Position numbers and translations under genes: made by a program. A stretch of 64,000 nt of DNA from Anaerolineales bacterium (GTDB lineage Bacteria; Chloroflexota; Anaerolineae; Anaerolineales; UBA4823), in the NCBI GenBank assembly GCA_025057645.1, contig JANXBJ010000001.1, forward strand, positions 678,357 through 742,356. Direction: 5' to 3'. The notes beneath the pieces are model-generated. The model searched no databases. It saw only the letters and a program-made list of their open reading frames with translations, and was not told the origin of the DNA. How positions within the stretch are numbered: position 1 is the stretch's first letter; every line of letters starts with the position of its first letter. Positions 1 through 64,000 of this stretch are shown here, one piece after another.

Positions 1-2
1 TC

Positions 3-1217
3 GTTCTCCAGGTCGATTTGCCCGAGAACGCTGTTCCCGACCGAGATTTGCTGGTAAAAGCAAGCCAGATTGTCGAGAACCGCGTCAATGGTTTAGGAGT
101 TGCGGAAGCCGTTGTGCAACTTGCCGGCAATCGCTACATTAATGTCGAGCTCCCGGCTGTCAAGGATGTCACAGAGAGCATCGACACGCTCAAACAAACT
201 GGAGTGCTTGAATTTGTCGACATGTCGCACCTGAGCGACGAAGAAGCTTTTGCGCTGATCGATCAAACGATCCGCACTGATCTAGAGGAAACCCTCGGTA
301 GTGAAACCACCTCTCCGATTACGACAACCGGCGTAGTAACCGAGACGGTATTTCACACCATTATGACCGGTGCAATGTTGGAAAGTGTGGAGACGACAAC
401 AAACCAACTTGGCGAACCGGTCGTCTCTTTCCGTCTGACACCGGAAGGAACAAAAATCTTCGCCGAGCACACACGTCAGCATCAGGGAAAAATCCTCGCC
501 ATCGTCCTCGATAAAAAAGTGATCTCTACTCCTCGCATCCGCGAGCCAATCGAAACCGGGGAAGGAGTCATTGAAGGAAACTTCACTCTCGAAAGCGCCA
601 ACGCCTTAACCGTCCAATTGCGTTACGGGTCTCTCCCTGTACCTCTAAAAGTAGCCGAGACCCGCACAATCGGTCCCACCCTAGGAGAAGACTCACTGCG
701 TAAGAGTCTGGTTGCCGGCGCTATCGGTTTTACAATCGTAATTCTCTTTATGATCCTTTACTACCGTTTACCGGGAGTGGTCGCCATTTCTGCAATCCTC
801 ACGTATGCCCTGATCACTTTCGCAATCTTTCGCACTATTCCGGTCACCCTGACTCTCCCCGGCATTGCCGGATTCTTGCTCAGCACCGGGTCCGCACTCG
901 ATGCAAACATCCTCATTTTCGAACGCTTTAAGGAGGAATTACGAAGCGGACGGCCCTTGGGCTTGGCAGTTGACATCGGCTGGAAAAGAGCCTGGCCCTC
1001 AATCCGAGACTCCAATATCGCTACCATCCTCACCAGTCTGATCCTCTTTTGGTTTGGCAGCACTTTCGGCGCCACAATTGTCAAGGGATTTTCACTGACC
1101 TTGCTCATCGGTGTGCTCGTGAGCTTATTCTCTGCAATCGTGGTCACACGCACCTTCCTCAACCTCGTTTTCCTCTACTTTCAACCTTCAAACTATGCCA
1201 AATGGTTTGGCCTATAA
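3..1217 (+). CDS. secD: Protein translocase subunit SecD, 5' end cut by window edge
   Basis: This is the C-terminal part of SecD, the membrane subunit that with SecF uses the proton gradient to help pull exported proteins across the cytoplasmic membrane. The reading frame is open from base 3, so the start lies outside the window and the TTG at 18 is internal (codons before it read VLQVD, a normal SecD N-terminal stretch). The periplasmic P1 part comes first. From about base 690 follow several hydrophobic segments with the family motif GSALDANILIFERFKEE near base 885. secF follows after 8 nt, the usual SecD-SecF order as separate genes. Family assignment is certain; only the missing start is unknown. 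Confidence 0.96.
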   Translation, partial: VLQVDLPENAVPDRDLLVKASQIVENRVNGLGVAEAVVQLAGNRYINVELPAVKDVTESIDTLKQTGVLEFVDMSHLSDEEAFALIDQTIRTDLEETLGSETTSPITTTGVVTETVFHTIMTGAMLESVETTTNQLGEPVVSFRLTPEGTKIFAEHTRQHQGKILAIVLDKKVISTPRIREPIETGEGVIEGNFTLESANALTVQLRYGSLPVPLKVAETRTIGPTLGEDSLRKSLVAGAIGFTIVILFMILYYRLPGVVAISAILTYALITFAIFRTIPVTLTLPGIAGFLLSTGSALDANILIFERFKEELRSGRPLGLAVDIGWKRAWPSIRDSNIATILTSLILFWFGSTFGATIVKGFSLTLLIGVLVSLFSAIVVTRTFLNLVFLYFQPSNYAKWFGL

Positions 1218-1225
1218 GGTGAAAT

Positions 1226-2152
1226 ATGATTAACATTCTCGGAAAGCGCTACTACTTTTTCCTGCTCTCCCTGCTAATTATTGTGCCGGGGATGATCACA
1301 CTGGGGATTTGGAGACTTCCTCTGGCAATTGATTTCACCGGGGGCTCTTTTTTAGAATTCAAGTTCAACAACCGTCAACCTCCTCCTCCAGCAGAGATCG
1401 TCCTCCTTTTCAACGACTTGGGGATCAGAGACGCTCAAGTGGTAACCACGGAGCAACAAACCATTATCGCCAAGTCGAGCTTTCTGGATGAAACCTCCCA
1501 AGCGAAATTGCTAAAATCGATGGAAGAGACCTTCCAGGATTCGATCACTGTTTTGCGCTTCGATAGCGTTGGACCAACCATCGGACAGCAAGTCACCCAA
1601 CGAGCGGTGATCGCCTTGGCCATTGCAGCACTCGCGGTCATCCTCTACATAACCTTCGCCTTCCGTGGAGTAGAACATGCCTTTCGATATGGGTTATGTG
1701 CAATCATTGCCATGATCCATGATGTGGCCGTCGTAATCAGCATTGTCGCCATCGGTGGAAGGTTCTTCGGCTGGCAGTTCGACTCCCTAACCCTGACGGC
1801 CCTGCTAACTGTTATCGGCTTCTCGGTGCAAGACAAAATCGTTGTTTTCGATCGTATTCGCGAGAACAGCGCCTTTCTCAAGAGGCTGCCCTTTGAAACC
1901 CTGGTCAACCACTCGATTGTCCAGACCCTCCAACGCTCGATCAACACTCAATTGATGACCGTTGAGTTTATGTTACTCGCCCTGGCTTTGTTTGGCGGCG
2001 TTACCTTGCGTGAATTCTCCACTATCTTGTTGATCGGGCTGTTCATGGGCACCTATTCTTCCATCTTCATTGCCGCTCCAATTCTGGTTGTTTGGGAAAA
2101 TCGCGAATGGGAGAAATGGTTCAAACCGCGGGCCAGCAAGGAGGCTGCGTAG
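1226..2152 (+). CDS. secF: Protein translocase subunit SecF
   Basis: SecF, 308 aa, is the partner of SecD in the SecDF export motor. It has an N-terminal membrane segment (about residues 9-30), the motif DFTGGS at residues 36-41, a periplasmic domain to about 125, then membrane segments with GFSVQDKIVVFDRIREN near residues 198-214, the conserved TM4-TM5 signature. The ATG follows a GGTGA-like ribosome site 8 nt after the secD stop, so the two are surely co-transcribed. Length is normal for the family. The stop lies 2 nt from the convergent prepilin peptidase gene, with no obvious terminator between them. Confidence 0.97.
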   Translation: MINILGKRYYFFLLSLLIIVPGMITLGIWRLPLAIDFTGGSFLEFKFNNRQPPPPAEIVLLFNDLGIRDAQVVTTEQQTIIAKSSFLDETSQAKLLKSMEETFQDSITVLRFDSVGPTIGQQVTQRAVIALAIAALAVILYITFAFRGVEHAFRYGLCAIIAMIHDVAVVISIVAIGGRFFGWQFDSLTLTALLTVIGFSVQDKIVVFDRIRENSAFLKRLPFETLVNHSIVQTLQRSINTQLMTVEFMLLALALFGGVTLREFSTILLIGLFMGTYSSIFIAAPILVVWENREWEKWFKPRASKEAA

Positions 2153-2154
2153 CT

Positions 2155-2892
2155 CTAGGGACGGACCAAGTAGAGTAGGGCGAAGGCCCCAAATATCAGG
2201 AAAGGAGCATAGGGGATCGCCATGTCCGTTCGATAGTTTCGAGATAACCACATGCGTACTACGACCCCACCACTGAAAACGCCGGCAGCAGCGATAGCAA
2301 TCCACAGGGCAACGAGAACGGCAGGCATCCCCAACAAAAGCCCTAGGATGGTAAACAAGTTGACGTCCCCAAAGCCTAAAGCCTCCTCGCCAGGCGAGGA
2401 GGCTCTCTTTCGCACCTTCAAGAGGAGTTTGCCCAACCAGTATAAGCCAAACATCGACAAAAAACCCACGCTCCCACCGAGGAGAGTGGATAACACCCCA
2501 TGTCGGGCAACCCCGATCGCCAAAAAAACCACCCCCCCAGCAATTACCGTCTCAAACAAAACTACTCGGTATTCGATGTCGATCACGGTAATGACCCCGA
2601 AGACAACAAGAACTAACCAAGAAAGCCAAAAATCGAGTCGCACCGGATAGACTTGGATCCAATACACCAGTCCAACGCCCCCAAGTGCCACCAGCCCATA
2701 TCGCAATCGGCGGCGTTGTCCGCAGTGGCCACATTGGCGGAGAGCGAGGTATCTCACTATGGAGAGACGCTTGCCGCAGTGATTACAAATGGGCATAGAA
2801 GGCCTTCGCTTGTGGGGCAAGCAATCGGCGAGATAGTTTACTAGTAATGCACCCAACAAGCCGAAGAAGATACTCTTCAGATAGAGCAGCAT
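2155..2892 (-). CDS. Prepilin peptidase (type IV leader peptidase, A24 family)
   Basis: Membrane aspartyl peptidase, 245 aa, that removes leader peptides from type IV pilins or pseudopilins and usually N-methylates them. An N-terminal hydrophobic segment is followed by a tetra-cysteine zinc site (CNHC and CGHC), then several membrane segments. The catalytic aspartates lie in TVIDIEYR and in ALGFGDVN (the GxGD motif). I start it at ATG 2892, not at an upstream ATG at 2940, because MLLYLKSIFFG begins the first membrane helix and a TATAAT box ends exactly 6 nt before this codon, predicting a leaderless mRNA. A perfect 12-bp palindrome (2380-2404) lies inside the coding sequence just before the GFGD motif. 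No pilin genes are in view. Confidence 0.9.
   Translation of the reverse strand: MLLYLKSIFFGLLGALLVNYLADCLPHKRRPSMPICNHCGKRLSIVRYLALRQCGHCGQRRRLRYGLVALGGVGLVYWIQVYPVRLDFWLSWLVLVVFGVITVIDIEYRVVLFETVIAGGVVFLAIGVARHGVLSTLLGGSVGFLSMFGLYWLGKLLLKVRKRASSPGEEALGFGDVNLFTILGLLLGMPAVLVALWIAIAAAGVFSGGVVVRMWLSRNYRTDMAIPYAPFLIFGAFALLYLVRP
2380..2404. repeat. Perfect 12-bp inverted repeat inside the prepilin peptidase gene
   Basis: Arms AGCCTCCTCGCC (2380-2391) and GGCGAGGAGGCT (2393-2404) are exact complements around one central base. On the coding (minus) strand the element encodes ASSPGEEA in a cytoplasmic loop. A near copy ends the Nudix gene at 23399-23424, encoding ASSPQEEA. It may be a small dispersed palindromic element, or chance shared peptide coding. 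Confidence 0.55.
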
Positions 2893-2898
2893 ACTCCC

Positions 2899-2906
2899 AT
2901 TATAAT
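2899..2906. promoter_or_regulatory. Divergent overlapping -10 boxes (prepilin peptidase / murA)
   Basis: The 8-bp palindrome ATTATAAT contains TATAAT on both strands (plus 2901-2906, minus 2899-2904). On the minus strand it sits 6 nt from the prepilin peptidase ATG, so transcription should begin at or next to the start codon. On the plus strand it predicts a start near 2913, about 65 nt before the murA ATG. No convincing -35 box is visible on either side. Confidence 0.55.
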
Positions 2907-2976
2907 TAGCATGACCCGGCCTCACTTCACTTCTTGTCAAAAACTCACAGAACCTTTAGGAAAGAATAGAAAACCC

Positions 2977-4272
2977 ATGGAAAAGTTCATCATTCATGGC
3001 GGCGTACCCCTCTCTGGAACAGTAAAGCCCTCCGGAAACAAGAACGCAGCCCTCCCACTCTTGGCTGCTGCCACCCTTACCGACGAGCCGGTTATCCTTC
3101 ACAACGTTCCTCAAATCCGAGATGTAGAATCCATGCGCAAATTGCTCGAAAGCCTTGGTGTCTCTATCACCCAAATTGACCACCACTCTTGGAAAATCCA
3201 CGCCAAGGATATCCAGATTCAAGATTTAGACCCAGAAATTTGTCGCAGCATTCGCGCCTCAATCTTGCTGGCTGGCCCACTTCTTGCCAGATGCGGCGAG
3301 ATTTACCTGCCTCCCCCGGGTGGAGATGTCATCGGCAGGCGTCGGGTGGATACCCACCTGTTAGCGCTCAGTGCCCTAGGGGCAGTTACGGACTATGACC
3401 GAGTCCAAAAGCGATTCACCTTCAAAGCAAATAAACTGCGTGGCAACAACATCCTTCTGGACGAAGCTAGCGTAACGGCAACAGAGAACGCAATTATGGC
3501 AGCGGTGACCGCCTCTGGAACGACAACTATTCGCAACGCTGCTTCAGAACCCCATGTCCAGGAACTGTGCCACTTTCTGAATCGCCTCGGCGCAAAAATA
3601 TCCAACATCGGCTCAAACACCCTGTTTATCGAGGGGGTGGAGAAGTTAGGGGGAGGGGAGTTCACCATCGGCCCCGACTACCTTGAGGTGGTTAGCTTTA
3701 TCGGTGCGGCGGTCGTGACTCGAGGCTCAATTCAGATTCTCGATGCTGGTCCACAATACTTGGACATGATCGAAATCGTTTTCCGGCGTCTGGGGGTGGA
3801 GTGGATCGTAGAAGGCGATGTGATTACAGTCCCCTCCGAGCAGCGGCTTGAAATTCAACCCGACTTAGGCGATGCTATTCCCGAAATCAGTGTCATGCCC
3901 TGGCCCGCTTTTCCCACCGACTTGATGAGCATAGCCATTGTTGTCGCCACGCAAGCGAAAGGAAGCGTGCTTTTCCATGATTGGATGTACCCTTCAAGGA
4001 TGTTTTTCATCGATAAACTGGTGAGCATGGGAGCCCAGATTGTGCTCTGTGACCCCCATCGGTGCATTGTCCAAGGGCCTACCCAGCTTTTCGGAGAGAA
4101 CTTGGAAAGCCCTGATATCCGAGCCGGGATGGCACTGGTGCTGGCTGCTTTGGCTGCAGAGGGAAAGTCTGTGATCCGAAACGTTGGCCAAATTGACCGG
4201 GGCTACGAGAGGGTGGATGAAAAACTCCGCGCCTTAGGGGCGCGGATTGAAAGAGTCTGTTCATCACCCTAA
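2977..4272 (+). CDS. murA: UDP-N-acetylglucosamine 1-carboxyvinyltransferase, Asp-type active site
   Basis: MurA, 431 aa, transfers enolpyruvate from PEP to UDP-GlcNAc, the first committed step of peptidoglycan synthesis in the cytoplasm. The start at 2977 gives the canonical N-terminus MEKFIIHGG; an in-frame ATG at 2911 only adds a non-family extension. K22-N23 of the KPSGNKN motif are present, as is the PAFPTD region that carries the catalytic base. The mobile-loop residue that is Cys115 in E. coli is Asp117 here (PPPGGDVIG). Cys-to-Asp MurA enzymes are known from mycobacteria and chlamydiae, are active, and resist fosfomycin. The gene is convergent with trxA after 13 nt. Confidence 0.96.
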   Translation: MEKFIIHGGVPLSGTVKPSGNKNAALPLLAAATLTDEPVILHNVPQIRDVESMRKLLESLGVSITQIDHHSWKIHAKDIQIQDLDPEICRSIRASILLAGPLLARCGEIYLPPPGGDVIGRRRVDTHLLALSALGAVTDYDRVQKRFTFKANKLRGNNILLDEASVTATENAIMAAVTASGTTTIRNAASEPHVQELCHFLNRLGAKISNIGSNTLFIEGVEKLGGGEFTIGPDYLEVVSFIGAAVVTRGSIQILDAGPQYLDMIEIVFRRLGVEWIVEGDVITVPSEQRLEIQPDLGDAIPEISVMPWPAFPTDLMSIAIVVATQAKGSVLFHDWMYPSRMFFIDKLVSMGAQIVLCDPHRCIVQGPTQLFGENLESPDIRAGMALVLAALAAEGKSVIRNVGQIDRGYERVDEKLRALGARIERVCSSP

Positions 4273-4285
4273 ATAACGCCGGAAC

Positions 4286-4630
4286 TTACGCAGTCTTCAC
4301 AACGTCCAAGAACTCATTTACCATATCCCTGAGCATTGGCTCCGGCAAGGCTCCAACTTGTCGATGGACAACCTTGCCATTATAGATAAACAGCATTGTG
4401 GGGATGCCTTGAATGCCGAATTTCATCGCCCACTCTGGGTTTTCATCTGTATTCACTTTGGCTATCAACACCTTTCCGGCTAATTCCTTGGCCAATTTAT
4501 CGAGAATAGGGGCCACCATCTTGCAAGGCCCGCACCACGGAGCCCAAAAATCGACAATCACCGGAAGGGGAGACTGCATCACTGTCTTCTCAAACGCTGC
4601 ATCAGTTACGTGGATGGGTTCATCGATCAT
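4286..4630 (-). CDS. trxA: Thioredoxin
   Basis: Classical cytoplasmic thioredoxin, 114 aa, a single thioredoxin fold with the redox motif WCGPC at residues 32-36 and the conserved cis-proline segment GIPTM. It reduces protein disulfides using electrons from thioredoxin reductase. The ATG has a good ribosome site (AGGAGA, 7 nt upstream), and a near-consensus promoter lies at 4659-4687. It is divergent from scpA; the two promoters overlap in a 70-nt gap. Confidence 0.97.
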   Translation of the reverse strand: MIDEPIHVTDAAFEKTVMQSPLPVIVDFWAPWCGPCKMVAPILDKLAKELAGKVLIAKVNTDENPEWAMKFGIQGIPTMLFIYNGKVVHRQVGALPEPMLRDMVNEFLDVVKTA

Positions 4631-4658
4631 ATCTCTTCTCCTGGGAAGATTTCAGGAA

Positions 4659-4687
4659 AGTATAGCACGATCGTCAAAAAATGTCAG
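4659..4687 (-). promoter_or_regulatory. Promoter of trxA
   Basis: Minus strand: -35 box CTGACA (4682-4687), 17-nt spacer, -10 box TATACT (4659-4664). Predicted start is near 4652, about 20 nt before the trxA ATG, with the ribosome site inside that leader. Confidence 0.7.
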
Positions 4688-4688
4688 G

Positions 4689-4694
4689 TATAAT
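4689..4694 (+). promoter_or_regulatory. -10 box of scpA, predicting a leaderless mRNA
   Basis: TATAAT ends 7 nt before the scpA ATG at 4702, so the transcription start should be the A of the ATG or its neighbour. No ribosome-binding site precedes the ATG. No clear -35 box is seen 17 nt upstream. Confidence 0.6.
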
Positions 4695-4701
4695 TTCGCC
4701 A

Positions 4702-5481
4702 ATGTCCATCGGAATTCCCTTGCCGAGCACCTTTCGTTACCAAGTGAGCACCCCGATCTACCAGGGTCCTCTCGATTTATTGCTCCACTTAATAGAGAAA
4801 GCCGAGTTAGATATTACTCAACTCGCCCTGGCACAGGTCACCGACCAATTCTTGGCTTATCTACAGAGCCTGAGCGAATTAGGAAAGGAAGAGGTCTCCT
4901 ATTTTTTGATAGTTGCCACAAAGCTTTTATATATCAAGTCACAAATGCTCCTGCCCAGACCTGCTTTAGAGCTGGGGAACGAAGAAGAGGATAACGGCGA
5001 GGACCTGCTCAGCCAACTGAGAGAATACAAAAAATTCCGCCAAATAGCTACGCACCTTCGAGAGCGAGAACGCCAAGGTTTGAGAACTTACATTCGCTTG
5101 GCCGCTCCTCCAAAACCTCAACGCACTTTTGAGATAAGCCAGCTCGATCTACAAGCTTTCCTGTTAGCCGCTCGCAACGTATTCCAAGACTCGTTGATTT
5201 CTTCAGCTCCCCCAACGGTCATCAAGCCCAAGTATTCGATTAAGGAACAAATCTCTCGGATCATTGATATCCTCAAAAATCATGCCAGAACTACTTTCCG
5301 CCAGCTAATCGCTTCGGCTCAAAATCGGAACGAGCTGATTATCGTCTTTCTGGCCTTGCTGGAACTAGTCAAGCAGCATCAAGTCGAAGTTCATCAGCCA
5401 AATCTCTTTGATGAGATCGAAATTTATCCCACTCCCCAATTGTTCGTCAACACCGACGTAGAAACGGAATTCGAGGACTAA
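4702..5481 (+). CDS. scpA: Segregation and condensation protein A
   Basis: ScpA, 259 aa, is the kleisin of the bacterial SMC condensin, linking the SMC heads and binding ScpB. The hallmark N-terminal helix region is clear ([19 protein letters not shown], then [10 protein letters not shown]), followed by an acidic linker and a C-terminal winged-helix part. I choose ATG 4702 over the in-frame ATG at 4681, because 4681 lies upstream of the -10 box TATAAT (4689-4694) and would not be in the transcript. The usual partner scpB is not next to it; a YyaL-type gene follows after 1 nt instead. Confidence 0.92.
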
Positions 5482-5482
5482 C

Positions 5483-7513
5483 ATGGTAAATCGGCTAGTA
5501 GAATCCAACTCACCCTATCTGCTTCAGCATGCCCACAATCCCGTGGACTGGTATCCGTGGGGCGAGGAAGCCTTCGAAAAGGCCAAACGCGAAGACAAGC
5601 CGATATTCTTAAGCATCGGATATGCCTCTTGCCACTGGTGTCATGTCATGGCTCACGAATCCTTCGAGGATGAAAAAGTTGCCGAATATCTAAATCAACA
5701 TTTCGTCTCAATTAAAGTGGATCGCGAGGAAAGGCCGGACGTCGACTCTATCTACATGAACGCAGTAGTCGCCCTGACGGGGCATGGGGGTTGGCCGCTG
5801 TCGGTTTTCCTCACCCCTGAGGGGAAACCATTCTTTGGAGGAACTTACTATCCACCCACCCCCAGATATCGCCTCCCTTCCTTTATGGATGTACTGCGCG
5901 CGGTCCAAGAAGTGTGGACGAACAAGCGTCAACAAGTTGAAGAAGCCACCGAGCAAATCTTCTCCGCCCTCCAGCTGCAATACCAAAAGCGCAATCAGCC
6001 TCGCACCTTCGACTCAAGAGACCTCGAAAACGCTACCGATCAGATGCTCCGCTCCTACGATTGGCAATATGGCGGGTGGGGGAAAGCCCCAAAATTCCCC
6101 CAGTCGATTGCGCTTGAATTCCTGCTCCATCACTATGCAAAGAACCCTGGCCGAGACCAACTCCGAGAGCTAATCGAACATGCCCTAGAAAGGATGTCTC
6201 GAGGGGGAATGTACGATCTCATCGAGGGAGGCTTTTGCCGCTATAGCACAGACGCTCGATGGATGGTGCCCCACTTCGAAAAAATGCTCTACGACAATGC
6301 TCAGTTGGGACTTGTCTATTTATATGGCTATGTAACCACCCAAAACGAGAATTTCAAAGAAGTGGTGCAACAGACTGTAGACTTCCTCTTCCAAAATCTA
6401 CTAGACTCCTCGGGACTTTTCTATTCGAGTCTCGATGCTGACTCAGAGGGGGAGGAGGGAAAGTACTACACCTTCACATTACAGGAGTTGCGTGAGACAT
6501 TGGACGCCGCAGAATACGAGCTTTTTTCGATGACCCACCACCTCTCGCCTCTCGAGTCCAATCCCCAGCAAATGGTTTTCCAGCCCATTGAAAAGCTCTC
6601 GGCAGACAACGATCAGTATGCCCTAATCAAGTCCATTTATGACAAACTTCGCAAGCTGCGTTCGACCAAAGTTCGTCCGAATGTTGACGATAAGTGCATC
6701 CTTAGCTGGAATAGCCTTGTGCTGCGCTTCTTTGCAGAAGCCAGCAAATACCTGCAGTCCGAGCACTTTTTATCTGCATCTTTGTCCTTGGCATCAGCGA
6801 TCAAGGAATGGTACCTCAAGGATCACACTCTTTATCGCATCAAGCGAGGGAGCACCGTTTCTACCCCGGCGCTCCTAGAGGACTACGCCACGACGATCGA
6901 TGCCCTCCTCTCGCTTTACGAAGTGAGCGGAGAAACGGCATGGTTCACTCTTAGCAAATCTCTTGCGGAACTCATGGTAGCAAAGTTTACCGATCCTAAC
7001 GGCGGTTTTTATGATGTCTCCTCCGAGCATGACCATCTGATCCTCAAACCGAAAGAGCTCCAAGATACCGCCACCCCCTCGGCCAATGCTTTGGCTCTGA
7101 GAGCATTAATGAGATTGTCTGTTATGGAGGGCAAATACTTAGATTGGTACGATCAGTTCATCTCATTCATCCAATCAAATGTAGAAAATGCCTTGCGCTA
7201 CCCCTTATCGTTTTCTTCATGGTTGATGCTAATGGACATGATCCTAGCCGAGCCAAGAGAAGCGGTCTTAATTGGGTCGAGAAACGAACTCGCTCCTTTC
7301 TTCAAGGCCCTGTGGTCTAAACTGAGGGGCAATTTTACCGTTTGCTATGCCGATCCGCCTACTCCTGTTGAAGCACCACCAATTCTTAAAAATCGAACGA
7401 AAATAAACCACCGACCTACAGCTTATATTTGCCACTTGGGAGTATGTAAAAACCCCACAACAGACCCCCAAGAGTTTGATAAAATGCTCTCTGATGAGCG
7501 CTATTTCTCATAA
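5483..7513 (+). CDS. Thioredoxin-domain protein of the YyaL/SSP411 family (DUF255)
   Basis: Cytoplasmic protein of 676 aa. The N-terminal thioredoxin-like domain (about residues 1-160) has the family start [17 protein letters not shown] and the redox pair CHWC at residues 50-53. A long alpha/alpha-barrel-like region related to N-acylglucosamine 2-epimerase/glycosidase folds follows. The biochemical role of the family is not established; a redox or sugar-related function is assumed from the domains. It starts 1 nt after the scpA stop, so it is almost certainly in the same transcript. Length is typical for the family. Confidence 0.9.
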
Positions 7514-7539
7514 ATCTGAGGAGAAGCCGCAAAAGTCCT

Positions 7540-8817
7540 ATGAAACAGATTATATCTCCTATCAAAGGGACGCGGGACTTCTATCCCGAAAATATGGCCG
7601 TCAGGAGTTGGCTATACGAAAATATTAAGCAAATTTCGCAGCGCTATGGGTACCAGGAGTATGACGGCCCTTTCCTAGAACCGATTGAGCTATACGCAGC
7701 CAAATCCGGAGAGGAACTCGTCAAAGAACAGTCCTTTGTTTTTCCTGACCGCAGCGGAGACCTCATTACGCTGCGCCCGGAACTCACCCCTACTCTCGCT
7801 CGGATGGTCGCTCAAAAACAAAAACAACTCGTCTTCCCTTTGCGGTGGTGGTCCTTTGGCCCGTTTTGGCGATATGAAAAACCGCAAAAGGGGCGCTCGC
7901 GAGAGTTCTTTCAATGGAACATCGATTTGATCGGCATCGATACTCCTGAAGCGGATGCAGAGTTACTTTCCATTATCGTTTCTTTCTTCAAGGCCATCGG
8001 CTTATCCGCTGCTCAGGTAAAAATCTTCATTAATGACCGAAAGCTTATGGAGGAACAGCTATGCCTTCTGGACATTCCCCCAGAGAGACACACTAAGGTC
8101 TTTCGCTTGATCGATCGTAAAGAGAAAATGGAATTCCAAGAATGGGAAAGCTACGCTAAAGGGGAGGGTCTATCCTCCTCCCAAATTAACGGTCTCATCA
8201 ACCTATTGCACGATACCGAGTTATGGAAAAACTCTCCAAATCTGATTCGCATCTTTCAAATCCTAGAAACCGAAGCGGTCAGCGAATACATCGAGTTTGA
8301 TCCCAACATCATCCGCGGCCTGGACTACTACACTTCTACTGTCTTTGAAGCAAAAGATGTGGGAGGGAGCGTACGCCGTTCCATATTGGGAGGAGGACGC
8401 TATGATGACCTACTTGCTGCAGTAGGAGGAGACCCTCTGCCCGCAGTAGGATTTGCCATGGGAGACGTGGTTCTCTCTTTGATTCTGCAAGAATATGGAT
8501 GCATTCCCTCGGACATCTTTGCCCATCCTGCCCGGGTTCTTGTGACAACATTCTCGCAAGAAATGTTCCCTTACTCTCTAAAGCTTGCCCACCAGTTGCG
8601 GGAAAAGGGCATCAACGTAGTCACCTACCCTGAGGCCGCAAACTTAAACAAGCAGTTAAAGTACGCAGACCGAATGCAAATTCCTTACGTTATTCTTTTG
8701 GGTCCGGACGAGATCGCCCAGAATTCTCTCTCGTTGAAATCCCTGAAAAGCGGGGAACAAATCCGCATTAGTTTCCTCGAACTGGATGAGAAATTGCTTC
8801 CCATCCTTGCCGGTTAG
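7540..8817 (+). CDS. hisS: Histidyl-tRNA synthetase
   Basis: Class II aminoacyl-tRNA synthetase, 425 aa, charging tRNA-His. Motif 2 is the stretch around FWRYEKPQKGRSREFFQW, the histidine signature is RGLDYYTSTVFE, and motif 3 is in VGFAMGDVV. The C-terminal anticodon-binding domain begins near residue 330. A GAGGAG sequence lies 16 nt before the ATG, rather far for a ribosome site, but the protein start is canonical. The cognate tRNA-His gene begins 35 nt after the stop, and its promoter -35 box lies in the last codons of hisS. Confidence 0.97.
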   Translation: MKQIISPIKGTRDFYPENMAVRSWLYENIKQISQRYGYQEYDGPFLEPIELYAAKSGEELVKEQSFVFPDRSGDLITLRPELTPTLARMVAQKQKQLVFPLRWWSFGPFWRYEKPQKGRSREFFQWNIDLIGIDTPEADAELLSIIVSFFKAIGLSAAQVKIFINDRKLMEEQLCLLDIPPERHTKVFRLIDRKEKMEFQEWESYAKGEGLSSSQINGLINLLHDTELWKNSPNLIRIFQILETEAVSEYIEFDPNIIRGLDYYTSTVFEAKDVGGSVRRSILGGGRYDDLLAAVGGDPLPAVGFAMGDVVLSLILQEYGCIPSDIFAHPARVLVTTFSQEMFPYSLKLAHQLREKGINVVTYPEAANLNKQLKYADRMQIPYVILLGPDEIAQNSLSLKSLKSGEQIRISFLELDEKLLPILAG

Positions 8818-8835
8818 GGGCACTCGTGATAAAAT
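8807..8835 (+). promoter_or_regulatory. Promoter of tRNA-His
   Basis: -35 box TTGCCG (8807-8812) inside the end of hisS, 17-nt spacer, -10 box TAAAAT (8830-8835). Predicted start near 8842, about 11 nt before the tRNA. Read-through from hisS could also supply the tRNA. Confidence 0.6.
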
Positions 8836-8852
8836 AAAAACACTTCGAGGAC

Positions 8853-8926
8853 GGTGCCAGTAGCTCAATAGGCAGAGCATCGCACTGTGGATGCGAGGGT
8901 TGTGGGTTCGAGACCCATCTGGCACC
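8853..8926 (+). tRNA. tRNA-His (GTG)
   Basis: Full cloverleaf with a 7-bp acceptor stem (GTGCCAG/CTGGCAC). The extra G at position -1 (8853) pairs with discriminator C73 (8926), the identity element of tRNA-His. The anticodon GTG is at 8887-8889 in the loop CTGTGGA. D-stem GCTC/GAGC and T-arm GTGGG-TTCGAGA-CCCAT are intact. The 3' CCA is not encoded. The gene directly follows hisS. Confidence 0.97.
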
Positions 8927-8959
8927 CCTAAACTTTCCTCAATTTTCCCCTTGCGCCGT

Positions 8960-9856
8960 TTACTGCAGTAGGTCCAAATCAAAGAAAAGTGCTTGGCGCA
9001 TTTCACGAATGTGCTCGGGTGAGCTTCCACAACAGGCGCCAATCAATTTTGCACCGCTCCGCCGCACGGCCTGAGCATGTTCGGCCATAATCTGTGGCGA
9101 GCCGTCGTAGATCACCTTTCCTTCAACCAGCTTGGGGATTCCTGCATTCGCTTTCGCAATGATGGGAACTCGACAACCTGCCTGGCTTATTCGCTCGATG
9201 ACCCGTTCTAGTTCTTGGGGCCCCTTCCCGCAATTCGCTCCTACTGCGCTCAGCTCCAGCTCATGGGCCAATTGAACCAGTTGCTCTGGGGTAACTCCCA
9301 TCATTGTCCTCCCTCGACTCTCAAAGGTCATCGTCACCACCACAGGCAGACGCGTCACCGACCGTGCCCCCTCAACCGCAGCTCGGACTTCTTGCAAATC
9401 CGCCATCGTTTCGATCCAAATCACATCGACCCCCCCACTGGCTAGCCCGGCGGCTTGTTCCGCAAAGGCTCGGACTGCATCTTCAAACATCAATTTCCCA
9501 AATGGGACCATTAACTCGCCCGTAGGTCCAATCGAGCCTGCCACGACAACTTCAGGATATTCATCGGCTACTTCTCTCGCCAATCTCGCCGCCGCTTGGT
9601 TGACATCACGCACGCGATCCTCCAGACCGTGCCTTTGCAGACGGTATCGATTGGCACCAAAGGAGTTGGTCAGGATCAGCATTGAACCGGCTTCAATATA
9701 AGCCTTATGGATCTCCTTGACAATCTCTGGACGTTCGAGGTTCATTCTCTCCGGAGCTTGCCCTGCCTCCAGACCTTTTGACATCAGCATTGTGCCCATT
9801 GCACCGTCAAGGAGGATCGTCTTGGATTGGGAGAGGAGTTGCTCGAACCTATTCAC
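8960..9856 (-). CDS. Homocysteine S-methyltransferase family protein
   Basis: Protein of about 298 aa with the pterin-independent homocysteine methyltransferase (BHMT/MetH N-terminal) barrel: LLDGAMGTML at the start, TNSFGANR, and zinc-binding cysteines in GANCG and GACCGSSPEH. It should move a methyl group from a donor such as S-methylmethionine or betaine to homocysteine, giving methionine; the donor cannot be told from sequence. I prefer GTG 9856, which has AAGGTGAT 6 nt upstream; a GTG at 9874 is the alternative. The B12 and folate domains of full MetH are absent here, so it is either a short enzyme or one part of a split system. Confidence 0.85.
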   Translation of the reverse strand: MNRFEQLLSQSKTILLDGAMGTMLMSKGLEAGQAPERMNLERPEIVKEIHKAYIEAGSMLILTNSFGANRYRLQRHGLEDRVRDVNQAAARLAREVADEYPEVVVAGSIGPTGELMVPFGKLMFEDAVRAFAEQAAGLASGGVDVIWIETMADLQEVRAAVEGARSVTRLPVVVTMTFESRGRTMMGVTPEQLVQLAHELELSAVGANCGKGPQELERVIERISQAGCRVPIIAKANAGIPKLVEGKVIYDGSPQIMAEHAQAVRRSGAKLIGACCGSSPEHIREMRQALFFDLDLLQ

Positions 9857-9925
9857 TTGTCCATCACCTTTCACTGCAAGAAGAAGCCAAGGGAGCGAGA
9901 GCTGAAGTGTCCCTTAAACAAATAA

Positions 9926-9997
9926 TGGCGAGGGTGGGATTTGAACCCACAACCAAGGGCTTATGAGTCCCCTGCTCTGCCATTGAGCTACCTCGCC
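9926..9997 (-). tRNA. tRNA with CAT anticodon, probably elongator tRNA-Met
   Basis: Cloverleaf of 72 nt: acceptor GGCGAGG/CCTCGCC, D-arm GCTC/GAGC, anticodon loop CTCATAA with CAT at 9963-9965, T-arm GTGGG/CCCAC, discriminator A73, no encoded CCA. The G1:C72 pair argues against an initiator tRNA. Elongator Met and lysidine-modified Ile2 share this loop; the acceptor stem favours Met. The anticodon stem has an A31-G39 mismatch. A strong promoter lies directly upstream. Confidence 0.9.
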
Positions 9998-10005
9998 TTT
10001 TTTGT

Positions 10006-10034
10006 ATCTTACTATGAGCACTTTATTTTGTCAA
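10006..10034 (-). promoter_or_regulatory. Promoter of the CAU tRNA
   Basis: Minus strand: consensus -35 TTGACA (10029-10034), 17-nt spacer, -10 TAAGAT (10006-10011). The predicted start near 9999 is only about 2 nt before the mature tRNA 5' end. The -35 box overlaps the stop region of the aspartate kinase gene. Confidence 0.8.
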
Positions 10035-11464
10035 CCGGCCTTTTCATTCTTCGACACAATGAGCTCGTGGATTGCCCGCACCGCTCTTTGCTCATCTGCT
10101 TTATCGATCACAATGGAAATGGAGACCTCTGAAGAACCTTGCGCAATAGCGATCACATTGATTCCCTGTGAGCCCAGCTTTCCAAAGATCCGTCCGGCGA
10201 TTCCCGGAGTACTGCGCATGGCTGCGCCAACAATCGTTACAATGACCACCTCATCCGTTGCCCAGATCCGATCGATATCCCTCGTTGCCAGTTCACGGCT
10301 GAAAGCCTCGTTCAGCGAGCGCAGGACGGTCTCGACCGAGCTTAGCGGAACAGCAAAGCAGATCGATTGTTCAGAGGAAGCTTGAGTGATTAAGGGGACA
10401 CTCGTTCCTGTAGCAGCCACAGCGCCAAAGGCCCTCGCCGCTACCCCCGGCACTCCCAGCATTCCTCTTCCTTCAATAGTCACCAAAGCTTGGCCCTTGA
10501 TCGAGGTCACTGCTTTGATCTCACCGTCAAGTTGCCGGTCTGTTTCCAAAGTCAAAAGTGTTCCTGGGTGGGTGGGATTAAAAGTGTTCCGTACTCGGAT
10601 AATGATGCCCGCATCGATAAGGGGTTGCATCGTCTTAGGATGCACCACCTTCGCGCCATAATAAGCCAACTCACCGATCTCCCGAAAAGTCAACACGTCA
10701 ATTGTCGTTGCATCCGGCACAATTCGAGGGTCGGCGGTCATCACCCCGTCAACGTCCGTCCAAATCCACACTTCTGCTGCCGGTAAATATGCGCCGAGCA
10801 GGGCTGCCGAGTAATCGCTCCCTCCTCGCCCGAGGGTGGTGGTCGTTCCATCTTCGGTAGCTGCAATAAATCCTGTCACGACAGGGACAATGTTGGATTG
10901 GAGGATGGGCAAAAGAGTTTCTTTTACTTTTCTCTCGCTCTTTTCCCGAATCGGATGGGCTGCCTGATACGAGTGATCGGTTACGATAAGCTTTGTAGCA
11001 TCGATGGAGCGTGCAGGGATACCGCTGGAGTTTAGATATTCTGCAAAAATGCGCACACACAGCATCTCTCCGATCCCTGCAATTGCGTCTAGAACCCGCG
11101 GAGTAGCCTCACCGATAATATCAATAGCCCGACAATATTCCGCAAACATGCTAATCAACTGATCGATCTGTTGCTTTAGGAAGACCTTCCTTTCGGTCTC
11201 CGGAATCAACTCATCGACAACTTGGTAATGTCGGGTGGTGAGTGCTCCAGCCGCTTGCAACACCTGGTCGTAACGACGATTTTTCGCCATCTCTGTCGAA
11301 CGAAGTAGCTCATCCGTTACTCCAGCCATTGCCGAGAGAACCACTACGGGCATCCACCCCTCATGCAAAACATCCTTCACAATCTCTTTCACTCTTTTCA
11401 TAGCGTCACTGTTTCCGACAGATGTCCCCCCAAACTTCATCACTAGGAGTGGTTTTTCGTTCAT
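10031..11464 (-). CDS. Aspartate kinase with ACT domains
   Basis: Aspartate kinase, 477 aa, makes 4-phospho-aspartate, the first step toward threonine, methionine and lysine. It has the N-terminal KFGGTSVG motif, the kinase core with TLGRGGSDYSA, and two C-terminal ACT domains (from about residue 320) that normally bind an end-product amino acid. The N-terminal half looks more like the ThrA/LysC-type kinases than the short Bacillus type. There is no homoserine dehydrogenase domain. It overlaps the upstream ligase/peptidase gene by ATGA and is the last gene of an operon with a threonine-rich leader peptide, so threonine control by both attenuation and ACT feedback is plausible. Confidence 0.94.
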   Translation of the reverse strand: MNEKPLLVMKFGGTSVGNSDAMKRVKEIVKDVLHEGWMPVVVLSAMAGVTDELLRSTEMAKNRRYDQVLQAAGALTTRHYQVVDELIPETERKVFLKQQIDQLISMFAEYCRAIDIIGEATPRVLDAIAGIGEMLCVRIFAEYLNSSGIPARSIDATKLIVTDHSYQAAHPIREKSERKVKETLLPILQSNIVPVVTGFIAATEDGTTTTLGRGGSDYSAALLGAYLPAAEVWIWTDVDGVMTADPRIVPDATTIDVLTFREIGELAYYGAKVVHPKTMQPLIDAGIIIRVRNTFNPTHPGTLLTLETDRQLDGEIKAVTSIKGQALVTIEGRGMLGVPGVAARAFGAVAATGTSVPLITQASSEQSICFAVPLSSVETVLRSLNEAFSRELATRDIDRIWATDEVVIVTIVGAAMRSTPGIAGRIFGKLGSQGINVIAIAQGSSEVSISIVIDKADEQRAVRAIHELIVSKNEKAG

Positions 11465-14340
11465 CCTTCGCTCTCCTTGACCAAGAGAATGGGATGCGCC
11501 TCAAGCCGTTTTGCAAAAGCACTTAGAATGTCATAGTAAGGCCGGATACTTGGGATGTAGTGTCTTTCCTGAGCTCCGTGGGGATCCATCCCACTTTGAC
11601 CCCAGACCACCCCCTGTCCTTGGGGCGCAAAGCGAGCGCTCGTGGCCGGCAACTTTCTTCCGATCTTCGGAGCCTCCTGAACAACCTCCTTGTATGCCTC
11701 GAACAATAACTGCAAATAAGGGTTCTCCAAATCACAGCGGATTCCCCTTTCACAAACCTTAAGGTTCAGCTCCAACCCATTACGCTGACAAAGCTCCTGA
11801 AGCTCGCTAACCAACTGATCGACGTTCTCCTCAGGGATTGGCCGCACTTCGACTCCCATAATGGCAAACTCTGGAGAAACGTTATACACGCCCTCCTCGC
11901 CGATGCGCACAAAAGGAACTTGAAATTGAGAATTCCAACGATCCGGACTTGAAAGGGTGAGGCTGCGTTGAAACAATTCGATCATTTGCTGACGGAAGTC
12001 CAATAATTTTGTTGTCAGGTCTACCTTTACCTGCCCTCCAACCGAAGTCTGGCTTGTGTGAGCCTTGACCCCTCTGGCGAGGACATCGAACCGCATAATT
12101 CCTCGGTTTGAAGTGCAAATCTCACCCACAAGCTCGTCACCCCTCTCGCCAGTTCGCTCTCCGGCGATAAACAGGCTTGGCAGCCGATGACCCTCGCTGG
12201 CTAATTGATTCAGAACATGGGGCGTGCCCATGGGCTCATACTCCCCGTTCTCTTCATTGCCGACCAACAGCAAGTTGATCGGTGGATAGGGTTCACCCTG
12301 GAGAAGGCGATCCTTGAGCCACACCAAATAGGTGGCAACCACCGTTTTCATATCCGCCGCTCCTCGGCCCACCAAGTAATCCCCCTCAATCCGAGGCTGA
12401 AATTGGGAGTCATCCGGCGCAGGTGGCACTACATCAAAATGGCCACTCAGGGTAACCGCAGTGTAGAGATTTCCAGGAAAGCCGATCAACAAAGCAGGAT
12501 ATTTGTGTTTATTGAAATAGCGAACTTCCAGCCCATTGCGTTCAGCATAGTTACAAATAAAGGAAGCTGCGAAAGCAACATCCTCTAAACGCTCATGAGC
12601 ACAAGCGGTGACAGAAGGAATCTGGATTAGTTGCATCGCCAGATCGACGATTTCGCTGGGCTTGTCGCTATACACCTTTAGAACATGCAGAGGCCGAACC
12701 GGTTTGAACGAAATCGGGACTTCAGGATGTTGACGATATTCATCTCTACCCCGCTGGATCAGACTTTCTAATTTTACGGCTTCGTTGCCTAAGCGGTATA
12801 ACTCTGCCTGAATCGTAGCCAAGTCTTTTTTGACAGTCTCCTCGCGCTCCTCGGCCAATTTGCGCAAGAACTCAACCGGAATCTCCTCTACCTCGCCCAG
12901 CTCTTCTAAAACCCGCCGCCGCAGCTTTTGGGAGGTGTTCGGAGCCCCGCGAGACATCTCAACCAAGGGCCGCAAGAAGGGAACCACCTCTAGCCCTTCG
13001 GCCAAAGGCGCAAGTTCTTCTAGGGTCCAGCCCAAGAACTCTCGCACTCGAATCGGCTTCCCGGTGAGCGGGTTCTCGATTTCGGCATCCAGCCCATAGC
13101 GGGCAGCCTTTTCCTCGTTGCGGCGCGCCCGCTCAATGTCCTCGGCATCGTATCGAAAGCTGACCGCAAAGGAGGGGTCGCTATAGAAACGCAACAGCAA
13201 AAGATACTTAAACGTCAAGTTTGCGAGATCGGTCTCCAAATCATGTCCACCTTCGTCACACCGCACCTCAACCCTTGACATCGGGATATTAATGCGCGCT
13301 AGGAGATTTTGTATCTCGATTTGCCGAGCCATCTCTTCAGCTTGATCCTCTCGGCTTGCGGTATACAGACCCCGAGCGTATAACTGGCGCAATTGGTCGC
13401 TGGTGATAGCAATCAGCCGCTCGACCGGCTCGGAAAAAGAACGCGCCCGTACTGGCGTCCAGTTGTTGTTCCCAAAGCGGATGCCCTTGCGCACTAACTC
13501 GTATGAAATGCGCAAATAATCTTCATGGGAGCGGTAAAGGCCGGGTAAATCCAGCAGGATCGGATTGGGAAAAGTTAAGTTGCGGACCGAGTCTGCCTGG
13601 GCCAAAACGATTACCTGCTTGCCATTGCGATACTGGCTGACGAAAGGAGTCGAAGCAGAAGTGGCAATAAAAACTGCGGCAAAAGCCCGCATTAGTCGCG
13701 TGATACGGATATAGACATGATTCTTATACTCATCTAGGTGTTGAAAGGGCTGACTGATGTGATTGGGAAGGTTCTGGTCTTGATGAACAAAGTCCCACGA
13801 AAGCAGCGTCTCGGGTAGGGAAAGATTGGTATGGATTCCAGCGGTAGCCAACGCAGCCCCATAAAGATCGACACATCGTTCCAAGTAGCGCCGCTTAGCT
13901 AAGTTCCATGAACCTGGAATACAATCCTTTCCGAACTGGGGCTGAAAGAGCAAATTCCCATGCCAGTAATAGAAGCGTTCCCCAAATTTCTCGCTGGCTT
14001 GGTATAAAGCATTGATCAGAACCGCCTCGAGAACCCGGGCTTCATAGACAGCGCCCAGTAAGTGATAATAGGGCCGGGTGGCCCACTCGATCATCCAATG
14101 ATAGACTTCCAACTGCGACAGCGGGCGCAAGGAAGGCGGGATCATCTGGTCGCGAAGATAGTCCACAAACGAAATCCTCTCCGGACCGGAGCCAACCGTG
14201 AGGAGCGGCCAGAGGTTAGAGTCGAGCATATTCCACTCCAACTCATAGCCACAGATTCCTCCTTGTGGATTGGTCTGTTCAGCAACCTCTAGCGCATGAC
14301 GAAATTTCTCAACGAACAATTCAGGACTATACCCGCTCAT
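11461..14340 (-). CDS. Fusion of a glutamate-cysteine-ligase-like (GCS2/YbdK) domain and an M20 metallopeptidase
   Basis: Protein of 959 aa. Residues 1 to about 470 resemble the carboxylate-amine ligase family (GCS2/YbdK): an acidic strand GYELEWNMLD (31-40), HTNLSLPE (170-177) and ARRNEEKAARYGLDAEIENPLTG with REFLGW-LEELAPLAEGL (405-450), a close match to the conserved YbdK C-terminal block. Residues about 480-540 form a charged helical linker. Residues 550-959 are an M20 peptidase with its metal and catalytic residues: H634 and D636 in SGHFDVVPP, D663 in GRGAADMK, E696-E697 in GNEENGE and a histidine in DPHGAQERH. ATG 14340 has GGAGG upstream and overlaps the aminotransferase stop; an ATG at 14541 lies inside that gene. 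Substrate unknown. A ligase and an amide hydrolase in one chain suggests putting on and removing an acyl or gamma-glutamyl group. Confidence 0.85.
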   Translation of the reverse strand: MSGYSPELFVEKFRHALEVAEQTNPQGGICGYELEWNMLDSNLWPLLTVGSGPERISFVDYLRDQMIPPSLRPLSQLEVYHWMIEWATRPYYHLLGAVYEARVLEAVLINALYQASEKFGERFYYWHGNLLFQPQFGKDCIPGSWNLAKRRYLERCVDLYGAALATAGIHTNLSLPETLLSWDFVHQDQNLPNHISQPFQHLDEYKNHVYIRITRLMRAFAAVFIATSASTPFVSQYRNGKQVIVLAQADSVRNLTFPNPILLDLPGLYRSHEDYLRISYELVRKGIRFGNNNWTPVRARSFSEPVERLIAITSDQLRQLYARGLYTASREDQAEEMARQIEIQNLLARINIPMSRVEVRCDEGGHDLETDLANLTFKYLLLLRFYSDPSFAVSFRYDAEDIERARRNEEKAARYGLDAEIENPLTGKPIRVREFLGWTLEELAPLAEGLEVVPFLRPLVEMSRGAPNTSQKLRRRVLEELGEVEEIPVEFLRKLAEEREETVKKDLATIQAELYRLGNEAVKLESLIQRGRDEYRQHPEVPISFKPVRPLHVLKVYSDKPSEIVDLAMQLIQIPSVTACAHERLEDVAFAASFICNYAERNGLEVRYFNKHKYPALLIGFPGNLYTAVTLSGHFDVVPPAPDDSQFQPRIEGDYLVGRGAADMKTVVATYLVWLKDRLLQGEPYPPINLLLVGNEENGEYEPMGTPHVLNQLASEGHRLPSLFIAGERTGERGDELVGEICTSNRGIMRFDVLARGVKAHTSQTSVGGQVKVDLTTKLLDFRQQMIELFQRSLTLSSPDRWNSQFQVPFVRIGEEGVYNVSPEFAIMGVEVRPIPEENVDQLVSELQELCQRNGLELNLKVCERGIRCDLENPYLQLLFEAYKEVVQEAPKIGRKLPATSARFAPQGQGVVWGQSGMDPHGAQERHYIPSIRPYYDILSAFAKRLEAHPILLVKESEG

Positions 14341-15650
14341 GAGACCTCCAAACTCTTCAAACCCTGAACCAAGCGTTCCAACGCACCCATAGTCCTCTCG
14401 ACCGGTGTGGCATAGGAAAAGCGAATCCATTCCCCTCCATAAGCTGAAAAGAACGCCCCAGGGACAATCGCTAAACCAAACTCCTCGGCGAAATACTGAC
14501 CCATCGGCTCGGTATCTTTCCAACCTTTCGCTCTCAGCCAATCGCCGACGTGGATGAAGGCATAGTAGCCTTTACCGAGAATATAAGTGAAGTGGTGCTC
14601 GTCCAAAAACTTTTGCAGGACTTTACGGCTAGCGTTGGTCGGTTCAACGATCGGTCTTGTCGCTTTATCGTACCCCATCTTATAGGCCGCCATCGCCACT
14701 GCTAGGGAGAAATAAGAGGGCATTACTGTATGAGAGGCTCGAGAGACAATAAACTTAATCACATCCTCCGAAGCAATCAGATGACTATTGCGAATGTTTG
14801 ACCCCCCCAAACTTTTCGTTATCCCATCGAGGAAGATCAGCCGCTTGCGCTCCTCCTTGGAAAAGTTCTGCAAGAAGGAGTTGAGGTCCATCGGCTGCTC
14901 GTCAGTCACATAATGATACATCCAGTCGAACAACACAAAAGCAACCCCCAATTCCAATGCTCGCTTCGCTAGGCTTACTTGTCTTTCGACCGATAAGGTC
15001 AAGCCAGTTGGATTGTCGGGATTGGTAATTACTAGGCAGGCGACTTTTCTTCCTGACTTGGACACAAACTCTACACACTCCTTGATACTATCCTCCGAGT
15101 AAGCCCAACCTTCTTCGGGTCTTCCCGGGGCATAAAGGACATTTGCTCCAATTCCATAGGGCCCCCAGTTGTAAGAAATCCAAGGGACACGCGAGACGAT
15201 AATAACATCTCCGATCCTTCCATAGCCCAAAGACAACATCGCCTGATAAGCCTTAACCAGGGCATCCCGTCCCCCCGCTGTGCCTACGACATTGGCAGGG
15301 GTGATCCCTGAGGAGGCATCCAGCTTCCAATAGTCTTCAATAACCGAACGGCGAAAGTCATCTGTCCCATAGGGCATATCGTAAGAAGTTCCGTGCTTGA
15401 TTTGCATTTCGGCTGCTTTCTCCAGAATTTCCGGTAACACCCCGGGCAAACTTGCGCCGCCGTCCCCCTGCGAAGCGTCATAAATCGGCTGGTTAGGATT
15501 TCTGTCCTGAAACACTTTCAAGGATTTGTTGATCAAAAACATCCTTGAGGGAGGAATATCCATCATCCTGCCAAGGTAATCATTCACCGGGATTAAGTTC
15601 TCCTGTGGCACGGCGAAGACAGGCTGGTCAAGGGGGGCGAGATTTTGCAT
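14337..15650 (-). CDS. Class I/II PLP-dependent aminotransferase
   Basis: Fold-type I aminotransferase, 437 aa. Visible landmarks are the substrate/PLP region YGTDDFRRSV, NPDNPTG with the PLP-ring Asn-Asp, a FDWMYHYV strand, the DGITKSLGGSNIRNSHL block with the Schiff-base Lys, and the C-terminal carboxylate-binding WIRFSYAT. It is a full-length enzyme, but it does not clearly match AspC, HisC or DapL, so the substrate is unknown. It is the first structural gene of the attenuated operon, with AAGGAG 11 nt before the ATG, and overlaps the ligase/M20 gene by 4 nt. Confidence 0.9.
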   Translation of the reverse strand: MQNLAPLDQPVFAVPQENLIPVNDYLGRMMDIPPSRMFLINKSLKVFQDRNPNQPIYDASQGDGGASLPGVLPEILEKAAEMQIKHGTSYDMPYGTDDFRRSVIEDYWKLDASSGITPANVVGTAGGRDALVKAYQAMLSLGYGRIGDVIIVSRVPWISYNWGPYGIGANVLYAPGRPEEGWAYSEDSIKECVEFVSKSGRKVACLVITNPDNPTGLTLSVERQVSLAKRALELGVAFVLFDWMYHYVTDEQPMDLNSFLQNFSKEERKRLIFLDGITKSLGGSNIRNSHLIASEDVIKFIVSRASHTVMPSYFSLAVAMAAYKMGYDKATRPIVEPTNASRKVLQKFLDEHHFTYILGKGYYAFIHVGDWLRAKGWKDTEPMGQYFAEEFGLAIVPGAFFSAYGGEWIRFSYATPVERTMGALERLVQGLKSLEVS

Positions 15651-15681
15651 GTTTTCTATAACTCCTTCTCTCGGCTTATAA

Positions 15682-15752
15682 TAAAAACGCCCCGGGCGGG
15701 GCGTTTGAGATCATAACTAAGACAGTTTGGACAAGTTACGCGCAAACGCCCC
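15682..15752 (-). promoter_or_regulatory. Transcription attenuator: terminator with competing antiterminator arm
   Basis: The RNA (minus strand) carries AAACGCCCC (15698-15706), loop GCCC, GGGGCGTTT (15685-15693) and then TTATTAT: an intrinsic terminator just before the aminotransferase ribosome site. The 9-mer GGGGCGTTT also occurs inside the leader peptide ORF at 15744-15752, where it can pair instead with AAACGCCCC to form an antiterminator. A third alternative pairs GCGCAA (15795-15800) with TTGCGC (15740-15745) and hides that 9-mer. This is the standard layout of ribosome-controlled attenuation. Confidence 0.85.
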
Positions 15753-15819
15753 ACCGCTCCGGGTTAACCGTAGTGGTCATCCGAGGGGTGGTTGTTGCGC
15801 AATCTATACTGCTTCTCAT
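15736..15819 (-). CDS. Threonine-rich leader peptide of the aminotransferase/ligase/aspartate kinase operon
   Basis: Short ORF of 27 codons. It starts with MRSSIDCATTTP, has a second run MTTTV (Thr codons ACA ACC ACC and ACC ACT ACG) and ends in WGVCA before TAA. Six of 27 residues are threonine. The ATG is 10 nt after the -10 box, so the mRNA should have almost no 5' leader. The antiterminator arm lies in codons 23-25 of the part after the second Thr run, so a ribosome stalled on Thr codons leaves it free, while one reaching the stop covers it. The geometry and the aspartate kinase downstream match thrL-type control. An internal in-frame ATG (15780) precedes the second run. Confidence 0.75.
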   Translation of the reverse strand: MRSSIDCATTTPRMTTTVNPERWGVCA

Positions 15820-15828
15820 TAAGGCGAT

Positions 15829-15857
15829 AATATATCACCGGTGAGATATTCCGTCAA
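15829..15857 (-). promoter_or_regulatory. Promoter of the attenuated operon
   Basis: Minus strand: -35 TTGACG (15852-15857), 17-nt spacer, -10 TATATT (15829-15834). The predicted start (about 15820-15822) is at or just before the leader peptide ATG. It lies in the gap after the prenyl synthase stop, so the operon has its own promoter. Confidence 0.82.
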
Positions 15858-15872
15858 GAGCAGAATTCACAA

Positions 15873-16832
15873 TCAAATATGGCGCATAATAACGTATTCC
15901 GACAATTCGATCAGTGCTCTTCGCTCAACGCAAGCTGGTCGTCCCTCTAGGATGCTCACCGCCTCCCGGACGTAATCGCGCGCAATCTGAAAGGCGTCTT
16001 GAACAGCCCCGCTTGCTCGAATCTCGCTCACTAATTTGTCAATATTTGCCTTTTCACCGGAGAGAACCGCCTGCACCTCCTCATCTTCCGGATGTTTCTC
16101 TAGGTAGCAAATGAAAGGAAGGGTTATTAAACCTTGCCGCAAGTCATTCGCCACAGGTTTGCCCATGGTCTCTTGCACACCGGTGAAGTCGAGGATATCA
16201 TCGACAATCTGAAACGCCATGCCCAGTGCATACCCAAACCGTCGCATACACTCCACCTCGTCCTCGGATACGCCACTCAGATGAGCTGCCGCACTAGAGG
16301 CCAGCTCAAATAGAGAGGCTGTCTTTGCGTAGATCCTCTGAAAATATTCCTCACGAGTGGAGTAGCGATGGGTAGAAAACAACTGATCGATCTCTCCGTT
16401 CACGATGATCCCCAGAGTCTTCGCAAACTGCTTCATTAGGTAAACCGAGTCGGTCTCGGCAGCACAAAGAGCAGCTTGGGCAAAGATGTAATCCCCTGTC
16501 AGCACTGTCGCTGCCGGAGACCACTTGGCATTCAGCGTCGCAATCCCCCGCCTGAGCAGAGCCCCATCAATAAGGTCATCGTGGACCAAGGTTGCGGTAT
16601 GCAAAAGCTCAATGGCGGCGCTCAGCGAGATCAATCGCTGAATATCCCCACGATACATTTTCCCAGTCAGCAAAGCCACTGCGGGACGAATGCGCTTTCC
16701 ACCCGAAGATAAGAGGTGCTCTAAGGCATTCGCCAACTCTCGATGATGCCGCGTATCCAAGGCACGCATTCGGCTTTCGACTTTCGATAAGTCAGATAGG
16801 ATAGGAGTGAGAAAAGTCTGAGGAGGGTTCAC
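15873..16832 (-). CDS. Polyprenyl (trans-isoprenyl) diphosphate synthase
   Basis: All-alpha prenyltransferase, 319 aa, that lengthens allylic diphosphates with isopentenyl diphosphate. Both Asp-rich motifs are present: DDLIDGALLRR (first DDxxD, magnesium and allylic substrate) and DDILDF (second). GGKRIRP for IPP binding is near residue 50. Chain length (geranylgeranyl to longer, for quinones or lipid carriers) cannot be read safely. It starts with GTG 2 nt after the tatD stop, third gene of the phosphohexomutase-tatD-prenyl synthase run. Confidence 0.92.
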   Translation of the reverse strand: MNPPQTFLTPILSDLSKVESRMRALDTRHHRELANALEHLLSSGGKRIRPAVALLTGKMYRGDIQRLISLSAAIELLHTATLVHDDLIDGALLRRGIATLNAKWSPAATVLTGDYIFAQAALCAAETDSVYLMKQFAKTLGIIVNGEIDQLFSTHRYSTREEYFQRIYAKTASLFELASSAAAHLSGVSEDEVECMRRFGYALGMAFQIVDDILDFTGVQETMGKPVANDLRQGLITLPFICYLEKHPEDEEVQAVLSGEKANIDKLVSEIRASGAVQDAFQIARDYVREAVSILEGRPACVERRALIELSEYVIMRHI

Positions 16833-16833
16833 A

Positions 16834-17631
16834 TCAACCTATTCCAAAAAGAGACTTTGCGTTTTGGGATGTTATCTCGGCAACGCGATCGGTCGAAACT
16901 CCGAGCAAAGCAGCCATCTCTTGGGCAATGTAATTCAAATGGGCAGGTTCATTGCGCTTACCGCGGCAGGGTTGTGGACAGAGATAGGGTGCATCGGTTT
17001 CAAGAAGAAGGCGCGTTAGGGGAGTCGACCGTACTACCTCTTTCGTTTTATGGGCATTGGGAAAAGTAACCACCCCGCTGATCCCCAAAAGAAAACCCAG
17101 TTGAGTGAGCTCTCGGGCCCATTCCCGATCCTCGGAAAACGAATGGAACACCCCGTAAGCCACTTTGGCCTCCTGAGGGATCCGGTTCTTATCCCGCACC
17201 CATTCAGCAACCAGTGGATGAAGATCATGGATGGCATTGCGATTGTGCACAATGATCGGCAGGTTAGCCTCATCGGCAAACTCGAGTTGTCGCACGAAGC
17301 GCTCCCTTTGCTCAACGATCGGCACGGAGGCACGATGGTAGTCCAAACCAATTTCGCCTACGGCAATGATCTTGGGGTGCGAAAGCCAAGATCGAATGGC
17401 ATTCAATTCTTTCTTTGTGTCTAGCACCTCACTGTTGGGGTGAATCCCTACTGCCGCATAGACTTCTTCGTATTTCTCAGCCAACTTAATGCACTGCAGG
17501 CTCGTCTGGGCGTCGATTCCGGCTACGACGACTATGTTAACGTGGTTTTGGTGCGCTCGTGTTAGCACGTCCTCTAAATCTGCAGCGAACTCTGGAAGAT
17601 ATAAATGACAATGAGTATCAACGAGCATCAT
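16834..17631 (-). CDS. TatD family metal-dependent hydrolase (DNase)
   Basis: TatD-type hydrolase, 265 aa, a TIM barrel with two metal ions; family members are 3'-5' exonucleases or DNases. Metal ligands are visible in DTHCHL near the N-terminus, GEIGLDYHR, a His in FHSFS and [10 protein letters not shown] near the C-terminus. I start it at ATG 17631, which overlaps the phosphohexomutase stop (ATGA). Middle gene of a three-gene run. Confidence 0.93.
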
Positions 17632-19055
17632 TTCGATTCCCAAACACCGGCGATCTTCAATCCATCTTGCAGTATTGAGTCAACTCGGTCAGCATGCATT
17701 GTCTCAGTATAGACTCGGATAATCGGCTCCGTGCCCGAAAAGCGGATAAGCAGCCAACCACCGTCCTCAAGCCAAAACTTATAGCCGTCCGTGGTATCCA
17801 AACCGGTCACAGCCAGTCCCGCAATTGCGGTCGGATTGGCAGCTAGAATCTTTGCCTCATATTCTTGGCGGTTGCCTTCGAACGGAGTATCGACTCGAGC
17901 ATAGTAATGCGGGCCTACAATGCTAAATAGCAAGTCCACTAATCCCGAAGGCTTTCTTCGCAGTTCCACCATCATATCTAAGAGATACAGAGCGGCCAAA
18001 ATTCCATCTCTCTCGGGCACGTGCCCGTGAAAGGCAAACCCGCCCGACTCTTCCCCGCCGATCATTGCGTGGGTTTCAAGCATCTTCGGCGCCACATACT
18101 TAAAGCCAACGCCAGTCTCGTAAACAGGCACACCATAAATTTTCCCCAGTTTATTCAATATGGTGGTAGTAGAAAGGGTCTTTACAATGGGGCCGCGGAG
18201 ACCTCTGACCTCCAAGAGATAATAGGCCAGCAAACCAAACACTCGCAATTGGTCAACAAAGTTCCCTTTCTCATCCCCCAACCCAACCCGATCGGCGTCT
18301 CCGTCAGTGACAATTAATACGTCAGACTGGGTTTCCAGAACCGCCCTGAGACCTTCATTGATGTTTGGAGGGATAGGCTCCGGGCGCTTCATCCCGGGAA
18401 AAATCGGATTGCGTTGATTGTGAATCTCGATGATTTGCGTTTCACCTCCACTTAACAAACGCGGGAACCACCCGCTACCGTTACCCCACATTGGGTCAAC
18501 ACAAACCCGTAAACCCGCTCGGCGGATTTTCTCGAAGTCAACCAGACTCTGAAGTTGCTGAATGTAGGGTGGAGCGGGGTCAAAGAAACGAACTTTCCCC
18601 GTCCTTTGGGCTTCATCCAAGGGGATACGCCGAATCTCTCTCTCGTTATCCGGGATTCGTTTCTCAATTTCAACTAATCCCACGGGGTCAATGGCACCGC
18701 CAAACTCATTGCGCACCTTGAATCCATTATCGGTCGGGGGGTTATGGGACGCAGTAATGTTTATTCCTCCCGCAGCACCCTTATTAACGATAGAATAGGC
18801 AATGACCGGCGTTGGAGTCGCATCCTGCGTAAGCCAAACCCCGAAACCGTTCCCGGCCATAACTTCCGCTGCCGCCGCAGCAAAATTCTCCGAATGAAAC
18901 CGGCGATCGTAGCCAATAACGACTTCTCTTCCCCCATAACCATAATCCTCCAAAAAATTGGCAAAACCTTGGGCGCAACGGCGTACGTTCAGAAAGGTGT
19001 AATCCTCAGCGATAACCCCTCTCCAGCCATCCGTCCCAAACTTGATCTGCAACAT
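17628..19055 (-). CDS. Phosphoglucomutase/phosphomannomutase family protein
   Basis: Alpha-D-phosphohexomutase, 475 aa, which moves phosphate between C1 and C6 of hexoses. Active-site segments in order are KFGTDGWRG, the phosphoserine loop [14 protein letters not shown], the metal loop DGDADR, the sugar loop GEESGGF and the phosphate-binding RFSGTEP near the end. Whether it acts on glucose, mannose or glucosamine is not clear. I use ATG 19055, which has GGAGG upstream; the ATG at 19067 lies before that site. It heads the run with tatD and the prenyl synthase. Confidence 0.93.
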
Positions 19056-19294
19056 AGAGCCCTCCAAAACAACCTTGCCATGTATGCGTGTATTATATCA
19101 GGGGAAGATTCGTTCCTAACCTCACAATCACTTGATAATACCATATTCCAAGGTTTTTCGTATAGGTGCACATCTGCGAACTTCTAAACATAACAGTTTT
19201 CCGACTCCAAGAAGGGAGCTTTCCTCCTTCTACTGGAGACCCAAACGTCTATTCCAAACTATTGCTCTACAAAAGCCTCTTCTCCAGGATAGGA

Positions 19295-19300
19295 TATAAT
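19295..19300 (+). promoter_or_regulatory. -10 box of the cysteine desulfurase gene, leaderless mRNA predicted
   Basis: TATAAT is followed by exactly 7 nt and then the ATG at 19308. No ribosome site precedes the ATG. No clear -35 box is found at 16-18 nt spacing. Confidence 0.6.
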
Positions 19301-19307
19301 TGCTTAT

Positions 19308-20468
19308 ATGGCAAACAAAGTCAACCAAGTTTATCTGGATTATGCTGCTACTACGCCGATGGCAGAAGAAGCCTTCGAGGCAATGCTTCCTTACTTCCGA
19401 GAGGAGTTCGGCAATCCCTCGTCGCTCCATCGGTTCGGCCAGCGAGCCGAAGCTGCTCTTGAGGAAGCTCGAGAGACGGTCGCTCGCCATCTTAACTGCG
19501 ATGTTGAGGAAGTGATTTTCACCTCCGGCGGCACCGAAAGCGATAACTTGGCTTTGCGTGGGTGTGCGCTTGCGCGTCAAAGGCAAAACGGCGCTAACCA
19601 TATCCTGATCAGCGCTGTTGAACATCACGCAGTCTCCCACACCGCAGAACAGCTAGCCCATCACTTCGGTTTTGAGGTGGAAACTCTACCCGTTGACTCA
19701 CAGGGCATGGTTTCCCCGGAGGAGGTTAGAAAGCGAATCCGCCCCGAGACTGCGTTAGTTTCAATTATCTACGCCAACAACGAGATCGGAACGATAAACC
19801 GAATTGATGAAATTGGAAAAATTTGTCGTGAGGAAGGGATTCCTTTTCATACCGATGCCGTTCAGGCAACTGCCTACCTCCCTCTCGACGTTAACCGTTT
19901 GAATATCGATCTTCTCTCCCTGGGCGCGCATAAGTTTTACGGGCCTAAAGGCATTGGCGTCTTATACCTCCGCAAAGATACCCCCTTTATCTCCTTGCAA
20001 ACAGGAGGTGGACAAGAGTGGGGTCGCAGATCGGGAACCCCCAATGTCCCTTACATTGTGGGGATGAGCGCAGCACTAAAGTTTGTGAAGGCACATCAAG
20101 ACCTATGGAAAAACACCCTAGTGCGCCTGCGTGATAGACTTATCGAAGAAGTGCTAGCAGAAATACCGAACAGCCAGTTAACCGGGCATCGAACTCAGCG
20201 GCTCCCCAATCATGCCAGTTTCGTCTTCGAAGGTGTCGAAAGCCAAAGGCTAGTAGCGTTATTGGACAACGAAGGTTTTGCATGCTCTTCCGCTTCAGCA
20301 TGCAAAACCGGCAATCCATCTCCCTCTGCGGTGCTTCTTGCACTGGGACTACCCAGAGAGCTGGCCATGGGATCCCTGCGAGTCACCCTAGGCAAAGACA
20401 CCTCGGAAGAAGATCTGGACGGCTTTATCCGTTGTCTCAAGAGCGTGATAGCGCGCTTGCGAAGGTAA
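19308..20468 (+). CDS. Cysteine desulfurase (IscS/NifS class)
   Basis: PLP enzyme, 386 aa, taking sulfur from cysteine as a persulfide. Visible are the N-terminal YLDYAATTP, SGGTESDNLAL, the PLP-contact His in AVEHHAVSH, DAVQA, the PLP Lys in GAHKFYGPKG and the persulfide Cys in the loop SSASACKTG. The next gene is mnmA, so the likely job is feeding sulfur to tRNA 2-thiolation, and perhaps to Fe-S clusters for the many Fe-S proteins further on. mnmA follows after 16 nt. Confidence 0.95.
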   Translation: MANKVNQVYLDYAATTPMAEEAFEAMLPYFREEFGNPSSLHRFGQRAEAALEEARETVARHLNCDVEEVIFTSGGTESDNLALRGCALARQRQNGANHILISAVEHHAVSHTAEQLAHHFGFEVETLPVDSQGMVSPEEVRKRIRPETALVSIIYANNEIGTINRIDEIGKICREEGIPFHTDAVQATAYLPLDVNRLNIDLLSLGAHKFYGPKGIGVLYLRKDTPFISLQTGGGQEWGRRSGTPNVPYIVGMSAALKFVKAHQDLWKNTLVRLRDRLIEEVLAEIPNSQLTGHRTQRLPNHASFVFEGVESQRLVALLDNEGFACSSASACKTGNPSPSAVLLALGLPRELAMGSLRVTLGKDTSEEDLDGFIRCLKSVIARLRR

Positions 20469-20484
20469 CGCAGAGCTTTGATTT

Positions 20485-21570
20485 ATGAACCCAAGCAGCA
20501 AAATCGTTGTTGTTGGAATGAGCGGAGGGGTAGACAGCTCTGTAGCCGCTGCGCTACTCAAAGAGGAGGGGTATCGCGTTATTGGGGTGATGATGAATTT
20601 GTGGAGCGAGAGCGGCAAAGAGAATGCAAACCGCTGCTGCACCCCTGACTCGATGCGCGTTGCCAAGAGGGTGGCAGCCGTATTAGATATCCCCTTCTAC
20701 ACCCTAGACGTGCGCGAACAATTTTATAACCGGGTTGTCAGCTTCTTCATTGAAGGTTACCAGCAGGGGATCACCCCGAATCCGTGTATTCAGTGTAACC
20801 GTTATATTCGGTGGGGCGCTTTGCTGGACTTTGCGCTCTCATTAGGTGCGGCGTATCTCGCCACCGGACATTACGCTCGTAAAGTACTTGATGAGCACGG
20901 CAAATACCAGTTGTTGCGCGCAAAAGACCAAAAGAAAGATCAATCCTATGTTCTGCACCTGCTAACCCAAGCCGATTTAGCCAGAACTCTGTTTCCTTTG
21001 GGCGAGTTGACCAAGGAAGAAGTGCGACAACTGGCAATAAAATTTCGCCTTCCCGTAGCCCACCGCAATGAAAGTCAAGATCTCTGCTTCTTGGCAGGAG
21101 AGGATTACCGCGATTTCCTCAGAAGACATCTGGAAGAACTACCCCCTCCAGGCCCGATCTTAGACACCCAAGGGAACTACCTCGGCCAACACGGCGGGTT
21201 GCCCTTCTATACCATTGGCCAACGTAAAGGGCTGGGGATTTCAACCGGAAAGCCAACTTATGTGGTCTCAAAGGATGTAGCTCGTCAAGCCCTTATTGTT
21301 GGCTCGAAAGAGGAAACCCGGAAGAGCGCCTTCATTGTGGCTCGGGTCAACTGGATCAGCGGCTTTCCACCCCCGCTTCCTGCAGAGGCAACCGTTAAGG
21401 TGCGCTATCTCTCGCCCTTGTTGCCTGCACGCATCCACCCGGCCGAGAACGATTGCTACCAAGTAACCCTAGCCGAACCTTATTCGGACATCACTCCGGG
21501 TCAAGCTGCTGTTTTTTACCAAGGCGAGCTTTGCCTTGGCGGAGGCACGATCCATCGGGTTCTGTCTTAG
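20485..21570 (+). CDS. mnmA: tRNA-specific 2-thiouridylase
   Basis: MnmA, 361 aa, makes 2-thiouridine at the wobble position 34 of Lys, Glu and Gln tRNAs. The ATP PP-loop is GMSGGVDSSVAA near the start. The two catalytic cysteines are in TPNPCIQCNR and in SQDLCFLAG, followed by the central and C-terminal beta-barrel domains. It sits directly after the cysteine desulfurase that should supply its sulfur. Length is normal. Confidence 0.97.
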   Translation: MNPSSKIVVVGMSGGVDSSVAAALLKEEGYRVIGVMMNLWSESGKENANRCCTPDSMRVAKRVAAVLDIPFYTLDVREQFYNRVVSFFIEGYQQGITPNPCIQCNRYIRWGALLDFALSLGAAYLATGHYARKVLDEHGKYQLLRAKDQKKDQSYVLHLLTQADLARTLFPLGELTKEEVRQLAIKFRLPVAHRNESQDLCFLAGEDYRDFLRRHLEELPPPGPILDTQGNYLGQHGGLPFYTIGQRKGLGISTGKPTYVVSKDVARQALIVGSKEETRKSAFIVARVNWISGFPPPLPAEATVKVRYLSPLLPARIHPAENDCYQVTLAEPYSDITPGQAAVFYQGELCLGGGTIHRVLS

Positions 21571-21590
21571 GAGGAGCTGGCAGCGGAAAG

Positions 21591-21875
21591 ATGTTTCTGC
21601 AAAACTACCTCCTTGGCTTGATTCTCTCCACACTCTACGGAAGCTTGTTTCACCTTTGGCGGGGAGGAAACCTTGCCCGGCTGCTCTTTTATTGGGCCCT
21701 AAGTGGAATTGGATTTTGGATTGGGCATTGGGCAGGCAACGCCCTTGATCTCAGCTTCGGCAAAGTCGGTCCTTTGCAGGTCGCTTCGGCTACCCTTGTC
21801 TCAATCCTGTGCCTGTTCATTGGCCACTGGCTGAGCCTTGTCCGCTCTCACTCCCTTGACGAGAGGTCGAGTTGA
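21591..21875 (+). CDS. Small membrane protein, function unknown
   Basis: Predicted integral membrane protein, 94 aa, with three hydrophobic stretches (about residues 5-22, 28-48 and 62-80). I do not recognise a family. The ATG at 21591 has a purine-rich GCGGAAAG before it and lies 20 nt after mnmA. The stop overlaps the start of trmI (TGATG), so it is translated in the same operon. Upstream in-frame codons overlap mnmA and look non-coding. Confidence 0.7.
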   Translation: MFLQNYLLGLILSTLYGSLFHLWRGGNLARLLFYWALSGIGFWIGHWAGNALDLSFGKVGPLQVASATLVSILCLFIGHWLSLVRSHSLDERSS

Positions 21876-22723
21876 TGAGCTTTGCAGAGTCGGTCTCCTC
21901 GGTAACCCAAGCAGGCGATCTAGTCCAACTGGTTAGCCCTACCAATCAAAAATTCTTCCTGCGGCTAACGCCCGGGACGAAAATGCACACCCATCACGGA
22001 GTCATCGCTCATGACGACCTGATCGGTGTCCCCTGGGGAAGCGAAGTGCAAAGTCACACCGGTCACAGATATCTCCTTCTCAAACCCACCCTACATGATC
22101 TATTGCTCGAGACAAAACGAAACACTCAGATTGTCTACCCCAAGGACATCGGCTATATCCTTTTAAGGATGGGGATCGGAGAAGGACAGACGATTCTAGA
22201 AGCCGGGACAGGCTCAGGCGCACTGACCTCCGCTTTTGCGTGGTTCGTGGGCAAGAGTGGAAAAGTGATCTCCTATGACGTTCGTTCTGATGTTCAAAAC
22301 CTCGCCCGAAAAAACCTTGAACGGTTGGGCTTGGAAGAGCGAGTGGTTCTCAAGACAAAGGACATCGGCTTCGGTTTCGATGAGAAAGATGCGGATGCTC
22401 TCTTTTTGGACTTACCGAATCCCTTTGATTATGTGGAGCAAGTTAGCCATGCATTGAAGCCGGGTGGAAACTTTGGAGCGATTTTGCCAACCACCAATCA
22501 AGTTCAAAAACTTCTTGCGGCGCTGCAAGCCCATCATTTCGGGTTTTTGGAGGTTTGTGAAATCCTGATCCGTTACTACCGTCCCTTTGCCGAGAAATTA
22601 CGCCCAGTCGATCGCATGGTTGCCCACACGGGCTTTCTTGTCTTCGCCAGGCCGGTGTTCATGAGTTCTGAGTTTATTCGGGATGAGACCCCAAGCCTTG
22701 AGGAAGCTGCGGAAGCAGATTAG
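21875..22723 (+). CDS. trmI: tRNA (adenine-58-N1) methyltransferase, TrmI family
   Basis: SAM-dependent methyltransferase, 282 aa, for m1A58 in the T-loop of tRNAs, a modification tied to tRNA stability and common in thermophiles. The N-terminal small beta domain is followed by the typical YPKDIGYIL segment and the SAM motif ILEAGTGSGALT, then FLDLPNPFDYVE and the GGNFGAILPTTNQ strand. I start it at ATG 21875, one base into the preceding stop; the TTG before it is an alternative. The order mnmA, membrane protein, trmI suggests a tRNA-modification group. Confidence 0.93.
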   Translation: MSFAESVSSVTQAGDLVQLVSPTNQKFFLRLTPGTKMHTHHGVIAHDDLIGVPWGSEVQSHTGHRYLLLKPTLHDLLLETKRNTQIVYPKDIGYILLRMGIGEGQTILEAGTGSGALTSAFAWFVGKSGKVISYDVRSDVQNLARKNLERLGLEERVVLKTKDIGFGFDEKDADALFLDLPNPFDYVEQVSHALKPGGNFGAILPTTNQVQKLLAALQAHHFGFLEVCEILIRYYRPFAEKLRPVDRMVAHTGFLVFARPVFMSSEFIRDETPSLEEAAEAD

Positions 22724-22751
22724 TTAGTTTATTACTGAAAAGCGGTGCACC

Positions 22752-23426
22752 ATGGCTCTGGCTGGGGATTGCCGACCGATATTGAGGGTGCTGAACACCT
22801 ACCCAAAAGAGGCTCTGGGCAACTACCTGCGACAAGTTCTTCGCTCTCCCCTGCCGAGTTCATTTATGCGCGCCAGAGCTTTCACCTTTCCGACACCCCC
22901 GACCCAAGCAGCCATCCTAGTGCCCATTCTAAGATCCATGGATCAATGGGGCTTGCTCTTCATCCGGCGAGCCCAATCCGCCGATCCTCACGGCGGTCAG
23001 GTCGCCTTTCCAGGCGGCAGGGTGGAGCGGGATGACCCCTCTATTGAAGCCGCTTCGCTAAGGGAAGCCCACGAAGAGATTGGCTTGTCACCTGAAGACG
23101 TCGAAATTCTAGGCAAGCTCCCCCCTATCCTTACAGTTACCAATTACCAAATTCACCCAGTGATTGGGATGATTCCGTATCCCTATCCGTTCCGCCTATC
23201 CCCAAAAGAAGTGCAAAAGGTGTTTACCCTCTCGCTGGAATGGCTGGCAACCCCCTCAAACTACCGTGTTGAAGAACGTCAGCTACCCTACCCCGTTGGA
23301 AAAATTGCCACTATCTACTACCACCCCTATCAGGACGAAGTGCTTTGGGGAGCTTCTGCTCAAATTGTCCATATGTTACTTTTCCAAATCAGCCGTCAAG
23401 CCTCCTCACCTCAGGAAGAGGCTTGA
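22752..23426 (+). CDS. Nudix hydrolase, CoA-pyrophosphatase-like
   Basis: Nudix hydrolase, 224 aa. The Nudix box is GGRVERDDPSIEAASLREAHEEIGL, with the preceding GGQVAFPGGR typical of NudL/YeaB coenzyme A pyrophosphatases, which cut CoA or related dinucleotides into two phosphates. A 40-residue N-terminal extension precedes the domain. The last codons (ASSPQEEA and stop) are part of the terminator hairpin at 23393-23436. Substrate assignment rests only on the extended motif. Confidence 0.85.
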   Translation: MALAGDCRPILRVLNTYPKEALGNYLRQVLRSPLPSSFMRARAFTFPTPPTQAAILVPILRSMDQWGLLFIRRAQSADPHGGQVAFPGGRVERDDPSIEAASLREAHEEIGLSPEDVEILGKLPPILTVTNYQIHPVIGMIPYPYPFRLSPKEVQKVFTLSLEWLATPSNYRVEERQLPYPVGKIATIYYHPYQDEVLWGASAQIVHMLLFQISRQASSPQEEA

Positions 23427-23436
23427 CGGCCTTTTT
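23393..23436 (+). terminator. Intrinsic terminator overlapping the end of the Nudix gene
   Basis: Perfect 12-bp stem CCGTCAAGCCTC (23393-23404) / GAGGCTTGACGG (23418-23429) followed by CCTTTTTG. The stop codon TGA lies inside the right arm. It should end the nifS-mnmA-trmI-Nudix transcripts. Confidence 0.85.
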
Positions 23437-23448
23437 GAGTAACCCTGC

Positions 23449-24084
23449 TCAGAATTCCTCTTTCTCTTTCTTGCCTTTCTCGATTACTTCGGGCTCAAAC
23501 TCTTCGCCAGGCTCACCTTCGACTTCCTCCCCTTCAGGCGCAGCGATAAGCACTACGAGCTCATCACCGTCGTTGAGCACCTCCACACCCTCAGGCAAGG
23601 CCAAGTCTTTGACATGAATCGCCTCTCCAATCCTTTCGAGCTTGCTCAAATCTACCACAATCTTTTCGGGCAGGTCCTTGGGGAGACACTCCACCTCAAT
23701 CTCCTCTAACCCGGTAACCAACACTCCACCAAAATTCTTGACCGCAGGTGCTTCACCTTCAAGCTCGACCGGGACAAGGGCCCGAATGGCCTCCGTCATC
23801 GAGACAGCGAGAAAGTCCACGTGGAGCAAATTCCCAGTAATCGGGTGGTATTGCCGCTCCCTCACCAGCACCGGAATCCTCTGGCCATCGACATTGAGCT
23901 GAATCAACTGAGAACTTGAGATACCAGCGAGAGAACGAACCGCATGCCGATAATCCAACACAATCGCAAGCGGTGAGAAGTGATGACCGTACACCACAGC
24001 CGGCAACTTCCCCGCCCGACGCAGGGCCTTTACCTTCTTGCCAACCACTTCTCTCTTCGCAGCTTCTAGAACCACATTTTCCAT
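23449..24084 (-). CDS. rplY: 50S ribosomal protein L25 (CTC-type)
   Basis: Ribosomal protein L25, 211 aa, long CTC/TL5-type form that binds 5S rRNA in the large subunit. The N-terminal L25 beta-barrel has KVKALRRAGKLPAVVYGH and ends near residue 95; the C-terminal TL5 domain follows, with an acidic, low-complexity tail (EGEEVEGEPGEEFEPE). It has its own near-consensus promoter and a GGAGGAAG ribosome site. The neighbouring genes are unrelated. Confidence 0.95.
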   Translation of the reverse strand: MENVVLEAAKREVVGKKVKALRRAGKLPAVVYGHHFSPLAIVLDYRHAVRSLAGISSSQLIQLNVDGQRIPVLVRERQYHPITGNLLHVDFLAVSMTEAIRALVPVELEGEAPAVKNFGGVLVTGLEEIEVECLPKDLPEKIVVDLSKLERIGEAIHVKDLALPEGVEVLNDGDELVVLIAAPEGEEVEGEPGEEFEPEVIEKGKKEKEEF

Positions 24085-24173
24085 GATTATTCTTCCTCCG
24101 GGCGCCTTTCACCCAAGTAGATTTGAATCAGCCTTGCTGTTATGAACTCGCTAATTCTGAATTGCAGGATGCG

Positions 24174-24202
24174 ATTGTATCCGCTCAATCCTAATTCGTC
24201 AA
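24174..24202 (-). promoter_or_regulatory. Promoter of rplY
   Basis: Minus strand: -35 TTGACG (24197-24202), 17-nt spacer, -10 TACAAT (24174-24179). Predicted start near 24167, about 80 nt before the rplY ATG. Upstream, at 24227-24260, an imperfect hairpin (AGAGGATAGC / GCTAGTCCTCT) lacks a U-run but could slow transcripts coming from the alcohol dehydrogenase gene. Confidence 0.8.
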
Positions 24203-24326
24203 TCCCAACCCTATTCCGAGGTGGTTAGAGGATAGCATGAGGGCTACCAGCTAGTCCTCTCACACAAGTTTAAGCTTCCAAGCAAAAACCTATTTGCTCT
24301 CTCAGCGAAGCCCTGTCGAAAGGAGT

Positions 24327-25472
24327 CTACATGGCCCTTTGTAAAATGGCAACCATTTCCTCCTTTGTTAGCGCAACCGGATTCCCCTTCATGCTGCTTG
24401 CGCGAGAGGACTTCTCCACAATGAGGTCAAAATCTTCGCGCCTGACTCCCAGTTGAGATAAGGAAGGAATGCCCAACTGCTCATTGAGTTTAGCAGCCCA
24501 TTCAACTAGCTGCTCTTCGCTTTGAAGACCAAGGATTTGGGCAATCTCCCGATAGCGCATGAGGTGTTGGCTACGCAGACCCCGCTCTTTCAGGGCCATC
24601 AGGTTCCTCTCAATTACGGCCGGAAGCAAGGCTGCGCAGATCGCTCCATGCGGCGCGCCATACATACCCCCCAATACGCCCGCAAAGCCATGCACAGCTC
24701 CCAACTTTGCATTGGCTAGAGCAATGCCGCTAAACAAGCTGGCAACAGCCATATCTCTCCGAGCCTCACCATCCTTCCCATTCTGATACGCCTTGAGCAA
24801 TGCCCGAGAAATGCGTCGGATTCCATCGCGGCAAAGAGCATCGACCAACTCATTCGGTTGATTGCTCACAAAGGGTTCGATGAGTTGAGTAAGGGCATCC
24901 ATTCCGCTGCGAGCGGTCACTTCGGGAGGATTGTCGTAAGTGAGTTGGGGATCAACAATTGCAACCTTAGCACAGAGCAAGGGGCTACGCAAGCTAACCT
25001 TCACTTTCTGAGTAGGATCTCCAATCACGGCATTTTTCGTCACTTCACTCCCTGTGCCGGCCGTGGTAGGGAGGGCAATAAAAGGCAATGCAGGCTTCGA
25101 CAAGCTCAATCCCCTTCCAATTACCTCTAAGTAATCATAGAGGTCGCCTTCGTTGGCAATTAGCCCAGCAACCGCTTTAGCTGTGTCCAGTACACTCCCG
25201 CCGCCGATTCCCACAATGACCTCAACTTGGTGATTCTTGCCCAATGCAGCAGCGTTCTGGACGGATTCAACAGTGGGCTCGCCGGAGACGGGATGATACA
25301 GATATGCAATATCCTGAGCGGACAATTGGGCATCCAAAGTCGCTCTAAATCGTTCGGAAGGGCTGCCAAAGACCATGGCTTTTTTGCCATAGCTTCCAAC
25401 GGTCTCACCCAGTGTCTGCACCGCTCCTTCCCCCAGAACAATCCTCGTTGGCACAAGGAATTCAGTTACCAT
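24327..25472 (-). CDS. Iron-containing alcohol dehydrogenase
   Basis: Group III alcohol dehydrogenase, 381 aa, NAD(P)-dependent and metal-containing. The cofactor motif GGGSVLDTAKA follows the N-terminal Rossmann-like part; TAGTGSEVTKNAVI and metal-binding HGAICAALLP with further His and Asp residues (GMDALTQLIEP) are seen in the helical C-terminal half. Natural substrate is unknown; family members reduce aldehydes or oxidise alcohols such as 1,2-diols. It stands alone, divergent from the LCP gene. Confidence 0.92.
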   Translation of the reverse strand: MVTEFLVPTRIVLGEGAVQTLGETVGSYGKKAMVFGSPSERFRATLDAQLSAQDIAYLYHPVSGEPTVESVQNAAALGKNHQVEVIVGIGGGSVLDTAKAVAGLIANEGDLYDYLEVIGRGLSLSKPALPFIALPTTAGTGSEVTKNAVIGDPTQKVKVSLRSPLLCAKVAIVDPQLTYDNPPEVTARSGMDALTQLIEPFVSNQPNELVDALCRDGIRRISRALLKAYQNGKDGEARRDMAVASLFSGIALANAKLGAVHGFAGVLGGMYGAPHGAICAALLPAVIERNLMALKERGLRSQHLMRYREIAQILGLQSEEQLVEWAAKLNEQLGIPSLSQLGVRREDFDLIVEKSSRASSMKGNPVALTKEEMVAILQRAM

Positions 25473-25527
25473 AGCCTAGCCCTCAAAAGCAAATTTTGTT
25501 GTATGATTAATCCGTTAAGTCCATCAG

Positions 25528-25547
25528 ATTTTGGCCAAAATTATAAC
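25528..25547 (+). promoter_or_regulatory. 14-bp palindrome next to a -10-like box upstream of the LCP gene
   Basis: ATTTTGGCCAAAAT (25528-25541) is a perfect palindrome, directly followed by TATAAC (25542-25547). A start near 25554 would leave a 17-nt leader before the LCP ATG at 25572. The palindrome sits where a repressor would block RNA polymerase. No protein is known for it. Confidence 0.45.
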
Positions 25548-25571
25548 CTGAACCGGATACAAACAAAGTTT

Positions 25572-26471
25572 ATGAAACCTATTCGAACTTCGGACCCATA
25601 TCGTTCTCCTGCTCTTTACCAGAGAAGTCCCAGGCGAAGCCTGTCCGCATTTCTCTCCTGCTCGTTGCTGCTTCTCCTGAGCCTTTGCTCTCTCTCAATC
25701 CTTGCCCTCTACGCCACGATTCCGGTCAAAACCACCGTGCTGTTTCTGGGCATCGATTACGCACCGCGGAAAAGCTTTGCAGGGCGGAGTGACACCATTG
25801 TGCTGCTCCACTTTAACACCCTCCGTCCATATGTGGGTTTCTTGTCGATCCCTAGAGACCTTTGGGTGACCATTCCCGGCTACGGTGAAAACCGGATCAA
25901 CACCGCCCACTTTTTCGCCGAAAGCCAACAGAAGGGCAGCGGTCCTTTTGCAACCATTCGCACTATCGAAGCTAACTTTGGGATCCGTCCGGACTATTAT
26001 CTGCGAATTCGCTTCGATGGCGTCAAAGAAATCGTCAATGCTATGGGTGGAGTGACAATCAGGCTTGAAAAACCCATGGCGGGTTACCCTCCCGGAACTC
26101 ACCATCTGACAGGGGAGAAAGCCCTCGGGTTCGCCCGTAGACGTCAGGGGGCAGATGATTTTTTCCGTATGGAGCAGGGCCAGGTTCTGATCAAGTCGAT
26201 TCTGTTCGACTTGATCAAGCCCTCCAATTGGTATAAAATCCCCCTGGTTGTGACCACAGCCTCTAAGGTTATTGACACTAACCTTCCTTTCTGGCAGTAT
26301 CCTCGCTTGGCTCTTTTAGTCCTACGGGTGGGTGTTGAAAACATCGACTCACGCCTCATCGACAGAAGTATGACCCTCCCTTACACCACAGACCAGGGCG
26401 CAAGCGTACTGTTGCCGAGATGGGAGCTAATCCGTCCATTGATTGCAGAAATTTTTAACTCTATTGAGTAA
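25572..26471 (+). CDS. LytR-CpsA-Psr (LCP) family protein
   Basis: Membrane-anchored protein, 299 aa: a short basic N-terminus, one transmembrane helix (about residues 27-52), then an extracellular LCP domain with FLGIDYAPRKSFAGRSDTIVLLHF, SIPRDLWV, RINTAHFF and FARRRQGADDFFR. Those Asp and Arg residues bind polyprenyl-phosphate-sugar and metal. LCP enzymes attach wall polymers such as teichoic acids or capsule to peptidoglycan. I use ATG 25572, just before the membrane helix; earlier in-frame ATGs lie upstream of the promoter and inside the divergent gene. smpB follows after 9 nt. Confidence 0.92.
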   Translation: MKPIRTSDPYRSPALYQRSPRRSLSAFLSCSLLLLLSLCSLSILALYATIPVKTTVLFLGIDYAPRKSFAGRSDTIVLLHFNTLRPYVGFLSIPRDLWVTIPGYGENRINTAHFFAESQQKGSGPFATIRTIEANFGIRPDYYLRIRFDGVKEIVNAMGGVTIRLEKPMAGYPPGTHHLTGEKALGFARRRQGADDFFRMEQGQVLIKSILFDLIKPSNWYKIPLVVTTASKVIDTNLPFWQYPRLALLVLRVGVENIDSRLIDRSMTLPYTTDQGASVLLPRWELIRPLIAEIFNSIE

Positions 26472-26480
26472 CATAAGGCA

Positions 26481-26930
26481 ATGAGCATAAAGGTTGTCGC
26501 AAGAAATCGAAAGGCCAATTTTGAATATTTTTTGCTCGAACGCTATGAGGCAGGGATCGAGTTACGTGGAAGTGAGATCAAGTCGGTGCGCAACGGGCAG
26601 GTCAGTATCAATGAGGCTTATGTCGAAACAGATGGCAGAGAAGCTTGGTTGGTCGAGTCCCACATCGCTCCCTACGACCGTGCTAGTCACTTCCAACATG
26701 ATCCCAAACGGCGCAGGAGGTTGCTCTTACATAAGCGGGAAATCCTAGAACTGTGGAATGAATCGCGCAAAAAGGGTATGACCATTATTCCGGTCTCAGT
26801 CTATCTCAAAGACGGACGAGCAAAAGTTGAAATCGCTCTAGCCAAAGGGAAGAAACTCTACGATAAACGTCAGGCCATCGCTAAAAGAGATGCTCAACGA
26901 GAGATAGAACGAGAAGAGCGGCTGCGATGA
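26481..26930 (+). CDS. smpB: SsrA-binding protein SmpB
   Basis: SmpB, 149 aa, carries tmRNA to stalled ribosomes for trans-translation. The typical N-terminal KVVARNRKANFEYFLLERYEAGIELRGSEIKS and the central beta-barrel (EAYVE, HIAPYDRASHFQHDPKRRRRLLLHK) are clear, and the basic C-terminal tail is KLYDKRQAIAKRDAQREIEREERLR. The tmRNA gene is not in the window. It overlaps the next gene by ATGA. Confidence 0.97.
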   Translation: MSIKVVARNRKANFEYFLLERYEAGIELRGSEIKSVRNGQVSINEAYVETDGREAWLVESHIAPYDRASHFQHDPKRRRRLLLHKREILELWNESRKKGMTIIPVSVYLKDGRAKVEIALAKGKKLYDKRQAIAKRDAQREIEREERLR

Positions 26931-27718
26931 ACTTCCGGGCTTACAGCATCTATTCTGTAAACCAGCTCCCCGAACCAGATAAACGGGCGATCTACCTCCG
27001 CCTGATTCCGAGGGAGCTTTTGGCGCGATTCAACCTTTCGGAAACCCTCTATGACGAACAGGGCAACGATCTAGTCAAGTTGGTCTGCCCATCTGGTTCT
27101 AGCTCAGCCGAAATGGAGGTGCGGCATCAGATCGATTTTATTGATCCAGTTCTCTACGGACACATCACCGATACAACCAATGGTCACATCCACGTTTTGC
27201 TTTACACCTTGATCGACCCGACATCTCCAAGATTTGACGTAGATCGCCTGCCCGATGGAACGAAAACCGTATTCGGCATCAAATGCCGCAACCTCGAAGC
27301 CGAAAAAGCGGCAATGGAATATGGTCTTGCCCCAGGGCAGATTCGCCGCGGACTTAGACTGCTAGGCGCCGCAATCCAAGGATTTGAGATTTTCGTCAAG
27401 AGCTTGGGGCAAGAGATATACTTCGCCGAGCCTCTCTTTTACCACAATGCCGTGATCTTCGAGCGCTACGGCTTCAATTACGCCAAGGGTCGGAAGCTTA
27501 TGGAGAGAATTCAACAGGGATTTTCACCGGGTGGCGATTTGCTTCAAAAGCTTGATCTCTCAACCCCTTTCCGCAGGCCCGAAGCGGCCCAAAGTATCCG
27601 CCTTCGATCCTGGGCAATTCATGATGGCATCCTCGGAGAACCGTTCAACAACGTTACCATGTATAAGTATGTGGGGAAGTCGGCGGGAGTGAACACTTGT
27701 GGGGAATGTCCTTGGTAA
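26927..27718 (+). CDS. Uncharacterised protein co-transcribed with smpB
   Basis: Soluble protein of 263 aa; I do not recognise a family. It begins in the ATGA overlap with smpB. It has mixed alpha/beta content, no signal peptide, no membrane segment, and ends in a Cys pair, TCGECPW. The stretch GYGF/RYGFNYAKGRKLMERI and HNAVIFERYGF looks like a conserved core. It may be a binding or regulatory protein; the operon gives no firm clue. Confidence 0.65.
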   Translation: MNFRAYSIYSVNQLPEPDKRAIYLRLIPRELLARFNLSETLYDEQGNDLVKLVCPSGSSSAEMEVRHQIDFIDPVLYGHITDTTNGHIHVLLYTLIDPTSPRFDVDRLPDGTKTVFGIKCRNLEAEKAAMEYGLAPGQIRRGLRLLGAAIQGFEIFVKSLGQEIYFAEPLFYHNAVIFERYGFNYAKGRKLMERIQQGFSPGGDLLQKLDLSTPFRRPEAAQSIRLRSWAIHDGILGEPFNNVTMYKYVGKSAGVNTCGECPW

Positions 27719-27730
27719 CCTCAAGATCGC

Positions 27731-28369
27731 TTACCGCCCCCTGAGCAAACTCAGCAGAGTACCGAATAACCCCAGAATTCCGAAACCTAGAATGGCAAAA
27801 GCCACCGGAAAGCGCGCTTCTCCCCCTCCCACCGGCGGCCTAGAGAAAGTCGGATAAACCATAGGGGGCGGAGGAGTAAACGTGGGCAATCGTGTTGGCG
27901 GCACTTCAATCAAAAACTGAGCTGCGAGGGTTGGATCAACCGTTGGAGTTGTCCTAGGTGTGGGGGTCGGAGGCGGCTCCACTAAGGGGAGCGACCCTTC
28001 GATCGTTACCAACGGAGCATATACCCAAGCTGTTCCACCCGCCACGCCGGGATAAACAATCTGAACCCAATCTCCTCCTACCGTTCTTCCCAACGCGGGC
28101 ACTCTTTGGCCTGCAATCAAGACCCCAACAATCGGGTAATCCATGCCCGGGCCTGCGCGCACGTTGATTTGCTCCTGATCTAGAGTAACTACGATCGTAG
28201 CAATACTAGGTGAGCTGGTTACGGTTGGAATCGCTACTGTCGGAATCTGCGCCGCTGTGCCCGCTTGGACATAGAGAAGCTGCCCCGGCTTCCAGACCAT
28301 CAGGAGGACCAAGACACAGATAAGCAACCAAGGAAGAGAGCGTTTCAACGTCGGGCCATCTCCGGTCAT
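27731..28369 (-). CDS. Membrane-anchored SH3-domain protein
   Basis: Protein of about 212 aa: an N-terminal hydrophobic segment, a bacterial SH3 domain (INVRAGPGMDYPIVGVLIAGQRVPALGRTVGGDWVQIVY), a Pro/Thr-rich linker with PTPTPRTTPTVDPT, and a C-terminal membrane helix followed by LLRGR. It is probably anchored outside the cytoplasm with the SH3 domain facing peptidoglycan or another ligand. ATG 28369 is preferred; TTG 28384 in the same frame is an alternative. It is convergent with the smpB operon. Confidence 0.75.
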   Translation of the reverse strand: MTGDGPTLKRSLPWLLICVLVLLMVWKPGQLLYVQAGTAAQIPTVAIPTVTSSPSIATIVVTLDQEQINVRAGPGMDYPIVGVLIAGQRVPALGRTVGGDWVQIVYPGVAGGTAWVYAPLVTIEGSLPLVEPPPTPTPRTTPTVDPTLAAQFLIEVPPTRLPTFTPPPPMVYPTFSRPPVGGGEARFPVAFAILGFGILGLFGTLLSLLRGR

Positions 28370-28402
28370 TCCTCGTTTTTGCAACCAACGGATACCATCT
28401 CT

Positions 28403-28410
28403 ATTATAAT
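28403..28410. promoter_or_regulatory. Divergent overlapping -10 boxes (SH3 protein / zinc-ribbon protein)
   Basis: The same palindrome ATTATAAT as at 2899-2906, with TATAAT on the plus strand (28405-28410) and on the minus strand (28403-28408). Predicted starts are near 28417 (plus) and 28396 (minus). The -35 boxes are not obvious. Confidence 0.5.
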
Positions 28411-28462
28411 CAGCCTAACAACTCTTCTCCCAAATCTCAGAAAAAAGCCTCAGGTTCTGGCA

Positions 28463-29056
28463 TTGGAAACAAAGTATTATTACGGCCGGATCACTCCCAA
28501 GCAACTTGCGGCTACCCTAGTCTCTGTTTTTAACCGCGGCAACCTTCGAGCACAAGTGGTCGGTGGCAAAGACCACCTGATCGTTCAGATCGCCACACAC
28601 CCGAGACCTTCTTCGGGGGGCTATACCGCCGTTGCAGTTCGCATCGATGCTATCCCAGACGGCATTGCCGTCAGCATTGGACAACAAGACTGGCTAGGCA
28701 TTGCGGCGAGTCTAGGAAAAACCCTCTTTCTGGCTTGGAAAAACCCCCTTTCCCTGCTTGGAAGATTAGACGACCTAGCTCAAGATTTGGAAAATATCCA
28801 ACTAGCAGAGAAGATCTGGAAAACGGTTGAAGACGCCGTACGAAAAGCGGACGCCTCTTTCGAGCTCAGCGAGAGATTGCGCCGATTGCAATGTCCCTAT
28901 TGTCGCACTGCCAACCCTGTCGGCGAGCCCAGTTGTATCGCCTGCGGTGCACCTCTAGGAGATGTCCAACCGAGAACTTGCTCTGGCTGTGGCTTTGTAA
29001 TTACTGTGGAAACCTTCTGCCCTAACTGCAAACAACCGGTTCGAGAGGAGTCCTAA
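28463..29056 (+). CDS. Uncharacterised protein with two C-terminal zinc ribbons
   Basis: About 197 aa. The N-terminal 120 residues are an alpha/beta domain I do not recognise (YYYGRITPKQLAATLVSVFNRG, then VAVRIDAIPDGIAVSIGQQDW), followed by two zinc ribbons: CPYCRTANPVGEPSCIACG and CSGCGFVITVETFCPNC. The first plausible start after the promoter is TTG 28463. An upstream in-frame ATG at 28265 lies inside the divergent SH3 gene and is unlikely. It could be a regulatory or nucleic-acid-binding protein. Confidence 0.7.
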   Translation: METKYYYGRITPKQLAATLVSVFNRGNLRAQVVGGKDHLIVQIATHPRPSSGGYTAVAVRIDAIPDGIAVSIGQQDWLGIAASLGKTLFLAWKNPLSLLGRLDDLAQDLENIQLAEKIWKTVEDAVRKADASFELSERLRRLQCPYCRTANPVGEPSCIACGAPLGDVQPRTCSGCGFVITVETFCPNCKQPVREES

Positions 29057-29098
29057 ACGGGTTTCTTTCCACTGACTCCAAACCAGAGGCAAGCAGTT

Positions 29099-30559
29099 TC
29101 ACGGGATGCGCCACTTCCGTCCATCTCGCTGAATGAATTCGTCAACACCGCTTGGGCCCCAAGTGCCGGCCTCATAAACTGGCAAGTTGGCTACCCCAGC
29201 CTGCTCCCAAGCTTCGAGGATATCCGTGGTAAACTTCCACGCCGCTTTGACCTCATCTGCGCGCGTGAACAACGTTGCATCCCCCATCATCACGTCCAAG
29301 AGCAACCGCTCGTAGGCTTCAGGCGGTTCTGTGCCAAAAGTCGAAACGTAATCGAAATGCATGTTAACGGGGGCAATCTGATTGATCGGCCCGGGGGCCT
29401 TGGCCCCAAAGGTTAAGGTGATGCCTTCGTCGGGTTGAATGCGCAGAATCAGCCGATTTGGAGCCTCACCCGCCATGTTGCGCCATCCGAACAGAGAAAG
29501 AGGCACTTGTTTGTATTGAATCGCGATTTCCGTGACGTTTTTTGGCAGCCTTTTCCCGGAACGAATGTAAAATGGCACTCCGGCCCAGCGCCAATTATCG
29601 ATAAAAAGACGCACAGCCAAAAACGTTTCCGTGGTCGAATTCAGAGCAACCCCTTTTTCATCTTTATAGCCTACCACTCGTTCTCCATCAATCACACCCG
29701 AGACATACTGACCGCGAAAGGTGTCTCGGATTGCATCCCGGCCCTTTAACGGGCGCAGGGCTTGCAGCACTTTGATCTTTTCATCGCGCACAGCATCGGC
29801 TGTAAAAGACACCGGTGCTTCCATTGCGGTGAGCGTCAGTAGCTGCATTAGGTGATTTTGAAAGATATCCCGGATTACTCCAGCTTGTTCATAATATCCT
29901 GCGCGACTGCCTACCCCGCTCGTTTCGGCCATCAGGATTTGGACGTGATCTACATAACGGCGATCCCACAGAGGCTCAAAAATCCCGTTAGCGAAGCGAA
30001 AGACCAAAATATTCTGAACCGTCTCCTTGCCTAGGTAGTGATCGATGCGAAAGACCTGCTCCTCAACAAACACTTCATGCACCTTCTCATCGAGAACCAT
30101 GGCTGACTGGAGATCTCTTCCATAAGGTTTTTCGATCACAACTCGAATCCAACCGGGGAACCCCCGATTCAATCCCGCCACCCTAATTCCTTCCAGAATG
30201 TCTATATAGGCATCGGGCGGAGCCGCAAAGTAGTAAAGGACATTGACCATCTCATAGCGGAGAAGCTCTTGCTTCAGGCGATGGTAACCTTCACGATCGC
30301 GGAAGTCCGACTGGATGTAAAAACAACGCTCCAACAAGGATGGGATTGCTCCCTCACCATCCTTCTTTCTTCCTCGGATTGACTGAGTCAAGTGCTGGCG
30401 CAAAACCTGGTCGTTCCAGTCTCGCCGGGCAAAACCAAAGATATAGAACGGCAGAGGCAATCGCTCAATCGAATAAAGATGCTGCAACGCAGGAATTAAT
30501 TTGCGAGAAGTTAAGTCCCCTGTAACTCCGAATATAACTATTGCGGTCGAAGCTTCCAT
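29099..30559 (-). CDS. zwf: Glucose-6-phosphate 1-dehydrogenase
   Basis: G6PD, 486 aa, first step of the oxidative pentose phosphate pathway, making NADPH. The cofactor motif [15 protein letters not shown] is at the N-terminus, [11 protein letters not shown] follows, and the active-site signature [13 protein letters not shown] is intact. Length is normal. The ATG has no strong ribosome site. An inverted repeat at 30595-30613 lies upstream. It is divergent from the Hdr/Mvh operon. Confidence 0.96.
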
Positions 30560-30594
30560 GGGTTATTTTTGGCCTCTTTATGTTATGGATGTCA

Positions 30595-30613
30595 AAATAG
30601 CTTTATGCTATTT
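30595..30613 (-). promoter_or_regulatory. Inverted repeat upstream of zwf, possible operator
   Basis: AAATAGC (30595-30601) and GCTATTT (30607-30613) are exact complements around TTTAT. It lies 36 nt before the zwf ATG, overlapping a TTGACA-like sequence on the minus strand (revcomp of TGTCAA at 30590-30595). The rest of the 227-nt zwf-hdrC gap holds one more short repeat, AGCAAG (30734-30739) / CTTGCT (30749-30754), about 33 nt before hdrC, and no clear -35/-10 pair. Confidence 0.4.
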
Positions 30614-30786
30614 GTAACTTTTCATTTCGGGGGTTCTTTTCTATACTAACCTTGTGTTTATTGAGCGGTATTATCGTATTTTATCACTATGACCTGCATT
30701 GTCCAGCGTTTTTACCCGAAACCCCATATCCTAAGCAAGCAATATAGACTTGCTCCCACTTCCAGAAGCCAACAAGGAGGTGCTCG

Positions 30787-31374
30787 TTGTTACCCGCACA
30801 CGCTTCCCCAACTCAACAAAGCCTGCGACAGAAATCCTTCCTTGAGGAGGTGATCCAGAACACCCCCGGAGACTGCCGCCTATTAAGTTGCATTCAGTGC
30901 GGAACCTGTGGTGGTTCCTGTCCCTCAGGTCAAGACATGGATCATACGCCGCGGGCGATCTTTGCTATGATCTCAGCCGGGCTTAGACAAGAGGTTCTGA
31001 AGAGTAACACCCCGTGGTATTGTGTCTCGTGTTATTACTGCATGGTACGGTGTCCCCAATCAGTTCATATCACGGACATCATGTACACCCTCAAGCGCTT
31101 GGCGATCAAGGAAAAAGTCTATGACGACTCAAAAGCTCCTGACTTCTCCAAGTCCTTTATTGAATGGGTTGAGAATTACGGACGAGCGTTTGAACTCGGA
31201 CTGATGTCCATGCATCTGATCAAGCATAATCCCTTTGGGGTCTTCAAAATGGCTGGAATGGGGATGGGAATGCTCACCAAAGGACGTCTTGCATTTACTC
31301 CCACCCGCATCCGAGGGATCGATAGCCTAAAGGCCATTCTAAACAAAGCCAAAGAATTGGAGGCAGCGGCATGA
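30787..31374 (+). CDS. hdrC: Heterodisulfide reductase subunit C-like protein
   Basis: HdrC-like electron carrier, 195 aa, with two [4Fe-4S] sites: CIQCGTCGGSCP (about residues 37-48) and CVSCYYCMVRCP (about 79-90). It links HdrA to the HdrB active site. The start is TTG, fixed by a strong AAGGAGG 7 nt upstream; no in-frame ATG is better placed. The stop overlaps the hdrB ATG (ATGA). It is the first gene of the six-gene hydrogenase/heterodisulfide reductase operon. Confidence 0.93.
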   Translation: MLPAHASPTQQSLRQKSFLEEVIQNTPGDCRLLSCIQCGTCGGSCPSGQDMDHTPRAIFAMISAGLRQEVLKSNTPWYCVSCYYCMVRCPQSVHITDIMYTLKRLAIKEKVYDDSKAPDFSKSFIEWVENYGRAFELGLMSMHLIKHNPFGVFKMAGMGMGMLTKGRLAFTPTRIRGIDSLKAILNKAKELEAAA

Positions 31375-32339
31375 AATATAGCTACTTTCCTGGATGCTCA
31401 TTGGAACGCAATGCATTAGCATACCATATTTCGGCAATGGCGATCGCTGAACCTTTGGGTTTGGAATTCATTGAAGTAGAAGATTGGAATTGCTGCGGAG
31501 CGACAGAGTATGTCTCTGTAAACTTGCTAGCCTCCTACGCTTTGGTAGCGCGCAACCTCGCTCAAGCCGCAAAGGAAACCCGCACGAGACAATTGGTTGC
31601 TCCGTGTAGTGCCTGCTACCTTAACCTCAAGAAATGCGACATATACATGCAGGAGAGTCCGTCCCTCGAAGAAAAGATCAACATTGCCCTAGCAGCTGGG
31701 GGTCTCTCTTATAAATCAGGAACGCTCAAAGTGCGCCATCTACTGGATGTGATCGTCAACGATGTGGGCTATGAAGCCATTGCTCAAAAAGTGACCAACC
31801 CTCTAAAGGGCTTAAGGGTCGCTCCTTATTACGGGTGTATGATTGTGCGCCCAAAGCTGGGGAAGAACGGGTCCTTTGACAACCCCGAATACCCCACCTC
31901 TCTGGATAAGCTGCTCAAGGTGCTAGGGGCGACCGTGATCGATTTTCCTCTCAAGACCCACTGTTGCGGCGGACACATGACTCAAATCAGTGAGAGTACG
32001 GGATTTGAGTTAATTCGGCGGTTGGTCAAGGGAGCTTCAGACTACAAAGCGGACTTAATTGTAACCTTGTGCCCTATGTGTCAGCTTAACTTAGATGCAT
32101 TCCAAGGGGCAATGAACGCTCACTTCAACACCGAATACCACATGCCGGTGCTCTATTTCACCCAAATGATCGGCCTAGCCTTTGGGATGGATCCGGTTAG
32201 CCTAGGGATCGGAACTGAGCTCGTTGACGCCCGTCCGGCCCTCTCAAAAATCGGGGTGGAGGTGCCGCAGCCAGAGGTTGTCGTCAAGAGACCGCCTAAA
32301 GAGGCACTCCCCATGCCATCGATGCCAGAGGAGAAATAA
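31371..32339 (+). CDS. hdrB: Heterodisulfide reductase subunit B-like protein
   Basis: HdrB-like catalytic subunit, 322 aa, with two CCG domains (CX31CCX36CX2C): N-terminal C9, C41-C42, C79, C82, and a C-terminal set in YYGCMI, THCCGGHM and CPMC. In methanogens these bind two non-cubane [4Fe-4S] clusters that split the CoM-S-S-CoB disulfide. A bacterium is not expected to have that substrate, so the physiological acceptor is unknown. The C-terminal 40 residues (Pro/Lys/Glu-rich) extend past the core. hdrA follows after 3 nt. Confidence 0.93.
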   Translation: MKYSYFPGCSLERNALAYHISAMAIAEPLGLEFIEVEDWNCCGATEYVSVNLLASYALVARNLAQAAKETRTRQLVAPCSACYLNLKKCDIYMQESPSLEEKINIALAAGGLSYKSGTLKVRHLLDVIVNDVGYEAIAQKVTNPLKGLRVAPYYGCMIVRPKLGKNGSFDNPEYPTSLDKLLKVLGATVIDFPLKTHCCGGHMTQISESTGFELIRRLVKGASDYKADLIVTLCPMCQLNLDAFQGAMNAHFNTEYHMPVLYFTQMIGLAFGMDPVSLGIGTELVDARPALSKIGVEVPQPEVVVKRPPKEALPMPSMPEEK

Positions 32340-32342
32340 GCT

Positions 32343-34352
32343 ATGTCGAAGGAAAGGATCGGTGTCTACATCTGTCACTGCGGAAGTAACATTGCCGGGA
32401 CCGTCGACGTTGTCGAGGTGGCGCGCTGGGCAGGTGAAACGCTTAAGGAACGCGGCGTTGTGGTCTCACGCGATTACAAATTCATGTGCTCCAGCCTCGG
32501 ACAGGAGCTAATCCAGAAAGACATCAAAGAACAGGGTCTCACCCGAGTGGTGGTTGCAGCTTGCTCCCCGCACCTCCACGAACAGACCTTCCGTAACGCC
32601 TGTAAAGAAGGGGGACTGAATCCCTACCTATGTGAATTGGTCTCGATTCGCGAGCAGTGCTCATGGATTCACTCAGACAAGGCTGTCGGCACAGAGAAAG
32701 CGAAGGCCATTGTCTCAGGCGGCGTTGAAAAAGTGATTTGGAACGAGCCGCTTGAACCCCTCCGGGTTCCAATCAACCCGGTCACCCTGGTGGTAGGAGG
32801 GGGCATAGCCGGGATTCAAGCCGCTCTAGAGATCGCTAATTCGGGCTATCCGGTAATCATGGTGGAAAGGGAGCCATCCATTGGGGGACATATGGCTCAG
32901 TTTGACAAAACTTTTCCAACCCTCGACTGTGCAGCATGTATCTTGACCCCACGCATGGTCGAAGTTGGATCCCATCCTAATGTCAAACTCTTCAGCTATG
33001 CCGAGGTAACCAACGTTAGCGGCTACGTAGGCAACTTCCAAGTGACGATCAAGCAGAAAGCTCGCTCGGTCAACACTGAACTCTGCACAGGCTGTGGCAT
33101 TTGCCAGGAGAAATGCCCCAAGAAAGTTGTCGATCCCGTTTTTGAGGCGGGCTTGGGATATCGCAAGGCCATCTATACCCCCTTCCCTCAAGCTGTTCCC
33201 AAGTACCCTGTGATCGATCGCGAAAACTGCACCTACTTTCTCAAAGGCACGTGTCGGGCTTGCGAAAAATTCTGTCCTACAGGGGCGATTGATTTCACGC
33301 AGCAGGACGAATACTTTACCTTTGACGTAGGGCAGATCATCATCGCCACAGGATGGGACCTCTTTGACGCTCGGCGCATCCCTCAATATGGCTACGGGCG
33401 GTTGGCTAATGTGTTTACTAGCCTCGAGTTCGAGCGTCTCTCCAACGCAGCCGGTCCGACAGGGGGCAAGATTGTCTTACGAGACGGGGTAACAGTACCG
33501 AAGTCTGTGGCGATTATCCATTGTGTCGGAAGCCGGGATCGGAACTACAACCCGTATTGTTCGGCCATTTGCTGTATGCAAAGTCTAAAGTTCGCTCACA
33601 TCGTCCGTGAACGCACAGGAGCAGAGGTCTACAACTTCTATCTCGAAATGCGCACTCCGGCTAAAGGGTATGAAGAGTTCTATCAAAGAGTTCTAGAAGA
33701 GGGGACTCACTTTATTCGAGGCAAGGTTGCCGAAATCACCGATGCTGCCCGCTATCCCGGAGAAGAGGGAAAGATAATCATACAAGTAGAAAACACGCTG
33801 ATCGGCAAACAAATGCGGGTTCCGGTGGACATGGTCATTCTTTCCGCAGCGCTCGAACCTCGCCGCGACTTCAAAGAGGTAGCCCGTCTGTTCGGTATCT
33901 CTTGCAGCGAGGAAGGGTGGCTGATTGAGCGCCATCCTAAACTGGACCCCGTTGCCACGATGACTGAAGGAATTTATATCGCCGGCTGTGCTCAGGGACC
34001 AAAGGATATCCCCGCTAGCGTCGCTCAGGGGGCCGCAGCGGCAGCAAGAGTGGTAGGCAAAATCCAGCAAAAAGAAATCCTGATGGAGCCCATTCGCGCT
34101 TCGATCGATCAGGACAAATGCTCCGGTTGCCGCATTTGCAACAACCTATGTCCATTCAACGCCATTTCGTTCATCGAAGAGCGTATGGTCTCCGAAGTCA
34201 ACCCGGCCCTTTGCCAGGGGTGTGGAACCTGCGTCGCTGCTTGTCCGGCGGGCGCTATTTCGGGCACTGTCTTCAGCGATCAAGCTATCTTAGCTCAGTT
34301 GGATGGTCTCCTGCTCAAGAATGTCAAAGTCCTCGACTTTACCCCCGCATAA
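32343..34352 (+). CDS. hdrA: Heterodisulfide reductase subunit A (flavin-bifurcating)
   Basis: HdrA, 669 aa, the FAD protein at which electron bifurcation takes place in HdrABC-MvhADG complexes. N-terminal Fe-S part: VYICHCG, CSSLGQ and CSPHLHE. FAD motif: GGGIAGIQAALEIANSGYPV (about residue 150) with EREPSIGGHM, then DCAACILTPRM. An inserted ferredoxin has CTGCGICQEKCP and CRACEKFCP. Two C-terminal ferredoxin sites are CSGCRICNNLCP and CQGCGTCVAACP. Length is typical. All ligands expected for a working subunit are present. Confidence 0.95.
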   Translation: MSKERIGVYICHCGSNIAGTVDVVEVARWAGETLKERGVVVSRDYKFMCSSLGQELIQKDIKEQGLTRVVVAACSPHLHEQTFRNACKEGGLNPYLCELVSIREQCSWIHSDKAVGTEKAKAIVSGGVEKVIWNEPLEPLRVPINPVTLVVGGGIAGIQAALEIANSGYPVIMVEREPSIGGHMAQFDKTFPTLDCAACILTPRMVEVGSHPNVKLFSYAEVTNVSGYVGNFQVTIKQKARSVNTELCTGCGICQEKCPKKVVDPVFEAGLGYRKAIYTPFPQAVPKYPVIDRENCTYFLKGTCRACEKFCPTGAIDFTQQDEYFTFDVGQIIIATGWDLFDARRIPQYGYGRLANVFTSLEFERLSNAAGPTGGKIVLRDGVTVPKSVAIIHCVGSRDRNYNPYCSAICCMQSLKFAHIVRERTGAEVYNFYLEMRTPAKGYEEFYQRVLEEGTHFIRGKVAEITDAARYPGEEGKIIIQVENTLIGKQMRVPVDMVILSAALEPRRDFKEVARLFGISCSEEGWLIERHPKLDPVATMTEGIYIAGCAQGPKDIPASVAQGAAAAARVVGKIQQKEILMEPIRASIDQDKCSGCRICNNLCPFNAISFIEERMVSEVNPALCQGCGTCVAACPAGAISGTVFSDQAILAQLDGLLLKNVKVLDFTPA

Positions 34353-34370
34353 CTCTCCAGGAGGAAAGGA

Positions 34371-34841
34371 ATGAGCGAACGATTCGAACCGGTTATCATC
34401 GGCTTCACCTGCAATTGGTGCAGTTATCGCGCTGCAGACATGGCAGGCATGGGCCGAATTCAGTATGCTCCTAACGTCCGTTTGATCCGACTGATGTGTT
34501 CTGGGAGGCTTGACCCTACTTTTGTGATCAAGGCCTTTGCCGGTGGAGCTGATGGGGTTCTGGTGTCTGGTTGTCACCCGGGGGACTGCCATTATATTGA
34601 GCAGAATTACAAAGCCATGCGTCGCTTCTATTTGCTAAGAAAACTCCTTGCGCAAATGGGTATCGAGCCCGCCCGTCTTAAGCTGCTCTGGGCGAGCGCA
34701 GCAGAAGGTCAGCTCTTTGCCGAGGAAGTAACAAAATTCACCGAAGAAGTGCGCGCCTTGGGTCCGCTGAATTGGAACCCCGAGGCTGCCCTTTTGTCAG
34801 AACAAGTGTTGTATCGACAACCGGCGGAGGTGGCAGCATGA
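34371..34841 (+). CDS. mvhD: F420-non-reducing hydrogenase iron-sulfur subunit D
   Basis: MvhD, 156 aa, the small [2Fe-2S] protein that passes electrons from the hydrogenase to HdrA. Cys residues lie in FTCNWCSYRAADMAG, RLMCSGR and SGCHPGDCHY, the known pattern. A strong AGGAGGAAAGGA ribosome site precedes the ATG. Its presence is the best single sign that the hydrogenase and HdrABC form one complex. It overlaps mvhG by ATGA. Confidence 0.95.
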   Translation: MSERFEPVIIGFTCNWCSYRAADMAGMGRIQYAPNVRLIRLMCSGRLDPTFVIKAFAGGADGVLVSGCHPGDCHYIEQNYKAMRRFYLLRKLLAQMGIEPARLKLLWASAAEGQLFAEEVTKFTEEVRALGPLNWNPEAALLSEQVLYRQPAEVAA

Positions 34842-35827
34842 CCTCGAATGGCAAGCCGAAATTTGCAATGTATTGGGCCGCTTCGTGTGGGGGCTGTGAA
34901 ATCGCAGTCCTGAACATTCACGAAAAGATTTTAGACGTAGACGCAAATTTCGAGGTGGTCTTCTGGCCGGTCGCAATGGATGCCAAATATAAGGATGTCG
35001 AAGCGATGGAGGATGGTTCAATCCTGCTTACTTTATTCAACGGCGCCATCCGCAACGAAGAGAATGAACACCTCGCCAAACTGCTTCGTCAGAAATCCCA
35101 AATCCTTGTCGCTTTCGGTTCTTGTGCCACCGAAGGTTGTATGCCAGCCCTGGCAAACCTCTCGCCGCTTGAGGAACTCGTTTCTACCGTCTATTCAACA
35201 GTCTCGACCGACAACCCGGAGAACATTCATCCCCAACCAACCTACAAGGCACCGGAGGGTGAAATCCATATCCCCAAGCTCTACCCGATCGTACGCACCC
35301 TTGACCAAGTAGTGGATGTAGACTACTACATGCCGGGCTGTCCGCCTGAGTCGCACCAGATCGCTGCCGTCCTTGACCTTGTGATCGACGCAATTCACGG
35401 AAAGGCGACTTTGCCTCCGAAAGGTTCTGTAATTGGTGCGGGAGGCTCGACCGTCTGCGACGAATGCCCACGTAAGCGCGACGTAAAGACCATTCGTGAA
35501 TTCAAGCGCATTCAGAACATCATGCTTGATCCCGAGATTTGCATCCTTGAGCAAGGGGTTATCTGTAGCGGGCCCGCAACGCGTAGCGGGTGCGGTGCCC
35601 TCTGTCCTCAGGCCGGCTCACCCTGTATCGGGTGTTACGGCCCTGCCGAAGGCGTTTTAGACTACGGGGCAAGACTCTTAACCGCTGTTGCCTCTGTGAT
35701 CGAGAGTAAAGACCCCCAAGAAATTGAGCGCATCCTCGAAGGTATTCCCGATCCGGCTGGGATGTTCTATCGCTTCAATCTGGGCGCTTCTTTGTTACGA
35801 GCCAGCAAAGCCGCCTGGGCAAGGTAA
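34838..35827 (+). CDS. mvhG: [NiFe] hydrogenase small subunit, group 3c-like
   Basis: Small subunit, 329 aa, holding the Fe-S relay of the [NiFe] hydrogenase. Proximal cluster ligands are in SCGGCE near residue 17, FGSCATEGC and PGCPPESH; further Cys motifs (CDECPRKR, CSGPATRSGCGALCP, CIGCYGP) give the medial and distal clusters. There is no twin-arginine signal, so it is cytoplasmic. I start it at ATG 34838, in the ATGA overlap with mvhD and behind GGAGG; an ATG at 34772 lies deep in mvhD. Confidence 0.93.
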   Translation: MTSNGKPKFAMYWAASCGGCEIAVLNIHEKILDVDANFEVVFWPVAMDAKYKDVEAMEDGSILLTLFNGAIRNEENEHLAKLLRQKSQILVAFGSCATEGCMPALANLSPLEELVSTVYSTVSTDNPENIHPQPTYKAPEGEIHIPKLYPIVRTLDQVVDVDYYMPGCPPESHQIAAVLDLVIDAIHGKATLPPKGSVIGAGGSTVCDECPRKRDVKTIREFKRIQNIMLDPEICILEQGVICSGPATRSGCGALCPQAGSPCIGCYGPAEGVLDYGARLLTAVASVIESKDPQEIERILEGIPDPAGMFYRFNLGASLLRASKAAWAR

Positions 35828-35838
35828 GGAGGGTACTT

Positions 35839-37302
35839 ATGCGACGAATTACCATTGATCCAATTACCCGCTTGGAGGGCCACGGAAAAATCGAGATCTT
35901 CCTTGACGAGGAAGGCAATGTTGCCAATTCATACTTCCAGATCCCGGAACTGCGCGGCTTTGAACGGTTCTGCGTTGGCCGCCAAGTGGAGGAAATTCCC
36001 CTTCTCACCAACCGAATTTGCGGCGTTTGCCCCGAGGCCCATCACATGGCCGGAGCAAAGGCCGTAGATGCGGTCTATCATGTCGATCCACCGCGGACAG
36101 CCAAGATGCTCCGCGAGTTACTCTACAGCGCCTTCTATGTCGCTGACCATACGACCCACTTTTACGCCCTAGGAGGCCCGGATTTTGTGATGGGCCCTGA
36201 TGCCCCGGTATCGGAACGCAATATCCTCGGCGTAATCCGTAAGGTGGGCTTGGAGGTCGGCAGTAAAGTCATCCAGGCTCGAAAATATGGACACGCAGTC
36301 GTCGAAATGATCGGTGGCCGGAAAGTGCATCCTTGCACTTCCATCCCCGGAGGGTTGACCAAGGGGATCACTGAAGAACAACAGAAGCAGATCGAAGAGA
36401 TGGGTCGCTGGGCGGTTGATTTTGCCCTCTTCTCACTGAAACTCTTCGAGGACATCGTTCTGAGGAACTCTGCTTACCTTGACCTTATTTTAGGCGACAT
36501 CTACGCTCATCGCACCTATTACATTGGATTGGTCGATGAAAATAATAAGGTAAACTTTTATGACGGTAAGGTAAGCGTTGTCGATCCCGAAGGCAACCGC
36601 ATCGGAAAGTATGCCCCTCATGAATACACCGAATGGATTGCAGAACATGTTGAGCCCTGGACTTACCTCAAGTTCCCCTATCTCAAAAAGATAGGGTGGA
36701 AAGGCTTCGTTGATGGCAAAGACTCAGGGGTCTACATAGCAACACCCCTTTCCCGTCTTAACGCCTCAGACGGGATGGCTACCCCACGCGCTCAGGAGGA
36801 ATACGAGAAGTTCTACCAGACCTTGGGAGGAAAACCCGTTCACCAACGTCTGGCTACCCATTGGGCTCGTCTCATTGAGTTGCTCTACGCAGCCGAACGG
36901 TGGGTCGAGCTGGCGACTGATCCGGAAATCACCAGCGACAATTTCCGCACTTTGCCGACCGAGAAACCTACAGAAGGGGTTGGAATCGTAGAGGCTCCAC
37001 GCGGCACCCTAACGCATCACTACTGGACAGACGAGCGTGGAATCGCAACGCGAGTGAACCTCATTGTCGGCACCACCAACAACTATGCTGCAATTCAAAT
37101 GTCAACAAACAAAGCAGCCCGCCACCTCATCAAGGGTGGTAACGTCAACGAAGCCCTCCTCAATATGATTGAGATGGCTTTCCGAGCTTATGATCCTTGC
37201 TTTGGCTGCGCCACTCATTCACTGCCGGGGCAAATGCCGCTTGAAGTGATCATCCGAGACGCCAACGGCGAGCCCATTCGCCACCTGAAACAGAACCTAT
37301 AG
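35839..37302 (+). CDS. mvhA: [NiFe] hydrogenase large subunit, group 3c-like
   Basis: Catalytic subunit, 487 aa, with the Ni-Fe site cysteines in RICGVCPEAHH (about residues 58-68) and DPCFGCATHSLPG near the C-terminus. About 25 residues follow the final His; this tail should be removed by an endopeptidase after nickel insertion, and the next gene encodes such a protease. AAGGAGG precedes the ATG. It oxidises hydrogen and sends electrons via MvhG and MvhD to HdrA. A long hairpin follows the gene. Confidence 0.96.
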   Translation: MRRITIDPITRLEGHGKIEIFLDEEGNVANSYFQIPELRGFERFCVGRQVEEIPLLTNRICGVCPEAHHMAGAKAVDAVYHVDPPRTAKMLRELLYSAFYVADHTTHFYALGGPDFVMGPDAPVSERNILGVIRKVGLEVGSKVIQARKYGHAVVEMIGGRKVHPCTSIPGGLTKGITEEQQKQIEEMGRWAVDFALFSLKLFEDIVLRNSAYLDLILGDIYAHRTYYIGLVDENNKVNFYDGKVSVVDPEGNRIGKYAPHEYTEWIAEHVEPWTYLKFPYLKKIGWKGFVDGKDSGVYIATPLSRLNASDGMATPRAQEEYEKFYQTLGGKPVHQRLATHWARLIELLYAAERWVELATDPEITSDNFRTLPTEKPTEGVGIVEAPRGTLTHHYWTDERGIATRVNLIVGTTNNYAAIQMSTNKAARHLIKGGNVNEALLNMIEMAFRAYDPCFGCATHSLPGQMPLEVIIRDANGEPIRHLKQNL

Positions 37303-37310
37303 CCAGTAGG

Positions 37311-37343
37311 CAGGGTGGAGAGCATTTTGGGTTCTCCACCCTG
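37311..37343 (+). terminator. Long hairpin between the hydrogenase large subunit and the maturation protease
   Basis: Perfect 11-bp stem CAGGGTGGAGA (37311-37321) / TCTCCACCCTG (37333-37343) with an 11-nt loop, followed by TTCCTTAC. The weak U-tract suggests partial termination or mRNA-end protection that lowers protease expression relative to the structural genes. Confidence 0.6.
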
Positions 37344-37363
37344 TTCCTTACAGTTCACTTGCT

Positions 37364-38335
37364 ATGGAAGACCGCATCCGAACCAGGATCATTGGGCTTG
37401 GGAATCCGATCTTAGGAGATGACGGAGTTGGCTGGAGGGTAGCTGAACAGCTTGAGAGAGAAATCGAGAGCAAGCAACATCTATACCCACATCTCCTTAT
37501 TGACATCCAGAAGCTCAGTCTTGGGGGCCTATCTCTAATGGAACAAATGATCGATATGGATGCTGTAATACTGATCGATGCCATCCGGACGGGTTCCGCA
37601 CCCGTTGGAAGTGTGTATAAACTAAGTATTGAAGAGCTCCCTGATTTCTCCGCCGGTCATACTACTTCACCGCACGACACGAGTCTTCAAAATGCCCTTC
37701 AGGCCGGAAGATTGATTGGCGCAAACCTGCCTGAGAGAGTCTGGATCGTAGCGATCGAGGCCGAAAGCGTCCATGAATTTTCCGAAGAACTGTCCCCGCC
37801 TGTTGAGCAAGCGATCCCTACAGCTTGTCAAGCAGTCTGGGATTATCTTCTCGAACTGGAGGAAAAAAAGATGATCTCCCCGGAATTGTTACGTCGCTTT
37901 CCCTTCTTTGCCTACCTCTCTGAGGAACAGCTTACTGCCTTGGCGATGATCGGCGAAGAGGTGGAATTCTCACCCGGTCAACTGATTGTTGAGGAATGCG
38001 CAGAGACCGACGCACTCTATTTGATCACCGAGGGCACTGCAGATATCTACTTCTCCATTCAAGACGACAAAACAAATACCATCCGCCATTTCGCTGTGGG
38101 AGAACTTACCACAGGAGACCCCTTCGGGATCACCGCTCTCATTGAACCTTACCAGCACTCATCGAGTGTAAAAGCACAGACTCATTGCAAGACGATTAAG
38201 CTGAATGCCGCCCAACTCAGGGAATTAGTCGAGCAAGATCCCATCTTGGCCAAAGTACTCCTAAAACAAATCCTCAAAGCAGCCCTCGAGCGATTGAACA
38301 ACACACGTATCCAATTAGCAGCAGCTTGGGCGTGA
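37364..38335 (+). CDS. Hydrogenase maturation protease fused to a cyclic-nucleotide-binding domain
   Basis: Protein of 323 aa. Residues 1 to about 160 are a HycI/HyaD-type endopeptidase (GLGNPILGDDGVGWRVAE, DAVILIDA, SPHDTSLQNAL) that trims the large subunit tail. Residues 170-323 are a cNMP-binding/Crp-type sensor fold (RFPFFAYLSEEQLTALA, FSPGQLIVEE, LYLITEGTADIYFS, GDPFGITALI) without a DNA-binding helix-turn-helix. The typical cyclic-nucleotide phosphate-binding Arg motif is not obvious, so the ligand may differ. The junction reads LELEEKKMISPELL; ATG 37871 there has GGAGG 8 nt upstream and could start a separate second protein. It is the last gene of the Hdr/Mvh operon. Confidence 0.88.
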   Translation: MEDRIRTRIIGLGNPILGDDGVGWRVAEQLEREIESKQHLYPHLLIDIQKLSLGGLSLMEQMIDMDAVILIDAIRTGSAPVGSVYKLSIEELPDFSAGHTTSPHDTSLQNALQAGRLIGANLPERVWIVAIEAESVHEFSEELSPPVEQAIPTACQAVWDYLLELEEKKMISPELLRRFPFFAYLSEEQLTALAMIGEEVEFSPGQLIVEECAETDALYLITEGTADIYFSIQDDKTNTIRHFAVGELTTGDPFGITALIEPYQHSSSVKAQTHCKTIKLNAAQLRELVEQDPILAKVLLKQILKAALERLNNTRIQLAAAWA

Positions 38336-38398
38336 AGCCCTGAGACCTCAGAGGATTGCCAAGAGAGGTTCTCGGTCTCGATTGGGAGGAGTGGGTCA

Positions 38399-38965
38399 AT
38401 GGTTACAAAAGAAGATTTGCTCTACCGCATGGTCTTCACCTTAAAGGATGGCGCTCGAGTGCTAATCAGACCTCTGGTCAAGGAAGATAAACAAGCTCTC
38501 CTCGATCTTTTCCTCAACGTCTCCTACGAGGACCGCCGTTTTATGCGCCACAATGTCAACGACCCAGAAGTGGTCTCTTCCTTTGTCGATAACCTAGATT
38601 ACGACCGCATCTTTCCTATGGTTGCCATTGTGAACGACCGCATCGTTGGAGATGCAACTCTCCACTTCAACACGGGGACTGCGAGGCATCGCGGCGAAAT
38701 GCGCATCTTTCTTGCCAAGGACTTCCGCGGCCGGGGTCTAGGTAACAAATTGGTTCAAGCGATTACCGAAATCGCCAAAAGACGCAACCTCTACATGCTT
38801 GAGGTACAAATTGTGCGTGACTTGACCAACGATATCAAAGCTCTCGAGCGGCTGGGCTTCGAGATCGTGTGCATCTTTGAAGATTACTTTATCCTACCGG
38901 ATGGAGAACTAAAAGATATCGTCCACATGATCCATCGCATTCGTCCTCCGGCGAGCGAATTCTAG
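38399..38965 (+). CDS. GNAT family N-acetyltransferase
   Basis: Acetyltransferase, 188 aa. The acetyl-CoA motif is RIFLAKDFRGRGLGNKLVQAI, preceded by the GDATLHF strand; the C-terminal LERLGFEIVCIFEDYFIL is typical. Substrate unknown. In other bacteria a few such proteins are fused to or placed beside cNMP-binding domains, so its position after a cNMP-domain protein may be meaningful, but the genes are 63 nt apart and lack overlap. GGGAGGAG precedes the ATG. Confidence 0.85.
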   Translation: MVTKEDLLYRMVFTLKDGARVLIRPLVKEDKQALLDLFLNVSYEDRRFMRHNVNDPEVVSSFVDNLDYDRIFPMVAIVNDRIVGDATLHFNTGTARHRGEMRIFLAKDFRGRGLGNKLVQAITEIAKRRNLYMLEVQIVRDLTNDIKALERLGFEIVCIFEDYFILPDGELKDIVHMIHRIRPPASEF

Positions 38966-38985
38966 GCAGCAATTAGTGTGGGTAA

Positions 38986-39017
38986 AAATCCCAACCATAG
39001 CGGCTGGGATTTCTCTT
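38986..39017. terminator. Bidirectional intrinsic terminator
   Basis: Stem AAATCCCA (38986-38993) / TGGGATTT (39005-39012), loop ACCATAGCGGC. The plus strand continues CTCTTT; the minus strand continues TTACCC after a run of five T. It lies between the convergent acetyltransferase and secreted-protein genes. Confidence 0.7.
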
Positions 39018-39028
39018 TAGCAGGGGTT

Positions 39029-39742
39029 CTAGCGGTTATAAAACCAGTTATAGGAAAAATACCCGCTTCCAGAAGTGGATTGAATACGTACCGCTATAGC
39101 CGAGAGCCCCTTCAGGCTCTTGGGGATTTTCACTTTGATGGTCTGCGTGCCGCCGTCGCCGGTGGAAAAAGAATCAACTTCGACCCCTTTCACACCCCTA
39201 GTACCAAGCTTCCCCATCAACACCTTAAACTGATCGTTCTTAGGCAAATTGCTCATCTTCAACAGGATGTATTTGTCCTTAACCACTTTAGTCACCGTGA
39301 TGATCGGGAAGCCCTTGTAGCCCGTGGACGAGTCTCCGGTTCCGGATTTCGCCGGCGCGTTATAGAACCAATTATAGGCAAAGTAGCCCGAACCGGTCGT
39401 GCTCTGGAGGCGAATTGCGATCCGGCGTTGTCCCTTTAGGGCATCGGGAATTGAGAACGTGGCCGTAAAAGTTCCTCCTGCACCGGTAGAAATCGTATCC
39501 ACCACAATGCCGTTCACGCCTTTTGTGCCCATTTTGTTCATCATGACTTTGAAAGTATCATTAGGGGGGAAATTATGGGCACGAATCGTGACCGTTTCAT
39601 CGGGAGAGACGCTAAGGATAAAAAAATACGGGTGGCCTGAGTAGGCCAGCACAACCCGCGGATTGATCAGCTCCATCCCCAAAAAAGAAAGTATACTTAT
39701 CCCAACAAAAAAGAATAGCGAGATCAAGCGTTTTGATTTCAT
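39029..39742 (-). CDS. Secreted protein with two tandem repeats
   Basis: 237 aa with a signal peptide (MKSKRLISLFFFVGISILSF, cleavage probably near residue 34) and two repeats of about 95 residues. Each repeat has F(K)VMMNKMGTKGVNGIVVDTISTGAGGT or its near copy, then LQSTTGSGYFAYNWFYN or VRIQSTSGSGYFSYNWFYN. This looks like two beta-sandwich domains exported to the cell surface or medium. I do not recognise the family. AAGGAG lies 9 nt before the ATG. Confidence 0.75.
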   Translation of the reverse strand: MKSKRLISLFFFVGISILSFLGMELINPRVVLAYSGHPYFFILSVSPDETVTIRAHNFPPNDTFKVMMNKMGTKGVNGIVVDTISTGAGGTFTATFSIPDALKGQRRIAIRLQSTTGSGYFAYNWFYNAPAKSGTGDSSTGYKGFPIITVTKVVKDKYILLKMSNLPKNDQFKVLMGKLGTRGVKGVEVDSFSTGDGGTQTIKVKIPKSLKGLSAIAVRIQSTSGSGYFSYNWFYNR

Positions 39743-39817
39743 AGGGCCACTCCTTTCACAAAGACCACCGAAGTTGACAACTAGAGCATTTGTAGGATCA
39801 TCGGAAAAGCTACTTTC

Positions 39818-39823
39818 ATTATA
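39818..39823 (-). promoter_or_regulatory. -10 box upstream of the secreted repeat protein
   Basis: TATAAT on the minus strand; predicted start near 39811, leaving a 5' leader of about 69 nt that holds the AAGGAG ribosome site. A -35 box is not evident. The plus strand of the same spot reads TATAAC and might serve the pentapeptide gene. Confidence 0.45.
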
Positions 39824-39882
39824 ACTTACGAATTCGCAAGGTTTTTAGCATTTATCCTTCCGAGATAAAGGAGAGTTTGGCG

Positions 39883-40506
39883 ATGAGTACCCTGACCCAA
39901 TATCAGATTTTCGATTTGCTCAACCGCCCTCGTCCCCTATGGTTGGTCAAGGCGGACTTATCCGACTTAACTCTGATTTCCGTGGACCTAAGTAACAGCA
40001 ACTTAAGCCTAGCAAACCTATCCAGAACCGACCTAAACTATGCCATTTTGATCAGTTGCAACCTAACCAAGGCAAACCTAACCCTCGCCAATCTGTTCGA
40101 AGCAGACTTAACTTTTGCGATTCTAAGCGGAGCCAACCTCACCCGAGCGAATCTCACCCGCGCTAACTTGACGAAATGCGAACTATCGGAGGCCATTCTG
40201 GTCGAGGCCAACCTTTCGCGCGCAAATCTCTCGAAGTCCAACCTTCAAAGAGCCAACATGAACACTGCTGTGCTCACCCGAGCAGACCTGAGCAAATCCA
40301 ATTGCTCAGGGGCAAACTTGAACCATACCAACCTCCAGCGAGCCAATCTTTTCGAGGCGGATTTATCCAATGCCTCCTTGCGTGAGGCCGACTTGCGCTG
40401 GGCAGACCTCACTGCAGCAAACCTCCGAGGGGCAGACCTAACCAACGCCAACCTCGAAGGGGCAGACCTCACCGATACAATTTTGCCCGAATTCGTGATA
40501 AAATGA
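39883..40506 (+). CDS. Pentapeptide repeat protein
   Basis: 207 aa, almost entirely A(N/D)Lxx pentapeptide repeats (about residues 20-200, with over 30 consecutive units such as ANLTR ANLTR ANLTK), which form a right-handed square beta-helix. Some relatives mimic DNA and protect gyrase, but most have no known role. I use ATG 39883, with AAAGGAG 9 nt upstream, rather than the TTG at 39877. It stands alone between the secreted protein and fdhD. Confidence 0.9.
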   Translation: MSTLTQYQIFDLLNRPRPLWLVKADLSDLTLISVDLSNSNLSLANLSRTDLNYAILISCNLTKANLTLANLFEADLTFAILSGANLTRANLTRANLTKCELSEAILVEANLSRANLSKSNLQRANMNTAVLTRADLSKSNCSGANLNHTNLQRANLFEADLSNASLREADLRWADLTAANLRGADLTNANLEGADLTDTILPEFVIK

Positions 40507-40576
40507 CTAAAATACTCTAGTTTATCTTCTCACAGGGTAGCGAAGCGAGGGACTCAGTCAAGCCTAGCTGCTGTGG

Positions 40577-41359
40577 ATGCGGTTTATGGCCCTTACAGTC
40601 TCACCTTACCGTTCTTTCCCTATTCTTCTGGTTCAAGGGACACAACGAAATTGGCAGGAAATTCCTGTAGTTGCAGAAACCTCCCTCACCTTAACTGTCA
40701 ACGGTGAAGAATGGCTTACTTTTCTTTGCACGCCTCTACACCAGATTGAACTGGCCATCGGCTTTCTCTACAACGAGAACATTATTTCCGGCCTTGATGA
40801 TATTGTAGATTATCGTTTATGTGAATCGGGTAACAACGTAGATATTTGGCTAAAGTTTAGTCCACCTAAACCCCGTGCCTGGACGCGCACCTCAGGCTGT
40901 TCGGGAGGCTCTACTCTCCAACACTCCCCAAAACACTCCTCCCAAAATTATGAACGCACCTATCCCATACAAAGTATTTACGCCCTGATCGATCAACTCT
41001 ATCACCAACAATCGCTTTACAAGATGACTGGGGGAATTCACACTTCGGCTTTATGCAATACCGACCAAATCGTGGTATCTGTTGAAGACATCGGCCGCCA
41101 CAATACCCTAGACAAGTTAGCCGGGATCGTACTATTGCATCACCTGCAACTCGATCATAGAATTATAATTACAACAGGCCGGGTGAGCTCAGAGATGATG
41201 CAGAAAGCGATCCGTTTGGGCTGTGAGGTTGTCATCTCACGCACCTCGCCGAGTGCTCTAGCCGTCCAATTAGCTCAGGAAAGCGGCATAACCCTGATTG
41301 GATACGCCAAAAGGTCGCAATTCAATCTCTATACCCACCCTCAACGCTTGACCTTGTAA
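40577..41359 (+). CDS. fdhD: Formate dehydrogenase accessory sulfurtransferase FdhD
   Basis: FdhD, 260 aa, passes sulfur from a cysteine desulfurase to the molybdenum cofactor of formate dehydrogenase. Visible are the N-terminal [28 protein letters not shown], the Cys-containing SGCSGG loop (in place of the usual CxxC), and the C-terminal [17 protein letters not shown] with [12 protein letters not shown] and [13 protein letters not shown]. No formate dehydrogenase is in the window. ATG 40577 or 40586 could start it. glpK follows after 22 nt. Confidence 0.92.
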
Positions 41360-41381
41360 TCCTAACCTCTCGGAGGCATCC

Positions 41382-42896
41382 ATGAAAAAATTCATTGCTG
41401 CCATTGATCAGGGGACTACTAGCACCCGCTGCATTCTTTTCGATCCGGAAGGAAGGATTGAGTCAGTCGACCAGAAGGAACACGAGCAAATCTACCCTCA
41501 GCCGGGTTGGGTTGAACATAACCCCCTCGAAATTTGGCAACGCACTCGGGAGGTTATCCAAGGAGCACTCCAAAAAGCTAACATTGCAGCTCCACAAATC
41601 GCCGCAGTAGGGGTGACGAATCAGCGCGAAACAACCATCCTGTGGAATCCTAAAACAGGGCAGCCATACGGAAACGCGATCGTTTGGCAGGATACGCGCA
41701 CAAAACAAATTTGCGATCAACTTTCCGCAGAGGGTGGCCAAGACCGCTTTCGCGAAAAGGTCGGACTTCCTCTCGCCACGTATTTTTCTGGTCCGAAGAT
41801 TAAATGGATGCTAGATCATATCTCTACCTTGCGTGAGGAAGCTCAAAAGGGAAACGTCCTATTTGGCAACATCGATACTTGGATTATCTGGCAACTCTCA
41901 GGAGGAGTGAATGGGGGAGTTCACATCACGGACGTGACCAATGCTAGCCGCACTATGCTTATGAACCTCAAGACGCTCGACTGGGACGACGAGATTCTTT
42001 GCGCCCTGGACATTCCACGTCAGATTCTCCCTCAGATCGTTCCCTCAAGCCCGATTGAACCCTATGCATATACCCGCACTGACGGACCTTTTGGCGGCGC
42101 AATTCCGATCTGCGGCGACGTGGGCGACCAACAAGCAGCACTGATCGGCCAAACCTGTTTTGACACGGGGGAAGCAAAGAACACCTACGGCACCGGCTGC
42201 TTTATGTTGATGAACACCGGAACCCAGATCGTGCACTCAACAAAGGGGCTGCTTACGACTCTTGCCTACCAAGTAGGTAACTCATCTCCAACCTACGCTT
42301 TAGAAGGTTCCGTTGCCATTACCGGTGCCCTCGTCCAATGGATGCGCGATAACCTAGGGCTTATCTCCTCCTCACAGGAAATCGAGTCGCTCGCTCGCAC
42401 CGTAGAAGATAATGGAGGGATTTACTTCGTGCCTGCTTTCTCAGGCCTTTTCGCTCCCTATTGGCGATCGGATGCCCGCGGGGTGATTGTCGGCTTGACC
42501 CGATACGTCAACAAAGGCCACCTTGCCCGTGCTGTGCTGGAGGCAACAGCTTTCCAGACCAAAGAGATCCTCGAAGCAATGCGTCAGGACTCCGGGGTTG
42601 AACTCAAATCGCTAAAAGTGGACGGCGGTATGGTGCGCAACGAACTGCTCATGCAATTCCAAGCGGATATTCTCAATGTCCCGGTGATCCGTCCTAAGGT
42701 CACCGAAACAACAGCCTTGGGAGCAGCCTTCGCTGCCGGGCTTTGTGTTCGCTTTTGGTCGAGCCTAGAAGAGTTGCGCCAACACTGGCAAGCGGATAAA
42801 GTCTGGTATCCAAAGATGAACGAAGAAGAGCGCCAGCGCCAGTACCGCTACTGGTTGAAAGCGGTCGAGCGTAGCTTCAATTGGATTGAAGAGTGA
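41382..42896 (+). CDS. glpK: Glycerol kinase
   Basis: FGGY-family kinase, 504 aa, phosphorylating glycerol to glycerol-3-phosphate. It has the N-terminal ATP site [15 protein letters not shown], glycerol-contacting residues around [19 protein letters not shown], and the C-terminal [14 protein letters not shown] and [14 protein letters not shown] motifs. GGAGG precedes the ATG. The stop overlaps the degV region; degV and fdhD flank it, so it may supply G3P for phospholipids rather than a dedicated glycerol regulon. Confidence 0.96.
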
Positions 42897-42901
42897 GGGG
42901 C

Positions 42902-43759
42902 ATGATTCAAATCATTACCGACACGACTGCGGTTCTCTCAAAAGAGCAGATCGAGAAACATAACCTGATCGTGATCCCTCAGATTATTCACATCGACGAT
43001 GAAACATACCTCGAAGGCGTTGACATTGACACGCCCCAATTCCTTGCCAAATTGAAAACAACTAAGACTCTTCCCAAGACCGCAGCGCCTCCGCCGGAAC
43101 TGTTCGCAAAAGAGTTTGCCCGGTTTGCTCATCAAGACGTGACAATCCTCTGCATCCATCCTTCAGCAGAGGTGAGCGGCACCGTTCGCTCGGCAACCCT
43201 TGCCGCACAGGACTTTCCTCATTTGGATATCCGTATTATCGACACTCGATTGATCGCCAGTCCGCTAGCCACTTTGGTTACACTCGCTGCTCAATGGGCA
43301 GAAAGCGGTGTGGAGGCTGACGAAATCGTCTCTAGAATTTACGGGCTGATCCCCCGTTGCCGCATTTACTTTATGGTGGACACGCTGGAATACTTAGCAA
43401 AGGGTGGCCGCATCGGTGGGGCTTCAGCCCTCCTAGGATCTGTCTTGCAAATCAAACCCATATTAACTTTCAAGGAGGGTCGCGTAGAGGTTTTCGAAAA
43501 AGAGCGCACTCACAGAAGAGCTTTCGAACGCTTGATCGAGATCGCAGTCGAAGGAATAGAGAGAAACAGAGAATGTTACCCCACCGTAATGCACGCAGGT
43601 GCGGAAGACCAAGCTCGGGAGTTAGCCAAGCGGGTGTCTACACAGCTTCTCATCCCCGAGATTCCCATCTACACGATGCCCCCTGCCATTATCACTCACG
43701 GCGGGCCGGGAATTCTGGGGATCGCGTTCTTTACCCAAGCTTCCAATACCTCACTGTGA
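42902..43759 (+). CDS. DegV family fatty-acid-binding protein
   Basis: DegV protein, 285 aa. The N-terminal domain starts IQIITDTTAVLSKE, the fatty-acid carboxylate pocket is HPSAEVSGTVRSA, and the signature FMVDTLEYLAKGGRIGG leads into the second domain. Relatives (FakB) hand fatty acids to a kinase, FakA, for phospholipid synthesis; glpK beside it fits a lipid role. I choose ATG 42902 over GTG 42893. No FakA is in view. Confidence 0.92.
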   Translation: MIQIITDTTAVLSKEQIEKHNLIVIPQIIHIDDETYLEGVDIDTPQFLAKLKTTKTLPKTAAPPPELFAKEFARFAHQDVTILCIHPSAEVSGTVRSATLAAQDFPHLDIRIIDTRLIASPLATLVTLAAQWAESGVEADEIVSRIYGLIPRCRIYFMVDTLEYLAKGGRIGGASALLGSVLQIKPILTFKEGRVEVFEKERTHRRAFERLIEIAVEGIERNRECYPTVMHAGAEDQARELAKRVSTQLLIPEIPIYTMPPAIITHGGPGILGIAFFTQASNTSL

Positions 43760-44004
43760 TCAAAAGAGCGGTCGAAAACCAGCTCGGCGAACTCCCTAAT
43801 CGCAAATGGCTCTGTTTTACACCGGCGCTTTTCCAAAACCCAGAGACCGAAGCCCGAGTTTTTGGACGGATCGAAATGCCCGATCGTTCCACATGCGGTC
43901 AAAGTAGAAAGCAGAGTTTGCGCGCCGTTTGGACAGGATTAACTGGAGTTCCCTACCTCACGAGGAGTATACAATGGGCGATTCCTATCTGCAACGTCTC
44001 TTAG
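43756..44004 (+). CDS. Possible small protein between degV and the PH-domain gene
   Basis: An 82-codon frame beginning with GTG that overlaps the degV stop (GTGA) and ends 30 nt inside the PH gene. The codons look protein-like (for example PNRKWLCFTPALFQNPETEARVFGRIEMPDRSTC), but I recognise no family and see no separate ribosome site. It may instead be an eroded gene or chance. Without it the 214-nt gap 43760-43973 holds nothing else I can name. Confidence 0.3.
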   Translation: MIKRAVENQLGELPNRKWLCFTPALFQNPETEARVFGRIEMPDRSTCGQSRKQSLRAVWTGLTGVPYLTRSIQWAIPICNVS

Positions 44005-44612
44005 GCGAAAACGAAAAAATCATCTTTACCACCCGCCAACATTGGTTCATCCTCGCTCGAAACATCTTGCTCGAAGCCTTGCTTATCCTCGGCATCTTTA
44101 TTGCCTCCGTATTGTTAATCGTTCTGCTGGGCATCGCTGCCGCACTGGTCATTCCGATCGGTTTTCTGATTATGCTCCTTCCGGTCATCTCTCTGGCATT
44201 GGACGTAGCAAAATGGAGCAGCAGTCAGTACGTCATCACCAATCGCAGGGTGATCCAAATTGCGGGTATCTTCAACAAAAGCACCGAAGATAGTTCCCTA
44301 GAAAAGGTGAACGACGTGAGGATGGTTCAGTCTTTCTTAGGTCGGCTGTTCAACTACGGGGATATTGAGATCATGACCGCCAGTGAACTGGGGGTGAATA
44401 AGTTTCGCCGAATTGCCAAGCCGATAGAATTCAAGACCGCTATGCTTAATGCCAAAGAGAAGCTTGAGCGCGGGTGGGAACCTCGAGCGGATGAAATTCA
44501 GAAAGAGGACATTCCCGCTCTGATAGCCAACCTCGACCTGCTTCGAAAACAGGGCATCATCACCGAGGAGGAGTTCAGCCAAAAGAAAAGAGAGCTTCTA
44601 TCGAGATTATAA
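43974..44612 (+). CDS. Membrane protein with bacterial PH domain and SHOCT motif
   Basis: 212 aa. Two adjacent membrane helices (about residues 27-75) are followed by a YdbT/PH_b2-type domain (SSQYVITNRRVIQIAGIFNKSTEDSSLEKVNDVRM, FGDIEI-like NYGDIEIMTASE) and a C-terminal SHOCT helix (LDLLRKQGIITEEEFSQKKRELL), a short oligomerisation motif. It is probably a cytoplasmic-face membrane protein of unknown role. The start is ATG 43974, with GAGGAG 7 nt upstream; an earlier in-frame ATG (43929) has none. Confidence 0.85.
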   Translation: MGDSYLQRLLGENEKIIFTTRQHWFILARNILLEALLILGIFIASVLLIVLLGIAAALVIPIGFLIMLLPVISLALDVAKWSSSQYVITNRRVIQIAGIFNKSTEDSSLEKVNDVRMVQSFLGRLFNYGDIEIMTASELGVNKFRRIAKPIEFKTAMLNAKEKLERGWEPRADEIQKEDIPALIANLDLLRKQGIITEEEFSQKKRELLSRL

Positions 44613-44643
44613 GTTCTTCAGCCTTAAGAGCTACTTAGGAAAC

Positions 44644-44669
44644 GGGGGCAGGATGTCCACTTAGCCCCC
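44644..44669 (+). terminator. Weak hairpin after the PH-domain gene
   Basis: GGGGGC (44644-44649) and GCCCCC (44664-44669) pair around 14 nt, followed by TTCTC. It lies between two convergent genes and may end the PH transcript. The U-tract is poor. Confidence 0.45.
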
Positions 44670-44715
44670 TTCTCAACCTCAATTCGGTCCTTCAAGCTGG
44701 CCGCTCGGAGAGTGC

Positions 44716-46539
44716 TCAGCTCCCTAAGTACTGATCGTAGTCCACAACGCTTAGGGTGATCACCCTGACCCAGCAAGGACGACTTCGGACAGATATGTCC
44801 AGAATCTGTCTGAGTTTAGGCTGACTTGCTTTTCCTTCCTCCACGATAACTCCTTGAATGCGGTGGTTGCGTATGAGATCGCCCAACTGCTCAATTTTGC
44901 CTAAGACTCGCAGGTTATAAATCCTCTTACCAATCCAAGCCTCCTGATCGGTTATAAGTCCCACCAATTGGACGGTTCCATTTTTCTCAGACATCAAATA
45001 GGGTAACAAATATCTCAAAGAGTCTGCCGAAGCGTAAAGCAGCACTCGTTCTGCCTTCGAGGTTCTCGAACGAGTGGAAAGTGTATCCAAAGCTTGAAAG
45101 GAAAATTTCGTGATCATCAACCCCCCAAAAAGGGTGACCCCGAAAATCAGAACCGCCGCCGGAGTTATGCCTTGATCGGCCGCCACGAAAAATCGCAAGA
45201 GCCAGAGGAAGAACCCCGCCCACAAGGCCGCTTGAACGTAACGGTAAATGTTCTCGACCTGCAGATAACTCCGAACGTCGCGGTAAATTTGGGTGAAGAA
45301 GAAAGCAACATAGCCGCTGATCAAGGCTAAAGGCAAAGTCTGGATAAAGAACCGGATTTGATCTGCCTGCGAAATGGGAACACCAAATATCACCGCTAAA
45401 TAAAAGCTAAAAGAAATCAACACACTATCTAGAAAGACCTCGAGCAAACTGCGACCGGAGATCCAATGAATGAGAACCTTCCGAACATTGCCCTTTTGGG
45501 TTTCACCCTCATCCCCGGTGATTTTGACACCCGCCAGATAGGTTGTGAAGATCAACAGGGAAACCACGATGATCGGTAACAGAATCAGACTGAGAGTGTA
45601 GTTTAGCGACTCGACAACAATTGCGGTGATTCCACCGGCTAACGCAATCGAATAGAGCACCCACAAGGCCTGCCTCTCGGTTAGCCCAAAAGCGATCAAG
45701 CGATGAGAAGTGTGATCGCGTCCGCCTTTGAAAGGTGACTCGCCACGAGACCATCGGGTGATTGTCACAAAAATTGCCTCTGCCAAGGGAAGAGTGAAGA
45801 CCAAAGTCGGGACAGCTATAATCGCAAACACATTCGAAGCCTGGGGTTGGCGAGCAACCGCCAATAACGCCAAAGTGAAGCCGAGAAATTGACTGCCGCT
45901 ATCGCCCATGAAAATCTTTGCCGGGGGAAAGTTGAAAAAGAGAAACCCGAGGAGCGCTCCTCCAAAAGCCAAACATAGTAACAGCAGCACAACTTCGCCG
46001 GACTCCCAGAAAAAATACCCTAATACTGAGCAGGCAATCAAGGAAATCCCTCCCGCCAAACCGTCCATGTTATCTAGCAGGTTCATGGCGTTCGTTATCG
46101 AAACCAACCAGACGATTGTAACCCCGCTATTGAGCAACCGAGCGACCGGGGTATCCCCAAAGCGAGGTAAGAAAAAATCGGTTGTGTAACCGAAGAAAAC
46201 GGCCACACTGGCGGCTACCAACTGAGCGATCAGCTTACCCATTGGGGTCATAGGCTTGACATCATCGAGCAATCCAAACCCGAAGATCAAAACCACGCCC
46301 GCAAAAAGCGTCAAGGGTAGCGGCTCTCGCTGCTCGGGGTACGAAAAGTAGGCCACCAGAAAACCTAAAGCGGTGGCAGCAAAAATCCCTACGCCTCCAA
46401 ATTTAGGGGTTGGAATGCGATGCCAGCGATCCTCTCTGGGTTGGACAGCTATCTTTAGACGGTGCAGCAGGCGGATAAGCAAGGCCAGCGCCAGGATCGA
46501 TGCTGACAGAGCGGTGAAAAACGAGGCTAGGTAGCTCAT
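44716..46539 (-). CDS. WecA/TagO-like glycosyl-phosphate transferase with a CapD-like membrane and nucleotide-binding extension
   Basis: 607 aa. Residues 1 to about 320 form a multi-spanning undecaprenyl-phosphate sugar-phosphate transferase: PKFGGVGIF, GLLDDVKPMTP, NAMNLLDNMDGLAGG and FMGDSGSQFLGF with the catalytic Asp residues. After a short loop, residues about 370-480 are four more membrane helices, and 495-607 a Rossmann-like domain (RVLLYASADSLRYLLPYL, GLITDQEAWIGKRIYNLRVLG, VIVEE). That second half resembles the N-terminal half of CapD/WbpM-type epimerases, without the epimerase. It overlaps the O-antigen ligase gene by ATGA and should start a surface glycan on lipid carrier. Confidence 0.85.
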   Translation of the reverse strand: MSYLASFFTALSASILALALLIRLLHRLKIAVQPREDRWHRIPTPKFGGVGIFAATALGFLVAYFSYPEQREPLPLTLFAGVVLIFGFGLLDDVKPMTPMGKLIAQLVAASVAVFFGYTTDFFLPRFGDTPVARLLNSGVTIVWLVSITNAMNLLDNMDGLAGGISLIACSVLGYFFWESGEVVLLLLCLAFGGALLGFLFFNFPPAKIFMGDSGSQFLGFTLALLAVARQPQASNVFAIIAVPTLVFTLPLAEAIFVTITRWSRGESPFKGGRDHTSHRLIAFGLTERQALWVLYSIALAGGITAIVVESLNYTLSLILLPIIVVSLLIFTTYLAGVKITGDEGETQKGNVRKVLIHWISGRSLLEVFLDSVLISFSFYLAVIFGVPISQADQIRFFIQTLPLALISGYVAFFFTQIYRDVRSYLQVENIYRYVQAALWAGFFLWLLRFFVAADQGITPAAVLIFGVTLFGGLMITKFSFQALDTLSTRSRTSKAERVLLYASADSLRYLLPYLMSEKNGTVQLVGLITDQEAWIGKRIYNLRVLGKIEQLGDLIRNHRIQGVIVEEGKASQPKLRQILDISVRSRPCWVRVITLSVVDYDQYLGS

Positions 46540-49500
46540 TCCGACCGACGGACAATCCGGTCAACCAAGTCCCGAATCGAGTTTTGTTGCTCCGGAGGAG
46601 CCCACTTCAATGCTTCCTGAGCGTAAAATAACGCCTGATCCTTCTGCCCCCCCTGCCAGTAAAGCTGAGCTAGCACCTGGGCATACTTCCAGTTCTCCGG
46701 GTCAGTCGGATTGGCGAGAAGGACCCTCTCTAACGCACGAATGGCCTCACTGGTCATCCCTTCATCCAAGGCTACTTGAGCGGCCATTAGAGCATAAGTG
46801 CGCTTGCTACTCGGCTCATTGGCCAAAGCTTCTGCCTTGAGATAATTTGAAAGCGCCATTTGAAGGGCTTTTGCGCGCTCTTCCGCTTCCTGCACTCGCA
46901 AGGACTTTATCCGGTAGTACTCGCCAAACAGGTAAGCGATCCAATCGTAGTTTGGATCGAGTCGATAAGCCCTGGTGAGCTTCGGCCAAGCCTTCTCGTG
47001 GGTTTGCTCATTGGACATCAGGAGAACCGCCCATTCCCCCCAAATCCGAGCGTTGTTCGGACTAAGAGAGGTGGCTATTGCAAAATATCGGTCGGACTCT
47101 AAAAACCTCTCCTCCTTCTGTTTCTCGTCTGAGGTGCTGAGATACCACTGACTATAGAGACGAGCCAGATTCGCCGTGTGGTCGGTATTCAGCGGGTTTA
47201 GGGACTGTGCAAGGGTGAGGTCCGCCTTGGCTCGGGAGAACAAGGCCTCTCTTTGCGTTACATCCTCGATTTGGCGCGCATACTCGAGGTAAGAACGCGC
47301 TAGGAACAAATAGTAGTAGTCCTCTCGCGGGGCTAACTCAATTGCGTGTTGGTAAACCTGAATTGACACCGGCCAAGAACCGGGCTTGGCAAAGGACTCC
47401 CCCAGCTTGAACGCAATATCCGCCTGAATCACGCGCAGGTTTCGCTGGTAAATCAGCGTCAGGCTAAGAACCAAACAGAGCAAACCAAGAACAACCGAGC
47501 GCCGCCTTGCGAACCATGGGCTAGATGCAGTAGCTGCGAATGAAAGAGTTGCTGCATAAATCCCCATCAGCCCAAGCACACACAGGTAAAACCCGGTCAA
47601 CACTCCTTCGTACTGGCGAATGCGAGCAAGAATGTCCTGCACATCGCTGATCGGAGTGGCAACGATCGAGGCCAGCAGACTCGCATGGAGCAGCCAGTAA
47701 GCCAGCGCAAGCCCAAGACCTATGCCCAACACCCTCAACCAAAGCACAAAAAACTCCGGATCGGCCTCGGAGGAGATATCCTCTCCGACAAGGAGAAAAG
47801 CCGAGCCAAGCCAAGAGAGGAGGATGAGGATCAAAATGCCGTTGGAATGGAAACTGGTCTCTTTCCGAACCTCTGTAAACGACTTCCATAACACTTGAAG
47901 TGCGGAGTCCCCTAGTCCTGTGGCGTTCATAAAGTTATAGCCAAGGACGACTAAAATCAATGCGACAATTATCCCTAGTGAAACGTCGGCCATCCGAATG
48001 CCCGGCACGGGCCGCGGCGCACGCTTGAGCTCAGAGCCTTCTGCACGTCTTTTGCGCTTGAAGTCTTTCTCCTGTGGGTCAGAAACCTCTTCTTCTCGCA
48101 AGTGGATCTCGGCGCCCTTACCCCAAGCCAACGAGACCAAAATCGCCGCCATGACCCAAAAGTACGTTCTGGTTGCGGCGATTGCAATCCCAAAATTGAT
48201 CTCCACAAAATGAGCTAAAAAAGCGGCCAGCAAGGAAACTACGAGAAGGGCCTCGGAAAAATCTTTTTCTTCTATCGGTTGCGCGGCACCGAAGAGAAGC
48301 TTGATGCCCAGAAAGCCCAGCACCCCTAAAATCATCCCCAGCGGAAAAGCAACGCCAAAATAGGCAACCCCTCTCCACAAAATTAGTACAGCCGAGAAGA
48401 CGACCCCCATAAGAACGACCCACACCCAGAACCGCCTCTTCTGGATTTCGTCCCGAATTAGCCCCAGTCTTTGAAATCCATAGGTAAACAAACCAAGGAA
48501 CAAGCCAACGTACACCACAAAACCGATTGCTCCCGTAATAATCAGTGCGTCCCAACTCTCGTTATGAGAACGATCTGGGGAGGCATTCCTTCTTTCCACC
48601 TGAGTTAGCTCGGGGACATAGAATCGGTTGTAAGCCACATACATCGTTTCGGGGCCGTAGCCGAAGAGGGGTCTGATCCAATTGAAGGGGTCCTTGCGAC
48701 CATCCGGGTACTCTAAGGGAGGATGAAAACCGTACAATTTCACCGCTCCCTGCCAGATATAGGTACGAACTCGGGCATTATTGCTCTGGGGGTCCAACAG
48801 TTGCCCGAAGCGACCGATCGAAGGGTGAGACTTTAGGCTTTCAAACGGGCTTCGGGGCAAGTTAAACACCCCAAGGAAAACGGCCATTGCGAGTGAAAGG
48901 ACGAGGATTCCTAACCCGTAGCTCCGCTTTCCCGCAACCAGAGAGAGGGCTAAAGCAAAGAAAGCTAGACTGGCAAGCCATCCTAGTGCCGGGCCGCGAC
49001 TGCCGCTAAAATATAAGGCGATCACTTGGAGCAGGCCGATGAACACATATCCGGTTGCGAGGAGAAAACTTCTGAACTCGAATGCCTCGCTCTGTAACAT
49101 TCTCCGGAAACTTTCCACTGCTCTTCCCAAGGTTAGCGGGAAAACCATAATCAAATAGGCGGCCACGAAGATTGAATTGCCCAGAGTCGAAGCAATGCGC
49201 ACAGAAACATCCCCGCCCCAAGGGATCGGATCGATCTTGTACCTTTGGAGTAACCCATAAACGGCTACCGGCAAACTGCCAACGACCATCACCGTCACCA
49301 AACGGCGAATTTGCTCTCGAGTCGGAGGGTTAAAGACGATAGACAAAAAAAGGATCACGTAGGAATAGGTAGTAAAAGTTCCCTGCAACCGTTGGTAAGA
49401 TCCCCACAGACTGGTAAACGGGGCCACAGAAAGCAAAGTGGAGATCAGATAATTGAGAATCAATGCCGCAACCGGGATCATCAGCGGCACTTGAAGAACC

Positions 49501-49721
49501 CGCCGCAGTGCAACCCGAGATTGGCCTCTATTCCAAGCGGTTTCCAGAGCTTTGACAATCCAGCCAACCAACACGAGCAGAGCGATGGAACGTAACAGAG
49601 CAATCTTATCCGGTTCGAAAATCCGACTGGAGAATACGTTAAAGAACAAGGGGGTGGTGATGGTTGCGGCAATCCACCCCATTTCCATCATTCGCTCGGC
49701 AAAAAGAGCTAACCTTGTCAT
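46536..49721 (-). CDS. O-antigen ligase-like membrane protein with TPR C-terminus
   Basis: 1061 aa. The N-terminal 430 residues have many membrane helices and the Wzy/WaaL ligase region (SGSRGPALGWLASLAFFALA, then ERRNASPDRSHNESWDALIITG with its conserved Asn/His). Another set of helices follows, then a tetratricopeptide-repeat region (about residues 790-1061; YLFLARSYLEYARQIED, ALFYAQEALKWAPPEQQ). It likely ligates or polymerises glycan on the outer side of the membrane. I use ATG 49721, with TAGGAG 6 nt upstream, rather than 49772. A TATAAT (49744-49749, minus) lies just before. Codon use looks like its neighbours. Confidence 0.87.
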   Translation of the reverse strand: MTRLALFAERMMEMGWIAATITTPLFFNVFSSRIFEPDKIALLRSIALLVLVGWIVKALETAWNRGQSRVALRRVLQVPLMIPVAALILNYLISTLLSVAPFTSLWGSYQRLQGTFTTYSYVILFLSIVFNPPTREQIRRLVTVMVVGSLPVAVYGLLQRYKIDPIPWGGDVSVRIASTLGNSIFVAAYLIMVFPLTLGRAVESFRRMLQSEAFEFRSFLLATGYVFIGLLQVIALYFSGSRGPALGWLASLAFFALALSLVAGKRSYGLGILVLSLAMAVFLGVFNLPRSPFESLKSHPSIGRFGQLLDPQSNNARVRTYIWQGAVKLYGFHPPLEYPDGRKDPFNWIRPLFGYGPETMYVAYNRFYVPELTQVERRNASPDRSHNESWDALIITGAIGFVVYVGLFLGLFTYGFQRLGLIRDEIQKRRFWVWVVLMGVVFSAVLILWRGVAYFGVAFPLGMILGVLGFLGIKLLFGAAQPIEEKDFSEALLVVSLLAAFLAHFVEINFGIAIAATRTYFWVMAAILVSLAWGKGAEIHLREEEVSDPQEKDFKRKRRAEGSELKRAPRPVPGIRMADVSLGIIVALILVVLGYNFMNATGLGDSALQVLWKSFTEVRKETSFHSNGILILILLSWLGSAFLLVGEDISSEADPEFFVLWLRVLGIGLGLALAYWLLHASLLASIVATPISDVQDILARIRQYEGVLTGFYLCVLGLMGIYAATLSFAATASSPWFARRRSVVLGLLCLVLSLTLIYQRNLRVIQADIAFKLGESFAKPGSWPVSIQVYQHAIELAPREDYYYLFLARSYLEYARQIEDVTQREALFSRAKADLTLAQSLNPLNTDHTANLARLYSQWYLSTSDEKQKEERFLESDRYFAIATSLSPNNARIWGEWAVLLMSNEQTHEKAWPKLTRAYRLDPNYDWIAYLFGEYYRIKSLRVQEAEERAKALQMALSNYLKAEALANEPSSKRTYALMAAQVALDEGMTSEAIRALERVLLANPTDPENWKYAQVLAQLYWQGGQKDQALFYAQEALKWAPPEQQNSIRDLVDRIVRRSE

Positions 49722-49970
49722 AATAACTCCTAGTTTCAAGGATATTATAAACGGGTTGGGGCTTTTCCCCACAGCGCTGGTATATCGGCTGTGCTTTCGC
49801 CAGCGATCAACGCAGCTTTTTTATGACCTTCGTTTTCACTTCGAGCGATCCCTTGTCGCCAAGAGAGTATGATCACGGTATGTTGTCGAGCGACATCGTT
49901 AGAAAGCCTAATTGCGCACCTGGGCATTGCTCTGAAGGTTTTAGTGTTATCATAGGTTCGATCAACTTCA

Positions 49971-50981
49971 ATGTCTGAAGCCGTAGGGTCAAGTCTTTCT
50001 ATGAGTTTATCCTTGTCGGTCATCCTCTGTACTAAAGACCGCCCCGCTGACCTACACCAATGCATTATGTCAATTCTGAACGGGAGAAGGCTCCCCCAAG
50101 AAATTGTAGTTATCGACGATGGGACTCTCGACCCTAGGCCGATTCAAACCCTCCTGGAGAGGTTTTCAATCGAGTTTCATTACCGTAGAAAGTCACCCCC
50201 AAACACCAATGCTTCTCGCAACCTGGCAGTGTCGATCGCCGGCGGTGATATCCTCAGTTTTCTTGACGACGACGTTGTTCTCGACTCGAATTATTATGCC
50301 TCGGTCATGCGCACCTTTGAAGAGGACAGCGAACAACAAATTGCCGGCATTACCGGTGCGATCAAGGTGCATACCCATCCACTCAAACGTGCCTTTCTCC
50401 GCTTCTTCGGGCTAGAAAGCAGTCAACCGGGAAAAGTACAACCCTGCGGCGCAGCAACGCTGGTCAGAGCCGGCGAGATCTGCCGGCCGACCAGAGTGGA
50501 TTGGCTTTCGGGTTGCAACATGAACCTCCGGCGCTGGGTGTTTAAGAAATACCGCTTCAACGAGCAGGACTCAGGCTACAGTTGGGGGGACGATCGTGAC
50601 TTTTCTTACCCAATTGGCCGGGAATATTTGCTGATTGCCCTACCGGAGGCGACTTTAGTGCACAAGAAATCGCCAACCGGCCGGGCTTCTGCAGAGGAGA
50701 TGGGGCGGATGGAGATTTTCCACCTAGGACGTTTTTTTGTAACCTCTTTACACCCTCAAAAGAGGAACTGGATCGCACTCGGTTGGGCTTTCTTGGGAAT
50801 TTTCCTCAAAAATCTCCTCAACTGCTGCGCAGCCCATAAGCGCTCGAGACATTTCAAACAGTTGCGAGGTAATTTCGAGGGTCTTCGTCAATTTCTGGCC
50901 TTTTTGAGAGAGCACAATGGAAAGAAGGAAACCCGGCCTAGATTGGCTGATTACCCAAATGAGAATCATCGGCGGAGTTGA
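49971..50981 (+). CDS. Family 2 glycosyltransferase
   Basis: GT-A glycosyltransferase, 336 aa. VILCTKDRPADLHQCIMSI and IVVIDDGT start the nucleotide-sugar fold; FLDDDV is the DXD metal site; SGCNMNLRR and WGDDRDFSYPI are acceptor-side motifs. Substrates unknown. The start could be ATG 49971 or ATG 50001, as neither has a clear ribosome site. The 250-nt gap before it also holds the promoter region of the divergent O-antigen ligase and a TGGGG-CTTTT-CCCCA repeat (49757-49771). It overlaps the next gene by 65 nt. Confidence 0.88.
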   Translation: MSEAVGSSLSMSLSLSVILCTKDRPADLHQCIMSILNGRRLPQEIVVIDDGTLDPRPIQTLLERFSIEFHYRRKSPPNTNASRNLAVSIAGGDILSFLDDDVVLDSNYYASVMRTFEEDSEQQIAGITGAIKVHTHPLKRAFLRFFGLESSQPGKVQPCGAATLVRAGEICRPTRVDWLSGCNMNLRRWVFKKYRFNEQDSGYSWGDDRDFSYPIGREYLLIALPEATLVHKKSPTGRASAEEMGRMEIFHLGRFFVTSLHPQKRNWIALGWAFLGIFLKNLLNCCAAHKRSRHFKQLRGNFEGLRQFLAFLREHNGKKETRPRLADYPNENHRRS

Positions 50982-52032
50982 GAAATATGCCTCCGAGCTA
51001 GCTCTAGAGTTAAGCAGGAGAGGTTGGGAGATTCGCCTGATCACCCTTGTCGAGGACAGCTACCTTTCTCGCCGCCTAGAACAACAAGGAGTGCCGGTCA
51101 TTTCGCTTGGGGTGAAATCTAAAACCGATCTTTCGGCATGGAAGAGGCTAGAAGCCCTGTGGCAGGAGAAAAAACCTGTCATTCTCCACACGCACTTGTT
51201 TCATGCCGGTATCCTCGGACGACTTGTTGGCCGAAAGGTCGGCATTCCGATCATCCTATGCCACCAAGGCGGACCGGAACACCATCGCTCTCTGTTCCGC
51301 ACCCTTCTCGATGCCTGCACAAGCCACCTCGTTACGCGCTACATTGTCCCTTGTGGCGCTGTGGCATCTATCTTAAACCACAGGGAGAGGATCCCGCCAT
51401 GCAAAATCGATCGCATCCCCAACGCCATTCAACCCCCTCCATTAGAGCTTGTGCGGGATAGCAGAAAGGAAAGCACATCCCCGGTTCGTCTGGTCACTGT
51501 GGGACGTCTAGTAGCCGAGAAGGCGCAGTGGGTTATGGTTAGGGCAGTTTATATGATGGCTATGCGAAATTTACGACCTTCGCTGTGGATCCTCGGCGAA
51601 GGACCGCTCCGCCCCAAGCTCCAGGCTCAGATCCAGCAACTCAATCTTACCCAGCTTGTCTCTCTCCTCGGTTTCCAAGATGACCCCTACCCCTGGCTGT
51701 GCCAAGCCCATTTCTTTCTTCTAGCCTCTCTGTGGGAGTCCCTCTCACTCGCCCTCATGGAGGCGATGGCCATGGCTCTCCCGGTCATCACTACCGCAAC
51801 CGGCGGAACACCCGAACTCGTCTCCCACCTCGAAACAGGCTATCTTATCCCGCCCAATTCCCCTCAAGCGCTCGCAGAAGGAATAGAATTTCTGCTTGCC
51901 CGGCCCGAGCTGGCCCAGCAAATGGGAGAAAAAGCCCGAAGAATGATCCTCGATCACTACACCATTCCCAAAGTGGCCGACCAACTCGAACAATACTACC
52001 AAAACCTGCTCGAAGGTCTCCCGCTGCGGTGA
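50917..52032 (+). CDS. Family 4 glycosyltransferase
   Basis: GT-B glycosyltransferase, 371 aa. The N-terminal WLITQMRIIGGVEKYASELALELSRRG and the C-terminal VTVGRLVAEKAQW, ILGEGPLR, LLASLWESLSLALMEAMAMALPVI with the EX7E pair are classic GT4. It probably adds a hexose to the surface polysaccharide. The start is ATG 50917 inside the GT2 gene (65-nt overlap), unusual but supported by the conserved N-terminus. The stop overlaps the next gene by GTGA. Confidence 0.9.
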   Translation: MERRKPGLDWLITQMRIIGGVEKYASELALELSRRGWEIRLITLVEDSYLSRRLEQQGVPVISLGVKSKTDLSAWKRLEALWQEKKPVILHTHLFHAGILGRLVGRKVGIPIILCHQGGPEHHRSLFRTLLDACTSHLVTRYIVPCGAVASILNHRERIPPCKIDRIPNAIQPPPLELVRDSRKESTSPVRLVTVGRLVAEKAQWVMVRAVYMMAMRNLRPSLWILGEGPLRPKLQAQIQQLNLTQLVSLLGFQDDPYPWLCQAHFFLLASLWESLSLALMEAMAMALPVITTATGGTPELVSHLETGYLIPPNSPQALAEGIEFLLARPELAQQMGEKARRMILDHYTIPKVADQLEQYYQNLLEGLPLR

Positions 52033-53201
52033 CTCGTAAATCCCCCATAAAGGTCTTACACTTGATCACTCGGCTCATTGTAGGAGGCGCCCAAGAAAAC
52101 ACCCTCTATACCGCTCGCTTCCTAAATCCCCAACTCTTCGATGTAGAAGTCGTCTGTGGCCCTCAGACCGGCAGCGAAGGCAGCCTGATCGAAGAAGCTA
52201 TTCGACATGGCGTTCGGCTATCTATCCTTCCTGAGTTGGTCCGAGAACTAAATCCAATCAAGGATCTTCTTGCCCTAATGAAAATCTTTTTCCTCTTGCG
52301 CAAAAACAAATACGCAATCGTCCATACCCACTCCTCCAAAGCAGGCATTTTGGGCAGACTGGCCGCCAAGCTTGCCGGCACTCCGATGATCCTTCACACT
52401 GTTCACGGGTGGAGTTTCCACGACTATATGCCGGCCTGGCGCAAACACTTGTTTATCGCCCTCGAAAGGATTACTGCGCGTTTCACCCATCGCTTAATTG
52501 TCGTCACCCAAAAAGACATTCTTAAAGGACGGGCACATGGGATCGGCAAGCCCGAGCAATACCTCCTTATCCGTAGCGCCATCCCTTTAGATGAGTTCCT
52601 AAGACCCCTCAGTAAACTTGCCATCCGCGAAGAGTTAGGTCTACCTCAAGGTGCACCGGTTATCGGCACGGTGGGTCGCCTCTCTCCCCAGAAAAATCCT
52701 TTGGAATGGATAGCCATTGCCGCTCGGGTTGCAGCCCAAAAGCCGGATTGCCTTTTTCTCATCGTTGGCGATGGTCCTCTAAGAGCACAAGTGGAAAAAC
52801 GCCTTCGGGAGCTTGACCTCGATGGGCGCGTGATCCTCACCGGACTACGACGCGATGTGCCCAGATTGCTCGCTGCGATGGACGTCTTCCTGCTCACCTC
52901 CCTTTGGGAAGGCTTGCCGCGGGTTCTCCCTCAAGCCATGTGTCGAGAGATCCCGATCGTCGCCTACGCTTCGGACGGCGTGGCCGAGATCATCGAACAC
53001 GAGCGAACCGGGCTTCTCTGCCGCCCCGGCGAGGTGGAATTGGCAGCCTATCACTGCCTGCGACTGCTCGAGTCACCAGAGCTACGCCAAAGACTTGTTC
53101 ACGAGGCAAAAAAGGTTGCAACAGAACATTTTGACCTGCGTATAATGATCAATCGGCTGGAAGAATTGTACTTAAGCTACTTTGGAGGCCTCGATGGCTG
53201 A
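52029..53201 (+). CDS. Family 4 glycosyltransferase
   Basis: GT-B glycosyltransferase, 390 aa, starting with GTG in a GTGA overlap with the preceding gene; the frame is open further upstream, but that part is antisense-like low-complexity sequence in the other GT4 gene. Landmarks are KVLHLITRLIVGGAQENTLYTAR, IVHTHSSKAGILGRLAAKLAG, HGWSFH, GTVGRLSPQKNPLEWI, IVGDGPLR and LLTSLWEGLPRVLPQAM. Its acceptor probably follows that of the first GT4. It runs 8 nt into the patatin gene region. Confidence 0.9.
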   Translation: MTRKSPIKVLHLITRLIVGGAQENTLYTARFLNPQLFDVEVVCGPQTGSEGSLIEEAIRHGVRLSILPELVRELNPIKDLLALMKIFFLLRKNKYAIVHTHSSKAGILGRLAAKLAGTPMILHTVHGWSFHDYMPAWRKHLFIALERITARFTHRLIVVTQKDILKGRAHGIGKPEQYLLIRSAIPLDEFLRPLSKLAIREELGLPQGAPVIGTVGRLSPQKNPLEWIAIAARVAAQKPDCLFLIVGDGPLRAQVEKRLRELDLDGRVILTGLRRDVPRLLAAMDVFLLTSLWEGLPRVLPQAMCREIPIVAYASDGVAEIIEHERTGLLCRPGEVELAAYHCLRLLESPELRQRLVHEAKKVATEHFDLRIMINRLEELYLSYFGGLDG

Positions 53202-54066
53202 CCTAATTCGACGTCCGAAAATCGGTTTAGCACTGGGCGGTGGGGGAGCCCGAGGTTTAGCTCATATCGGCGTGTTGGAAGTCTTTGAGAGAGAGGGCGT
53301 TCCGATTGACATCATGGCCGGAACAAGCATGGGAGGGATCATCACCGCACTCTATGCCTGTGGATACTCGCCGGAAAGAATGCAAGAGATCGCCCTTGAA
53401 CTAGGAGATATCCGCAACTTACTTCGATTTCTTGAGTTAGCCCCGCCGGAACGAGGCATTATCCGCACCGACCGCATCCGCGCATATCTGGCCGAGCTGA
53501 TCGGCAAAGACCGCTGCATCGAAGATCTGACTCTGCCGATTGCTCTGACTTGTGTCGATCTCTACAGCAAGAAAACCGTTTACCTCACCAAAGGCAATCT
53601 TGTCGAAGCCTGTATGGCCACCTCGGCGGTTCCCGGCTTATTCCCACCTGTGCCCTTCAACGGGTACCTCCTTGTGGATGGTGGCGTGTTGGATAATGTG
53701 CCTGCCAAGGCCTTGCGACTTCTCGGTGCAGAATACCTTATTGCCGTTGATGTTAATCACCTTTTGAGCGAGAAACACAGTCAATGGTCCGACCTGCCTA
53801 AAGAGGCAACTATCCGTAAGTTCTTGCCGGCGTTTGCGCTCGATTTTTATCAAGCAGAGATCATCATGATCTCCACCCTGACCAACCTCAATCTAAAAGA
53901 GGCGAAGACGAACCTCGTCATCCGTCCTGCCATCCCTTCGGATGTCAATATCTTTTTTGGCTTTACTCATGCCTTGGATACGATCCAACACGGGGTTCAC
54001 GCAGCCGAACAAGTTATTGGTAAAATAAAGACAGAAACTAGGCCTAAATTGCGCTTCTTCGGATAA
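53194..54066 (+). CDS. Patatin-like phospholipase (RssA/NTE type)
   Basis: Patatin family serine hydrolase, 290 aa. The oxyanion loop is GGGGARGLAHIG, the nucleophile GTSMGG, and the second dyad member is in VDGGVLDNVPA. It should release fatty acids from membrane lipids or act on lysophospholipids. I choose ATG 53194, which has GGAGG 5 nt upstream; the ATG at 53182 is the alternative. The gene begins inside the end of the second GT4. Confidence 0.92.
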   Translation: MADLIRRPKIGLALGGGGARGLAHIGVLEVFEREGVPIDIMAGTSMGGIITALYACGYSPERMQEIALELGDIRNLLRFLELAPPERGIIRTDRIRAYLAELIGKDRCIEDLTLPIALTCVDLYSKKTVYLTKGNLVEACMATSAVPGLFPPVPFNGYLLVDGGVLDNVPAKALRLLGAEYLIAVDVNHLLSEKHSQWSDLPKEATIRKFLPAFALDFYQAEIIMISTLTNLNLKEAKTNLVIRPAIPSDVNIFFGFTHALDTIQHGVHAAEQVIGKIKTETRPKLRFFG

Positions 54067-54101
54067 TTGCGCAATCCTTTAGAGTTGAGTGTGAGGTAGC
54101 T

Positions 54102-54329
54102 ATGCCAATCTACGAGTACGTTTGCGAGACCTGTCACCAGAAATTCGAGAGTCTACGCTCGATTCACGAGGCTGATGCCCCGATTCCCTGCCATTTCTGC
54201 AGCAGCCAAGCTACGCGACGGGTCATCTCCGTCTTCTCCGCTCGAAGCGATGGAAAAATGATTGCAGGCTCAAGCGGCGGCTGTAGCTCTTGCTCGGGCT
54301 GCAGTTGCGGCGCTTGCAGCGTGCGCTGA
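54102..54329 (+). CDS. FmdB family zinc-ribbon regulatory protein
   Basis: Small protein, 75 aa: the zinc ribbon MPIYEYVCETCHQKFE-CHFCSSQATRRVIS is the FmdB signature (named after a putative regulator of amidase genes). The tail GGCSSCSGCSCGACSVR carries six more cysteines, so it may bind another metal or cluster. It lies 35 nt after the patatin and 43 nt before the PBP gene. Function is not proven for any relative. Confidence 0.88.
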   Translation: MPIYEYVCETCHQKFESLRSIHEADAPIPCHFCSSQATRRVISVFSARSDGKMIAGSSGGCSSCSGCSCGACSVR

Positions 54330-54372
54330 GAAGCCCATCGCCTTCTGAAGAAAGGGGGGAGAAGCTCGCAAA

Positions 54373-56718
54373 ATGGCCAAAGCGCTCCGGCATATTCCTG
54401 CTGTGAAAATCTTAGGGCTACTTGGGGGGGTGGGGGCTCTGCTCGTGTTTACCTTCGCTGTTTTCCTCTTCTCCCTTTCGCGCGACCTCCCCAAGCCGGA
54501 GTCGGTCCAAGATAGGCTTCAACTTCCCAGCATTCAGATCCTTGATCGCAACGGCCTACTCCTTTATGAGGACCTCGGAGGGGCTTCGGTCCGTCATCGC
54601 CCTCTCTCCTACAAAGACTTTCCTCCTTGCATTATCCAGGCGACCGTTGCTACAGAAGACCGCTCTTTCTTCACCAACCCCGGCTTCGACCTCAAAGCCT
54701 TGCTTCGCGCAGCGTGGATCAATCTGCGCGGCGGCCGGGTTCTTGTCGGAGGCTCGACCATCACCCAACAGGTAGTTCGTAACCTCCTGATGAACGAGGA
54801 GGAGAGCACGGAACGTACCCTCAGGCGCAAGGTCCGGGAAATCATCCTAGCCTGGAGGCTATCTAGGTACCTTTCTAAGCAGGAAATTCTGGCGCTCTAT
54901 CTCAATCAAACTTACTATGGCAGTTTTGCTTACGGCGTCGAAGCAGCCGCGCAAACGTATTTTGGCAAGTCGGTCTCGGAGCTGAGTTTGGCCGAATGCG
55001 CCCTAATCGCCGGTTTGCCCCAAGCGCCTGCGCTCTACAACCCCTTCATCAACCCCGAAAAAGCGCTAGAGAGACAAAAAGTAGTTCTAGAACGGCTATA
55101 CCGCAGCGGGTTCATTTCACTGGAGCAGAAGCAGCAAGCCGAAGCAGAAAAGCTGCTTTTTGCCGAACAGCCGTTTCCTATGGAAGCTCCTCACTTTGTA
55201 ATGTTGGTGCGTAATACCTTTGACCGGCTGGAAAGCCAGGGGCTGATCCCCAAAGAGGCAAGAAGCAAAAACCTGATTATTAGGACAACCCTAGACCTGC
55301 ATTGGCAAAAAATCGCTGAGAAGTCCGTTGGCGATCACCTCCAACGTCTCGCTCGGGGCAGGGATGGCTTAGGACACAACGTCAGAAACGCAGCGCTGGT
55401 CGCCATTGACCCGTGGAGCGGCGCCGTCTTAGCTATGGTCGGCAGTCCAGACTACCACGATCAGAGAAACTTCGGCGCAATCAACATGGCACTGGTGCCC
55501 CGTCAACCTGGCTCCGCCTTAAAGCCGTTTATCTATGCCTTAGCCATGGACCCCAGCTCACCCAACCCCCTCTCTGCTGCTTCCGTGATTAACGACGTGC
55601 GCACGGCGTTTCTGACTAGGGACGGCAAAACATACATTCCCGTCAACTACGATGGGAAGGAACATGGAAGGGTTACCGTACGCGAAGCTCTGGCTTCTTC
55701 GCTCAATATTCCAGCGGTGATCGTACTCGAACGAGTCGGGCTAGAGCGATTTGCAGCCTTTATGAGGACCTTAGGCATCCAGTCTTTAGATTCCCCGGAG
55801 CACTATGACCTGACCATTGCTTTGGGCGGCGGTGGCGTGCGCTTGTTGGAATTAACCTCTGCCTATGGGGTCTTTGCAACCAACGGTCTCTTAGCTTCGC
55901 CCTATTGGATTGACAGTATTACCGATGCAGAGGGCGGCGTATATTACCAGGCTTCGCCCCACATCCAAAAGGTACTTGATGAACGAGTGGCATGGTTGAT
56001 CTCCGACATCCTCAGCGATGACCGAGCGCGCTACCTCGGATTTGGAAAAAACAGCATTCTCAATCTCGACCGTCCTGCAGCGGTTAAAACAGGGACAACA
56101 ACCGACTTTCATGACAACTGGACTGTGGGCTACACGCCCTCTCTGGTAGTTGGTGTCTGGGTAGGCAATGCGAACTACGAACCCATGATTGAAGTCACCG
56201 GCCTGAGTGGCGCTGCGCCTATCTGGCATCAGTTTCTGCGCGCAGTCTTGGCCAATCAACCGATCGAGAACTTCGTCCAGCCGCCCGGCCTTGTGCGCCA
56301 AACCCTGTGTAAGACAAACGCAGCCTTCGGCCAACCCTGTCTTGAATGGGTAACCGAATGGTTCATCCCCAACACTGCCCCCCAACCAACTCTTCCCTTG
56401 ACCTCTTCTGCGCACGCCACCTCCTCTCAAGTGCACTTTATGGTGCTCTCTCCGCTTCAGAACGGGGTTTACCTCTTGCCTCCACATGCGATCCAAACTC
56501 CCCCGAAACTTCTGATCGAAGTGAGCAGTCGATCTTCTCTGACACACTTTCAAGTGTTTGTGAATGGCGAATATCTCGCCACCCTTGAGGCAAGCTCCCC
56601 AACCACTTGGTGGACCATGCGAGAGGGAGAGCATCTCTTGCGCATTGAAGGGTGGCGAGACCAGCGCTTAGTCGAACAACATACTATAAAATTTTCTGTC
56701 AGAGCACCCCTAAGGTAA
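54373..56718 (+). CDS. Class A penicillin-binding protein (PbpC-like)
   Basis: Bifunctional peptidoglycan synthase, 781 aa. An N-terminal membrane helix (about residues 15-35) is followed by a GT51 transglycosylase domain (VATEDRSFFTNPGFDLKALLRAAW, GGSTITQQVVRNLLM, LYLNQTYYGSFAYGVEAAAQTYFGK) and a transpeptidase with PGSALKPFIYAL (SxxK), SSLNIPA and KTGTT. A C-terminal beta domain of about 90 residues is typical of PbpC. Its 3' end overlaps the convergent alpha-2-macroglobulin gene by 9 nt; PbpC and this macroglobulin are often neighbours. Confidence 0.93.
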   Translation: MAKALRHIPAVKILGLLGGVGALLVFTFAVFLFSLSRDLPKPESVQDRLQLPSIQILDRNGLLLYEDLGGASVRHRPLSYKDFPPCIIQATVATEDRSFFTNPGFDLKALLRAAWINLRGGRVLVGGSTITQQVVRNLLMNEEESTERTLRRKVREIILAWRLSRYLSKQEILALYLNQTYYGSFAYGVEAAAQTYFGKSVSELSLAECALIAGLPQAPALYNPFINPEKALERQKVVLERLYRSGFISLEQKQQAEAEKLLFAEQPFPMEAPHFVMLVRNTFDRLESQGLIPKEARSKNLIIRTTLDLHWQKIAEKSVGDHLQRLARGRDGLGHNVRNAALVAIDPWSGAVLAMVGSPDYHDQRNFGAINMALVPRQPGSALKPFIYALAMDPSSPNPLSAASVINDVRTAFLTRDGKTYIPVNYDGKEHGRVTVREALASSLNIPAVIVLERVGLERFAAFMRTLGIQSLDSPEHYDLTIALGGGGVRLLELTSAYGVFATNGLLASPYWIDSITDAEGGVYYQASPHIQKVLDERVAWLISDILSDDRARYLGFGKNSILNLDRPAAVKTGTTTDFHDNWTVGYTPSLVVGVWVGNANYEPMIEVTGLSGAAPIWHQFLRAVLANQPIENFVQPPGLVRQTLCKTNAAFGQPCLEWVTEWFIPNTAPQPTLPLTSSAHATSSQVHFMVLSPLQNGVYLLPPHAIQTPPKLLIEVSSRSSLTHFQVFVNGEYLATLEASSPTTWWTMREGEHLLRIEGWRDQRLVEQHTIKFSVRAPLR

Positions 56719-59700
56719 CACCCGGAAGCTCATCCCTTCCCCTCGACCGAAGACCTCGGGGAAGTAAAACTCATAGGCTATAGGCGGTAGAGTTTGAAAC
56801 TCCCCGACATGCACAACACGCAAGGGATAAGTGTAAATATAGGTCCCGGCCGGCAAGAATGAGGCGGCTAGAACGATCTTTTCATCTCTTAGCTCGATAT
56901 GATCGAAATTCCACCACCAACCCCATCCTCGATACAGCAAATCTTCCCAGGTCACTTTCGCCGGCGGCTCGCTTTGAGCGGCGGTCAACAAGCTCTGGTC
57001 GATCGCTTCGAGACCCGCCGGCAAGGGATCTTCAACGACCAAGTGGCGAGTGTCGTTTGGAACCACTATCGTCAGCCGGCCATAAATGACATCCCCAACA
57101 TGGGCCTCGGTAATAGCAGACTGCGGATTTTCGGGACGGAAATACTCCCGGTAAACCACCAACCCCTGACTTAGAGAGCGAATCTCCGCAACAGGTTGAG
57201 GCACACTCAGATGGATTGTATAGTAGAGGGAGCCAGTATCGTTGCTCTTGGTCAAGACTATGCGGTTGAGTGCATCAGCTATCAGCTCTTTTGTGGCTAT
57301 GCGCAGCTCCTTCGCTTGTTCTAAGTTTTCCCGCCCCACCTTCCACCGTTCGACTTGTCGGTAATTGATCGCCAAGCTCACCTCATACTCCCCTTCTAGC
57401 TCTCCCTGGGTCTCCAGCCAGCGCGCAAGCGCCATGATCGTCCATGCAGTTTCCTGCGTTCCTTCCCACGCTTTTTGCAAACGATTCTGCACCAACCAAC
57501 GCACGACGCCCTCTAAGAGCGGGTCGTCTGGGTTAATCGTTTCCAGGACGCCTAGAACGATCGCCGTTGTGCGCACGTCGGTGTTCCAGTTGTACTCATC
57601 CGCTTCCTTTTCCTGCCAGTGAACGCCGGTGGCAGACTGGATGGCGCTCTTCCGAAGATCGGAGACAAGGGTCTGAATCCGTTGATCCTGCGGATTGAGG
57701 CGGAATAAGGTTTCGGCCAGGAAGGCTTGGGCGTAGTTTGCCAAGACCTGGCGCTTCTCGTATAGCGCAGTCACTCGAGCTTCATTGGCCGCCCCTGCTC
57801 TTGCCATGACGTAGAGTACAAAGGCTTGGCTGTTGAACTCGTGCGGGTATTTGAGTGTCGAAACGCTTTTGAGATTCAAGCGCAGGAATTGCATTCCGCG
57901 CCGGAAGACCTCTTCATCAACCGAGTAGCCAGCTCGTTTTGCCTCGATCAGCCCTAGCATCGCATAGGCGCTGGTCTGCAGATCGCTTTTTTCCCGACTC
58001 CACCACCCCCAACCGCCGTCAGGGTTCTGGTAGCGGTAAACTCTTTGCAATCCACTCCTGACCAATTCGTCCAGCTTAGCTGCGGTTCTCGAGTCTTGGA
58101 TGCCGGCCATTCGATAAGCCTGAGCGACCATGAGGTTAGGCAAAAACCTCGAGACCGTCTGTTCCAAACAAGCGTGCGGGAAGTATTCCAGATAGGACAA
58201 TCCGTCCAGGATTCCTGCGCCGAGAGAGGGTTGAAGGCGAATCGTCAGCTCTCCACCCTCCAGCTCCTCCGCCCGTGGCAGCCGTAGAGTCTCTTGACGA
58301 CTGCCCGCCTCTTTCAGACGACCAGCAGTGGCCACCACTTCCCGGCTTTCGTAACGGTAGACCGCTAGGCCCTGTTCGGGCAAAGTGGCCAAGGTCGGTT
58401 TGGAGGCATCTTGCCATTCTCCCCCAACGGCAGCAAAGATCAGGTCCACCCGTTCTACATCCAAGGGGCGAACTTTCCACTTAAGGAAGACTTGCTGACC
58501 GCTCTCCACGCCTACAACTTGGGTTAGCGGGTCGAGCACTTCAACCCCTTGTGCCTTCAGCTCCACCTGTACCTGCAGAGCCTGACCGGTCTGATTGCGG
58601 ACGGTAGCTCCCACCTCAACCAGGTCTCCCACGACAAAAAAGCGCGGTGTCTTGGGCAGAACCATTAGGGGTTTGCTCACGGGCAAGTCGTCCGTGGTTT
58701 GACCGACCCTAGTATCCTCCGTGACCGCTCGCGCGTCCAAGCGCCAGATGGTCAAGTTATCCGGCAACTGCACCGAAAAGCGTGCGATCCCTCTCTCATC
58801 GGTAAAGAGACGGGCTTCCCAGAAGGCTGTGTCCGGAAATTCTTGTCTGACCTCGACCACTCCTAGGATGCCTTCGCCTTTGCCGCCGCCGCTTCCCATG
58901 GCCGGGCCCGCCACAAGCTCTTCCTCCGCAAGGGCATTATAGTCTTCCATGCTCAGGAGCAATGGAGTGGAAGTACGCACCCCCAACGCACGGCGATTGT
59001 AAAAGAAATCCTCAATCGCCGAACTATTCGGCGGCACGAGTGAGAGAGTTGCCAAATCGCTCAAAGCGACCGAAAGTTCAGCTCGAACCGGGTTGCCTTC
59101 GGAATCCCGAACCGACAAGGTGTAAGTGACCTCCTCGCCGGGCCGGGCAGACGCTTTATCCTTTTCGACCTCGATGAGCAACCTTTGAGACTGGGTCTCA
59201 ACCTTCAGTTCCGCTAAACCAACCCGGAAAGAGGGCCGTGGGTTCGTCTCATCTACCCCCTTCACCACCATCACGGAAACGTAGATGTTCGGCGCCATGG
59301 AGTCATCGATAGGCAGGGAGTAAACCACACTGTTCGAGTTCAGGCGCACTAGCTCATACGAACGGATATGGCCTCGCTCAACCGTAACCAAGGCGTTCGC
59401 TTTGCCCTGAAACGGCGAGGCGATCAGAATCTGCGCCACGTCTCCTGCTTGGTACTCCTTTTTGTCGGCAACGATCTGCATCGAGCGATCGCTGGTCTGG
59501 CGCCAGGGAACGAAATCCCCGCTGTAAACCCAGAGATAAGTCGAGGCACAATGCTCTCTATCACCGGCGTCCCGCGCGCAGGCACGGGCGCGGAAAACCC
59601 CTCCGTTCGGCGGCACAAAGGAAACCTGCACCTTTCCATCCTCTCCAGTGGTCACTCGCTCGGATTCCACCAGAGGGATTTCCTCTACCTTGCTCTCCCA

Positions 59701-62436
59701 AACGATCGAACCATCGGGCCGTTGAACCTGGACGCTGTGCCATCTTTGTTCTGCGATGCTTACCTCGATGGATTGATTGTTTATCGGCTTGCTTTGCCAA
59801 TCCAAAGCAATGAGGGAGAGGGACTGCTCACGCCCGGCCTCTCCGATATACCAATCAGGCTTGATTCCCACATAGACTTGGCTCTGATGGACAGTAACTT
59901 GCTGGCGGCCGCTGACCACATTCCCGGCAATATCGGTTACGTCTGCTTCGATCGTCCAGCTTTGGCTTTCGGCCCCTTCCTCAAGCTCGGCAAGATACTC
60001 AATCTCGGCCTGACCGTTGGCATCGAGGACACCCTCCCCCTCTGAGACCACGCGGAGAGGACGGTCTTGAGCATCCTCCTCGAACTGGTCGATCGCCGTG
60101 TCGGCAAAGGAATAATCGTGATAATCCGCTTCGGGGACGAAGACAAAGGGTTGGGAGGTGATCGACCACTTAAGCTTCCCGCCTGTCACCGCACCACCGG
60201 AGTAGTATTCTGCCCTAACCAAAGCCCGGCCGCGCTCCCCACGAACTAGGTTCAAAGGCTCGGCAGAGACCTTGACGCGGAACTCCGGCCGGCGGTACTC
60301 CGCCACACTGAAGCTGACTTCGCCCAGGATAGTTTCGTCTTTGGGGTCGAGAACCGAAAGGAAGTATGTGCCCAGAGCAGCGTCCTCGGCGAGGACGAAC
60401 CTTCCATTGATCGTCCCACCCTTGCTGGGCAAAAACTCCTCTTCCCAGACCACCTTGTCAAAACTTTGGATGCGAACCTTGACGCGCTCCAGTTGGGGTA
60501 GTTGATACTTAAGATCATCATCGGTGCGGAGGATCGCCTTGAAGTATACCGGTTGCCCGGGCCGGTAGATCGGCCTCTCGGTATAGACATAAGCCCGCGT
60601 TAGGCCCGGAACGGAGTAGTAACCTTCCCAAAGGGCGTAATCGACAGCCGCTGCCCCACTGCCCCACTGGGTGGTTGCGTAAGAGACAACCTCGTTCCCC
60701 AGAGTATAGGCTACGGCGATATTCTCAGGGGAGGCTTCGAAGTACTCGATCCTCGCTACCCCGTTCTGGTCAGTGACACCGCTGCCCAGCTCCTTCTGAC
60801 CGCTTCCGATTACCCGTACTGCTACGTTCGGCAGAGGTTCGCCGCTTTCAAGATCGGTGATCCAGGCCAACGCCTCTGTAGGCGTAGTCTTCAGCGTCAG
60901 GTTGGCATTGGCGACAATGACAATACGCTGATCTAAAAAAGGCGAGTAAGGATGAGCAATCTCGGGGGTGTCGAGGGCAAGAAAGTACAACCCGGGCGAG
61001 AGAGCCCCTTCCTCTGTAGCCAACTCCACCTTGACCGTTTTTGTTTCGTTCAAGCCCGCCGCACCGGTCACTTCCTTGACCCATATTGGGCTCTCGGTCG
61101 GAGAGTACTCCCAATAGTTCTTCTCATAGAAGACCATCCCACTGAAATCTTCGAGGCTCAGGGGGAAAAGCTTTACTATAGCTTGGCGGACGTTGGTCAG
61201 GGTGAGGTAAAAGTATTGGGTCTTTGGATCGGAACGATAGAACACCGTCTCGCCGGGCATGCGCAGATAGGCCGAGGGAGGCAACGGGGCAGTAGTGAAA
61301 GAGAAGGTTTTGCCTTCTAAGAGTCGGTTGCCGTAAATATCCTCTATTCCCGGTTGGATTTCGATCTCATACTGCGTAGAAGGCTCTAAGTTGTAAAACG
61401 AAAAGCCATATTCCCATTCGTCGTACCACCATTCAACGGGCTGCTTCGGCTGAGGACGAATGATGACTCTCTCTTTGAAGCTGTCGATTTTCATCGGCGA
61501 AGAGAACTTGATGAATAGCCAGGGCGAAAAATCGCTTTGGACTTCTCCTTCTCTTGGTGAGACTTGGACCACCGTGGGCATCGGAAGGGTGCGAAAGTCC
61601 CAACGGAATTCCTCGCTCAAGGGGCTGCCGCTTTGGGTCAGGGCCTCCTTTCGCACTACCAACTGATAGGGTGAGTCAACCCGGTAAAGCCGCTTCGGCC
61701 GGATGGTCAACTGGGTGAAATCCTCGCTCCACTGGTAGTCTAAAGGCATCGACTCGGCTTTCTCATCCAGCACCGACGTCGCCCGCTCGGTAGATTGGCG
61801 ATCCATCGGCTGCGAAAACCGCAAGGTGATCGCTTCGTCTAAAAGAATCCCCTCCTTGCCACTGGGGGGATCGATCTCGCCTTTTTGAAGCTGAATTCCC
61901 TCCACCCTTGCCGGCCGAGTGCTAAACGACCAGACGAAATCCTCTTCGAGCTTTGCGCCGAATGTGCCCCAATCCTGCCGAACTGTTACCTGATAGGTCT
62001 GGCCGCTGAGCATTGGCTTGCTGGGTTGAAACACTAAAACAGAGGTGGTCAGCCAGCGGGCTTTGCCGGCCAGCTCGGGCACAAACTGCAGCGGGTTGGG
62101 CAGAGAGTCCTGCTGTTCGAGAGTTGTCAAAGGCACCGCCGGACGATTAAAGACCACGGTGATCGCGCTCGCCGGGTCGATCTCACGACTTCCCATAGCA
62201 GGGAAGACTTGCGACACCCGCAGAGGTACCTCCTCCAGAAGGGGGGCTTCTTCCGAAGGGGTGGGCGTCGCCTCGCTGAGGAGCGGTGCCTGGGGCTTCG
62301 AACTGCGAGCGAAGGTCAAATAGGTCAAGCCTAGACTAAACAACAAGATGACCAAGAGGAACAGAAAACCGACCCCCAACGGTTCAGGCGTTTCTCCTTG
62401 TGCAGGTTTCCGGGAAGTGCTGTACAGACGTCCCAT
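56710..62436 (-). CDS. Membrane-anchored alpha-2-macroglobulin family protein
   Basis: Bacterial alpha-2-macroglobulin, 1908 aa, a giant protease-trapping protein. The N-terminus has a membrane anchor (about residues 22-43) but no lipobox Cys. Beta-sandwich MG domains fill most of the chain; the thioester site is HACLEQTVS with Cys1423 and Gln1426 (Cys codon at 58168-58170). The NPDGGWGWWSREKSDLQTSAYAMLGL helical thioester domain and receptor-like C-terminus follow. The intact Cys-Gln pair suggests it can trap covalently. It should guard the envelope near the PbpC-like synthase. TATAAT lies at 62488-62493 (minus) with no clear -35. Confidence 0.93.
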   Translation of the reverse strand: MGRLYSTSRKPAQGETPEPLGVGFLFLLVILLFSLGLTYLTFARSSKPQAPLLSEATPTPSEEAPLLEEVPLRVSQVFPAMGSREIDPASAITVVFNRPAVPLTTLEQQDSLPNPLQFVPELAGKARWLTTSVLVFQPSKPMLSGQTYQVTVRQDWGTFGAKLEEDFVWSFSTRPARVEGIQLQKGEIDPPSGKEGILLDEAITLRFSQPMDRQSTERATSVLDEKAESMPLDYQWSEDFTQLTIRPKRLYRVDSPYQLVVRKEALTQSGSPLSEEFRWDFRTLPMPTVVQVSPREGEVQSDFSPWLFIKFSSPMKIDSFKERVIIRPQPKQPVEWWYDEWEYGFSFYNLEPSTQYEIEIQPGIEDIYGNRLLEGKTFSFTTAPLPPSAYLRMPGETVFYRSDPKTQYFYLTLTNVRQAIVKLFPLSLEDFSGMVFYEKNYWEYSPTESPIWVKEVTGAAGLNETKTVKVELATEEGALSPGLYFLALDTPEIAHPYSPFLDQRIVIVANANLTLKTTPTEALAWITDLESGEPLPNVAVRVIGSGQKELGSGVTDQNGVARIEYFEASPENIAVAYTLGNEVVSYATTQWGSGAAAVDYALWEGYYSVPGLTRAYVYTERPIYRPGQPVYFKAILRTDDDLKYQLPQLERVKVRIQSFDKVVWEEEFLPSKGGTINGRFVLAEDAALGTYFLSVLDPKDETILGEVSFSVAEYRRPEFRVKVSAEPLNLVRGERGRALVRAEYYSGGAVTGGKLKWSITSQPFVFVPEADYHDYSFADTAIDQFEEDAQDRPLRVVSEGEGVLDANGQAEIEYLAELEEGAESQSWTIEADVTDIAGNVVSGRQQVTVHQSQVYVGIKPDWYIGEAGREQSLSLIALDWQSKPINNQSIEVSIAEQRWHSVQVQRPDGSIVWESKVEEIPLVESERVTTGEDGKVQVSFVPPNGGVFRARACARDAGDREHCASTYLWVYSGDFVPWRQTSDRSMQIVADKKEYQAGDVAQILIASPFQGKANALVTVERGHIRSYELVRLNSNSVVYSLPIDDSMAPNIYVSVMVVKGVDETNPRPSFRVGLAELKVETQSQRLLIEVEKDKASARPGEEVTYTLSVRDSEGNPVRAELSVALSDLATLSLVPPNSSAIEDFFYNRRALGVRTSTPLLLSMEDYNALAEEELVAGPAMGSGGGKGEGILGVVEVRQEFPDTAFWEARLFTDERGIARFSVQLPDNLTIWRLDARAVTEDTRVGQTTDDLPVSKPLMVLPKTPRFFVVGDLVEVGATVRNQTGQALQVQVELKAQGVEVLDPLTQVVGVESGQQVFLKWKVRPLDVERVDLIFAAVGGEWQDASKPTLATLPEQGLAVYRYESREVVATAGRLKEAGSRQETLRLPRAEELEGGELTIRLQPSLGAGILDGLSYLEYFPHACLEQTVSRFLPNLMVAQAYRMAGIQDSRTAAKLDELVRSGLQRVYRYQNPDGGWGWWSREKSDLQTSAYAMLGLIEAKRAGYSVDEEVFRRGMQFLRLNLKSVSTLKYPHEFNSQAFVLYVMARAGAANEARVTALYEKRQVLANYAQAFLAETLFRLNPQDQRIQTLVSDLRKSAIQSATGVHWQEKEADEYNWNTDVRTTAIVLGVLETINPDDPLLEGVVRWLVQNRLQKAWEGTQETAWTIMALARWLETQGELEGEYEVSLAINYRQVERWKVGRENLEQAKELRIATKELIADALNRIVLTKSNDTGSLYYTIHLSVPQPVAEIRSLSQGLVVYREYFRPENPQSAITEAHVGDVIYGRLTIVVPNDTRHLVVEDPLPAGLEAIDQSLLTAAQSEPPAKVTWEDLLYRGWGWWWNFDHIELRDEKIVLAASFLPAGTYIYTYPLRVVHVGEFQTLPPIAYEFYFPEVFGRGEGMSFRVLP

Positions 62437-62874
62437 GGGCTCTCTCGCTCCGACAACCAGAAGTGGCAGGGTCTCTACCCTATCCTAATTATAGACGAAC
62501 TTGAGTGGAGATCGTTCCCAATCCTAAACGAGAGGCGCAACTGCCCGGCGGCAAAAAGCCATCCAATGCAGACAGGGCGCTTGCCCCCACGGACCTAGTG
62601 TCGGCAGGCAGGCTGCGGGCTGCACTGCGCTTGCCGAGGGTCGACTTGCGCACAGCCGCCCACAGAGGCAGCCGGTGTCAGCTTATCGCCCGGGAAAGAA
62701 GCGAGGTTAAGCGGATGACAAGGCTTCGACAGCGCTGGGATAGGACGCAGGCTCTTGCGTCCTGGGCCATGCGAGGCAGGGATAAGCCCGAGCGAGAGGG
62801 ACGCCCTTGTGGCAAACCCGCCCCTCGAGGAGGAGAGTTCGGGCTTGGGCAGACGCAGGTCAGAGGCGCAGAGG
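62437..62874. other. Intergenic region between the macroglobulin gene and the CRISPR array
   Basis: 438 nt, GC-rich, without a gene I can support. It has a -10-like TATAAT (minus, 62488-62493), a hairpin with GGACGCA / TGCGTCC arms (62743-62762) and a longer inverted repeat AAGCCCGA (62784-62791) / TCGGGCTT (62839-62846). It may be the decayed distal end of a once longer CRISPR array, but no clear degenerate repeats remain. Confidence 0.5.
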
Positions 62875-63132
62875 GTCTTAATTGCCCTTGCGGGCGGAAG
62901 GGGATTCGGACCGCAAGGAAATGGAAAAAGTGCGGCGCGGCGACGTCGGTGTCTTAATGCCCTTGCGGGCGGAAGGGGATTCGGACCCATACTGCTGTCT
63001 GGTCTGCACTGCTGTCTGGTCCGGTCTTAATGCCCTTGCGGGCGGAAGGGGATTCGGACCGCCAGGAAGGTGGGGGTGATCACGATGAACATTCCAGTCT
63101 TAATGCCCTTGCGGGCGGAAGGGGATTCGGAC
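62875..63132 (-). CRISPR. CRISPR array: four repeats, three spacers
   Basis: Four copies of a 36-nt repeat at 62875-62911 (37 nt, with one inserted T), 62951-62986, 63024-63059 and 63097-63132, with spacers of 39, 37 and 37 nt. On the plus strand the repeat begins GTCTTAATGCCCTTGC and ends GGGATTCGGAC; on the minus strand, which fits usual crRNA orientation, it begins GTCCGAATCCCC and ends CATTAAGAC. The inserted base in the left repeat marks it as the old, distal end. The leader therefore lies to the right, next to cas2. The repeat can fold by GCCC-TTGC-GGGC. Spacer 2 contains a 14-nt direct repeat. Confidence 0.97.
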
Positions 63133-63487
63133 CCGATTGTTCTAAATTTCACAAGCCCCACTTTTCCCCCTTCTTGCGCCTTCTGGGCGCTTTCGGCGCC
63201 CCACTTTGCCCTCGCTTTTGGGCTGCCGGCGCCGGTTTTCTCCCATTTGTTAAGGCGCTGCCTCATTTTGCGTATCCCCCTCCCTTTTTTGCCCATTTTG
63301 CGCCTTTTTTCAAGGGGGGGTGCGCAAAACCGATTTGCGCCGCGCATTATAACCCATTTTTCAGATTTGACAAGGGAAATTGAGTGATCAGGAAGCTGTT
63401 ATGGATGTCGGCTAAGAAAGTATGGATCATTGGTAAGCGAAAAAGATGCCTCACGCTCCCAAGGGGGTAACGCATCCTTCGAGACGC
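63133..63487 (-). promoter_or_regulatory. CRISPR leader region
   Basis: 355 nt between the first repeat and cas2, pyrimidine-rich on the plus strand. It contains the promoter (63346-63373), an inverted repeat GCGCAAA (63322-63328) / TTTGCGC (63334-63340) at the expected transcription start, a palindrome CCGGCGCCGG (63226-63235) and a hairpin GGGCGC / GCGCCC (63185-63201). These may be adaptation or regulatory sites. No gene is seen. Confidence 0.7.
63346..63373 (-). promoter_or_regulatory. Promoter in the CRISPR leader
   Basis: Minus strand: -35 TTGTCA (63368-63373), 16-nt spacer, -10 TATAAT (63346-63351), predicted start near 63339, about 205 nt before the first repeat. Confidence 0.72.
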
Positions 63488-63764
63488 CTACACAATCACC
63501 ACCCCTGGAGGCGCTGTCACCTTCCCTAATCCCACATAGCGGATTTTTGTGCGACAATCGGCACAAATCAGATAAATCCGCAACGAGTCTTCTTCCATCT
63601 CCATCACCCGTTCCACCCGCTTGAGCAGTTTGGTCAATTCTGCTTCAGTTAGATAGGCTTCAAAGACCGAATCTTGCACCCGTTCGCCGATCGCCTCCAT
63701 GATCTTTGCAATCTTGACCAGGCGTTTCGGGTCAGCAAAAAAGGTAAAACAGACGCTCGCTCAC
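63488..63764 (-). pseudogene. cas2: CRISPR-associated protein Cas2, frameshifted
   Basis: Cas2, partner of Cas1 in spacer acquisition. From GTG 63764 the frame reads MSERLFYLFC and stops (TGA, 63732-63734). The rest of Cas2 continues in another frame as ADPKRLVKIAKIMEAIGERVQ, then SVFEAYLTEAELTKLL and DSLRIYLICADCRTKIRYVG. A normal Cas2 reads YDI between the two parts, including the invariant Asp of the first strand. A loss of about 11 nt (or 2 nt) at 63733-63737 explains both the shift and the missing YD. An internal ATG at 63700 gives only a 70-aa C-terminal piece. Either the gene is broken or the base calls are wrong there. cas1 ends 20 nt upstream. Confidence 0.85.
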
Positions 63765-63783
63765 TCTCGAGATGGCTGCGGGA

Positions 63784-64000
63784 TCAGTGGAAACCCATTG
63801 CCCGATAATTGGGTCCTCCGCTCTGGATGCATTGGGCGATCTGACGGGCTTGTTCGATGAGGCACTGACGGAGGGGAAACTGCATCTGACGTAGTGGATG
63901 GGTATATTTGGTCTCCATGCGCTGCTCGTAGGCCTGTAAGAAGCGCCGTCTGCCTCCCTCCCTGAGCAGGACAGGGCGTTCGGCATCGCCCGCCTCAAAG
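63784..64000 (-). CDS. cas1: CRISPR-associated endonuclease Cas1, C-terminal part
   Basis: The last 71 residues of Cas1, the integrase that inserts spacers; the start lies beyond the window. The frame (first full codon 63997-63999) reads FEAGDAERPVLLREGG, then FLQAYEQRMETKYTH, PLRQMQFPLRQCLIEQARQIA and ends NYRAMGFH. The FLxAYExR and RxxLxxQARxxA patterns are typical Cas1 C-terminal segments. The order cas1-cas2-leader-array on one strand is standard. CRISPR type cannot be named without the interference genes. Confidence 0.88.
   Translation of the reverse strand, partial: FEAGDAERPVLLREGGRRRFLQAYEQRMETKYTHPLRQMQFPLRQCLIEQARQIAQCIQSGGPNYRAMGFH

Follow-up and report, generated by a model that had tools for sequence, protein, structure and literature searches.

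The window, a 64-kb stretch of DNA from a 3.1-Mb genome assembly, contains on its minus strand a three-gene operon encoding an aminotransferase, a ligase/peptidase fusion and an aspartate kinase. Ahead of the first gene, read on the same strand from 15857 to 15682, lies a leader region in which a promoter is followed by a short Thr-rich open reading frame (ORF) and an intrinsic terminator. The features are as follows.

15829–15857 (−): promoter TTGACG-17-TATATT, with TTGACG at 15857–15852, a 17-nt spacer and TATATT at 15834–15829
15736–15819 (−): leader peptide ORF MRSSIDCATTTPRMTTTVNPERWGVCA, 27 codons plus stop, with ATG at 15819–15817 and TAA at 15738–15736
15787–15795 (−): first Thr run, codons 9–11 (ACA ACC ACC), conserved in the genus
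15769–15777 (−): second Thr run, codons 15–17 (ACC ACT ACG), with Met14 just before it, conserved in the genus
15740–15800 (−): protector hairpin (1:2), pairing GCGCAA (15800–15795) with TTGCGC (15745–15740) and CCACC (15791–15787) with GGTGG (15755–15751)
15743–15752 (−): region 2, the antiterminator upstream strand GGGGCGUUUG, from pairing, conservation and folding analyses
15698–15707 (−): region 3, CAAACGCCCC, which holds the terminator 5' arm and is the alternative partner of region 2
15685–15706 (−): intrinsic terminator stem-loop (3:4), AAACGCCCC-GCCC-GGGGCGTTT, 9 bp of which 6 are G-C, with a U tract after it
14337–15650 (−): class I aminotransferase (PF00155), first gene of the operon
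11461–14340 (−): YbdK/glutamate-cysteine ligase fold domain fused to an M20 (DapE/ArgE-like) peptidase
10031–11464 (−): aspartate kinase with ACT domains

The leader ATG lies 9 nt 3' of the −10 box, and the terminator ends approximately 35 nt short of the aminotransferase ATG. The sequence GGGGCGTTT is present twice, once as the terminator 3' arm (15693–15685) and once within the leader ORF (15752–15744), where it begins at codon 23, six codons past the second Thr run. We re-read every detail that the first-pass annotation had reported here (the promoter, the 27-codon ORF, its two Thr runs, the terminator, the duplicated 9-mer and the GCGCAA/TTGCGC hairpin) and found each to be correct, and our ORF and domain analysis agrees with its description of the genes behind the leader as an aminotransferase-ligase/peptidase-aspartate kinase operon. 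A search of both strands of the 64 kb for a promoter followed after 5–12 nt by a short ORF with a high content of Thr/Asn, or of any one residue, returned this leader as the sole match. Compared with its own dinucleotide shuffles, the leader RNA is predicted to fold more stably (z −2.9).

Each gene of the operon overlaps the next by 4 bp, with ATGA at the aminotransferase/ligase junction, and the ligase/M20 gene likely starts at the ATG at 14340 within the mechanical ORF 14541–11461. The first gene, which is also carried by named Anaerolineales and Chloroflexota metagenome-assembled genomes, encodes a divergent class I enzyme whose nearest solved relatives are aspartate aminotransferases. A role as the sole aspartate aminotransferase found no support: the genome holds 17 other PF00155 matches, nine of them scoring higher. 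The ligase domain has the fold of YbdK, glutamate-cysteine ligase and PafA (structure model pLDDT 83; Foldseek E 8e-9), and the second domain of the fusion is an M20, DapE/ArgE-like domain. In some families the M20 part alone is retained (L262, L265), and in others neither part is found beside the aminotransferase (L252–L261). The aspartate kinase of the operon is the only full-length one found in the genome.

Folding the window leader around a modelled ribosome revealed a predicted structural switch. The probability of the terminator was 0.76 without a ribosome, fell to 0.00 when any of codons 7–17, a range that includes either Thr run, lay in the A site, and rose to 0.95–0.97 with the ribosome anywhere from codon 20 to the stop. 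Ribosome-position folding thus reproduced for the window the logic proposed at first reading, in which a stall on Thr gives antitermination and a ribosome at the stop codon gives termination. In several relatives the antiterminator is predicted to form while the terminator is still incomplete, but the full-length RNA at equilibrium is predicted to favour the terminator despite a stalled ribosome, and the switch there must therefore depend on the order or kinetics of folding.

Judging from the sequence and the folding models, we consider it highly probable that the window contains a ribosome-mediated transcription attenuator of the leader-peptide type. The transcript would begin on the leader ATG or no more than about 3 nt from it; leaderless initiation is predicted here from promoter-ATG spacing. 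A ribosome coupled to the polymerase would then initiate on a nearly leaderless message and read the 27-residue peptide. When charged tRNA-Thr is scarce, it would pause in the codon 9–17 region; in relatives a shortage of tRNA-Asn would pause it as well, and so would one of tRNA-Met where an aspartate kinase lies in the operon. The paused ribosome would cover the 5' half of the protector hairpin and free GGGGCGUUU to pair with AAACGCCCC, a pairing expected to block the terminator and allow the aminotransferase-ligase/peptidase-aspartate kinase operon to be transcribed. With plentiful Thr the ribosome would reach the stop codon, GGGGCGUUU would be covered and the terminator would form.

We searched for homologues of the first gene in relatives and in class and order sets, and read 127 upstream regions from the class Anaerolineae. 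Leaders were called promoter-first, as a TTGAC-17-TAnnnT promoter followed after 6–11 nt by a short ORF, with a ranking blind to peptide content. This rule yielded a short ORF in 86 of the 127 regions, and dropping five (four unrelated, plus L120, which is without Thr/Asn) left 81 leaders spread over many genera. The promoter spacer is 17 nt in 80 of these 81, and a hairpin of at least 7 bp is present in 72. The distance from the −10 box to the ATG runs from 6 to 11 nt, most often 8 and then 10, and this conserved spacing is what a leaderless start requires. The dropped L120 (G490) has the same promoter and terminator around a leader, MLSRSQCFYPYFKCEIQ, that contains neither Thr nor Asn. About one-third of the homologous genes have no leader by the rule used, examples being L011, L017, L022, L023, L027, L028 and L030, which belong to the same family, together with families f13 and f60. 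Both the Thr codons and the paired arms, the elements whose conservation the first-pass annotation had suggested comparing among relatives, are conserved.

Conservation extends to the alternative pairings. Across the six species of the genus, nearly all pairs of 1:2, 2:3 and 3:4 are kept; in protector hairpin 1:2, 10 of 11 pairs are kept in all six, and one compensatory change replaces A-U by G-C. The antiterminator strand begins at about codon 18–25 in most leaders, shortly past the Thr/Asn cluster. Among 37 non-redundant leaders, the antiterminator strand is predicted to pair more stably with its own terminator arm than with arms swapped in from other species (−21.2 vs −18.8 kcal/mol; permutation p<5e-5), revealing cognate covariation between the leader ORF and its own terminator.

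The leader ORF also bears the mark of in-frame codon selection. In 43 non-redundant leaders, compared with dinucleotide shuffles, Thr occurs 222 times vs 118 expected (z 12.0) and Asn 137 times vs 55 expected (z 12.9), while Met, Asp, Ile and Lys show no enrichment in this set and the other two reading frames show nothing like the Thr/Asn enrichment. Third-position bias over the whole leader ORF was not significant (p 0.13). Where independent close pairs differ by a single base within a Thr/Asn codon, the codon still reads Thr or Asn in 29 of 44 cases vs 15.7 expected (p 4e-5, a value whose weight is affected by this test having been picked after the whole-ORF test failed). This codon constraint suggests that the leader is translated.

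The sensed residues differ between operon types. Leaders of aminotransferase-ligase operons without the kinase are enriched in Thr and Asn (z 10.7 and 12.3) with Met at −0.6, and those of stand-alone aspartate kinase genes in Thr and Met (z 10.0 and 7.2) with Asn at 1.4. Aminotransferase-ligase-kinase leaders, the type found in the window, show all three (z Thr 8.8, Met 4.6, Asn 3.3) in a set of nine leaders from three genera that are not independent, and in the window's own genus, with the kinase in the operon, the leaders likewise show Thr, Met and Asn. Family f34, in which the aminotransferase stands alone, gave z values of 8.5 for Thr, 5.3 for Asn and 4.7 for Met; its start codon lies 25–46 nt past the −10 box, leaving a real 5'UTR, so that its leaders are not leaderless. 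Elsewhere in the order aspartate kinase genes stand alone, and 17 of the 65 examined have their own Thr+Met leader under the leaderless rule; others have a leadered version. Such Thr+Met leaders before stand-alone aspartate kinase genes of other families are L163, L165 and L193–L238. This split of z values by operon type indicates that the sensed residues track the controlled genes. The original description of the element as threonine-type therefore holds for Thr, which is enriched throughout, and fails as a Thr-only reading, since relatives combine Thr with Asn and add Met where an aspartate kinase is in the operon. Within the genus, no comparable Thr/Asn leader was seen at the loci for asparagine synthetase or homoserine dehydrogenase. 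The lack of Lys enrichment would be in keeping with a different pathway to lysine, and a lysW-like gene is present in the same genome.

Matching codon and operon content offers a natural experiment on the evolution of multi-amino-acid sensing, and a clue to the role of the uncharacterised aminotransferase and ligase/peptidase. Joint sensing of Asn and Thr points to a role in supplying the aspartate pool, and the compounds made by these two enzymes most likely feed the aspartate-family pool. The link between the amino acid sensed and the amino acid made is clear for the aspartate kinase only.

We weighed three other accounts of the leader. The peptide itself might act, either as a stalling nascent chain or in trans in the manner of peTrpL, with codon-dependent pausing playing no part; trans action has been shown for the leader peptide of a leaderless attenuator (PMC7298713), and the relatives in family f12 are alike in their C-terminal residues. 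However, the peptide sequences diverge widely while retaining their Thr/Asn content, and the C-terminal residues that are conserved fall on the antiterminator strand, whose RNA pairing accounts for their conservation. We regard this account as very unlikely.

Scarcely any probability attaches to the hairpin being a mere terminator or insulator between the upstream prenyl synthase gene and the operon, next to an ORF that is Thr-rich by chance. The prenyl synthase gene does lie on the same strand (16832–15873), and some leader-less relatives (L011, L023, L027, L030) retain a hairpin at the same place; but the promoter is upstream of the hairpin, which would then block the operon's own promoter, and family f12 keeps the leader although its upstream neighbour differs. 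The in-frame Thr/Asn enrichment and the species-specific pairing of leader to terminator arm likewise argue against chance. Control of the terminator by a ligand-binding riboswitch, T-box or RNA-binding protein site, with the ORF incidental, is just as improbable: the leader is structured and has alternative folds (z −2.9), but it matches no Rfam family at gathering score (chance matches only, up to E 10), and it is codon meaning rather than an RNA core that is conserved, and we rejected a riboswitch or T-box on these grounds.

Attenuation by a translated leader peptide is a textbook mechanism, and the thrL attenuator of Escherichia coli thrABC is among the nearest known counterparts of the attenuator proposed here: in both, a Thr-rich leader peptide and a terminator/antiterminator switch control an aspartate kinase. 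The second residue is Ile in E. coli and Asn or Met here, and the present operon differs further in beginning with an aminotransferase and a ligase/peptidase, in having little or no 5'UTR and in belonging to another phylum; the Rfam covariance model of the threonine operon leader does not match the window leader. Leaderless leader peptides have been described in Streptomyces lividans (leuL, thrL before thrS, and metL; PMC8079986), where, as predicted here from spacing, an ORF with regulatory codons stands at the 5' end of the transcript. The S. lividans leaders precede other genes in another phylum, and its thrL contains two Thr codons and lacks a clear terminator, whereas the window leader has two Thr runs and a strong terminator. 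In Sinorhizobium meliloti, trpL (peTrpL) is a leader-peptide attenuator with a leaderless ORF, as is predicted here, and a trans function has been shown for it (PMC7298713); it belongs to an alphaproteobacterium and uses Trp codons, in contrast to the Thr (with Asn or Met) codons here.

According to a 2010 survey, Proteobacteria and Actinobacteria were the only groups with known leader-peptide attenuation, to which the survey itself added Firmicutes (PMC2965389). Leaderless genes are reported to be few in Chloroflexi, at about 5% in 4 of 12 genomes (PMC3160421). Our literature search, with most subscription literature outside its reach, found no earlier report of leader-peptide attenuation in Chloroflexota. 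What is new is the phylum, the combination of Thr with Asn (and Met), the operon and the form, predicted to be mostly leaderless; the mechanism itself is classical attenuation. Use of the same logic in a distant phylum, mostly without a ribosome-binding site, would be relevant to the choice between an ancient origin of attenuation and its repeated invention.

Taken across the class, these elements probably form a Chloroflexota-wide set of leader-peptide attenuators, mostly leaderless, that sense several aspartate-family amino acids jointly, with residues following the genes (Thr and Asn for aminotransferase operons, Thr and Met for aspartate kinase, and the full trio when these genes lie together in one operon), within a wider leaderless network for Phe/Tyr, Arg and Met. 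The leaderless promoter pattern occurs 20 times in the window's own genome vs once in a reversed control, with a similar excess in three relatives, where a few matches are tRNA promoters, so that the excess is not made up entirely of leaderless ORFs. In the own genome, four of the matches are clearly leaders biased towards particular amino acids and followed by a terminator: the window leader, one Phe/Tyr leader and two Arg leaders. The three additional types (Phe/Tyr, argG-like and lysW-like) recur in relatives; the gene names used for them, like the methionyl-tRNA-synthetase-like name below, come from N-terminal sequence recognised by eye, not from a family search.

Before a chorismate-mutase-like gene stands the Phe/Tyr-rich leader (TWFAFYRYFYYFGK; L386, G000:C11:275274), predicted to be leaderless, followed by a terminator and conserved across four species of this genus (with L432–L434). 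An Arg cluster (TRMRRRF in relatives) marks a further leader, also predicted to be leaderless, that precedes an argininosuccinate-synthase-like gene (argG) together with a terminator and is conserved in four species (L394, G000:C44:169926; L435–L437). Before the lysW-like gene lies a predicted leaderless Arg-rich leader with a terminator (L395, G000:C55:72629), near-identical in a second species (L438). One methionyl-tRNA-synthetase-like gene has a Met-rich leader in front of it (L451, G002:C38:6040).
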